Positions 1 to 47,470 of a DNA stretch of 47,470 nt are shown in pieces. A model generated the notes under the pieces. The model was not told the origin of the DNA, made no database searches, and saw only the letters and a program-made list of their open reading frames with translations. The first letter of the stretch is position 1. Every line of letters starts with the position of its first letter. This DNA is from Gammaproteobacteria bacterium (GTDB lineage: Bacteria; Pseudomonadota; Gammaproteobacteria; DRLM01). The translations under genes were made by a program, and so were the position numbers. The stretch lies in NCBI GenBank assembly GCA_011375345.1, contig DRLM01000121.1, forward strand, positions 1 through 47,470. Direction: 5' to 3'.

Positions 1-92
1 CTTCTCTCTTTTTCTATTTTTTCCCTTTCAAGCCTGTCGTAATAGTCTTTCAGTCTTGCTCTGAGTATCTGCATCGCTTTTGCTCTGTTCTG
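1..92 (-). pseudogene. Fragment of peptide chain release factor 1 (prfA-like), foreign end
   Basis: Read on the minus strand, the first ~92 bases have an open frame containing QNRAKAMQILRARL followed by a charged stretch with YYDRLE and EKIEKER. This matches the conserved segment after the GGQ loop of class I release factors (RSQ-x-x-N-[KR]-A-x-A-[ML]...L-x-[AR]-[KR]-L). Codons such as AGA and ATA and the low GC are unlike the rest of the window. Similarity ends abruptly near base 92, where PhnD-type coding sequence begins on the plus strand. It continues off the left edge. The simplest reading is a chimeric assembly end; a real rearrangement is less likely. Confidence 0.6.
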
Positions 93-98
93 GGGACC

Positions 99-3000
99 AT
101 GTGCTCCTACGCTTTCAATGAGATGCTGGAAGAGGGCGTGATCCAGCTCGCCGATTTCACCATCGTCAACGCCCGCCGCCATGGCGCGTTTCCCTTTCCG
201 CTGAGTACCCGGCTCTATCCCGAATGGCCCTTTGTCAAGCTAAAGCACACCCCCGATGATCTTGCCCGCCAGGTGGCCGTGGCCCTGCTGCAAATGCCCG
301 GGGACAGCCCCGCTGCCCTGGCTGCCCGCATCCGGGGCTGGACGGTGCCCATGGATTATCAGCCGGTGCATGAACTGATGAGCGAACTCGACATCGGTCC
401 CTATGCCCAGGATCCGCCCGTGCCCCTGGCCGGGGTATTGCGACAACACTGGTACTGGTTCGCGCTGCCCCTGGTGGTGGCCCTGGCGCTGGCGGCGCAC
501 GCGGCCCGCATCCGCCGCCTGGTGGCGCGGCGCACGGCGGAACTCAGCCGGGTCAACGATGAACTGCGCAAGGAAGTGGCCACCCGCAGCGCCGCGGAAG
601 CGGCCTTGCGGGAAAGCCAGCGCAGCCATGCCACCTTGCTGAGCAATCTCCCCGGCATGGTGTATCGCTGCGCCAACAATGCCGACTGGACCATGCACTA
701 CGTCAGTGAAGGTGCCGCGGCGCTGACGGGCCATGCCCCCGCTGATCTGGTAAGCGGCGGGGCCTTGTCCTATGCGGAACTGATCCACCCGGATGACCGC
801 CAGCGCGTCTGGGACGAGGTGCAACAGGCCCTGGGCGCCCGCCTGCCTTTCCAGCTGGTCTACCGCATCGTCACCGCCGAGGGCCTGGAAAAATGGGTGT
901 GGGAGCAAGGCCGGGCGGTGTTCGGCGGCGACGGCAAGGTCCAGGCCCTGGAAGGTTACATCACCGATATCAGCGGCCAGAAACGGGCCGAGTACGCCTT
1001 GCAATCCATTTTGGACAGCACCGCTTCCGTGGTGGGCGAGGAGTTTTTCCGCAACCTCGTCAAGCAGCTGGCGCGGGTGCTGGGGGTGCGTTACGCCTGC
1101 GTGACCGAACTGGTGGCGGCGGACCGGCTGCGCACCAAAGCCTTCTGGGCCGATGGTGAATTCGCCGAGAGCTATGTGTACAGCACCCGCGGGGCGCCCT
1201 GCGAAAAGGTGATCGAAAAAGGTGTTGCCCATTTCCCGGCCGGCGTGCGTCATCTGTTTCCGCAAGACAGCTTTTTGGAAGACAAGGGCATCGAGAGCTA
1301 TTTTGCCGTGGCGCTCAAGGACAAGGACGGCCGCCCCCTGGGGCACCTGGCCGTGCTGGATGTGGAGCCCCTGGAGGACGTGTCGCTGGCCGAGCCGCTG
1401 CTGCGCATCTTCGCCGCCCGGGCCGGGGCCGAGCTGGCGCGGGAGCGTACCGAGCAGGAGCGGGTGCGCCTGTCCAACCATGTGCGCCTGCTGCTGGATG
1501 CCACCGATGAAGGGATATACGGCATCGATGACCAGGGTCGCTGCACCTTCGTCAACCGCGCCGCAGCGCGCATGATCGGTCATCCCCCGGTGAAAATCCT
1601 GGGCCGCAACGTGCACAAGCTCACCCATCACACCCGCGCCGACGGCAGTCCGTATCCCTCCCGGGAATGTCCCATGTGCCATGTGTTGCAAAACGGCGTG
1701 GGCTGCCGGGTGGACGATGAAGTGTTCTGGCGTGCCGACGGCCGTCCCTTCCCGGTGGAGTATTCCGCCTATCCCATCCGCGAGGACGGCCGGGTCTCCG
1801 GTGCCGTGGTGGTTTTCAGCGATATCACCGCCCGCAAGGCGGCGGAGGATGCCTTGCACAAAAGCAACGCCCGCCTGGCCCAGGCCCAACGCATCGCCCA
1901 ACTGGGCAACTGGGATTGGGATGTGGTCAGCGGGGAACTGGTCTGGTCCGACGAGGTGTACCGGATTTTCGGCCTCAAACCCGGCGCAACCGCGCCCACC
2001 CACGAGGGCTTCCTGGCCGCCGTGCACCCCGATGACCGCGAGTTTGTGGTCAGCGCCATCAACAAGGCCCTGCATGGCGTCGAGCCCTACAGCGTGGAGC
2101 ACCGCATCCGCCTTCCCGACGGTTCCCAGCGTCTGGTGCACGAACAAGGGGAAGTCAGCTTCGACGCCGAAGGCAGGCCGCAGCGCATCGTCGGCACCGT
2201 GCAGGACATCACTGCCCGCAAGCGTGCTGAGGAGCGCTTGAACTACCTGGCCTTTTACGACGCCCTTACCGGTTTGCCCAACCGCGTGCTGTTTCATGAC
2301 CGGCTGAATCAGGCGCTGCTGGAAGCTGCGCGCCATGACCGCATCGTGGCGGTGATGTTCATGGACCTGGACCGCTTCAAAGCCATCAATGACACCATGG
2401 GTCACGAAACCGGCGACAAACTGCTCAAGGGCGTGGCCGAACGCATCGTCCATTGCATCCGCGAAGGCGACACCCTGGCGCGCCTGGGGGGCGACGAGTT
2501 CACCGTGGTGCTCACCGAAGTCGAAAAAGTGCAGGACGCCGCCAAAGTGGCCCAGAAAATACTTAAAGCCCTGTCGCAACCTTTCAACATCAGCGAGCGG
2601 GAATTCTTTATCACCGCCAGCATCGGCATCACCCTCTATCCCTACGACGATCAGGATATCAACGGCCTGCTGAAAAACGCCGACACCGCCATGTACCACG
2701 CCAAGGAACAGGGCAAAAACAACTACCAGTTCTACTCAGAAGAAATGACCGCCGCCGCCTTCGAGCGCCTGGTGCTGGAAAACAGCCTGCGCCAGGCCAT
2801 CACCCGCGAAGAATTCATCCTCTACTACCAGCCCCAGCTTCACCTCCAAAGCGGCCGCGTGCTGGCCGTGGAAGCCCTGGTGCGTTGGCAGCATCCCGAG
2901 TTCGGCTTGTTGCTGCCGGAAAAATTTATCCCCCTGGCGGAAGATACGGGTCTGATCGTGGAATTTGGTGAATGGATGGTCAAAGCCGCCTGCGCCCAGA

Positions 3001-3578
3001 TGAAAGAATGGCAGGCTTGTGGCATCAGCGGAGTGCGTATGGCCGTCAACATCTCCAGTCGCCAGTTCATCAACAAAGGCTTGGTCAGCAGTGTGAAACT
3101 GGCCTTGAACCACTCCGGCCTGGCGGCCGAATATCTTGACCTGGAACTTACCGAAAGCGCCTTCATGCAGGACGAAGCGCAGACCATTCAGCTCCTTAAC
3201 GACTTGAAGGCCTTGGGTGTCACCGTATCGGTGGACGATTTCGGCACCGGCTATTCCAACCTGGCCTACCTTAAGCGTTTCGCTGTGGACGCGCTCAAGA
3301 TTGACAAATCATTCATCCGCGATCTTACCGAGGACCCCGGAGACGCCGCCCTCACCAGCGCCATCATCACCATGGGCCACAGTCTCAATATGGCGGTGGT
3401 CGCCGAAGGCGTGGAAACCGAGGCACAACAAGCCTTTCTCAAATCCCGCCGGTGCGACATCGTTCAAGGGCACTACTACAGCCCCCCCAGACCACCCCTG
3501 GAGATCTACCGCCTTCTGCGCGACAGCCAGAGGCGGAAAGGCCGGCCGCGCCAGGCCACTGTGCAAGGCTCGGATTGA
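99..3578 (+). CDS. 5'-truncated PhnD/PAS/GAF/GGDEF-EAL c-di-GMP sensor protein
   Basis: Membrane-bound bifunctional-looking c-di-GMP protein. Residue numbers count from the first in-frame ATG, which is not a natural start: the gene is cut at the chimeric junction near base 92. Residues 1-108 are the C-terminal half of a PhnD-like phosphonate/phosphate-binding domain (FPFPLSTRLYPEWPF region), presumably periplasmic. A transmembrane helix lies at ~117-137, followed by a coiled coil, PAS (~175-300), GAF (~305-455), PAS (~470-590), PAS (~600-715), GGDEF (~725-890) and EAL (~900-1145). The GGDEF active-site motif is intact near residue 798, with an RxxD inhibitory site (REGD) five residues before it. 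The EAL motif is intact near residue 924 (VEALVRWQHPE). Both diguanylate cyclase and phosphodiesterase activity are therefore possible; which dominates cannot be told. Domain order is clear, ligand is unknown. Confidence 0.9.
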   Translation: MCSYAFNEMLEEGVIQLADFTIVNARRHGAFPFPLSTRLYPEWPFVKLKHTPDDLARQVAVALLQMPGDSPAALAARIRGWTVPMDYQPVHELMSELDIGPYAQDPPVPLAGVLRQHWYWFALPLVVALALAAHAARIRRLVARRTAELSRVNDELRKEVATRSAAEAALRESQRSHATLLSNLPGMVYRCANNADWTMHYVSEGAAALTGHAPADLVSGGALSYAELIHPDDRQRVWDEVQQALGARLPFQLVYRIVTAEGLEKWVWEQGRAVFGGDGKVQALEGYITDISGQKRAEYALQSILDSTASVVGEEFFRNLVKQLARVLGVRYACVTELVAADRLRTKAFWADGEFAESYVYSTRGAPCEKVIEKGVAHFPAGVRHLFPQDSFLEDKGIESYFAVALKDKDGRPLGHLAVLDVEPLEDVSLAEPLLRIFAARAGAELARERTEQERVRLSNHVRLLLDATDEGIYGIDDQGRCTFVNRAAARMIGHPPVKILGRNVHKLTHHTRADGSPYPSRECPMCHVLQNGVGCRVDDEVFWRADGRPFPVEYSAYPIREDGRVSGAVVVFSDITARKAAEDALHKSNARLAQAQRIAQLGNWDWDVVSGELVWSDEVYRIFGLKPGATAPTHEGFLAAVHPDDREFVVSAINKALHGVEPYSVEHRIRLPDGSQRLVHEQGEVSFDAEGRPQRIVGTVQDITARKRAEERLNYLAFYDALTGLPNRVLFHDRLNQALLEAARHDRIVAVMFMDLDRFKAINDTMGHETGDKLLKGVAERIVHCIREGDTLARLGGDEFTVVLTEVEKVQDAAKVAQKILKALSQPFNISEREFFITASIGITLYPYDDQDINGLLKNADTAMYHAKEQGKNNYQFYSEEMTAAAFERLVLENSLRQAITREEFILYYQPQLHLQSGRVLAVEALVRWQHPEFGLLLPEKFIPLAEDTGLIVEFGEWMVKAACAQMKEWQACGISGVRMAVNISSRQFINKGLVSSVKLALNHSGLAAEYLDLELTESAFMQDEAQTIQLLNDLKALGVTVSVDDFGTGYSNLAYLKRFAVDALKIDKSFIRDLTEDPGDAALTSAIITMGHSLNMAVVAEGVETEAQQAFLKSRRCDIVQGHYYSPPRPPLEIYRLLRDSQRRKGRPRQATVQGSD

Positions 3579-3610
3579 ACAGCCGAAAAAAGAGCAAAAA
3601 GGGGTCCAAA

Positions 3611-3627
3611 AAGGGGTCAGACCCCTT
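3611..3627 (-). terminator. GGGGTC/GACCCC hairpin between convergent genes
   Basis: Arms AAGGGGTC and GACCCCTT are perfectly complementary around one base. On the minus strand the stem is followed by a short T run, so it can end the AddB-like gene that stops at 3633. The AAAAAGGGGTC arm is also present as a direct repeat at 3596-3606. Sequences of this type recur between genes in many proteobacteria as REP-like elements. Confidence 0.6.
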
Positions 3628-3632
3628 ATTCC

Positions 3633-6509
3633 CTATTCAGGCTCCTGGCGAGGCGCTGTTGCTTGTTCGCCCCACTCTTGCCGTCGGCACAGGCCCGCCA
3701 TGGGGCAATGCCGGCAGGTGGCGCTGTCGCCCCAGGCCGGCAGGGCGGCGCCGTTTTTTATGGCGGTAACGAGTTCCACCAGGCGCTGGCGGGTGGCCGT
3801 TGTCAGTTCGGTGAGGGCCTCGCCTTCCACCGGGGCGTGGGGGCGGGGAGGTTCCTTGTCCAGCGCCAGGTACTCCACCCGGCAGGCGGATTCGCCCGCC
3901 AGCAGCGCGTAGATGGGCAGTTGCACGGCTTCGCCGCGGGTGACGGCGTCCAGGGTGGGGGGCGTGCCGGTTTTGTAATCCACGATTCCCAGGCCTTGCT
4001 TCGATCGGTCGATGCGGTCCAGCCGTCCCCGCAGGCTGACGGCGGACGCCAGTTGGATTTCGCTGTTTCGTTCCACGGCCTCGACGCGCCAGGTCCGGCC
4101 GCGCCTGATGAGCCAGTCCACGAAGGCGGGGATGCGCTTCCGCCAGCGCTGGTGCCAGGCGCGGTGTTGAAAATTGTCTTCCATGTCTTCGGCGAACACG
4201 GCCTCGGAAATGTCCTGGAGCAGAACAATGGCAGCTTCCCGCCGGGCGGTGGTGACGGTGGCAGCGGGAAAGGGTCCGGGCAGCCCCGGCACCGCTTGGT
4301 GAAAGGCCTGCAGGGCACGGTGCACCCGTTCGCCGTAGTCCGATTTTTCCAGCGCTTCGCGGATGGTGTCGGGCGGGGCCAGCTCCAGGCAGTGGGCGGC
4401 GAAAAACTGGTAGGGGCAGTCCAGCAGTTGTTGGCAGGCGCGGGCGGATAGCTGTTGCGGTATCCGCTTGGCCGTGGGGGCCGGGCGCGTCCGGGGCGTG
4501 GGTAAGGCGGCGCTGTCGCGGTGCACCACTTCGGCTTCGGGGCGGTTGACCCACTGGCCCAGCCCCCCATCGGAAAGGGGGGTGCCATAGGCCAGGCGGT
4601 GGAAATGGTCGAGGGCGTCCAGCCAGGGGCTGGCGGTCTGGGTTTGCTGGCCGTCCGTGGCGCGGCAGGTGATGAGCACCGAAGGTGTGGCGTGCAACAG
4701 GCGCGTAAAGCGGCGGAAGGCGCGCTGGTGGTGGGAACGGCTGTCCGGCAGTCCCAGTTCCCGGCGCACGCGGTCGTTGAAAAACGGTGCGGCCGGTGGA
4801 CGGGGGGGGAGGTGTTGGGTGGTGGCAGCGGCGATGATCAAGGCTTCGCAGTGCAGCAGGGCGCTTTGTCCGAGATTGAGCAGTCGCACCGGTGCGGTGG
4901 AGACGGGCGGGCGGAAATTGTAGCGCTCCAGTGTGCGGCCCAGCCAGGTGCGGAATTCCTGCCAGTTCAGTGTCAGGCTTTGGTGCCGGGAGGCGCACTT
5001 GAGGGCCGCCAGTTCTTCCAGAATGCGCTGGCCGGCGGTGTCGGCGGCAAAGCAGCTTCGCATGCCCAGCCGTTCCAGGCTGGTGTCCAGGGCGGCCAGC
5101 AGGTGGGCCGGAGGATGGCGTTGGCTGCGGTCGAGGAGGCTTGTGAGGGGGGCGGCGGCGTGTTCGAGTTCGCTCAGCAGTTGTTTTACCGCTTCGCCGC
5201 GGGCGCCGCGCAGTCGCCGGGCACGGTAACGCAGGTGTTCGCGGTAACGGGCCAGGCCCCGACCCACATTTTCGTGATGCACCAGGTCTTGTTCGAACCG
5301 GTAGACTGCGCCCAGCCGCTTGTCCCGGCTCCAGTGGGGCAGGACGAAGGGGGATTTCAGCACGTCGGTGAGGGGCGCGTAGGCGAAGTCTTCTTCCACT
5401 GTCTCCAGCCAGCGCTCCAGGGTGGCGGCGGCGCGGCTGGTGGACAGCGCCCAGCCGGCGGCGTCGAACAGGGGAACGCCGCTCCGTTCCAGCAGGGCGC
5501 GCACCCGGCGGGCCAGGCGCCGGTCTTCGGTGACGATGGCGATGTGCTGTTTGCCGTCCAGCAGGCAACGGCGCACCTGGAGGTCGATGGCGCGGGCTTC
5601 GCGTTCGGTGTCGGGGGCGCGGTAGACCAGCAGCCGGCCGTTGGCGGGGCTGTGGGGGCAGCCTTGGGCCCAGGCCGTCGCCCGGGCGGCGAAATGGGGT
5701 TCGCGCCGGGTGGGGAAGACGGCGTCGAGAAAGCGACTGTAGGCACAGCGGGGGGGCTCCCCCCCTGGGGTCGGGCTGATCAGTACGCTGAGCTGGCCCC
5801 GTGCCGCCAGGGCGCTGGCCCAGGCCTGCTCCGCTGCGCTGAGCGTGTCAAAGCCGCACAGATAGATCTGGGTGGTGGCCGGCAGGGCGGACAGACTGGC
5901 TTCCAGTTGGGCAAGATAAGCCGCCTGCCGGTCTGTCGCCTTGTGTTCGGCCAGTTGGCGGTGCCAGGCGCGCCACAGGCGATGGACCACCTCGGCCTCC
6001 CGGCTCAGGCCGCTGAGGGGGACGGCGCTGCGGTAGGCCCGTTCCAGCCGGGCCATGAAATCAGGCAGGGCCGCCGGCAGCGTGATCCGTTGCAGGGTGA
6101 GTTCGTCGAACAAGGTGAGCAGATGGCTGCTCAGGGTCCAGGGGTCGGCATCCGTGAAAAGACCGCGGTGGGACTGCAGGGCCTCGACCAGTGTCAGTTC
6201 CTGGCCGTGAGGGGAAAGGGGGGCAGGACCGTCATGGGGCCAGCCCGCCGCCCAGTCCCGCAAACGGGTGATCCGTGGTCCCAGCAGGGCAGGGCAACCA
6301 TGGTTGCGGGCGTCATCCAACAGTCGCGTCCGAAGGGCCTGGGCGGCGCCCGGGGGGTCCAGCAACACCACACAGTGACTGAGATCGGGCAATGAGGCGG
6401 CCTGGTCGTGGCACAGCCGCCGGGCGAGGATGCGCAGGGGATCCCGGTCCCGGGGGACCGGGATTTGTTGCGCGGTGGGGATGCAGGCGAGGGGATCCTC
6501 AGCGCTCAA
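3633..6509 (-). CDS. AddB-like PD-(D/E)XK nuclease, probable DNA repair protein
   Basis: 958 residues, the size of the proteobacterial 'probable DNA repair protein' family related to AddB (TIGR03623 type). The N-terminal two thirds resemble an inactivated helicase fold (opening with [16 protein letters not shown]). The C-terminal nuclease has RLDRID and [10 protein letters not shown], the metal-binding D and D-x-K of the PD-(D/E)XK core. Four cysteines frame the nuclease: one in [10 protein letters not shown] and three in [10 protein letters not shown] (C-x2-C-x5-C), the iron-sulfur staple known from AddB. It would act on DNA ends in recombination repair. The partner helicase AddA/UvrD-like gene, expected next to it, is absent from the window. 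The start lies 11 bp inside the end of fdxA, so the two are translationally coupled. Confidence 0.85.
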
Positions 6510-6822
6510 GGTATTGCAGTTTGTCCTTGACCCCGTTCCAGTCGTCGGCGTCTGGCGGCGCGTCTTTTTTTTCTGTGATCACCGGCCACGCTTTGGCCAG
6601 CTCCGCATTGAGGGCGGTGAATTCTTCCTGGTCTTCGGGCACGTCGTCTTCCGCGAAAATGGCCTCGGCGGGACACTCCGGCTCACACAGGGTGCAATCG
6701 ATGCATTCTTCGGGATCAATCACCAAAAAGTTCGGACCTTCGTGAAAGCAGTCCACGGGACACACTTCCACGCAATCGGTGTATTTGCATTTGATGCAGT
6801 TTTCGCCAACCACAAAAGTCAT
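6499..6822 (-). CDS. fdxA: 7Fe-8S ferredoxin FdxA
   Basis: Soluble low-potential electron carrier of 107 residues. The N-terminal half carries two cluster motifs, [19 protein letters not shown] and [13 protein letters not shown], the pattern of a [3Fe-4S]/[4Fe-4S] ferredoxin; the C-terminal half is the long acidic tail typical of proteobacterial FdxA, ending in [12 protein letters not shown] chose the internal start (MTFVVGENC) because GGAG lies 6 bases upstream and because family members begin there; an upstream ATG at 6846 would add eight residues with no support. Its 3' end overlaps the AddB-like gene, whose nuclease has its own Fe-S cluster, but a functional link is only a guess. Confidence 0.96.
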
Positions 6823-6937
6823 CAGTTTCTCCAGATACGTTGCCAAACCCGGTTGGGTGGGGAGCCCCTGCCCCGGCGGCTTGCTATGTTAATCGCAAAT
6901 GCCTGTTGTGGCGAGGGGCGTGACGGGTTTTTCCGGT

Positions 6938-6961
6938 CCGGCTGTGCGGGATCACAGCCGG
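6938..6961 (-). terminator. Hairpin downstream of modC
   Basis: Perfect 9-bp stem CCGGCTGTG / CACAGCCGG with a 6-base loop, just after the modC stop at 6980 on the minus strand. There is no proper T tail, so it may slow or stop transcription only weakly. The remaining bases up to fdxA (6823-6937) show no convincing promoter hexamers. Confidence 0.4.
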
Positions 6962-6979
6962 GCGGCGCAGCCTGGGGGG

Positions 6980-8071
6980 TCAGGGCATCAGGGCGACACT
7001 TTTGATCAGGGCGTGCACCTTGGCGCCGGGTTGCAAGGCCAGTTCGTCCCAGGATTTGCGCGTCAGCCGGGCCAGCAGGGCTTGCTCCCCCACCGCCAGC
7101 TTGACCAGGAGCTGGCCGGCCCGGGCGGCGGGGGCAGTGTCTGTGATGCGGCCTTCCAGGGCATTGAGGATGCTGGTGCCATGGGGGGGCTGGCGGGACA
7201 GGCTGACATCGCGGGCGTGAATTTTGATCCGGATGCGTTCCCCGGCTTTGTGCTGTTGCAAATTGACCCAAAGGGTGCCGTGGCCCAGATCGAGGCGTGT
7301 GAGGGCGTAGTGCGGGTCGTGTTCCGCCACGGTGGCCTGCAGTATGGCACCGGCCTCTTCCTCCCGGGCGAAGGAGAGATCCAGCCGGGCCAGCAGCGCC
7401 GGAAGCGGGCCTTCGGCTTTGATGCGGCCGTTTTCCAGCCATACCAGATGGTCCGCCAGGCGGGTGAGTTCTTCCAGCGAGTGACTCACGTAGATGACAG
7501 GGCCGGGCAACAAGCTCCGCAGCCGTTCCAGATAGGGCAGGATGTCCTGCTTGCTGCGCGGGTCCAGAGCGGCGAGGGGTTCGTCCAAGAGCAGCAAACG
7601 GGGGGAGGTGAGCAGGGCCCGGCCCAGGGCCACCCGCTGGCGCTCGCCGCCGGAGAGGGCATCGGGGCGGCGCGCCAGCAGGGAAGACAGGTCCAGCCAG
7701 TTGACCACTTCGTCGAAACCCAGTCGCCGTTGGGTCACCGGCGTGCGCCGCCAGCCGTATTGCAGATTGGCCTGTACGCTCAAGTGGGGAAACAGGCACG
7801 CATCCTGAAACACCAGGGCGATGTCCCGGCGATGGGGGGGGACGAAGCGGTTCCGGGCATCATCCTGCCACACTTGCGCACCCAGGCGGGCGAGGCCGCC
7901 GGGCGCCCGGTCCAAACCGGCCAGGCAGCGCAGCAGTGTGCTTTTCCCCGCGCCCGAGGGCCCGGCCAGGGCGATGACGCCCGCGGCGGGAGCGGTCCAG
8001 TCCAGCTTCAGATGGAACCGGTCCCGCTGCAGCTGAAAACGGATACGGAGTCGGGGGGAAGGGCTGCTCAT
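6980..8071 (-). CDS. modC: Molybdate ABC transporter ATP-binding protein ModC
   Basis: 363 residues, normal for ModC. ATPase of a molybdate importer acting on the inner face of the membrane. Walker A is GPSGAGKST (residues 37-45), signature LSGGERQRVALGRAL, Walker B RLLLLDEPLAALD, followed by the switch histidine in YVSHSLEE. The region after ~residue 225 is the Mop-type regulatory domain that binds molybdate, including KIHARDVSLSRQPP and the closing VHALIKSVALMP. The usual partners modA (binding protein) and modB (permease) are not in this window on either side, so the gene is an orphan here; they may lie elsewhere, or the ATPase may serve another permease. A TATACT-like -10 sits near 8102-8107 on the minus strand, but no -35 was found. 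Confidence 0.88.
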   Translation of the reverse strand: MSSPSPRLRIRFQLQRDRFHLKLDWTAPAAGVIALAGPSGAGKSTLLRCLAGLDRAPGGLARLGAQVWQDDARNRFVPPHRRDIALVFQDACLFPHLSVQANLQYGWRRTPVTQRRLGFDEVVNWLDLSSLLARRPDALSGGERQRVALGRALLTSPRLLLLDEPLAALDPRSKQDILPYLERLRSLLPGPVIYVSHSLEELTRLADHLVWLENGRIKAEGPLPALLARLDLSFAREEEAGAILQATVAEHDPHYALTRLDLGHGTLWVNLQQHKAGERIRIKIHARDVSLSRQPPHGTSILNALEGRITDTAPAARAGQLLVKLAVGEQALLARLTRKSWDELALQPGAKVHALIKSVALMP

Positions 8072-8260
8072 GATAGCGGTGAGAGGCTGCGTTTCAGATT
8101 GAGTATACCTTTTCCCTCACCCCACCCCACCCGCCGGTGGCATCCGGGAACGGCGGCTTCGGTCGTCCGGATGCCCCGTATCGCAAGCCGGTAAGCGTCA
8201 TCGCGGGAGGGCATTTCTGACGGTCTGGGTGTTGCCGGCTGCAAGGCAGCCCGGTCCGCG

Positions 8261-8288
8261 CTTGAAACGCGGCGCACCAGCCCTATCT
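8261..8288 (+). promoter_or_regulatory. Sigma-32 heat-shock promoter of clpB
   Basis: CTTGAAA at 8261-8267, a 13-base spacer, then CCCTATCT at 8281-8288. The heat-shock sigma factor consensus is CTTGAAA-N12-15-CCCCATNT, so 14 of the 15 defined positions at most are met with one mismatch. Transcription would start near 8295, leaving a ~30-base leader and excluding any start codon before 8324. Confidence 0.85.
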
Positions 8289-8323
8289 TGTTAGGTAATC
8301 AGTTTTTTGGAGAGGCCCGCACG

Positions 8324-10900
<2,577 letters not shown>

Positions 10901-10970
10901 CCCGGCTTGCGGGTCCGGCGGACGGGGAGCGCCTCGCGTGGCCAGACTCGCCAGACGGATGCATCGTGGT

Positions 10971-11005
10971 AACGGCACAACGGCTCTTGGCCGGGTGCCG
11001 TTTTT
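10971..11005 (+). terminator. Rho-independent terminator of clpB
   Basis: Stem AACGGCAC (10971-10978) / GTGCCGTT (10995-11002) followed by a run of five T. It lies 70 bases after the clpB stop and touches the stop codon of the convergent DUF4124 gene. Confidence 0.8.
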
Positions 11006-11457
11006 ATTGCAGGCCCAAAAGTTCGCGCCGGGCCTGCTCGCGTTTGGCGGCCTGCCGGTTCAGCCGGCGGCTGTCGCTCATGAGCCGGCCCGCCTGGTCC
11101 AGGCCGGGAAGCGCGGAGGTGCGCCCCTGGGGTTCGGTGCTCGGGGGAGTGCCGGGTGATGCCGGGATCGCCGTTGCCGAGATGGGGGGTCTCGACGGTG
11201 ATGGCCCTGATGCCTGCGGGGGCGTGGCGGCCATAGTGCCACTGGCCGTTTTCGTCCCGCCATTTGTACAAGGCCGGCGCGGCAGCCTCCCCGGTACGGT
11301 CCCTTTGCGTGACGTCGCTGAAGGCAGGCAGGCGGGGGGCTGGGATGGAAATATCCCGGATGCTCATGAGGGGTTGGCCATTGCGGTCTTTGATGAAAAA
11401 GGGGCCCGTGGCGGCGAGCACGGTCACAAGAAGCAGCAGCACACCAAAGCGTTTCAT
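11004..11457 (-). pseudogene. DUF4124-type secreted protein, frameshifted
   Basis: The 5' part encodes MKRFGVLLLLVTVLAATG, a clear signal peptide, then ALYKWRDENGQWHYG, the hallmark of the DUF4124 domain found in small proteobacterial envelope proteins. In this frame the sequence then turns into low-complexity Arg/Pro-rich nonsense and runs into the antisense of clpB. One frame over, a sensible C-terminus (RLMSDSRRLNRQAAKREQARRELLGLQ, helical and charged) ends with TAA at 11004. The two halves would join if one base were lost in the six-base G run at 11184-11189 (C run on the coding strand). This is therefore either a sequencing error or a genuine one-base frameshift. With the shift corrected, the protein would be about 150 residues. 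Confidence 0.65.
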
Positions 11458-11544
11458 TTCCGACAGGCCTTTTGCTTATCTTGTGGAGCCTATCGATCGA
11501 TCCGCCTGAATCTTGACTCGGTTGAAGCGCAAAGAGGGCATAAA

Positions 11545-11568
11545 GAAAGGGGCCCGCAGGCCCCTTTC
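11545..11568 (-). terminator. Terminator of the secreted-protein gene
   Basis: Perfect 10-bp stem GAAAGGGGCC / GGCCCCTTTC with a 4-base loop. On the minus strand it is followed by a T-rich TTTATG tail, 28 bases after the stop at 11596. Confidence 0.8.
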
Positions 11569-11595
11569 ACCCGTACGAAAAGGCAGGATGCCTTC

Positions 11596-12603
11596 TTACA
11601 GAGTGGGTTGAGCTCCAAACTCCACGGACTCCGGAGCCGAGGCCCAGTCGGAGAAGCCGCCGAGACCGGTGACCGGTGCACCCAGGCCGGTACCACCCTG
11701 GCTGTAGGCAAAGGTCTGGTTGGCGGTGCCGTCGTTGTCCACCTGGAGGTGGGCAAAGTCGCTGACACCCGAGCCGAACCCGCTGGTGGTGACTTCCTGG
11801 CCGATCCAGAAGGCCACCACTTCCCCGGTACCCGCCGAGGGGCCCCAGGGCACGGAGGTCAGACCGCCGACGCCGGTGAAGGGATCGTCCGCAGTGCCGT
11901 CCTCGTTGGTGTCGCCCCACACGCCGCTGCTGGTCAAGAGATCACCGGTGCGGGAACGGAAGGCGAAGCCCTGCCGGTCGGTGGCGGACATGGCAATGCC
12001 CGGTGTGGCCAGGGACACGCCCTGGTCGATGTCCACCAGGGAACCCGTCTGGGAGCCGTCGGCGGCATTGTTGCCCTTGAAGTTAAAGGCGCTGTCGAAC
12101 ATCCCGGTGGCTGTGCCGCCAGGGGCGTCGATGGCGGTGATGGTCATGGCAATATCGACGTTGGCGTCACCGGTGCCCTTGGCCCAGCCGTTCTTGATGG
12201 TGGTATCGGAAGTGAACCTGGTGAGACCGCTGGTCACACCGTCATCGTTGATCACCTGACGGCCCAGGAAGCCGGGATCGGAGCCGCCCATGCCGGGAGC
12301 GGTGCTGATTTGCGGCTGGAACTGGATACGGATGAAGTTTTCGTCACGGAAAGCCAGAGTCGTTGGATCGGTGGCGCTGGCGTCCACATCCGTCACGATG
12401 CTTTTGATATAGGTTTTTCCACCCTCGCTGATCTGAGCCTGGACGAAACCGTTGCCCTCTACCAGAACCTGGCAGGAATCCGCCGTGGATGTAGAGCAAG
12501 GGTCGACGGTGCCGCCGGAGACACTCCACTCGTCAAACTGCGGCAGGGCCACAGCGAGACTTGGGAGTAGCGAGGCGCTGAGGAGTATCATGCGCTTTTT
12601 CAT
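11596..12603 (-). CDS. Secreted protein of unknown function
   Basis: 335 residues. I do not recognise a family. The N-terminus is a signal peptide (MKKRMILLSASLLPSLAVA, cut likely after ALA/VALP), so the mature protein starts near LPQFDEWSVSGGTVDPC. Two cysteines close to the N-terminus (DPCSTSTADSCQV) could form a disulfide. The rest is rich in Gly, Asp, Thr and Ser with few charged helices, as expected for a beta-rich extracellular or periplasmic protein. There is no PEP-CTERM, LPXTG or autotransporter tail. A GGGGG ribosome-binding site lies 9 bases before the ATG. The gene has its own sigma-70 promoter and a perfect terminator, so it is an independent and probably well-expressed transcription unit. 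Confidence 0.75.
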   Translation of the reverse strand: MKKRMILLSASLLPSLAVALPQFDEWSVSGGTVDPCSTSTADSCQVLVEGNGFVQAQISEGGKTYIKSIVTDVDASATDPTTLAFRDENFIRIQFQPQISTAPGMGGSDPGFLGRQVINDDGVTSGLTRFTSDTTIKNGWAKGTGDANVDIAMTITAIDAPGGTATGMFDSAFNFKGNNAADGSQTGSLVDIDQGVSLATPGIAMSATDRQGFAFRSRTGDLLTSSGVWGDTNEDGTADDPFTGVGGLTSVPWGPSAGTGEVVAFWIGQEVTTSGFGSGVSDFAHLQVDNDGTANQTFAYSQGGTGLGAPVTGLGGFSDWASAPESVEFGAQPTL

Positions 12604-13071
12604 ACTACTAAACCCCCTGTTTGTGTGCTTGTTGTTAAACGCTGACCAAGGTGATGTGCTCTCGCCTTAAAAGGAAGTCCCTTTCGCTTGAGCACGGCCG
12701 GTGCTTAGTAAACCGCAATTGGCGCTGGGTGTCAAGTTTCCGTGTTTGCGGCAGGTGGCTGGAACCTTATGATAAAACTAAGAAAAATAGAATGTCCGGG
12801 TGTCGAGATGCTTGACACTCCCGGGCGTAAAAGCCACGATGTGAAGCCGTCTTGCGGGCTGTTTCGCAGCCGTGTTCAATTTTTCTCTCGATTAATGTTA
12901 AACAGTATAACAAAATAGGGCCTGGCCGCACGGTGGGGGCGGCTCTGCCGGATTTGAGCTGCCGCTGTGGATGGGGACGTGGGCAGCGCGCGAGGCCGCT
13001 AATCTTGCAGGCGGGTCAACCGAACATTAACAAAAAGCGTCAAAAGCCATTCCTGTCTGGTACCTTTCCAA
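12604..13071. other. Intergenic region between divergent genes
   Basis: 468 bases without a gene, AT-richer than its surroundings. It holds the leader and promoter of the minus-strand secreted-protein gene. A hairpin-forming stretch near 12797-12825 has nested CCGGG/CCCGG and TGTC/GACA arms. Several TTAA/TATAAC-like motifs near 12895-12912 could be a promoter for the plus-strand barrel gene, but no clean -35 accompanies them. I found no conserved riboswitch core. Confidence 0.5.
12707..12735 (-). promoter_or_regulatory. Sigma-70 promoter of the secreted-protein gene
   Basis: On the minus strand TTGACA (12730-12735), a 17-base spacer, then TTTACT (12707-12712). The -35 is perfect, the -10 matches at four of six positions and the spacing is ideal. 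It predicts a leader of about 95 bases before the ATG at 12603. Confidence 0.65.
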
Positions 13072-13959
13072 ATGCGCCGCCTCTGTTTAACCGTTTGTCT
13101 TGCTTTTCTTTTTTTCCTCCGCCTCGCGCCGGCCTGGAGCCAGGAGGAGTTTTCCTGGAGTGTCTCGCCGCTGCTGGGTGCCCATCAGCCCGCGTTGACG
13201 TTGTTAAACGATGTGGTGTTCCAGACGCCGTTGACCGGCGAGGCGGATTTCAACGAGGCGGGCGGGGCGACGGGCAAGGAGTTCGTGCTGGACAATCCCC
13301 TGCCGCCATTGGGGACTTCCACTTATGCCGGCATAGAGTGGCGCTGGCAGGTGCTGGAAGAGTGGGCCTGGTACTTTGGCCTGGCGACCTGGGAGGCGGC
13401 CAGCGCCGCGCAAGCGGTGGGCGTCATGCCGTTTCAGCGGATAGATTCCAGTGTGATCGACGAGCGGTCCGCCAAATTGTCTTACAACGAGATGTTTGTG
13501 GGCGCCGAACGCACGATCTGGCACTGGCGCGAGCGGAGCCGGTTCTATGTGCGCCTGGGTTTGCACAACGTTTTTGATATCGATTACCAAGAACGCCACG
13601 TCCTGCGCTTTCTCACCGGCGATGCGCAGGGGTTCAGCCGGACTTTCATCGTTGACGCCCACGCCTCCTCGGTGCTGATGACGCAGTTCGGTCTGGGGAT
13701 GGAGTGGCAGCCGCTGGACCGTTTTTCCATCGGCATCAACGGCAGCTATGCCTTGGGCGTGCGAAAGTTTTACCTGCGTGACCGGCAGGTGACGCATGAT
13801 TTTCGCGATTCCGACGGCTTGCGGCAGTTTTTTTCCGCCGCCCCCCCCACACGGGACGGCAGGGTGGGTTACCGGCGTCCCAACGGTGACCTGGCCGGTC
13901 CCATGCCGCTTTCCCTGCAGGGCTGGAAAGCCTTTTTGCAGTTTTCGGTGTATTACTGA
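13072..13959 (+). CDS. Putative outer-membrane beta-barrel protein
   Basis: 295 residues with a signal peptide (MRRLCLTVCLAFLFFLRLAPAWS, cut before QEEF). The mature chain alternates polar and hydrophobic residues with many aromatics in strands such as TYAGIEWRWQV, WAWYFGLATWE, RFYVRLGLHNV and MTQFGLGMEWQ. It ends WKAFLQFSVYY, an aromatic C-terminal strand of the kind read by the BAM complex. This suggests a small outer-membrane barrel of 8-10 strands. I do not recognise a named family. It is followed after 104 bases on the same strand by the TPR/barrel fusion, so the two probably act together; there is no terminator between them. Confidence 0.65.
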   Translation: MRRLCLTVCLAFLFFLRLAPAWSQEEFSWSVSPLLGAHQPALTLLNDVVFQTPLTGEADFNEAGGATGKEFVLDNPLPPLGTSTYAGIEWRWQVLEEWAWYFGLATWEAASAAQAVGVMPFQRIDSSVIDERSAKLSYNEMFVGAERTIWHWRERSRFYVRLGLHNVFDIDYQERHVLRFLTGDAQGFSRTFIVDAHASSVLMTQFGLGMEWQPLDRFSIGINGSYALGVRKFYLRDRQVTHDFRDSDGLRQFFSAAPPTRDGRVGYRRPNGDLAGPMPLSLQGWKAFLQFSVYY

Positions 13960-14063
13960 TGCGCCTTGGTTACGAAGCAGCCTTGTTCAGTCGGCCATGG
14001 TGGCTGCTCGAGCTGGTGCCGGCCGGGCATCTCCGGCGTTAACCCTCGTTATTCCCGGAACCC

Positions 14064-16778
14064 ATGTACGACTGCCGCTCTTCATTTCGATGGCCTTGTG
14101 CAAGCGCGTTGTGGGCGGCGCTGGTCTTGGCATGGTGTTGCTTCAGCGCCGGTGTGGCCAGCGGCGCACAGAACACCAGCCAGATTCAGAGCCTGATTCA
14201 GCAAGGTCGCGCCGCCAGCGCGGCAGGACACCTGGAAGAGGCGTTTCAGTTGTTCAAAGAGGCCGTGCGTTTGAACCCCAGGCACCCGGAAGCCCATTTT
14301 CGCCTGGGAGTGGTGTACGTGCGCCTGAACCGTTATCAGGAAGGGGTTTCCCACATTCAGCAGGCGGTGGCCCTGGCGCCCAACAACATGGGCGCGCGCA
14401 TGTCGCTGGCGTCCTTGTATGAGCGGGGCGGTGAGCTGGCCAAGGCGCGGCAGGAGTATTTGTCCATTGTGGAGATTTCCAAGGATCCTGATGTCAAGGA
14501 AAAAGCGCGCCGGCGCCTGGCCCGTTTGCGCGCGGTCGAGCGCCGGGGGCGTCCGCAGGTGGCTGACCCGGTGCAGCAACTGGAGTCGGCCCTGGCTGCC
14601 CAGCCGCAGGATCTGCAACTTTGGATAAGGTTGGGGGAGGCTTATCTTGTGCGAAAACGCTACGACGATGCCAGGCGGGCGTTCCTGAGGGTTTCCCGCT
14701 TGTCCCCCGACAACAGTGTCGCCCATCTGCGCTTGGCGGAACTTGCCCACCGCGAGGGGGAGAACGTGGTTGCGAAAGACCACTTGGTGGAACTTTTGGA
14801 TGAGTTGCCGGCGGGTTCCCTGGGTGAGGCGGCGATTCGTTTGAGTATAGCCGTGGCGGGTGCCCTGAAGGGCTCGGGCGATTTGCGCAATGCGGTCCGG
14901 TTGTTGGAAGCGGTCGCCGTGGTCTCGCCGCGAGACGTCTCTGTCCTTGGGAATCTGGGAGTGATCTACCGCGAGCTGGGGGATGTGCGCCTGGCGGAGC
15001 TGTATTTTCGCCAGGCCCTGGACGTCGATCCGGACAATGCCCTGCTGCACGCCAATCTGGCTTCTCTGCTGGTGGACACCGAGCGCCCGGATGACGCCAT
15101 TGAGGAGTTGGAAACGGTGCTGCGCATCGGTGGCGACAAGGATACGGCCACCCGGCAGGCCCGCCGTCTGCTTACGGATATCTTCTTTCAGCGGGGCACG
15201 GCCTATGCGCGCAGCGGCCAGGGTGAGCTTGCGGTGGAGGCATACAAGCGGGCCCTGGAATACACGCCGACGTATCTGCCTGCCTTGCAGAGCCTGGGCC
15301 TGGTTTACTTCAACACCAAGCGCTTCCAGGACGCCAGGGATATTTTCGAGCGGGCTCGCGAGGTGTCGCCGCTCAACGCCCCGGTTAACTTCTCGCTGGG
15401 CAAGGTGTACGAAGAACTCGGCATGTACGACGAAGCCCTGGAGGCCTATGGCCAGGCCATGGCCTACGGGCGCGGCATATTGGACGTGACGAAAGTCGCG
15501 CACAAGATTGCATTTGTGGTGGCAAAGCAAAGCTATGAAACCGGCAAGTTTGTGATCGCGGAGAATATATTTCGCGAAATCAGCAAACTCAATCCCAACG
15601 ACGAACTGACGCATTTCTACTCCGCGTTGGTGTTCGAGCGCAGCGGCCGCCCCGAGAAGGCCGCGGAAGAATACAAAGCAGTGATCCGTCTGCAGCCCGG
15701 GCATATGGGGGCGCGTTTCAACCTGGCCCGCATCTACGAGCAGCTGTGGATGGAGGAGGAGGCGATGGCCGAATACAACATCATTATCCGCTCCCGCATT
15801 CCCAGTCTGGTGGTTGAGGCCGACCGGCGCAGGGCGGCGCTGAGAAAGAGAATCAATGGCTTCAGTTACAGTCTCACGCAATCTCTCATGCTGGATGACA
15901 ATGTGAACCTGACCCGTGATGATGAGAGCTTTGATTACCGCACCACGGTGTCTTACAACGCGACCTACCGCAAGCGTTTCGAAAAGTCGCGCTTCAGTTT
16001 CAACCTGAACCCCGCCTACACCGGGTTTATCATCAACGGTTTTGATTTTTTGAATTTATCGGCGGGGCCCACTTACACCATCGGCAGGCCGGAAAAGGGG
16101 TGGGATTTCAGTTATAACTTTTCCAAACAATACAGTTTTTTGACGGAAGACGAGGTGAGCGAGAGCCACTCCCTGGCGGCGGTAATGCGCCGTCGTCTGA
16201 CGGTCCCGTCCTGGTTTGCCCCCGACCCCAGACAGGGCAGTGACTACGAGCCGTCGTGGAACTTGCGGGCGCGCCTGGGTTACCGTGGCTACACGTCTTT
16301 CGGTAACGATGCGCTGAGCGCAGACAATTACAGCATCCGGGCCTCGCTTAACATGCGCTATGTCCGCCGGCGCTCATGGACGCTGGCGTATACGCTGACC
16401 CAGAATCAAAACACCAAAACGGCCGGGGACGACTACGCCTACCGTTCCCACGCCTTGAGCCTGTCGGTCGATCAGGCGCTGTCAACCAAATGGTCGGGCC
16501 GGCTGAGCTACGGCTATACCTTGACGAATTATCTGAACGAAGATTCCTTCTCGGGCTTTAAAGTCAGACGCAAGAACCAGCGCCACGCCCTGTCCGCCAG
16601 TTTGAATTACCGACTGCAGCCCGGGGTGCGGTTTTTCACCAATTTTGCCTGGACCTTGAACGAGTCCAATCTGCCCGTGGGTGTGGCGCTGCAAGGGCTG
16701 GATGTCGTAATCCAGAGCAACAGCCTTGGGGACTATGAAAGCAAGACCCTGAACATGGGGTTGGCGTTTACCTTCTGA
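14064..16778 (+). CDS. TPR-repeat protein with C-terminal outer-membrane beta-barrel
   Basis: 904 residues. After a signal sequence (hydrophobic core WAALVLAWCCFSAGVA, cut near ASGA/QN), residues ~38-600 are a long run of about a dozen TPR repeats, recognisable by units such as GHLEEAFQLFKEAVRLNPRH and LGVVYVRLNRYQEGV. From ~612 to the end the sequence switches to amphipathic beta strands (TYRKRFEKSRFSFNLNPAY, WTLAYTLTQNQNTK, LSYGYTLTNYL) and closes with LNMGLAFTF, a terminal phenylalanine typical of BAM substrates. Periplasmic TPR plus outer-membrane barrel is the plan of polysaccharide exporters BcsC, PgaA and PelB, and of the lipoprotein translocator Slam, but no synthase or lipoprotein cargo gene lies nearby. 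Function is therefore open: an exporter or secretion pore is the best guess. Confidence 0.8.
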   Translation: MYDCRSSFRWPCASALWAALVLAWCCFSAGVASGAQNTSQIQSLIQQGRAASAAGHLEEAFQLFKEAVRLNPRHPEAHFRLGVVYVRLNRYQEGVSHIQQAVALAPNNMGARMSLASLYERGGELAKARQEYLSIVEISKDPDVKEKARRRLARLRAVERRGRPQVADPVQQLESALAAQPQDLQLWIRLGEAYLVRKRYDDARRAFLRVSRLSPDNSVAHLRLAELAHREGENVVAKDHLVELLDELPAGSLGEAAIRLSIAVAGALKGSGDLRNAVRLLEAVAVVSPRDVSVLGNLGVIYRELGDVRLAELYFRQALDVDPDNALLHANLASLLVDTERPDDAIEELETVLRIGGDKDTATRQARRLLTDIFFQRGTAYARSGQGELAVEAYKRALEYTPTYLPALQSLGLVYFNTKRFQDARDIFERAREVSPLNAPVNFSLGKVYEELGMYDEALEAYGQAMAYGRGILDVTKVAHKIAFVVAKQSYETGKFVIAENIFREISKLNPNDELTHFYSALVFERSGRPEKAAEEYKAVIRLQPGHMGARFNLARIYEQLWMEEEAMAEYNIIIRSRIPSLVVEADRRRAALRKRINGFSYSLTQSLMLDDNVNLTRDDESFDYRTTVSYNATYRKRFEKSRFSFNLNPAYTGFIINGFDFLNLSAGPTYTIGRPEKGWDFSYNFSKQYSFLTEDEVSESHSLAAVMRRRLTVPSWFAPDPRQGSDYEPSWNLRARLGYRGYTSFGNDALSADNYSIRASLNMRYVRRRSWTLAYTLTQNQNTKTAGDDYAYRSHALSLSVDQALSTKWSGRLSYGYTLTNYLNEDSFSGFKVRRKNQRHALSASLNYRLQPGVRFFTNFAWTLNESNLPVGVALQGLDVVIQSNSLGDYESKTLNMGLAFTF

Positions 16779-16834
16779 GCGGCTCCCGGCCGGGTGGCGC
16801 GCCGCCCCTGGGGCCGGCCGCCACGCGGATACGC

Positions 16835-19630
<2,796 letters not shown>

Positions 19631-19702
19631 ATTGTGAGGTCTCGCAAAGTCCAAGTGTCGTCAGTCAAGCACGCCCGGTGTGCCCCGCCGGTACGCCGGA
19701 AA

Positions 19703-19719
19703 AGCCCGTTTGTCGGGCT
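19703..19719 (-). terminator. Possible terminator of the SDR gene
   Basis: On the minus strand, stem AGCCCG / CGGGCT with a 5-base loop followed by TTTC. It lies ~160 bases after the SDR stop and ~70 before acnA. The short stem and tail make it a weak call. Confidence 0.45.
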
Positions 19720-19875
19720 CCCGGTGAGACGGAGGGAGATGCCGGTGACGCAACAAACGGCTGGCGCCAGCGGAGTACGCCTGCAGAATCAGAACGTTAC
19801 GCGCGATTTGTTGTTGTTGACGGTGCGCGGGAAAGGCAGGCTTCAGGCCGATGTTCGCGGCAAAGCCCCAGGCTG

Positions 19876-20721
19876 TCAACGGTTTTCGTTGGCAGAAACC
19901 CGCGCCAGCACGCTGTCCAGGGCCGCGTAGGGTAACATACGGCGGAAGGCGGCGAATAAATAGGTGGGGAAGGTAACCGGGTAGCGCCGCCGCGGCCTGT
20001 GGCTTTCCAGGGCGTGAATCACCCGTTTCAATACCGCCTCGGGCGGCTGGGTGAACGAGGTGGTCTGGCCCTGCTTTTCCAGCCGCCGCAGCACAGCCCG
20101 GTACAGGTCGCGGAAAGGGCTGTTGTCCATATCGATGTGACGGTGGAAAGCGGCCAGGGAATTTTCCCGGAAGCGGCTGGCGATGGGGCCGGGCTCGATC
20201 AGCGACACGAAAATGCCCGTGCCGGCGAGTTCCAGACGCAGCGTATCGCTGATGCCCTCCAGGGCAAACTTGCTGGCGTTGTAAGCGCCGCGAAAGGGCA
20301 GGGCCACCAAACCCAGCACCGAGTTGTTCATGATGATGCGCCCGTGACCTTGTCGGCGCATGACCGGGATCACGCGGTTGGTGAGTTCCACGGTGCCGAA
20401 CAGGTTGGTTTCAAACTGCGCGCGCAGCGCGCCGCGGGACAGATCCTCCACCGCCCCCGGCTGGCCCCAGGCGCCGTTGTTGAACAAGGCATCCAAGCGG
20501 CCGTTGGTGCGCGCCAGCACCTCGTCCACCGCGTGGGCGATGGAGGCGCTGTCGTCCAAATCCAAGGGCAAGGCCTCCAGCCCAGCCTCGCGCAAGCGGG
20601 CCACGTCGGCCGCTTTGCGCGCCGAGGCGAACACCCGGTGACCGCGCTTTGCCAAACCGTGGGCAGTGCACAGGCCGATGCCGGAGGAACAGCCGGTGAT
20701 GAGGATGGACTGGTGTTGCAC
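19876..20721 (-). CDS. Short-chain dehydrogenase/reductase
   Basis: 281 residues of the classical SDR family. The cofactor-binding motif is TGCSSGIG (residues 9-16), the NNGAWG motif stands in for NNAG at 81-86, and the catalytic residues are S134, Y147 and K151 (YNASK). The ending FPTYLFAAFRRMLPYAALDS resembles SDRs that act on lipids or steroids near a membrane, but the substrate is not evident. The residue after the first beta strand suggests NADP(H), based on the ASARK stretch. It is transcribed alone, with a perfect 16-bp palindrome 73 bases upstream that may be its operator. Confidence 0.88.
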   Translation of the reverse strand: MQHQSILITGCSSGIGLCTAHGLAKRGHRVFASARKAADVARLREAGLEALPLDLDDSASIAHAVDEVLARTNGRLDALFNNGAWGQPGAVEDLSRGALRAQFETNLFGTVELTNRVIPVMRRQGHGRIIMNNSVLGLVALPFRGAYNASKFALEGISDTLRLELAGTGIFVSLIEPGPIASRFRENSLAAFHRHIDMDNSPFRDLYRAVLRRLEKQGQTTSFTQPPEAVLKRVIHALESHRPRRRYPVTFPTYLFAAFRRMLPYAALDSVLARVSANENR

Positions 20722-20793
20722 GATGCGGCCTTTCCTGGTGGCGTGAGGAACAGGGGCAGTAGTCTAGTGGAAGCCGGAGGGCGTGCAAGCAAA

Positions 20794-20809
20794 AAACAAG
20801 CGCTTGTTT
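20794..20809. promoter_or_regulatory. Perfect 16-bp palindrome, candidate TetR-type operator
   Basis: AAACAAGCGCTTGTTT is perfectly self-complementary. It lies in the 201-base region between the divergent SDR gene (start 20721) and aroC (start 20923). Its length and AAC-AAGCGCTT-GTT layout resemble operators of TetR-family regulators. No TetR gene is in the window, so the regulator would be encoded elsewhere. Confidence 0.5.
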
Positions 20810-20922
20810 GGGCGCTGTTCCCGGCTCGATGGGAGAGCAGGTGCGAAGGGCGAATGCGGTTTCGCCAGCCCGGGCGCCGGGGAGCAAGACGCCCTGGCGT
20901 TTAGCCGCTAAAATAGCGCCCC

Positions 20923-22038
20923 ATGTCAGGAAATACCTTCGGTACTTTATTTGCGGTCACCGGTTTTGGCGAAAGCCATGGGCCGGCCATCGGTTGCATC
21001 GTGGACGGTTGCCCCCCCGGCATGGCGCTCTCAGAGGCGGATATCCAGCCTGATCTGGACCGGCGCCGGCCGGGCACCTCGCGCCACACCACCCAGCGGC
21101 GGGAGCCGGATCGGGTGCAGATACTCTCCGGCGTGTTCGAGGGGAAAACCACCGGCACACCCATCGGCCTGGTGATTCACAACACCGACCAGCGGTCCAA
21201 GGATTATTCCCGGATCGCCGGGCAGTTCCGGCCCGGTCACGCCGACTACACCTATCAGCAGAAATACGGTTTTCGTGATTACCGCGGCGGCGGGCGCTCC
21301 TCGGCGCGGGAGACGGCCATGCGGGTGGCGGCGGGGGCCATCGCCAAGAAATACCTGCGTGAACGTTACGGGGTGGAGATACGGGGCTATCTGGCCCAGC
21401 TCGGCCCGGTTCGTACCGATACCGGTGCCTTGCACTGGGACGAGGTCAACAACAATCCCTTCTTTTGCCCCGATCCTGCCAGGCTGCCCGAGCTGGAAGC
21501 TTACATGGATGCCCTGCGCAAAGAGGGCAATTCCATCGGCGCGCGCATCAACGTGGTGGCCACCGGTGTGCCTCCCGGCTGGGGCGAGCCCGTTTTCGAC
21601 CGGCTGGATGCGGACATCGCCAAGGCGTTGATGTGCATCAATGCGGTGAAAGGCGTGGAGATCGGCGCCGGTTTCCGCTGCGTGGAGCAAAAAGGCACCG
21701 AACATCGCGATGACATCACGCCGGAAGGTTTTCTCAGCAACCACGCCGGCGGGGTGCTGGGGGGTATTTCCACCGGTCAGGATATTCTTGCCAGCCTGGC
21801 TTTGAAGCCGACTTCCAGCCTGCGTCTGCCCGCCAGGAGTGTGAACCGGCAGGGTGAGCCGGTGGAGGTGGTTACCACCGGGCGTCACGACCCCTGTGTG
21901 GGTATTCGTGCCACCCCCATCGCCGAGGCCATGCTGGCCCTGGTGTTGATGGATCACGCTTTGCGCCACCGGGCCCAGAACGCCGATGTCCGCTCTGCCA
22001 CGCCCGTGATTCCCGCCGTCCCCGGTCGTAGCGGCTGA
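20923..22038 (+). CDS. aroC: Chorismate synthase
   Basis: 371 residues. Last step of the shikimate pathway: removes phosphate from EPSP to give chorismate, needing reduced FMN. Signature blocks are present: GESHG at the N-terminus (residues 16-20), [14 protein letters not shown], the FMN-binding [13 protein letters not shown], and GGISTGQDI near residue 285. The ATG at 20923 starts [22 protein letters not shown], as in the family. The ribosome-binding site is weak. The MFS gene follows 16 bases after its stop, so the two probably share a transcript. Confidence 0.98.
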
Positions 22039-22054
22039 GCCGCGTTTCCCAGTC

Positions 22055-23215
22055 ATGACCGGTGTGCCCTATTGGCGCTTGTCGCTGTTCTATGGGTTTT
22101 ACTTCGCTTCCCTGGGCGCCTTCCTGCCGTACTGGCCGCTGTATCTGGAACACCTGGGGCACGACCCTCAGGCCATCGGCTTGCTGATGGCCCTGTTGGT
22201 GGGGACCAAAATCATCGCCCCCAATGTCTGGGCCTGGATCGCCGATCACAGCAGCCGGCGCATGGGTGTCGTCCGCGTCGGTGCGACAGCCGCGGCGCTG
22301 CTGTTCGCCGGGGTTTTTTGGGGCAGCAGCTTTGCCTGGCTGGCCGCGGTCATTTTGGCCTTCAGCTTTTTCTGGAACGCCGTCCTGCCGCAGTTCGAGG
22401 TGGTGACCCTGAATCATCTGGGCGAGGCGCCCCAGCGTTACACCCGCATCCGGCTGTGGGGTTCGGTGGGTTTTGTCACCACGGTGGCGGGCGTGGGGCC
22501 GCTGTTGGACGGCTGGGGCACCCAACTCGTTCCCGGCGTGGTGTTTCTCTTGCTGCTCGGTATCGCCTTCAGCGCCGCATGGGTGCCGGAACGCGTTGCG
22601 GCCGCGGGCGGCGGGCAGGCGGGAGCGCTGGGGGAGGTGCTGCGGCGGCCCGAGGTGGTGGCCTTGATTCTTGTGTGTTTTCTCCTCCAGGCCAGCCATG
22701 GCCCGTATTACACGTTTTATTCCATTTATCTCGACCGCCACGGCTATTCTCACGGCGCCATCGGCGCCCTGTGGGCCTTGGGCGTGGTGGCGGAAGTGGG
22801 CGTTTTCCTGGTGATGCACCGCCTGGTGCCGCGCTTCGGCCTGCGGTGGCTCATGCTGGTGGCCTTGGGGCTGAGCGTGCTCCGCTGGCTGCTGATCGGT
22901 CAGTTCGTGGAGTCGCTGATCCTGTTGATTGTCGCCCAATGCCTGCACGCAGCGTCGTTCGGCTTGTATCACGGCGTGGCCATACAGCTCTTTCACCGTT
23001 TTTTCCGCGGCCGGCACCAGGGCCGGGGACAGGCCTTGTACAGCAGCCTCAGCTTTGGGGCCGGTGGCGCGGTGGGGGCCTTGTACAGCGGCTACGCCTG
23101 GGAAGCGCTGGGTCCGGCCTGGACGTTCTCGGGGGCGGCGTCGCTGGCCGGGCTTGCCCTGGTGGTGGCCTGGGTGGGGCTGCGCGACGCTTCGGCGGCG
23201 GTTGAGGCGCCTTGA
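22055..23215 (+). CDS. MFS transporter, HcaT/MFS_1-like
   Basis: 386 residues with about 12 predicted membrane helices. The opening YWRLSLFYGFYFASLGAFLPYWPLYLEHLG, the loop IADHSSRRMGVVRVG and RLWGSVGFVTTVAGVG match the MFS_1-like group that includes the E. coli 3-phenylpropionate carrier HcaT and related nucleoside/sugar carriers. Linkage of such genes to aroC is not diagnostic of substrate. It ends about 20 bases before the tRNA promoter, with no terminator seen. Confidence 0.85.
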   Translation: MTGVPYWRLSLFYGFYFASLGAFLPYWPLYLEHLGHDPQAIGLLMALLVGTKIIAPNVWAWIADHSSRRMGVVRVGATAAALLFAGVFWGSSFAWLAAVILAFSFFWNAVLPQFEVVTLNHLGEAPQRYTRIRLWGSVGFVTTVAGVGPLLDGWGTQLVPGVVFLLLLGIAFSAAWVPERVAAAGGGQAGALGEVLRRPEVVALILVCFLLQASHGPYYTFYSIYLDRHGYSHGAIGALWALGVVAEVGVFLVMHRLVPRFGLRWLMLVALGLSVLRWLLIGQFVESLILLIVAQCLHAASFGLYHGVAIQLFHRFFRGRHQGRGQALYSSLSFGAGGAVGALYSGYAWEALGPAWTFSGAASLAGLALVVAWVGLRDASAAVEAP

Positions 23216-23237
23216 AAACGCGTCCCGCCTGCGCAAT

Positions 23238-23266
23238 TTGACGATGTCCCGCCCGGTGCGTATTAT
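23238..23266 (+). promoter_or_regulatory. Sigma-70 promoter of the Pro-Arg-His-Lys tRNA cluster
   Basis: TTGACG (23238-23243), 17-base spacer, TATTAT (23261-23266), then a GC-rich CGCCCCC discriminator before the probable start near 23273. A GC-rich discriminator is typical of stable-RNA promoters under stringent (ppGpp) control. Confidence 0.75.
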
Positions 23267-23319
23267 CGCCCCCTTCGCGGATGCGGACGGGCCGGAGGCC
23301 CGGTGTCCGGCTCCATCTT

Positions 23320-23396
23320 CGGGGTATAGCGCAGCCTGGTAGCGCGCCTGCTTTGGGAGCAGGAAGTCGGGGGTTCGAATCCCTCTACCCCGACCA
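23320..23396 (+). tRNA. tRNA-Pro (anticodon TGG)
   Basis: 77 bases folding into a cloverleaf. The acceptor stem is CGGGGTA/TACCCCG, the anticodon arm CCTGC-TTTGGGA-GCAGG, and the T loop GTTCGAATC. CCA is encoded. First gene of a four-tRNA operon. Confidence 0.97.
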
Positions 23397-23436
23397 TGCC
23401 AGACCGCGGCGCTGAGCGGCACTGCCGGCGGGTTTC

Positions 23437-23513
<77 letters not shown>

Positions 23514-23557
23514 GTTCTGGCACCCGGGGTGCGGGCCGGGTCTGCGGATCGTCTTAT

Positions 23558-23634
23558 GGTGGGCGTAGCTCAGTTGGTAGAGCCCCGGATTGTGATTCCG
23601 GTTGTCGTGGGTTCGAGTCCCATCGTCCACCCCA
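23558..23634 (+). tRNA. tRNA-His (anticodon GTG)
   Basis: Includes the extra 5' G (position -1) needed by histidyl-tRNA synthetase. Acceptor stem GTGGGCG/CGTCCAC with one G-T pair, anticodon loop TTGTGAT, discriminator C, encoded CCA. Confidence 0.97.
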
Positions 23635-23686
23635 CCCATCTTGCCGCTGCGAAGTCCGGTTTCGCGGCATATACTTTTTGTCAATG

Positions 23687-23762
23687 GGGCCGTTAGCTCA
23701 GTTGGTAGAGCAGCTGACTCTTAATCAGTAGGTCCGGGGTTCGAATCCCTGACGGCCCACCA
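23687..23762 (+). tRNA. tRNA-Lys (anticodon CTT)
   Basis: 76 bases. Acceptor stem GGGCCGT/ACGGCCC, anticodon arm GCTGA-CTCTTAA-TCAGT, encoded CCA. Last gene of the cluster; the diguanylate cyclase starts 22 bases later with no terminator, so read-through is possible. Confidence 0.97.
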
Positions 23763-23784
23763 TCTATTTTCCTGGTCTTCACGC

Positions 23785-24882
23785 ATGTTCAACGACAAAG
23801 CGTCCTCTGGTCCTGGATTCGACCCCGCCACCGGCGCATCCGCCACTCATCCGGCCATGGACCTGGCGGCGGACATGTTGCGGGTGTTCGGCCGCTACGC
23901 CATCGCCAGCGATTTATCCGATCCTGAAGACATCGCCGGGCGCTGTGAGGAATGGGCGCGGCACATCCTGGTGGGCACGCCGGCCCCGGGGCGGGGCGAG
24001 GGCGTGGGCAGTCATGTGGACGAACGTGAATGGGACGCCGTCAAGCGCTATTTCACCCGCGTGCGCCGGGCGGAAAAAGAGCACGTTGGCGGACGGTTGA
24101 ATGATTTTCGCGACATGTTGTGGGTGTTCATCCACGGCCTCAGGGCTACCGTAGTGGAGGATCAGGCGGCGGACCGGGAGGTGGCGGCGCAGCTGGACCA
24201 GCTTAAACAAGCCCTGGATACCGAATCGGTGGATGAACTGCGCCGGGAGGTGGTGGCCAGTCTGGCCCTGATCGGCCGCACTCTGGCCACCCGCCGGAGC
24301 CGGCAACAGGCGCAGATGCAGCAGTTGGGTGAGCAGCTCAAGGCCATGCGTCAGGAACTGGTATCCGCCCGCAAGGAAATGAGCCTGGATCCCATGACGC
24401 GCTTGTTCAACCGGGCCTCGTTTGACGAGATGGTGGAGAAATCCGTTGAAATCAGCTTCTTGTCGGGACAGCCGGCGGCCCTGGTGATGGTGGATATTGA
24501 TAATTTCAAGGCTGTCAACGATACCCACGGGCACCCGGCAGGCGACAAAGTGATCATGGCGCTGGCAGAGCGCTTGCTGCGCGCCTTCCCCAGAAAAGGC
24601 GATTTCGTCGCGCGTTATGCCGGCGATGAATTCGCCGTGGTTTTGCAGGACACCTCCCGGGAGCAGGCCGCGGCGGTGGCCGAGCGCCTGTTGAAAGGCG
24701 CGCGCGATGAGGTCGTGGTCCTGGACGGGGGGGGACTGAGGTACAGCATCTCGGTGGGTGTGGCCGATCTGGAGGGAGTCAGCAGCGCCGGAGACTGGGT
24801 GCGCCGCGCCGACCAGGCCCTCTATCAGGCCAAGCGCACCGGGCGTGACCGCCTGGCCGTGTTTGGCCCGGAAAACGCTTGA
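23785..24882 (+). CDS. Soluble GGDEF diguanylate cyclase
   Basis: 365 residues with no signal peptide or membrane helix. Residues 1-~205 are helical, with a coiled coil near 165-205 (RRSRQQAQMQQLGEQLKAM), and form an unrecognised sensory or dimerisation region. The GGDEF domain spans ~205-360 (DPMTRLFNRASFDEM onwards). The active-site motif reads AGDEF, a variant known in working diguanylate cyclases. An RxxD inhibitory site (RKGD) sits five residues before it, so product inhibition by c-di-GMP is expected. There is no EAL domain. The gene lies between tRNA-Lys and tRNA-Leu and may be transcribed from the tRNA promoter. Confidence 0.9.
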   Translation: MFNDKASSGPGFDPATGASATHPAMDLAADMLRVFGRYAIASDLSDPEDIAGRCEEWARHILVGTPAPGRGEGVGSHVDEREWDAVKRYFTRVRRAEKEHVGGRLNDFRDMLWVFIHGLRATVVEDQAADREVAAQLDQLKQALDTESVDELRREVVASLALIGRTLATRRSRQQAQMQQLGEQLKAMRQELVSARKEMSLDPMTRLFNRASFDEMVEKSVEISFLSGQPAALVMVDIDNFKAVNDTHGHPAGDKVIMALAERLLRAFPRKGDFVARYAGDEFAVVLQDTSREQAAAVAERLLKGARDEVVVLDGGGLRYSISVGVADLEGVSSAGDWVRRADQALYQAKRTGRDRLAVFGPENA

Positions 24883-24947
24883 AAGCCGGCGCGGGACCCG
24901 GCATTGATGTATAATTGCCCCTCTATTATCCAGCCATTTCAACGTAT

Positions 24948-25033
<86 letters not shown>

Positions 25034-25100
25034 GGCAAGGCCGTGTCCGCCGGATCGGGCGGAAATTTAAGGAATAACGTGTCAGGTAGAGGTCCAGAGT

Positions 25101-26396
25101 ATGCAGGTCAATGTGACAGCCGAGGGTTTAAAGCGCCGGATGACCGTGGAGGTTCCGGCGGACAAAGTCGAAGATGAAGTCAGGCAGCGTCTTAAATCGT
25201 TGATGGGGCGGGTGCGCATCGATGGCTTCCGCCCCGGCAAGGTGCCTTTCAAAGTGGTCGAGCGCCGCTATGGTGGCAGTGTCCGGCAGGAAGTGCGCGG
25301 TGATTTACTCCAGTCGAGCTTCGTCGACGCCATTGCCCGGGAAAAGCTGCGCCCCGCCGGCACGCCTCAGCTGGAGGTGGGGGAGAGTGGCAGCGGCCTG
25401 AGTTATACGGCGGAGTTTGAGGTCTACCCCGAATTTGAGGTGAAGCTGCCGGGCGATACGGTGGTGGAAAAACCCGTGGTGGACATCAGCGAAGCCGATG
25501 TGGACGCCATGATCGACAAACTGCGTCAGCAGCGCAAGCGGTGGGAAGCGGTGGCGCGTCCCGCCGAAAACGGTGATCAGCTGGTACTGGATTTCGAGGG
25601 CACCATCGACGGCCAGCCCTTTCCCGGCAATGCCGCCAAGGGCTATGCGGTGGTATTGGGTTCGCGGGCCTTGATTGCCGATTTTGAGGACCGCCTGCTG
25701 GGGATGACGGCCGGCCAGGACACCGAATTTGAAATCGCCTTTCCCGATGATTACCACGTTAAGGATTTGGCAGGCAAAACGGCGAGGTTTGAAGTCAAAG
25801 TGCTGTCTGTGGCGGAGGGACGGGTTCCCGAGGTGGACGAGGCATTCATCGCCAGTTTCGGGGTGAATGAAGGGGGGGTAGCGGCGCTGCGGGATGAGGT
25901 CAAGGCCTCTATGGCGCGCGAAAAGGAACAGGCCGTTCGTGAACGGGTCAAACAGCAGGTTATGGACGCGTTGCTCCAAAACAACCCCTTCGAAGTTCCC
26001 AACTCATTGATTACAGAAGAAGTTTCCCGGTTGAATCCGCCGCCGGCGGGGTCTGGGTCAGCCCCTCCGGAGCCCGGTCCGGAGGTGGCGGAGAAGGCCA
26101 GAAAACGGGTAGCCCTGGGCCTGATTGTGTCGGAGTTGGTCCGGACCCACGGTTTCAAGGCTGCCCCGGGGGCCGTGCGCGCCAAAGTGGAAGATGCCGC
26201 CTCCACTTATGACCAGCCCGAGGAGGTGGTTAAATGGTATTATTCCGACCGCAGCCGTCTAAAAAGCGTTGAAGCCGCCGTGCTTGAGGATCAGGCGGTG
26301 GACTGGGCGCTGGCGCAAATCCAGGTCAAGGAAGTGCCGGTGAGCTTCGATGACTTGATGGGCAAGCCACAAAACAACCCTGCATCCAGCGCGTGA
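25101..26396 (+). CDS. tig: Trigger factor
   Basis: 431 residues, normal length. Ribosome-bound chaperone and prolyl isomerase that meets nascent chains at the exit tunnel. The ribosome-docking signature reads GFRPGKVPF (around residues 42-50). The FKBP-like isomerase domain follows (~150-245; GDQLVLDFEGTIDG, GMTAGQD). The C-terminal helical arms (~250-431) contain PFEVPNSLI. It heads the classical tig-clpP-clpX-lon order, starting 67 bases after tRNA-Leu. Confidence 0.98.
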   Translation: MQVNVTAEGLKRRMTVEVPADKVEDEVRQRLKSLMGRVRIDGFRPGKVPFKVVERRYGGSVRQEVRGDLLQSSFVDAIAREKLRPAGTPQLEVGESGSGLSYTAEFEVYPEFEVKLPGDTVVEKPVVDISEADVDAMIDKLRQQRKRWEAVARPAENGDQLVLDFEGTIDGQPFPGNAAKGYAVVLGSRALIADFEDRLLGMTAGQDTEFEIAFPDDYHVKDLAGKTARFEVKVLSVAEGRVPEVDEAFIASFGVNEGGVAALRDEVKASMAREKEQAVRERVKQQVMDALLQNNPFEVPNSLITEEVSRLNPPPAGSGSAPPEPGPEVAEKARKRVALGLIVSELVRTHGFKAAPGAVRAKVEDAASTYDQPEEVVKWYYSDRSRLKSVEAAVLEDQAVDWALAQIQVKEVPVSFDDLMGKPQNNPASSA

Positions 26397-26463
26397 CCAC
26401 CGGCGGCGGCAGGTCGTTTTCAACACGGCGCAGGGCAATCAACTGACGTAACGGTGACAGCTG

Positions 26464-27093
26464 ATGACGCATAAAAAATCCGCGATGGATGTGCAGGCAC
26501 TGAATCTGGTGCCCATGGTGGTGGAACAGACCGCCAGAGGCGAACGGGCCTACGATATTTACTCCCGCCTGCTCAAGGAGCGGGTGGTGTTCATGGTGGG
26601 GCCTGTGGAAGATTATGCCGCGAACCTGATTGTGGCCCAGCTGCTGTTTCTTGAATCCGAGAATCCCGACAAAGACATTCACTTTTATATCAACTCGCCA
26701 GGCGGTGCTGTCACCGCGGGCATGGCGATTTACGATACCATGCAGTTTATCAAGCCCAGTGTCAGCACCCTGTGCGTGGGACAAGCCGCCAGCATGGGGG
26801 CGTTGTTGTTGGCGGGCGGCGCCCACGGCAAGCGCTTCTGCTTGCCCCACTCCCGGGTAATGATCCACCAGCCCTTGGGGGGGTTCCAGGGGCAGGCGTC
26901 CGATATTGATATTCACGCGCGGGAGATTCTCCTGGTCCGGGAACGACTGAACGCCATCCTCGCCAAGCACACCGGCCAGCCGCTGGAGAAAATACAGGCG
27001 GACACCGATCGGGATAATTTCATGAGTGCCGAAGACGCCAAGGCCTATGGTCTGGTCGATGCGGTGCTCGATACGCGAAAAGAACCGGCATAG
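26464..27093 (+). CDS. clpP: ATP-dependent Clp protease proteolytic subunit ClpP
   Basis: 209 residues. Serine protease that forms a tetradecameric chamber and works with ClpX (or ClpA). The catalytic triad is visible: S110 in GQAASMGA, H135 in VMIHQP and D184 in TDRDNF. The [29 protein letters not shown] start block is standard; the first ~10 residues are a likely propeptide. A second ATG eight codons in (MDVQAL) is an alternative start. It lies 67 bases after tig and 108 before clpX. Confidence 0.98.
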
Positions 27094-27201
27094 CTGGCCC
27101 GGCGGCCAGAGGTTTGACCGTGCGTTCCAACTTGCAGGACGGGAAAGAAACCTGCATTCTCACATCCAGGGGACTGGCGATTGCGTATGAGGTAGCGAGA
27201 T

Positions 27202-28488
27202 ATGAGCGACAAAAAGCAAGGGCCCGGTGACGACGGCAAAAAACTACTGTACTGCTCTTTCTGCGGCAAGAGCCAACATGAAGTAAGGAAGCTGATTGCC
27301 GGGCCTTCCGTGTTTGTCTGCGATGAATGTGTCGAGCTGTGCAATGACATTATCCGCGAGGAAATGCAGGACAAAGCGTCCGCCGGCAAAGACAGCAAGC
27401 TGCCCACGCCACGGGAAATCAACGAGATCCTGGACGAATACGTGATTGGCCAGTCCCAGGCCAAGAAAATACTCTCCGTCGCGGTTTACAACCACTACAA
27501 GCGCCTGGAATCCGGCAGCGGCAAGGATGACATCGAGCTGGCCAAAAGCAACATCCTGCTCATCGGCCCCACCGGCAGTGGCAAAACCTTGTTGGCGGAA
27601 ACCCTGGCCCGCCTGCTCAATGTGCCGTTCACCATCGCTGACGCGACCACTTTGACCGAAGCGGGTTATGTGGGCGAAGATGTTGAAAACATCATCCAGA
27701 AGCTGTTGCAAAAATGCGATTACGATGTTGAAAAGGCCCAGACCGGCATCGTATACATTGATGAAATCGACAAGATTTCCCGCAAGGCCGACAACCCTTC
27801 CATTACCCGGGACGTCTCCGGCGAGGGGGTGCAGCAGGCGCTGCTCAAACTGATCGAGGGTACGGTTGCCTCGGTGCCGCCGCAAGGCGGGCGCAAGCAT
27901 CCCCAGCAAGAGTTTTTGCAGGTCAACACCAGCGATATCTTGTTCATCTGCGGGGGAGCGTTCGCGGGCCTGGATAAGATTATCCGTTCTCGCTCCGAGC
28001 AAAGCGGGATCGGCTTTTCAGCGGAAGTGAAAAGCAAGGAAGACCGCAAGAGCACGAGCGAGATTCTGCATACGGTGGAGCCCGAGGACCTTATCAAATA
28101 CGGTTTGATTCCCGAATTTGTCGGTCGTTTGCCGGTGGTCGCCACTCTGGATGAGTTGGACGAGAATTCCCTGGTTCGTATTCTGAGCGAACCCAAAAAT
28201 GCCCTGACCAAACAATACGCCAAGCTGTTTGAGATGGAAGGGGCCGAGCTGGAATTGCGGGAAGACGCCTTGCGAGCCATTGCCCGCAAGGCCATGGAGC
28301 GCAAAACCGGGGCGCGGGGTTTGCGCTCCATACTCGAACATGTTTTGCTCAATACCATGTATGACCTGCCTTCCGTGGAAGGCGTGCGCAAGGTCATTGT
28401 CGATGAGAACGTGATCGGCGGGGCATCCGAGCCGATTCTGATCTACGAGGGTGCGGATAACCCCCGTCTCGCCCAACAGAACGACTGA
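27202..28488 (+). CDS. clpX: ATP-dependent Clp protease ATPase subunit ClpX
   Basis: 428 residues. AAA+ unfoldase that feeds substrates to ClpP. An N-terminal zinc-binding domain has C18, C21, C40 and C43 (YCSFCGKS ... [10 protein letters not shown]). Walker A is GPTGSGKT near residue 122, Walker [11 protein letters not shown], and the pore and sensor regions are standard ([15 protein letters not shown]). GAGG lies upstream of the ATG. It ends at a strong hairpin before the lon promoter. Confidence 0.98.
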
Positions 28489-28520
28489 CTCGTCTCTTGC
28501 CGCGGTATTGCGCGCTGTGA

Positions 28521-28545
28521 TGTCCGGGCGTATTACGCCCGGACA
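28521..28545 (+). terminator. Terminator after clpX
   Basis: Perfect 10-bp stem TGTCCGGGCG / CGCCCGGACA with a 5-base loop, 33 bases after the clpX stop. The T tail is only two bases, so termination may be partial. Confidence 0.65.
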
Positions 28546-28567
28546 TTCGCGTTACAGGCCCAGGATA

Positions 28568-28595
28568 CTTGAATTTGTTTTTGGTGGCCGCATCT
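28568..28595 (+). promoter_or_regulatory. Sigma-32 heat-shock promoter of lon
   Basis: CTTGAAT (28568-28574), 13-base spacer, CCGCATCT (28588-28595); one mismatch in each box against CTTGAAA-N12-15-CCCCATNT. The spacer equals that of the clpB promoter in this window. The predicted start near 28602 gives a leader of about 150 bases. Confidence 0.8.
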
Positions 28596-28752
28596 TTTCC
28601 TTGCGAATTAGTCTATATCTCAAGACGTGGGTCAATCGGGTCGATACGCCATTGAGCGCAAGACTGTGGGTGGCCGGGTTGTCCGCGCTTGTCAACGAAT
28701 TGTCGAGCCGCCGGTGGGCGGCGATCCATATACATATCCGAGGTGCTCCGTA

Positions 28753-31185
28753 ATGGAGGAAAGTAACAACGATTTGGTGCTGACCGGCGACGACGGTCTG
28801 GTGATGCCTGTCCTGCCGTTGCGGGATGTGGTCGTTTACCCGCACATGGTGATTCCTCTTTTTGTCGGCCGTGAAAAATCCATCAAGGCCCTGGAAGCCG
28901 CCATGGTCAATGACAAGAAGATTTTGCTGGTGGCCCAAAAAAGCGCGACCATTGATGATCCCGGGGCCGATGATGTGTACCGCGTCGGTACCGTGGCGGG
29001 TATTTTGCAATTGCTCAAGCTGCCCGACGGGACGATCAAGGTTCTGGTTGAAGGCGCACAGCGGGCCCGCATTGTTTCCCTGGATGCCGGGGAGCAATAC
29101 TTCGTTGCGTCCGTGAAAGCCATTGAGACCGCTGTCATGGAGGTGCGCGAAGCGGAAGTGCTGATGCGCGCTGTGCTGAGTCAGTTTGATCAGTATGTCA
29201 AGCTCAACAACAAGATTCCGCCGGAGATACTGTCTTCTTTGGCCGGGATAGATGACCCCGGCCGCCTGGCGGACACCATTGCCGCCCATCTGTCTCTTAA
29301 GATAGAAGAAAAGCAGAACGTGCTGGAGATAGAAAACCAACGCGCCCGGCTGGAGCGTTTGATGTCCATCCTGGAGGCGGAGATCGACCTGCTCCAGGTT
29401 GAGAAGCGTATCCGCGGGCGGGTGAAGCGGCAGATGGAGAAGAGCCAGCGGGAGTATTATCTCAACGAGCAGATGAAAGCCATTCAAAAGGAGTTGGGCG
29501 AACTGGAAGAGGTTCCCAACGAAATTGAAGAGCTGGCGGAAAAAATCAACAAGGCAGGTATGCCCAAAGAGGCGAAGAACAAAGCCAAAACCGAGCTCAA
29601 CAAGCTCAAAATGATGTCGCCCATGTCGGCGGAAGCCACGGTGGTGCGCAACTACATTGACTGGATGGTCAGTGTGCCGTGGAAAAAGCGCACCAAGATC
29701 AGCCGTGATCTGGCCGGTGCCCAGGCTATCTTGGATGAAGATCACTATGGCCTGGAGAAGGTCAAGGAGCGGATTTTGGAGTATTTGGCCGTGCAAAACC
29801 GCGTCAACAAACTGAAAGGTCCCATCCTGTGTCTGGTGGGCCCGCCGGGTGTGGGCAAGACCTCCCTGGGGCGTTCCATTGCCCGTGCCACCAACCGCAA
29901 GTTTGTGCGCATGGCCCTGGGGGGCGTGCGGGATGAAGCGGAAATCCGCGGCCACCGGCGCACCTATATTGGCGCTCTTCCGGGCAAGATTGTTCAGAAT
30001 CTGGCGAAAGTGGGCACCCGCAATCCTTTGTTCCTCCTGGATGAAGTGGACAAAATGTCCATGGATTTCCGGGGCGATCCGGCGTCGGCCCTGCTCGAAG
30101 TGCTGGATCCGGAGCAAAACCATGCCTTTAACGATCATTACCTGGAAGTGGACTATGACCTTTCCGACGTGATGTTCGTGTGCACTGCCAACAGCATGAA
30201 CATTCCTGCGCCTTTGCTCGATCGCATGGAGGTCATTCGCCTGAGCGGCTATACGGAAGATGAAAAAATCAACATAGCCGAGCGTTACCTGGTGCCCAAG
30301 CAACTCTCCGCAAATGGCTTGAGTGCCGGCGAAATATCGATTTCCGAGAGCGCGGTGCGTGACATCATCCGATACTACACGCGCGAAGCGGGGGTGCGGA
30401 GCCTGGAGCGTGAAATTGCCAAAATCAGCCGCAAAGTTGTCAAGGAGATATTGCTCAAGTCACCCGGCAGGAAAACGACGGTGAGCGCGCGCAGCCTGGA
30501 AAAGTATCTCGGGGTCCGGCGTTTTCGCTTTGGCCGCGCCGAGGAACACGACCAGATCGGACAGGTCACGGGGCTGGCGTGGACGGAGGTGGGTGGGGAT
30601 TTGCTCACCATCGAGTCCGCTGTTGTTCCCGGCAAGGGCAAGTTGACGATTACCGGGCAGTTGGGCGAGGTGATGCAAGAGTCGGTGCAGGCTGCCATGA
30701 CGGTGGTTCGCAGCCGGGCTGACGTGCTTGGTGTTGACGCGGACTTTTACCAGAAAAACGACGTGCACATTCACGTTCCGGAAGGGGCGATCCCCAAAGA
30801 CGGTCCCAGCGCCGGTATCGGCATGTGTACGGCTTTGGTGTCCGCCTTGACAAATATACCCGTGCGCGCCGATGTGGCAATGACCGGTGAAATCACCTTG
30901 CGGGGTGAAGTGCTGCCTATAGGCGGCTTGAAGGAAAAGCTGCTGGCGGCACACCGGGGTGGCATACGGACAGTTGTCGTGCCGAAGGAAAATCAGCGTG
31001 AGCTGTCCGAAATCCCGAGAAATATCGTTCAGGATCTCCAGATCAAGCCTGTGCAGTGGATAGACGAAGTGTTTCAAATCGCTTTGCAGCACATGCCGCA
31101 ACCCCGGGTGGAGGAGGGCGGGGATGTGCCGCCTGACAACAAAATGGAAAAATCGAAAAAAGGCAGCCACCTGCGCCATCATTAG
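28753..31185 (+). CDS. lon: ATP-dependent protease Lon
   Basis: 810 residues, normal for LonA. Degrades misfolded and regulatory proteins in the cytoplasm. The N-terminal substrate-binding domain starts [24 protein letters not shown]. The AAA+ module has Walker A GPPGVGKT near 361 and Walker [11 protein letters not shown]. The protease domain carries the Ser-Lys dyad: S686 in KDGPSAGIG and K727 in [11 protein letters not shown] chose the ATG at 28753 (MEESNNDL); a longer frame from 28627 has no ribosome-binding site and no homology. The C-terminal tail is unusually Lys-rich ([14 protein letters not shown]). Confidence 0.98.
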
Positions 31186-31254
31186 AAGATTGACGTTGAT
31201 GTGGCGTCCGGCCGCTTTGTTTTGTCCGGGCCTCCCGTTGCTGCCGGCGTCCGC

Positions 31255-31283
31255 TTGACACCCTATACGGCGAATTGTATAAA
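31255..31283 (+). promoter_or_regulatory. Sigma-70 promoter of hupB
   Basis: TTGACA (31255-31260), exactly 17 bases, TATAAA (31278-31283). This is a near-consensus, strong promoter, as expected for an abundant nucleoid protein; it would also drive the two tRNAs downstream. Confidence 0.88.
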
Positions 31284-31357
31284 ACCGGGACTTGCGCGGT
31301 GATGTGCACAGATACCACGCTTAACGTGTGGCCGACACAGTTAGAAGGGGTTATAGA

Positions 31358-31630
31358 GTGAAGAAAACCGAGTTAGTTGATGTGGTTGCTCAGTCAGCGG
31401 ATCTCTCCAAGACTGCGGCAGGTCGCGCGGTGGATGCGGTGGTGGATGCCATTACCGAAGCTTTGAAAAACGGCGATACCGTGACCCTGGTGGGTTTTGG
31501 CACGTTCAGTGTGCGTGAGCGCGCCGCCCGTACCGGCCGCAATCCGCAAACCGGCGAAGAGATCAAAATCAAAGCCGCCAAGATTCCCACGTTCAAGGCT
31601 GGAAAAGCGCTGAAGGACGCCGTACAATAG
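31358..31630 (+). CDS. hupB: DNA-binding protein HU-beta
   Basis: 90 residues starting at GTG (31358), with GAAGGGG seven bases upstream. Small dimeric nucleoid protein that bends and wraps DNA. The opening [18 protein letters not shown], the [25 protein letters not shown]-binding arm and the [15 protein letters not shown] ending are standard for HU. The longer frame from 31328 starts before the ribosome-binding site and is rejected. tRNA-Val follows 24 bases downstream and is probably co-transcribed. Confidence 0.98.
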
Positions 31631-31654
31631 CGGCCCTTCCCAGGGTGCCTGAAG

Positions 31655-31730
31655 GGGTGCTTAGCTCAGCTGGGAGAGCGTCGCCCTTACAAGGCGAAGG
31701 TCGGGGGTTCGATCCCCTCAGCACCCACCA
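31655..31730 (+). tRNA. tRNA-Val (anticodon TAC)
   Basis: 76 bases. Acceptor stem GGGTGCT/AGCACCC, anticodon loop CTTACAA in a CGCC/GGCG stem, T arm GGGGGTTCGATCCCC, encoded CCA. Confidence 0.97.
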
Positions 31731-31750
31731 CGCGCATCGCAGTGAGTTTT

Positions 31751-31827
31751 GGAGTGGTAGTTCAGTTGGTTAGAATACCGGCCTGTCACGCCGGGGGTCG
31801 CGGGTTCGAGTCCCGTCCACTCCGCCA
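31751..31827 (+). tRNA. tRNA-Asp (anticodon GTC)
   Basis: 77 bases. Acceptor stem GGAGTGG/CCACTCC, anticodon loop CTGTCAC in a CCGGC/GCCGG-type stem, discriminator G, encoded CCA. Confidence 0.97.
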
Positions 31828-31839
31828 ATAACATTACAG

Positions 31840-31873
31840 GAAGGCGTACCGGCATCTTGCGGTGCGCCTTCTT
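31840..31873 (+). terminator. Terminator after the hupB-tRNA unit
   Basis: Twelve-pair stem GAAGGCGTACCG / CGGTGCGCCTTC (one U-G pair) with an 8-base loop and a short T tail, 12 bases after tRNA-Asp. Confidence 0.65.
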
Positions 31874-32080
31874 GGTATTACACATAGGGTTGCAGCCGTG
31901 CCGCCGGGAAAACTGCCGGCCCTCACGGATGTGGCCCGAAGACAGTTCATTGTTTCAGTCCACATCCCTGCCCTCATAGCATCCAAGAGCGTACTGTGTG
32001 CAAGGGCCGCCGGCGGTCAAACCGGGCAAGGGCTGGGATGTGACTGCCGCTACACCGTTTGGCGGGGGGATACGAGGCTT

Positions 32081-34003
32081 ATGCTTGAATTTATCAGGGA
32101 ACGCGCCCAGGGTTTTCTGGCCTGGGTTATTGTCATCGGGCTGATTCTTTCCTTCGCCTTGTGGGGTATCGGCGAATACTTGAGTCCCGACTCCGAAGTC
32201 TATGTTGCCACCGTCAATGGTGAGCAGATCACCAGCCAGGAATTTCAAAGCGCCTATCAACAGCAACGCTCGCGCCTGCAAAACATGCTCGGTGAAAACT
32301 TTAACCCGGCGCTGTTCGATTCCGAGCAGATGAAAAACGACGTGCTGGAGCAGATGATCGAGCGGCGCTTGTTGCTGCAACTTGTCACCGAGCAGGGCTT
32401 GCGCGTCAGTGACCAGCAGGTCGCGGCTGCGGTTCGTGCCATTCCCCAGTTGCAAAACGAAGGCCGGTTCGATGCACAGCGATATCGGCGCCTGTTGGCC
32501 GCGCAAGGTATCTCTGTGGAACAGTTTGAAACGGGCGTGCGCGGTGACCTGGTGCTGACCCAGTTGCGCCGGGGGGTGATGGACAGTGCGCTGGTGGCGG
32601 AGGCCGAGGTGGACACTTTTCTGCGCCTGCGTGAGCAAAAGCGCGATCTCGGTTTCATGTTGATCCCTTATGACCGTTTTGTTGACGGAATCGAGTTAAG
32701 CGACGCCGAGCTGCAAAGCTATTACCAGGAGCACAAAGATCAGTTTGAACAGCCGGAACAAGTTCGCATTGCTTATCTGGAGTTATCCGTGGCCGGGCTG
32801 GCCGAACACGTCTCGGTCAGCGAGGAAGAAGTGCGCGCTGAGTACCAGCAGCGGCTGAAGGAATTCACCGTGCCTGAGCAGCGCCGTGCCCGTCACCTGC
32901 TGGTGCAGGTGGCCAGCGATGCGGCGGCTGACGAGGTAGACGCCGCCAGGCAGAAGGCGGCGGCGCTGCTGGCCCGCGTTCAGGCCGGAGAATCCTTTGG
33001 AGACTTGGCCCGTGAGTACTCCGACGATCCCGGCTCCGCGTCCAAAGGGGGGGATTTGGGTTATTTCGGTCGCGGAATCATGGATAAATCCTTTGAGGAG
33101 GCGGTGTTTGGGCTCCAGCCGGGGCAGCTTGCCCCGGAGCCGGTGCGCAGTGCCTTTGGCTACCACATCATCAAGCTGGAAGACGTGCGTGGCGGTGACA
33201 CACAGCCGTTTGCGGCCGTGCGGGAGCGCCTGGCGGCGGAGTTGAAACGTCAGCAGGCGGAGCAGATTTTCTTTGATCAGCTGGAACAACTGTCCAACCT
33301 CAGTTTTGAAAATCCGGACAATCTCACGGTGGCGGCGGAGGCTCTGGGGCTGGAGGTGCAAACCTCGCCCTGGTTCTCACGCGACAAGGGCAGCGCTCTG
33401 GCGGAAAACCCGCTGGTGCGGGAAGCCGCCTTTTCTGAAGACGTGCTGGCGGGCGGGAACAACAGTGAACCGCTGGAGTTGGCGCCCGACCGGGTTGTGG
33501 TGCTGCGGGTGAGTGAGCACCGGCCCCGGACCACGCCGCCACTGGACGAGGTGCGGGAGCAGGTCAGAGCGCGACTGAGTGAGTCAAAAGCCGCCGCAGC
33601 GGCCAAAGTCCTCGGTGAGACCCTTCTTGGCAAACTGCGTGCTGGCGCGAGCCCGGAGGCGGTGGCCGGGGAACAGGATCTGGTGTGGGAGCATCCCGGT
33701 CTGGTCGGGCGCAATGAGTCCGGCTACGACAGTGAAGTATTGCAAGCGGCGTTCCGCGCTTCCCGGCCCGAGGGGGAGACGCCGGTCTGGCAGGGTCAGG
33801 CGCTGGCCTCAGGGGACTATGCCGTGCTGGCCGTGTTCGAGGTGCAGGACGGGAATGCCGCTATGACCCAGGGGGCTTTGCGTAAATCCATTTCCGCTGC
33901 CTTGCTGCAAGAGCGCGGGCGGAGTGAATTCAACGCCTATCTCGATGCCTTGAAGGCAGGTGCGGACATCAAGCGCTTTCCCGACAATCTCCAAGTGCGT
34001 TGA
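32081..34003 (+). CDS. ppiD: Periplasmic folding chaperone PpiD
   Basis: 640 residues from the ATG at 32081 (MLEFIRERAQGFLAWVIVIG), with GAGG just upstream; the frame from 31862 begins inside the terminator stem and is rejected. A single N-terminal membrane anchor (~12-33) is followed by a SurA-like chaperone region (VNGEQITSQEFQSAYQQQ) and one parvulin-type isomerase domain (~265-370) with RARHLLVQV, YSDDPGSASKGGDLGYF and FGYHIIKLEDV. The C-terminal ~270 residues complete the chaperone clamp. It assists folding of proteins emerging from the Sec channel. Position after hupB and tRNA-Val/Asp is typical for the group. Confidence 0.95.
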   Translation: MLEFIRERAQGFLAWVIVIGLILSFALWGIGEYLSPDSEVYVATVNGEQITSQEFQSAYQQQRSRLQNMLGENFNPALFDSEQMKNDVLEQMIERRLLLQLVTEQGLRVSDQQVAAAVRAIPQLQNEGRFDAQRYRRLLAAQGISVEQFETGVRGDLVLTQLRRGVMDSALVAEAEVDTFLRLREQKRDLGFMLIPYDRFVDGIELSDAELQSYYQEHKDQFEQPEQVRIAYLELSVAGLAEHVSVSEEEVRAEYQQRLKEFTVPEQRRARHLLVQVASDAAADEVDAARQKAAALLARVQAGESFGDLAREYSDDPGSASKGGDLGYFGRGIMDKSFEEAVFGLQPGQLAPEPVRSAFGYHIIKLEDVRGGDTQPFAAVRERLAAELKRQQAEQIFFDQLEQLSNLSFENPDNLTVAAEALGLEVQTSPWFSRDKGSALAENPLVREAAFSEDVLAGGNNSEPLELAPDRVVVLRVSEHRPRTTPPLDEVREQVRARLSESKAAAAAKVLGETLLGKLRAGASPEAVAGEQDLVWEHPGLVGRNESGYDSEVLQAAFRASRPEGETPVWQGQALASGDYAVLAVFEVQDGNAAMTQGALRKSISAALLQERGRSEFNAYLDALKAGADIKRFPDNLQVR

Positions 34004-34099
34004 TGGCTTGGGTTCCTGGGTTCCAGGGGCCGAAGCGGGCCTGGGAATGGCCTCCGGTCGAGGTTCCGCTGCCGGGCGCAGAGCCATCCCCCCGTTCCG

Positions 34100-34882
34100 T
34101 TACTGCAGGCTCATCCCCGTAATATTAAACCCGCCGTCCACGTACATGATCTCCCCGGTAATGCCGGAGGCCAGGTCGGAGCACAAAAAGGCAGCGGCAT
34201 TGCCCACTTCTTCGATGGTGACGTTGCGTCTGAGTGGCGCCGCATTTTCCACCTTGTCCAGCATGCGGCGAAAGTCGCTGATGCCTGCTGCGGCCAGGGT
34301 TTTGATGGGACCGGCGGAAATGGCGTTGACCCGGATGCCGTCCGGACCCAGGCTGTCGGCCATATAGCGTACATTGGCTTCCAGGCTGGCCTTGGCCAGG
34401 CCCATCACATTGTAATTGGGCACCACCCGCTCGGCGCCCAGGTAACTCAGGGTGAGCAATGCCCCCTTGCGACCTTCCATCATGTTGCGGCCGGCCTTGG
34501 CCAGGGCGGCGAAGCTGTAGGAGCTGATTTCGTGGGCCAGGCTGAAACCTTCCCGGGTCACGCTGTCCAGGTAGTCGCCTTCCAGCTCGGTGCGGGGGGC
34601 GAAGGCGACGGAGTGGACAACGATGTCCACGTGGTCCCAGTAATCGTCGAGGCGCTCGAACACCGCTTCGATTTCGCGGTCGCTGCCCACGTCGCAGGGG
34701 AGAGTGATTTCCGAGTCGCATTCGGCGGCGAATTTTTCCACCCGGGGTTGCAGCTTTTCGTTTTGATAGGTGAAGGCCAATTCCGCCCCTTCCCGGTGCA
34801 TGGCCTTGGCGATACCCCAGGCGATGGAGCGGTTGCTTGCCACGCCTACAACCAACGCGCGTTTGCCTTGCAGAAAGCCCAT
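34100..34882 (-). CDS. fabI: Enoyl-[acyl-carrier-protein] reductase (NADH) FabI
   Basis: 260 residues. Reduces trans-2-enoyl-ACP in the last step of each fatty-acid elongation cycle. It has the divergent SDR cofactor motif [13 protein letters not shown] (residues 13-25) and catalytic Y147, Y157 and K164 in [20 protein letters not shown], the spacing specific to FabI. GAGG lies 8-9 bases before the ATG. It is transcribed alone, divergently from the transporter operon. Confidence 0.97.
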
Positions 34883-34933
34883 AAATAAAAACCTCGTTTG
34901 CTTGAATTAGTGGCTGATGCGGAATAGGGTTAA

Positions 34934-34948
34934 CACAGTTAAACTGTG
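34934..34948. promoter_or_regulatory. 15-bp palindrome between fabI and the transporter operon
   Basis: CACAGTT-A-AACTGTG is perfect around a central base and lies ~50 bases before the fabI start and ~130 before the binding-protein start. A second small palindrome (GTTAAC) lies beside it. It is a candidate operator for either gene; no matching regulator family is obvious. Confidence 0.4.
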
Positions 34949-35077
34949 CAACGAGCCGGCCCGGCTGCGGGCGAGAGTACCATATCAGACAGCCAGGCTG
35001 AAGCGGCCGGAGCCCTGTCGCGGTGCGGGCGGTTGCTGTGGCGGGTGGCACGGTCAGCGGACCGGAATCGGGGTTTG

Positions 35078-36955
35078 ATGGAACGGCGTTTTACCTTCAA
35101 GGATTTCTTTCTCTTCACCTATCTCACGGTGTTGCTGGCAGTCATCGTGCTGGCCATGTACCAGGTGGACCGGCAGTGGCTCAAAATGGGCGAGATGGCG
35201 GGTACGCTCCATGAGCAGGCGCGGGATTTGCGCGAGCTGCGTGGCCTGGTGCAGGGCCTGGATCAGCGGCTGAAGAACGGTGCCGTGGCGGCCGCCGCCG
35301 GGAGCGGCGGGGGCGCTGAGGCAGATGCCGTGCCGGGTGCCTTCCGCCGCGCCCGGCAGGCCATCTCGCAGAGTGACTACCAGCCCGGCGACTGGCTGGT
35401 GCAGGCCTTTGGTCTCAACCTGAAAACCATCACCCCCCTCATTTCCTCCGACGCCTACGCCGCCCAGGTGCAAAGTTATGTGCAAGAATCCCTGCTCAGC
35501 CGCGATCCCGACACCCTGGAGTGGGTGGGGCTGATCGCCAGGGACTGGCAGGTGAGCGAAGACGGCCTCACTTTCACCTTTCAATTGCGGGAGGATGTGA
35601 CCTTCTCCGACGGTGTGCCGCTCACCGCCGCCGATGTGGTCTTTACCTTCGATTTCATCATGAACCCCGCCATTGCCGCGCCACGGGAGCGGGCTTACTA
35701 CCAGAAAATCGCCAGCGTCACCGCCACCGGTCCTTACGAGGTTGTGTTCAAATTCAAAGAACCCTACTTCAACAGCCTGGCCCTGGCCGGCGGCCTGGCC
35801 ATCATGCCGCGCCATTTTTATGAGCCCTATCTCGCCGAGCCGGAGACCTTCAATCAGTCCAAGGGCCTGTTGCTGGGCTCCGGTCCTTATCGCCTGAAGG
35901 ATCCCAGGAGCTGGACCCCGGACCAGGGCCTGGTGGAGCTGGAGCGCAATCCCCGCTATTGGGCGCCGGTGCAACCGCCCTTCGAGCGTCTGCTGTGGAA
36001 GGTCATCGCCAATGACGCCGCCCGGCTCACCACCTACCGCAACGGTGACATCGACGCCTACGGCGCCCGCCCGCGGGAATACCAAAAGCTGCTGGATGAT
36101 GAGTCCCTCATGGCGCGCAGCCATCACTTTGAATACATGAGCCCCACTGCCGGTTACAGCTACATCGGCTGGAACCAGCGGCGCAACGGTCAGCCCACCC
36201 TGTTCGCCGACAAGCGGGTGCGCCAGGCCATGACCTATCTCACTGACCGCGAGCGCATCATCAGGGAGATCATGCTGGGTTATGCCGAAGTGGCGGTCAG
36301 CCCCTTCAGTCCGCGCAGTCCCCAGCATGACCCGGCCCTGGCACCGCGCCAGTTCAATCTGGACAAAGCCCGGCAACTGCTGCAAGCGGCGGGCTTCGAG
36401 GACCGCGACGGCGACGGCGTGCTGGAAAACGCTGCCGGCAGGCGCTTTGAGTTTGAGCTGGTGTTTTTCCAGGATAACGAAGATACCCGGCGCATTGTCC
36501 TGTTTCTGAAAGACCTCTACGCCCGCGCCGGTATCGTGTTGAAACCCAAACCCACCGAGTGGTCGGTGATGTTGGATCTCATCAACAAACAAGACCTGGA
36601 CGCCATCACCCTGGGCTGGACCAGCGGTGTGGAGATCGATGTTTACCAGATGTTCCACAGCAGCCAGGCGGTTCCCGGCGGCGACAATTTCGTAAACTAC
36701 CAAAACCCGGATTTCGACCAGGCCATCGAGCAGGCCCGGGCCACGGTGGACAAAAGTGCCCGCATGCCCCTGTGGCGCCGGGCGGAAGGCTTTCTCTTTG
36801 AGGATCAACCCTACACCTTTTTGATGCGGCGCAAGAGCCTGACCTTCATTGACCACCGTTTTCGCAACCTGGAGATCACCCCCCTGGGTCTGAACTTCGG
36901 TTTCGTGCCCATAGAAATCTACGTGCCCGGTGCCCGGCAGAAATACACCCCTTGA
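35078..36955 (+). CDS. Membrane-tethered peptide ABC transporter substrate-binding protein
   Basis: 625 residues. An SBP_bac_5 (OppA/DppA/YejA-like) domain occupies ~100-625: LISSDAYAAQVQSYVQESLL, the signature VSEDGLTFTFQLREDVTFSDGVPLTAADVVFTFDF, and GSGPYRLKD. Unlike most gammaproteobacterial relatives it has no cleavable signal. Residues 1-10 are charged, ~11-31 form a membrane helix (FLFTYLTVLLAVIVLAMYQV), and ~35-70 form a coiled coil with QARDLRELRGLVQGLDQRL. The binding domain would hang in the periplasm from the inner membrane. The start at 35078 has GGGG five bases upstream; the longer frame from 34946 is less likely. Two permeases and two ATPases follow. Peptides or peptide-like compounds are the expected cargo. 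Confidence 0.88.
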   Translation: MERRFTFKDFFLFTYLTVLLAVIVLAMYQVDRQWLKMGEMAGTLHEQARDLRELRGLVQGLDQRLKNGAVAAAAGSGGGAEADAVPGAFRRARQAISQSDYQPGDWLVQAFGLNLKTITPLISSDAYAAQVQSYVQESLLSRDPDTLEWVGLIARDWQVSEDGLTFTFQLREDVTFSDGVPLTAADVVFTFDFIMNPAIAAPRERAYYQKIASVTATGPYEVVFKFKEPYFNSLALAGGLAIMPRHFYEPYLAEPETFNQSKGLLLGSGPYRLKDPRSWTPDQGLVELERNPRYWAPVQPPFERLLWKVIANDAARLTTYRNGDIDAYGARPREYQKLLDDESLMARSHHFEYMSPTAGYSYIGWNQRRNGQPTLFADKRVRQAMTYLTDRERIIREIMLGYAEVAVSPFSPRSPQHDPALAPRQFNLDKARQLLQAAGFEDRDGDGVLENAAGRRFEFELVFFQDNEDTRRIVLFLKDLYARAGIVLKPKPTEWSVMLDLINKQDLDAITLGWTSGVEIDVYQMFHSSQAVPGGDNFVNYQNPDFDQAIEQARATVDKSARMPLWRRAEGFLFEDQPYTFLMRRKSLTFIDHRFRNLEITPLGLNFGFVPIEIYVPGARQKYTP

Positions 36956-37040
36956 GCCGTGTTCGCCCTTCAGACAACGGGGGCGGTGATGAACCTGTCT
37001 TTCGTGTAGTGGCAGCGAATGGTGATGGCTGAATTTGACA

Positions 37041-37073
37041 TTCCCCTCCAGCCCCCTCCTTTCCAAAGGGAGG
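37041..37073. repeat. Palindromic dispersed repeat between binding protein and permease
   Basis: Within the 227-base gap 36956-37182. The core CCTCCTTT / AAAGGGAGG folds into a hairpin, and together with the flanking CCCCTCCAGCCCC it matches, in reverse orientation, the element at 40712-40760 inside the first ATPase gene. Confidence 0.55.
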
Positions 37074-37182
37074 CACCCTGTGCCGGGATTTTGAGTCTGT
37101 TTTTGCTGCTGCCGGTGGCAGGCGCGATCTGTTCTTCACGCCCGTTTCGGGTGCTCTCCTGCGCTGGCGCCGCTTTGTTCTG

Positions 37183-38565
37183 ATGCACGTCTACATCCTC
37201 CGCCGCCTGCTGTTGATGATTCCCACCCTGATCGGGATTACCGCGGTGGTGTTCACCTTCATGGCCCTGGCCCCCGGCGGCATCAGCGCCCAAAGCCTGA
37301 TCGAGGGGCAGAACCTGGAGCCGGAAGTCAAGCAGGCCATGGAGGAGTATTACAACCGCCGCTACGGTCTGGATCTGCCCGCGCCGGTGCAGTATCTGCG
37401 CTGGCTCAACAATATTTCGCCCATTGGTTTCACCCTGGACGAGGAAAACGACATCACCGGCTTTTCCTTCACCAAGGGCTCGGATCTGGGCACCAGTTTC
37501 CGCTACGGCCGCCCGGTGGTGGATTTGCTCGAAGAGCGGGTGCCGGTGACCTTGTTGCTCAATGTGCTGTCCGTTCCGCTCATTTATATCATTGCCATCG
37601 CCATCGGTGTGCACGCCGCCACCCGGCGCGGTCAGCCGTTCGATGTGGGGTCCAACGTGGTCATGCTCACTTTGTGGTCCGTGCCCACCATGTTGGCGGG
37701 CGTCTTGCTCATCGGCTTTTTCGCCAGCGACCAGTATTGGCACTGGTTTCCCACCGCGGGCCTGAGCCGCCGCGAAGCCCTGGACATGCCGTTTCTGCCT
37801 CATTGGAGCAGTCTCACCGATGTGCTGTTGCTGGCTGCCGCCGCCGGCCTGGCGGCGGTGGCTTTGGTGGCCTTGAGTCTGTGGGCGCCCCGCCCTTGGC
37901 GGGTGGCGCTCACGGCCGTATTGGGCGGTGTCCTGGGCGTGCTGATGGCGGCGGCGTTGCCTGACGGGGGGTCGACGGCTGTGGCCGCGGTGCTGGCGGC
38001 GGCGCTGGGCCTGTTGGGAGGTGCAACGGCCTACATGGATTACCGCGCGCTGCGCACCGCCGTGCTGGGGCTGGTGGGTTTCGGCCTGGGGGTGGGGCTG
38101 GCGCTGCACTTCGCCCAGGGCGACTTCGTGCGCGGCTTTTTGCTGGACCGCCTCTGGCATTTGATTTTGCCGGTGTTGTGTTTGTCCTACGGCGGTTTCG
38201 CCTTTTTGTCGCGGCTGACCCGCAGCGCCGTGCTGGAAAACCTGCTGGCCGACTACGCCCGCACCGCCCGCGCCAAGGGGGTGGCGGAGCCGCAGGTTTT
38301 GTGGCGCCACGTGTTCCGCAACAGCCTGTTGCCCCTGATCACCGTCGCGGCGGGCTTGCTTCCCAGCCTCATCGGCGGCTCGGTGATCGTGGAGAGCATT
38401 TTCAGTATCGATGGCATGGGCAGGCTGGCGGTGGAGGCAGTGATGGGGCGGGATCGGGAGCTGATTTTGTCCCTGACCCTGATCGGCGCCCTGCTCACCG
38501 TCATCGGTTACCTCATCGCCGATGTGTGCTATGCCATTGCCGATCCCCGGGTGAGCTATGACTGA
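37183..38565 (+). CDS. Peptide ABC transporter permease (OppB/YejB-like) with extra membrane segments
   Basis: 460 residues against ~310-365 for OppB, DppB and YejB. The family ends are clear: MHVYILRRLLLMIPTLIGIT at the start, and near the C-terminus the ATPase-docking loop LADYARTARAKGVAEPQVLWRHVFRNSLLPLI. Between them, residues ~207-316 form an insertion of about 110 residues with roughly four hydrophobic helices (TDVLLLAAAAGLAAVALVAL, VALTAVLGGVLGVLMAAAL, and others) not found in the family. The insertion sits after the QYWHWFPTAGLS loop. It overlaps the next permease gene by 8 bases, so translation is coupled. Confidence 0.88.
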   Translation: MHVYILRRLLLMIPTLIGITAVVFTFMALAPGGISAQSLIEGQNLEPEVKQAMEEYYNRRYGLDLPAPVQYLRWLNNISPIGFTLDEENDITGFSFTKGSDLGTSFRYGRPVVDLLEERVPVTLLLNVLSVPLIYIIAIAIGVHAATRRGQPFDVGSNVVMLTLWSVPTMLAGVLLIGFFASDQYWHWFPTAGLSRREALDMPFLPHWSSLTDVLLLAAAAGLAAVALVALSLWAPRPWRVALTAVLGGVLGVLMAAALPDGGSTAVAAVLAAALGLLGGATAYMDYRALRTAVLGLVGFGLGVGLALHFAQGDFVRGFLLDRLWHLILPVLCLSYGGFAFLSRLTRSAVLENLLADYARTARAKGVAEPQVLWRHVFRNSLLPLITVAAGLLPSLIGGSVIVESIFSIDGMGRLAVEAVMGRDRELILSLTLIGALLTVIGYLIADVCYAIADPRVSYD

Positions 38566-39763
38566 GCGTCCCGACAGCACTGCCCGCCGCCTGCGCGAAG
38601 CCCGCCGCAGCCGCGGTTTCGCCGCCAAGGTGAGTCGCGAAGTGCTGGCCCAGTGGGGGGCGCGCCTCGGCCTGCTGTGGGTGGGGCTGCTGGTGGTGGC
38701 GGCGGTGTTTGCCCCCTTTCTGGCCAACAGCCATCCCCTCTTGGTCCTGGAAGAGGGCGGCTGGCACAGCCCCGCCTTGCGCTTTCTGACCGCCGCCGAT
38801 GCCACTTTGCTGGCGGCGTTTTTCACGCTGTTGCTGCTGTGGCCGCTGCCGCTGCGCTTGCGCGTCAAGTTGCTGCTGTTTGCCGCCGTGGCCGCCGTGG
38901 CCGCGGTGGTCAGCCATGCCTTTTTGGCGCCGCCGCAGTTGACGGTCTACGAGCAATACCGTGAGGCCCAGGGGGCGGGGCGTTACCAGCGGGTCATCTA
39001 TGCCCCCATTCCCTATTCGGCCCAGGACTATTTGCGCGATTACGGCGACACCGGCCTGGAGCCGCCCCTGGCCGGCGCCGGGCGCCGCCATTGGTTCGGC
39101 ACCGACGAAAACGGTGCCGACGTGCTCTCGCGCATGATCCACGCCGCCCGCATCGCTCTCAGCATCGGTTTTGTGGCCACCGGCATCGCCCTGGTCATCG
39201 GCGTCATCATCGGGGGGCTGATGGGCTATTTCTCCGGCGTGGTGGATATCCTGGGGATGCGCTTGCTGGAGATTTTCGAAGCCATTCCGGTGATCTTTTT
39301 GCTGCTCACCCTGGTGGCCTTTTTCGGCCGTGATCTGTACATGATGATGGTGATCATCGGCCTGACCGGGTGGCCCGGCTTCGCCCGCTACGTGCGGGCC
39401 GAGTTTTTGCGCCTGCGCCAGCAGGAGTTCGTGCAGGCTGCCATTGCCTGCGGTCTGCCCCTGCGCTCGGTGTTGTTCCGCCACATGCTGCCCAACGGCA
39501 TGGCACCGGTGCTGGTGACCTTGAGCTTTTCCGTGGCCTCCGCCATCCTGGCCGAGGCCACTTTGAGCTTCCTGGGACTGGGTCCCGTGGGCGAGCCCTC
39601 CTGGGGACAGATGCTCAACCAGGCGGTGCAGGCCGCCACCTTCAACTGGTGGATGGCGGTGTTTCCCGGCGGCGCCATCTTTCTCACTGTGCTGGCCTAT
39701 ATGCTTATCGGCGAGGCCATCCGCGACGCCATTGACCCCTATCTCAAGAAAGCCGCCCGCTGA
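38558..39763 (+). CDS. Peptide ABC transporter permease (OppC/YejE-like) with extra membrane segments
   Basis: 401 residues. The core resembles OppC/YejE: HWFGTDENGADVLSRMIHAARIALSIG, then ARYVRAEFLRLRQQEFVQAAIACGLP, which is the loop that contacts the ATPases, and the closing GEAIRDAIDPYLK. Between the first helix (~42-60) and the FGTDENG motif, two additional hydrophobic helices occur (~74-98 and ~100-122), followed by a periplasmic loop. The mate permease also carries extra helices, so the whole membrane core of this transporter is enlarged. It ends TGATG, overlapping the first ATPase start by one base. Confidence 0.88.
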   Translation: MTERPDSTARRLREARRSRGFAAKVSREVLAQWGARLGLLWVGLLVVAAVFAPFLANSHPLLVLEEGGWHSPALRFLTAADATLLAAFFTLLLLWPLPLRLRVKLLLFAAVAAVAAVVSHAFLAPPQLTVYEQYREAQGAGRYQRVIYAPIPYSAQDYLRDYGDTGLEPPLAGAGRRHWFGTDENGADVLSRMIHAARIALSIGFVATGIALVIGVIIGGLMGYFSGVVDILGMRLLEIFEAIPVIFLLLTLVAFFGRDLYMMMVIIGLTGWPGFARYVRAEFLRLRQQEFVQAAIACGLPLRSVLFRHMLPNGMAPVLVTLSFSVASAILAEATLSFLGLGPVGEPSWGQMLNQAVQAATFNWWMAVFPGGAIFLTVLAYMLIGEAIRDAIDPYLKKAAR

Positions 39764-41547
39764 TGCTGTTGGAGGTCGAAAATCTGCATGTCCACCTGCA
39801 AAGTGGTGACGAGACTGTCAAAGCAGTGGCCGGTGTCAGCTTCGCCATCGCCAAGGGGGAGACTTTCTGTCTGGTGGGCGAATCGGGCAGCGGCAAGTCG
39901 GTGACGGCCCTGTCGGTGATCCAGCTCCTGCCGCGGGACATCAGCCACCACCCCGCCGGTCGCATCGCTTTCGACTACCGCCACGACGACGGCCGGGTGG
40001 AACGGGTGGACATGCTCACCGCGTCGGAAGCGCGCAAGCGGGCCATTCGCGGCGCCCGCATGGCCATGATCTTCCAAGAGCCCATGACTTCGCTGAACCC
40101 GGTGTTCACCATCGGCGACCAGATTATGGAGGCCTTGCAGATCCACCGTCCCGCCATGGCGGCCTCGGAAGCGCGGGAGCGGGCCATCCTGGCCCTGGAG
40201 CAGGTGCAGATTCCCAAGGCCAAAGAGCGGGTGGACGACTATCCCCACCGCCTCTCCGGCGGCCAGCGCCAGCGGGTCATGATCGCCATGGCCATGGCCT
40301 GCGAGCCGGACCTGCTCATCGCCGACGAGCCCACCACCGCCCTGGACGTGACCGTGCAGGCGGAAATCCTGCGGCTCATGCGCGACTTGCAGGAGCGCAA
40401 GGGCATGAGCATGTTGTTCATCACCCACGATTTCGGCGTGGTGGCGCAAATGGCCCGGCGGCTGGCGGTGATGCGTTTGGGCAAGATCGTGGAAAGTGGC
40501 ACTGTGGACGAGGTATTGCGCCATCCCCGGCATGATTACACCCGGCAGTTGCTGGCGGCCTTGCCGGAGAATCTGAAGAGAAACAGCCCCCCCTCCCCGG
40601 CCGGCCTCAGGCAGAGGGGGGAGGAAGAAGAGCGCTTGATTCAAAATGAGAAACAAAACATGGGCGTTGCCGGCGGACGTCGCGTGCCGGCGTCACATGC
40701 TGACGTGTCTGCCCCCCCCTTTGCAAAAGGGGGGGCGGGGGAGATATCGTCCCCCCCGCCGCTGATTGATTTGCGGGATCTGCAAGTTTATTTCCCCGTC
40801 AAAAAAGGCCTGCTGCGCCGCACCGCCGATTACGTCAAAGCGGTGGACGGCGTGGATCTCGCCATCCCCAAGGGGCAGATCCTGGCCCTGGTGGGCGAGT
40901 CCGGCTGCGGCAAGACCACCTTGGGGCGGGCGATATTGCGCCTGGCGGAGCCCACCGGGGGGCAGATACACTATGCGGGCCGGGACATCACCGGCCTCAG
41001 CCGGGCCCAGGTGCGGCCCCTGCGGCGGGAGCTGCAAATCATTTTTCAAGATCCCATGTCCTCCCTCAATCCCCGCCTGACCATCGCCGAGACCCTCACC
41101 GAGCCCATGAAGGCCCATGGCCTCGGTGCCTCCAAAGAAGAGAGGCTGGAGCGGGCCCGGAGTCTGTTGCAACGGGTGCAACTGGCGCCCGAGCACCTGT
41201 GGCGCTATCCTCATGAATTCTCCGGCGGCCAGCGCCAGCGCATCGGCATCGCCCGGGCCCTGGCCCTGCAGCCGCGCTTCATTGTCTGCGACGAAGTGAC
41301 CAGCGCCTTGGACGTGTCAGTGCAGGCGGAAGTGTTGCAACTGCTGTTAAGCCTGCGCGACGAGCATCAACTCACCTTGTTGTTCATCACCCACAACATT
41401 GGCGTGGTGGAATACGTGAGCGACGAGACCGCGGTGATGTTCGGCGGCCGCATCGTAGAGCGCGGCCCCACGGCGCAAGTGTGCGGCCGGCCGCGCCATC
41501 CCTATACCCAGAAACTCCTTGCCGCCGTGCCGCGGCTGGTTCTTTGA
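39763..41547 (+). CDS. Double ATP-binding subunit (YejF-like) of peptide ABC transporter
   Basis: 594 residues with two complete nucleotide-binding domains. NBD1 (1-~270): Walker A GESGSGKS, signature [14 protein letters not shown], Walker [16 protein letters not shown]2 (~333-594): Walker A GESGCGKT, signature [14 protein letters not shown], Walker [13 protein letters not shown]. The plan equals YejF. The linker (~275-332) is long and odd: Pro/Gly/Glu-rich, and its DNA is a dispersed palindromic repeat that stays in frame ([19 protein letters not shown]). Neither NBD is followed by the cysteine motif common in Dpp/Opp ATPases. A second double ATPase begins three bases after its stop. Confidence 0.92.
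40587..40760. repeat. Palindromic repeats inside the ATPase linker
   Basis: Two inverted repeats lie in the interdomain linker: CCCCCCTC (40588-40595) with GAGGGGGG (40614-40621), and the C-run/TTT-GCA-AAA/G-run palindrome at 40712-40735 followed by GCGGGGGAGAT. The second resembles the intergenic repeat at 37041-37073 in reverse. The reading frame is kept throughout. Confidence 0.6.
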
Positions 41548-41550
41548 GTC

Positions 41551-43557
41551 GTGGCCGGGCCGGTCTTGCGGGTGCGGGAACTCGGCGTTGCCCTGGCCGC
41601 GGGCGGGAGGGAGCGGCGTCCGGTGGACGGCGTCAGTTTTGACCTTGGGGGCGGTGAGACCTTCGCCCTGCTGGGCGAGTCCGGTTGTGGCAAATCCATG
41701 ACCGCGTTGGCGCTGATGGGGCTGCTGCCGCGCAGCGCCCGGGCCGGGGGCAGCGTGCGCTTGGGGGGAGAGGAACTGCTCGGCCTGTCCGAGGCCGCTC
41801 TCAGCGCCGTGCGGGGCGCCCGCATGGCCATGATCTTTCAAGAGCCCATGAGCGCCCTCAACCCCGTGTTCACCGTGGGCGAGCAGATCGGTGAAGCGCT
41901 CAGGCGCCACCGCGGCCTGCGGGGCCGGGCCTTGCAGGAGCACATGGTGGCGTTGCTCGATGCCGTGCGCATCCCCGATCCCCGGCGGCGCGCCCGGGAT
42001 TATCCGCACCAACTGTCCGGCGGCATGAAACAACGGGTCATGATCGCCATGGCCCTGGCCGGCGAGCCTGAGGTGCTCATTGCCGATGAGCCCACCACGG
42101 CGCTGGATGTCACCGTCCAGGCGCAGATTCTGGCCTTGTTGCGCGAGCTGCAAAGTGACACGGGCATGGCGTTGCTGCTGATCAGTCATGACCTGGGGGT
42201 GGTGGCGGGCATGGCCGACCGGGTGGCGGTGATGTACGCCGGCCAACTGGTGGAACAGGCGGACCGCGCCGCCTTCTTCGCCGCCCCCGCCCACCCTTAT
42301 TCCCAGGCCCTGTTCGCGGCCCTGCCCGAGGGCGCCCGGCGGGACCGGCCGCTGCCGGCGATCAAGGGGCAGGTGCCGCCCCTGGACGCCCGCTTCCGCG
42401 GCTGCCGCTTCGCCGAGCGCTGCCCGCGGGCGGCGGTCTCCTGCCGCGCGGCGCCGCCGCCCTGGCAGGGTGGCGCCGGCGGCCGGCGCGTCCGCTGCCT
42501 GTTTCCCGGCCCTGCCGGCGGCGCGCCCGCCGTGCCTGCCGCCAGCCCGCCGCCGCTGGCAGCGGCCGCCGCTGCACCGCTGCTGGAGGTGGAGGATCTG
42601 GCCGTGTATTTTCCCTTGCGCCGGGGTCTGCTGCGCCGCGCGCCGGGCCAGGTGCGGGCGGTGGACGGGGTCAGTTTGCAGGTGGCGCGGGGCCGCACCC
42701 TGGCCCTGGTGGGGGAGTCCGGTTGTGGCAAGAGCACCGTGGGCAAGGCAGTTTTGCAGCTTATCCCGGCCACCCGGGGGCGGGTGCGCTACGACGGCGT
42801 GGCTGTGGCGGGCCTGGACGACGGTGCGATGCGTTCCTGTCGCCGCCGGCTGCAGATTGTTTTTCAGGACGCGTATTCCGCCATGAATCCGCGCCTCAGG
42901 GTGGAGGATATTATTGCCGAAGGGATGACGGCGCTCAAAGTGGTGACGCGCCGGGCCGGGCGGGAGCGGCGGGTCGGTGAGTTGCTGGAGCAGGTGGGCC
43001 TGGGCGCCGCGGCCAAAGGCCGCTACCCCCATGAATTCTCCGGGGGCCAGCGCCAGCGCATCTGCATCGCCCGGGCCCTGGCGGTACAGCCCGGGTTCAT
43101 TGTCTGCGACGAGCCCACCAGTGCCCTGGATGTGTCGGTGCAGGCGCAGATCCTCAACTTGCTCAAATCCCTGCAAGAGGCGCTGGGCCTGGGGTATTTG
43201 TTCATCACCCACAACATGTCCGTGGTGCACTACCTTGCCCACGAGGTGGCGGTGATGTATCTGGGCCGCATTGTGGAATCCGGACCGGTGGATGCGGTGT
43301 TGAATGCGCCCCGCCATCCCTACACCCAGGCGTTGCTGGCCGCCGTGCCCACCGTGCACGGGAAAGGCCGGGCCGATGTCACGCCCTTGGCGGGCGATCT
43401 CCCCTCGCCCGTCCAGCCACCGGAGGGATGCTATTTTCATCCCCGCTGCCCCCGGGCACGCGAGCAGTGCCGCCGCCAGTATCCGCCAGCGGTGACGGTG
43501 GCCGGTGGGCATGTGGTGTGCTGCGTGCTGGCGGACGGGGTTACTTCTTCGGGGTGA
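41551..43557 (+). CDS. Second double ATP-binding subunit (DppD-DppF/GsiA-like)
   Basis: 668 residues starting with GTG. NBD1 (~5-262): [36 protein letters not shown]2 (~342-600): [34 protein letters not shown]. Each NBD is followed by a cysteine-rich oligo-HPY-type tail, [14 protein letters not shown] (~289) and [14 protein letters not shown] (~632), which in some Dpp/Opp ATPases holds an iron-sulfur cluster. The linker is Ala/Pro-rich. One transporter normally needs two NBDs, yet this operon encodes four; the two subunits may be alternatives, serve different permeases, or one may be dispensable. The 3' end overlaps the convergent holin gene by 17 bases. Confidence 0.92.
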
Positions 43558-43975
43558 TACTGTCCGTCTGGGTGCCTTTGAATTTGTCAAAGCTGCGCAT
43601 GCCGGCGATGCCCAGCATGCCGGTCAGCACCACCCACAAGGCCTGGGCGTCGAGGATGGGGGGCGGCTTGAGTTCGGCGGGGATCCAGCCTTTGGCCTGC
43701 ATGAAGGTCCAGCCCCAGGTCATCAGAGGATAGAGGATGAACTGATAGGCCAGTGCCACAGCGCCCACCCAGCCGATAAAGGGCCGCCAGCCGGCGACGA
43801 ACACGCTCTTGTGTTGGGCCTCGGCCTTGTTGATGTCCAGCTGGCCTTGAATCAGGCCGGCCTCCAGCCCCTTCTCCTGCAAAGCGATCTTCATCCGCTC
43901 TTCATCGGAAGTGAACAAGTCATCGGCGATTTTGCCGACCCCCTCGATGATGCTGCCTATGCCTAACAGATTCAT
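43541..43975 (-). CDS. Phage-type holin, 3-TM (GTA-holin-like)
   Basis: 144 residues. A soluble N-terminal part with helices (GIGSIIEGVGKIADDLFTSDEERMKIAL ... QLDINKAEAQHKSVF) precedes three hydrophobic segments: RPFIGWVGAVALAYQFILYPL, a shorter amphipathic stretch, and ALWVVLTGMLGIAGM. This matches the 3-TM holin family of phages and gene transfer agents, in which the AQHKSVFVAGWRPFIGW block is characteristic. I start it at 43975, where ATGA overlaps the endolysin stop by four bases; an upstream ATG at 44005 lies inside the endolysin. It would open the inner membrane to let the muramidase out. Confidence 0.85.
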   Translation of the reverse strand: MNLLGIGSIIEGVGKIADDLFTSDEERMKIALQEKGLEAGLIQGQLDINKAEAQHKSVFVAGWRPFIGWVGAVALAYQFILYPLMTWGWTFMQAKGWIPAELKPPPILDAQALWVVLTGMLGIAGMRSFDKFKGTQTDSITPKK

Positions 43976-44487
43976 GCCAGCCCCCTCAGTGTGCGGTTGA
44001 TCCATCCCAACAGAAATTTGCTCTGACTGCGGTCGCGGTTGCAGATTTCCGCGTAGCGTGCCACTTTCGCCAGCGCGTATTTGGCCACGAAGCTGTCTTC
44101 CTCTTCCGCGTTGAGTTTCTCCAGGGTCTTGGGGCCGATAATGCCGTCGGGCACCGTGTCCACCACCAGTTGCGCCAGCTTGATGGCGGTGCGCGGCCCG
44201 GCGTTGACCGCGAAGTCGAACAGGCTTTCGGCAATTTTTTGCCTGGCGATGCTGTCACCGTTGACGGCATCCCAAAACGCCGTTTTGTAGAAGTTGCGGA
44301 CAGACCGGGACAGCGCCGGATTGTCCAGATCGTTGCTGTCGATGTAGCGCCAGCCTTCCCAGCCGGGGTGGAAGTTGCGGGCGATGCCGGCATAGGTCTG
44401 CCCGCCGCGGTCACCTGAAACATTGTGGAGCTGATAGCCCCCCTCATTGCGGATCATGATCTCAAATGCGGGATTGAAGTCGGCCAT
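43972..44487 (-). CDS. Endolysin, glycoside hydrolase family 108 type
   Basis: 171 residues. The N-terminal half has the GH108 features: catalytic glutamate in IRNEGGYQLHN, GDRGGQTYAGIARNFHPGWEGW and FYKTAFWDAVNGD. The C-terminal half (~85-171) is the peptidoglycan-binding domain found behind GH108 (FDFAVNAGPRTAIKLAQLVVDTV, DGIIGPKTLEKLN). It would cut the glycan strands of peptidoglycan. There is no signal peptide, so export depends on the holin encoded next. GAGG precedes the ATG. No capsid, tail, integrase or terminase gene lies nearby. Confidence 0.9.
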   Translation of the reverse strand: MADFNPAFEIMIRNEGGYQLHNVSGDRGGQTYAGIARNFHPGWEGWRYIDSNDLDNPALSRSVRNFYKTAFWDAVNGDSIARQKIAESLFDFAVNAGPRTAIKLAQLVVDTVPDGIIGPKTLEKLNAEEEDSFVAKYALAKVARYAEICNRDRSQSKFLLGWINRTLRGLA

Positions 44488-44589
44488 GGGTTCCTCTCCC
44501 GTGCGGCGTATATGCCTGCTTTGTTCCCTTCAGTACAGACAGGGTACCTGCATCCGTATTCCAGCCGCAAACCCGTGTTGATGCTGTGG

Positions 44590-44606
44590 GCCGGGCCAGG
44601 CCCGGC
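44590..44606. other. GC hairpin after the Kelch gene
   Basis: GCCGGGCC-A-GGCCCGGC, perfect 8-bp arms, ~30 bases past the Kelch stop. There is no T tail in either direction; it could stabilise the mRNA end. Confidence 0.4.
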
Positions 44607-44636
44607 ACGGGGTGCGGCGGGAGCGCCACCTCGGTG

Positions 44637-45704
44637 TCAGCGTGACCGCGGCCGGCTCATCGTGACAGTGCTGAGAATGCGGCTCCCGCCCATCCCCCCC
44701 AGCACGTAAACCCGCCCCTGCCACACGGCCACGGCCGCCGCGCTGCGCGGTTCGGGCAAAGGGGTGGTTTCAGTCCAGGGGCCGACCCGGCCCGTTTCAT
44801 CCACGGGGGCGTATTCCACACTGCGCAGGCGCCGGCCGCCGTCGTGGCCGCCCAGTATGTAGAGGTGGTTTTCTAAAGCGAAAGCCTCCGCGATGAAGCG
44901 GGGAACGTTGAGGCGGCTGGGTTGGATATGCCAGGGTTTCAGGTTGCCGTCGGGGCGCAGGGCGGCGCTTTCCACATCGCCGTAACTCATGCGGTTTTGG
45001 TGTTGCACATGGCCCGCCAACAGGTAGAGATGATGGCCGAGCGCGGCGGCGGAATGAATATAGCGGCTGACCCGGGCCCGCTCGGGGTCCGGCCGCCAGG
45101 GTCCGGGTGTGCCGTCCGCCGCGACGCGGCTGTGTTCCACCGACTTCAGAAAGCTGCCGTTGTAGCCGCCCAGAGCGTAGATATGGCGGCCGCGGACCAC
45201 GGCCTTGAGGCCGCGCCGGGGGGTGGTGAGGTAGGCCAGCCGCTGCCAGGGTCCCAGACTCCCGTCGGCCTGTATCGCCGCCCGCTCCACGGTGGCGCTG
45301 GGCCGGTTGTCTTCCCCGCGGGGGCCGCTGGCGCCCCCCAGGGCATAGAGATAACCGTCCAGGGCCACGGTGGCGAGATAGAAGCGGGGCTCCTGCAAGG
45401 CACTGGTCTGGCGCCAGGGCCCCAGGCGGCCGTCGGCCAGAATGGGGGCGTATTCCACCGGGGCGACGTAATGGCCGTTGCCGTCCATGCCCCCGATGAC
45501 GTAGAGGTGGCCCCGGGCCGCCACGGCGGCCAGGGCGCGGCGGGGCAGTTTGAACGGCCGGAGGGATTGCCAGGACTTGAGCGCGCCGCCGTGTGCTTTG
45601 GCGGTGCCGCCGGCGGCAGGCGGAGTGGGGCGCAGCGCCGCCAGCAGCAGGAGGGTGCCCACGAAGACGGCGGCGATGGCCAGAGAGATGCGGCTGCGGC
45701 TCAT
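44637..45704 (-). CDS. Membrane-anchored Kelch-repeat beta-propeller protein
   Basis: 355 residues. An N-terminal helix (ISLAIAAVFVGTLLLLAALRP) anchors or exports the protein. The rest comprises six Kelch-type blades, each with a GHLYVIGGMDG-like core (also GYLYALGGASG, RHIYALGGYNG, HHLYLLAGHVQ, NHLYILGGHDG, GRVYVLGGMGG) and a GPW motif in the strand before (LGPWRQ, LGPWQR, PGPWRP, LKPWHI, VGPWTE). A six-bladed propeller facing the periplasm is likely. The families with this GPW-Kelch pattern are mostly uncharacterised; binding rather than catalysis is the usual guess. It shows no operon partner. Confidence 0.85.
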   Translation of the reverse strand: MSRSRISLAIAAVFVGTLLLLAALRPTPPAAGGTAKAHGGALKSWQSLRPFKLPRRALAAVAARGHLYVIGGMDGNGHYVAPVEYAPILADGRLGPWRQTSALQEPRFYLATVALDGYLYALGGASGPRGEDNRPSATVERAAIQADGSLGPWQRLAYLTTPRRGLKAVVRGRHIYALGGYNGSFLKSVEHSRVAADGTPGPWRPDPERARVSRYIHSAAALGHHLYLLAGHVQHQNRMSYGDVESAALRPDGNLKPWHIQPSRLNVPRFIAEAFALENHLYILGGHDGGRRLRSVEYAPVDETGRVGPWTETTPLPEPRSAAAVAVWQGRVYVLGGMGGSRILSTVTMSRPRSR

Positions 45705-45733
45705 GGCCCCGTAGTGTAGCGCCCGGGCCGGGT

Positions 45734-46224
45734 TTATTCGACGGCCGGCGGCCAGGCACCGTCCGGATCCAGCCAGGCGGTGAAGACGGTTTTGCCGCCG
45801 GCTGCCACGACGTTGCCGTGGGAGACGATGATGCGGTCGAAATCAAAGTCCGCGATGTTCTTCAGGGATGCCCCAAAGGCCGCGTGGTCCTTGACCAGCG
45901 CCTTGATGAGACGGGTGGGGCCGAAGCGGCCGTAGGCGCCGTACAGGCGGAGGCAAAGCGGTCCCCAAATCCCGGCACAGCGCGAAAGTTGAAGGCCGGA
46001 TCGGTGAGCACCAGGGTGCGGCTGGGGCGAGGGTGGGCACAGCGGGAAAACGCCGGCGCCAGGGCGGGCAGGCGCAGGCCCTGGCGGTCCAGATGCCGGA
46101 TCACGTTGAGGTTGGCGTAGCTGATGTCACTGATGCCTTGTTCCCGCAGACGGCGCAGCAGTTCCACCTCAAAATGGCGGAAGGCGCGGATTATGAGGCG
46201 GGCGACAGGGGGGTGCTCGGTCAT
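45734..46224 (-). pseudogene. Decayed fusion of a MarR-type regulator and a DUF4336 protein
   Basis: The first ~50 codons read as the start of a MarR-family regulator (VARLIIRAFRHFEVELLRRLREQG, then SYANLNVIRHLD). At QGLRL the frame changes without a stop into the C-terminal half of a DUF4336 protein (PRPSRTLVLTDPAFNF), with the rest of MarR and the front of DUF4336 missing. A one-base frameshift near 45960-45975 then moves the remaining DUF4336 homology to another frame: LRLYGAYGRFGPTRLIKALV, later DFDRIIVSHGNVV, ending with TAA at 45734. So an internal deletion fused two genes and a frameshift followed. Neither product can work. Confidence 0.7.
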
Positions 46225-46285
46225 CGCACTTCCCGGGAAGACGCAACATGAGAAGTGTCGAGCTTAAATCCTTGTCCGGGTTATT

Positions 46286-46317
46286 ATTAACCCGGCAATT
46301 AGGATTGTCGGGTTAAT
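46286..46317. repeat. 32-bp palindromic element, left copy
   Basis: Arms ATTAACCCGGCAAT and ATTGTCGGGTTAAT around TAGG; only one position of the 14-bp arms fails to pair. The exact reverse complement occurs at 47410-47441, on the other side of anbu. It lies just after the anbu stop (46333, minus strand) and could also act as a transcription terminator hairpin. Confidence 0.85.
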
Positions 46318-46332
46318 AGTCAACCAGGTTTA

Positions 46333-47109
46333 CTAAGTGCCGGGTTGGTCCCGGCCGGCGCCGGTGCGGCCGTCGGGTGTTTCCCAGGGGAAGCGGGGCA
46401 GGGAGGCAAAGACGCGGCTCAGGCCTTCTCCCCACTGCTGTTGCAGCGCGGCGATGAAGGGGGCATCGGCCTGCAGGGTGAGCTGCTGTTGCAGGGCGAA
46501 CTCGCGTTGGGCGTAAATGGCCAGCTCCAGGGGCGGTCCCACAGAGAGGTTGCTGCGCATGGTGGAATCCAGCGACACCAGGGCACAGCGGGCGGCGTCG
46601 GCCAGAGAGGTCTGGGGCGTGATGATGCGGTCGAGAATGGGCTTGCCGTACTTGGTCTCGCCGAGCTGCAAATACGGCTTGCCGGGCGAGGCGGCGATAC
46701 AGTTGCCTTCCGGGTAGACCAGATACATATCATGGGCCTGGCCCTTGATCTGGCCCGCCACGATGAAGGTGGCTCCCAGGTTCAGCCCCTGATGCGGCGT
46801 TTTGTCACCGTGGGACTTTTGCACCTGGCAGCTCAGGCGGCCCACATAGTCGGCCGCGTCGGACAGATAGTCAACGGTGCGCAGGCTGGGTTTGGCGTGG
46901 AGATCGGCCATGTCCCGCTGCAACAGATTGATCACCGCCTGGGTGGTGGCCAGATTGCCGGCGCTCAATACCACGAACAGCCGTTCTCCCGGCGCGTTGA
47001 AGACATGCATCTTGCTGTAGACGCTGATATCGTCCAGGCCGGCGTGGGTGCGGGAGTCTGAGGCAAGCACCAGGCCGTCGTCCACTTTGATGGCTAAGCA
47101 GTAGGTCAT
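46333..47109 (-). CDS. Proteasome-like protease Anbu
   Basis: 258 residues from the ATG at 47109. Matches the bacterial proteasome-type family Anbu (COG3484), distant kin of HslV and the 20S beta subunits. The chain starts M-T-YCLAIKVDDGLVLASDSRTHAG: after Met removal Thr1 is the nucleophile, with Asp17 in ASDSR and Lys32 in YSKMHVF. LLSAGNLATTQAVINLLQRDM and LGETKYGKPILDRI are further family blocks. Elsewhere Anbu is encoded beside an ATP-grasp protein, an alpha-E protein and a transglutaminase; none of these is complete here, though a gene end just beyond (47437-47470) could belong to one. An upstream frame to 47247 has no homology and passes a terminator-like palindrome, so it is not used. 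The locus is bounded by inverted palindromic elements. Confidence 0.92.
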   Translation of the reverse strand: MTYCLAIKVDDGLVLASDSRTHAGLDDISVYSKMHVFNAPGERLFVVLSAGNLATTQAVINLLQRDMADLHAKPSLRTVDYLSDAADYVGRLSCQVQKSHGDKTPHQGLNLGATFIVAGQIKGQAHDMYLVYPEGNCIAASPGKPYLQLGETKYGKPILDRIITPQTSLADAARCALVSLDSTMRSNLSVGPPLELAIYAQREFALQQQLTLQADAPFIAALQQQWGEGLSRVFASLPRFPWETPDGRTGAGRDQPGT

Positions 47110-47436
47110 GGGCTGGATGGTTTGGTTTTGTCGGGTGGTGCTGTTGCGTCCCGCCGCGAAGCATTGCACCAGAAGCCATTGAGTGTAACAAAGCGGTGCG
47201 CGACGCAAAAAGAAACGGGGACGTCCCCGTCCCCCGCTGCATCCCATGTCAACACAGGCTTGTATTACCTATTAACCCGGCAATCAAACAGGTCGTCCTG
47301 ACCTGTTTGATTGCCGCCCGCGAAATACGGGCACCATTGTGCGAAATGGCTGGTATTTCGCGGGCTCGCATTGACTTGCGCCAATGGCGGCACATCCTTG
47401 TGCCGCGCTATTAACCCGACAATCCTAATTGCCGGG
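47110..47436. other. Palindrome-rich non-coding region upstream of anbu
   Basis: About 330 bases without a gene. It holds a terminator-like palindrome (47206-47230), most of the 171-bp element (47271-47441) with three further hairpins, and no clear sigma-70 promoter for anbu. Its base composition is more even than that of the genes around it. Confidence 0.6.
47206..47230 (-). terminator. Palindromic terminator upstream of anbu
   Basis: ACGGGGACGTCCCCGT (47215-47230) is a perfect palindrome; on the minus strand it is followed by TTCTTTTTGC. It probably ends the gene entering from the right edge, so anbu needs its own promoter between here and 47109. GGGGACGTCCCC cores are also common dispersed repeats in proteobacteria. 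Confidence 0.6.
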
Positions 47437-47441
47437 TTAAT
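47271..47441. repeat. 171-bp MITE-like element with 14-bp terminal inverted repeats
   Basis: Bounded by ATTAACCCGGCAAT (47271-47284) and ATTGCCGGGTTAAT (47428-47441), which are perfect inverted repeats. Inside are three further hairpins: a 16-bp stem at 47279-47315 (GGCAATCAAACAGGTC with its complement, 5-base loop), a 13-bp pair GCCCGCGAAATAC (47316-47328) / GTATTTCGCGGGC (47353-47365), and GCGGCAC/GTGCCGC (47387-47406). There is no coding frame. No clear target-site duplication is visible at the flanks. Confidence 0.65.
47410..47441. repeat. 32-bp palindromic element, right inverted copy
   Basis: Exact reverse complement of 46286-46317, including the asymmetric centre (CCTA here, TAGG there). 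It contains the stop codon of the gene entering from the right edge. Confidence 0.85.
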
Positions 47442-47470
47442 GCAGCGCCTTGGCCAGGGTCAGGACATCC
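47437..47470 (-). CDS. 3' end of an unidentified gene, cut by the window edge
   Basis: On the minus strand the last bases read DVLTLAKALH then TAA, the stop lying inside the palindromic element. About ten codons are too few to identify. From the usual neighbourhood of Anbu it might be a transglutaminase-like, alpha-E or ATP-grasp protein, but this is only inference. Confidence 0.35.
   Translation of the reverse strand, partial: DVLTLAKALH

Follow-up and report, generated by a model that had tools for sequence, protein, structure and literature searches.

The window analysed here, a stretch of 47,470 nucleotides of contig DRLM01000121.1 from a gammaproteobacterial genome (assembly GCA_011375345.1), carries close to its end an anbu-type proteasome-like gene situated between two forms of one repeat, a full element and a minimal form (Table 1). 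The full element stands approximately 160 bp upstream of anbu, and its sense strand is that of the gene. On this strand, the minus strand of the window, the hairpins follow one another in the order P0-H4-H3-H2-H1. The corresponding RNA is predicted to fold at -99.7 kcal/mol, compared to -54.4 ± 4.2 kcal/mol for shuffled sequences (z = -10.9). Two of the hairpins, H4 (core stem and loop GCAC-AAGGAU-GUGC) and H1 (core GGUC-AGGAC-GACC), present ANGGA-type loops, the signature of CsrA/RsmA sites. A preliminary description of this DNA had recognized the element, its 14-bp perfect ends and its 13-bp inverted repeat, and all three are as described. It gave one hairpin a stem of 16 bp; the hairpin is present, but its arms (H1) are 17 bp, one pair longer. 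Hairpin H4, which on the plus strand reads GCGGCAC ATCCTT GTGCCGC and turned out to be the most informative of all, had been missed, as had the palindromic nature of the right end itself, the GGA loops of the minus strand and the existence of a wider family.

Table 1. Features of the element, its minimal form and the neighbouring gene, in window coordinates.
Feature	Position	Strand	Remarks
Full element, 171 bp	47271..47441	minus = sense (GGA-loop) strand	40 long matches in own genome; match to model R1
Left terminal inverted repeat ATTAACCCGGCAAT	47271..47284	+	left TA of the target at 47270-47271
Right terminal inverted repeat ATTGCCGGGTTAAT	47428..47441	-	14 bp, 100% complementary to left end
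P0, 32-bp right-end palindrome	47410..47441	-	minus strand reads ATTAACCCGGCAAT TAGG ATTGTCGGGTTAAT
H4 hairpin GCGGCAC-AAGGAU-GUGCCGC	47387..47406	-	ANGGAN hexaloop with C-G closure = RsmA/CsrA consensus
H3 hairpin CATTGGC-GCAA-GTCAATG	47369..47386	-	
H2 hairpin, 13-bp arms GCCCGCGAAATAC / GTATTTCGCGGGC	47316..47365	-	smaller hairpin inside
H2 arms (13-bp inverted repeat)	47316-47328 / 47353-47365		
H1 hairpin CGGCAATCAAACAGGTC-AGGAC-GACCTGTTTGATTGCCG	47278..47316	-	GGA loop; foot overlaps left terminal repeat
H1 arms, 17 bp each	47278-47294 / 47300-47316		loop of 5
Solo P0 palindrome, 32 bp (minimal form)	46286..46317	+	TA at either side
anbu-type proteasome-like gene	46333..47109	-	between minimal and full forms; Pfam PF00227, E 4.2e-6

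The element is far from alone in its genome (2.68 Mb in 162 contigs). We found 40 long matches, full or partial, mostly at 96-99% identity and nearly all intergenic. At least 16 of these are complete or almost so, and the others are truncated or cut at contig ends, the latter because the repeat broke the assembly. Two contig-end pieces may represent a single insertion, and the true number of insertions is therefore somewhat below 40. A pattern search for the 32-bp palindrome gave 39 sites, compared to none in the control; many of them belong to full copies, as their right ends, and others stand alone. Together with the folding energy, the number of matches and the empty control place the repeat well outside what chance would produce. 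The palindrome on the other side of anbu had been read as the two outer ends of the element joined together. It is indeed a minimal form, but the sequence at 46286-46317 repeats the right-end palindrome exactly, in inverted orientation (46286-46319 agrees with 47408-47441 at all 34 bases), and is therefore not a junction of the outer ends. Six other solos have the fully symmetric GGCAAT version, which is what would arise if the DNA between the left terminal repeat and the right palindrome were deleted. In a minority of window-type copies the GGA of H1 is gone (AGCAC). Two TA-flanked mini-elements of 51 bp (L187 and L188) in this genome, G000, consist of the GGA hairpin H1 and the terminal repeats only. 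Elsewhere in it, two element copies are directly adjoined by palindromes with ends of a different type (CAGGATGTTGAAAAA...TTTTTCAACA). In seven of the 40 copies, a predicted gene stops right at the element, the terminal repeat supplying or overlapping the stop codon.

The many copies, the Y|TA|R targets and the solo right-end hairpin identify the window element as a MITE that occurs at full length and in a minimal form, as had been suggested. The general attributes of MITEs are all present: terminal inverted repeats, lack of a transposase gene and multiple near-identical copies. Nothing observed points to the REP element that had been offered as another possibility. REP elements are short palindromes with a GTAG-type tetranucleotide at the 5′ side and are associated with a TnpA_REP gene; by eye there is no GTAG at the foot of the hairpin. 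Among 29 window-type copies the left flank is YT|A in nearly all, and the right flanks start with AR after the terminal T. Such flanks (YT|A...T|AR) fit a TA duplication at Y-TA-R sites; as TA is self-complementary, a duplicated target looks the same in this type as a longer inverted repeat. Most copies read TAATAR at the right; the window copy reads TAATGC, and its right-hand TA is not preserved. The target duplication is thus ambiguous for the window type, but it is clear in relatives with GGAA ends (GGAANCTCTGA-type), where the 4-bp flank matches settle the matter. An exact 4-bp duplication was seen in 45 of 88 rows of flank pairs, compared to approximately 7 expected from shuffled pairs; the rows are not independent insertions, some elements being repeated on both strands or with one-base boundary shifts. 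The match extended over 5 bp in only two rows. The consensus of the duplication is YTAR, including the non-palindromic TCAG and CAAG. Members of the IS5 family produce a 4-bp YTAR duplication and have GGAA-type ends, and the GGAA-ended chassis agrees with these features in duplication length and consensus.

There are a third and a fourth chassis. One has GAGGGTGTCGCAAA ends (genome G014), with TCTTA and TCGAA flanking two copies on both sides, by eye, and the other has CAGG..GTTGAAAAA ends (L080, L233 and L247). At L067:6280-6620 a GGAT-ended element is apparently inserted within a TTAACCCG-ended one, a nested pair of two chassis. A parental transposase with matching ends was not found in the window genome: its DDE_3 domains amount to one partial gene at a contig end, for which no match to the ends of the element was seen. 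This DDE_3/IS630 fragment (G000:C61:6-418), a candidate for the autonomous partner, is separated by 28 bp from an element copy with a deletion in the P0 hairpin. In plasmid relatives, the search used gave no terminal repeats. One complete genome (G024) holds tandem arrays of the core in units of approximately 116-124 bp (for example, at G024:13500-15000, with three other loci); two arrays are immediate neighbours of tRNA genes, and one of the two shares the strand of its tRNA.

The different chassis share one core. We built a covariance model, R1, on 25 varied relatives that all belong to other chassis, leaving out window-type sequences, and it nevertheless identified the window element as the sole significant match in the window (47280-47406, minus strand, 65.3 bits, E = 2.1e-15). 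The preliminary description had allowed for a structured element, and covariation among the relatives supports a conserved structure: RNAalifold found compensatory changes at 27 of 37 pairs in the alignment of relatives (A1) and at 20 of 46 pairs in the window-type alignment. The conservation of the loops was assessed with a search for the H4 stem alone, leaving all six loop bases free. GGA occupied loop positions 3-5 in 65 of the 69 hairpins listed from four genomes, and the N positions beside it varied freely. We set aside a larger figure (77 of 80), the loci of which had been fetched partly by GGA patterns, and for that reason used only the stem search on this point. Among 48 matches to the model, the GGA loop was present in H4 in 45 and in H1 in 47, compared to two each in H3 and H2. 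R1 itself favours GGA, but the listed matches appear to exceed the threshold by more than the GGA positions could add. Outside the class of the window, H4 stems are wholly different and C-ANGGAN-G is nearly always kept, as in the exchange of GCGGCAC-ANGGAN-GUGCCGC for GCGGCCC-AUGGAC-GGGCCGC. One relative (L237) has lost both GGA loops (AUGAAU and AAGAC) with its stems kept, and may be a dead copy. The inner loop of H2, AAAA-[UC]C[AG]C[AG][CU]-UUUU, is kept across classes in most relatives, and CsrA gives no account of it.

The RsmA consensus is A/UCANGGANGU/A. In H4 (CANGGANG with C-G closure), variation falls on the same positions as in the published consensus. A(N)GGA is the RsmA motif, and the hairpin loop of RsmZ-2, demonstrated to bind RsmA (PMC4066749), is identical to the H4 loop of the window, AAGGAU. 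Csr/Rsm-type RNAs are characterized by at least two hairpins whose loops are of the ANGGA type, and H4 and H1 supply them here. The nearest Rfam families over the elements are RsmW and RsmV, both RsmA-binding sRNAs. The best match to RsmW (RF02809) spanned the full length of the model at 37.5 bits (E = 2.9e-5) and did not reach the gathering threshold of 52 bits. None of the 369 sampled genomes exceeded this cut-off, and no control genome did so either, so that the zero does not prove absence. With all scores below gathering, RF02809 was rejected as the family itself; we claim no membership in it, and the likeness is one of architecture. RsmW is approximately 120 nt, derives from a 3′-UTR and binds RsmA with a Kd of 11.5 nM (PMC4950607). 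The two share this length and the GGA-loop hairpins, the core of the element aligning across the whole model, whereas RsmW was described as a P. aeruginosa sRNA gene and not as a transposable family.

Other known systems resemble the element in part. TwoAYGGAY RNA (RF01731), for which Gardner and colleagues proposed CsrA binding on similar grounds (PMC4333381), and the CsrB/RsmX/Y/Z-type sRNAs (clan CL00106) also hold GGA in hairpin loops, but in a different order of hairpins. TwoAYGGAY was rejected as the identity of the element, as its near-threshold matches in Gilvimarinus fall outside the element and the layout differs. MITEs of the IS5-like (4-bp YTAR) and IS630-like (TA) kinds are likewise short, noncoding and numerous, with terminal inverted repeats and target duplications, whereas the present family has a conserved internal structured module common to chassis with unlike ends. 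QMITE1 and QMITE2 of Coxiella (PMC5896051) are gammaproteobacterial MITEs, often at the 3′ ends of genes and some of them a source of sRNAs; their direct repeats have other lengths, and CsrA is unmentioned in that paper. The 5′tnpA sRNA of IS200 in Salmonella (PMC12594629) is an IS-derived regulatory RNA that contains GGA motifs; its binding by CsrA is a suggestion only, and it belongs to a transposase mRNA and not to a MITE family. Literature on CsrA with MITEs or repeats, in a coverage that leaves out most subscription journals, described neither this family nor any CsrA-linked MITE. The family is widespread and apparently undescribed.

R1 matched 77 genomes, in 58 of 272 genera, among the 369 that made up the sample of the class, and 44 of 398 genomes in that of the phylum, 42 of the latter being labelled outside the class; at most nine matches were scored per genome, so that copy numbers are minimum values. 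Among the carriers with names are Gilvimarinus xylanilyticus and MAGs of Methylothermaceae and Cellvibrionaceae. Plasmids and phages gave no blastn matches to the elements, and viral contigs gave two matches, to H4 alone. CsrA is encoded in the window genome. In the phylum sample it was found in 42 of 44 carriers, compared to 178 of 354 non-carriers, a difference confounded by phylogeny; the genomes of the two carriers without CsrA are 74% and 69% complete. One carrier genome (G476) has nine CsrA-family matches.

These observations describe a mobile, non-autonomous element of conserved structure, with two fixed GGA loops on one strand and a core common to several chassis. One rival is a MITE that acts purely at the DNA level and has no RNA function: its hairpins and asymmetric loops would be recognized, in single-stranded or cruciform form, by a transposase or by a factor of the host. 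This would account for the clear target duplications. The upstream genes lie in the orientation of the element in 37 cases and opposite in 34 (71 scored, with gene calls by a simple script), and this lack of bias keeps the DNA reading alive. So do the stems, which are almost perfect palindromes with few G-U pairs (approximately 2.5%). G-U combinations outnumber A-C modestly, 56 to 33, and hardly do so in H4 or H1, in an alignment already biased toward pairing; we discarded this count as a weak test of strand, and the mild excess leaves room for a role of the DNA. Against such a role, the invariant loop positions coincide with the RsmA/CsrA consensus and exactly its N positions are free, the best Rfam relatives are RsmA-binding RNAs, and these loops are retained although the terminal repeats and the target duplications differ, which makes recognition by one transposase improbable. 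We therefore regard the DNA-level explanation as unlikely, while giving it some weight.

The two remaining alternatives fare worse. As a cis-regulatory cassette, the element would supply 5′ or 3′ UTRs with CsrA sites and be kept for regulating or stabilizing particular neighbouring mRNAs. The sense orientation of the window copy upstream of anbu, the copies at stop codons and the nearly exclusive intergenic location agree with this, but the orientation test over the 71 upstream neighbours lends a host cis-regulatory role no support, and the YTAR target preference alone can yield insertions at TAA and TAG stops; we consider the cassette very improbable. That the hairpins are meaningless, the GGA loops of an ordinary MITE descending unselected from one ancestor, is scarcely credible. 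MITEs often fold well, and the copies within a genome are young and almost identical, but across two classes the stems have been rewritten with compensation while GGA stayed constant in H4 and H1 and is missing from the loops of H3 and H2, and this contrast already contradicts that explanation.

We thus favour, as the probable reading, a family of non-autonomous transposons that carry a Csr/Rsm-type RNA module. A DDE transposase would mobilize the element in trans through its terminal repeats. The minus (sense) strand may be transcribed, by read-through or from a neighbouring promoter, and would then fold into the hairpins. The ANGGA-type loops of H4 and H1, approximately 70-90 nt apart, could be bridged by one CsrA dimer. 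Copies might titrate CsrA or put CsrA-bound hairpins into transcripts near the insertion, with a possible benefit to the element or to its host, and some copies could become fixed as sRNA genes. More tentatively, and with slightly more doubt than belief, we suggest a transposable Csr/Rsm RNA: a structured CsrA-binding module taken up by several unrelated chassis and disseminated in two or more classes of Pseudomonadota, which would act as a mobile CsrA sponge and be a possible source of domesticated sRNAs such as RsmW.

Many proteobacteria have a large fraction of their mRNAs under the control of CsrA, and the RNAs that antagonize it are known as a small number of dedicated genes in each genome. 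If the proposal is true, CsrA sites and decoys would be copied continually around genomes, Rsm and Csr sRNAs would have a testable origin, and the presence of several csrA genes in some genomes would have a possible reason. The family offers many naturally varied CsrA-type hairpins that are usable for binding studies. Mobile elements would, on the same proviso, interface directly with a global RNA regulator, and small transposons may spread ready-made regulatory RNA parts.
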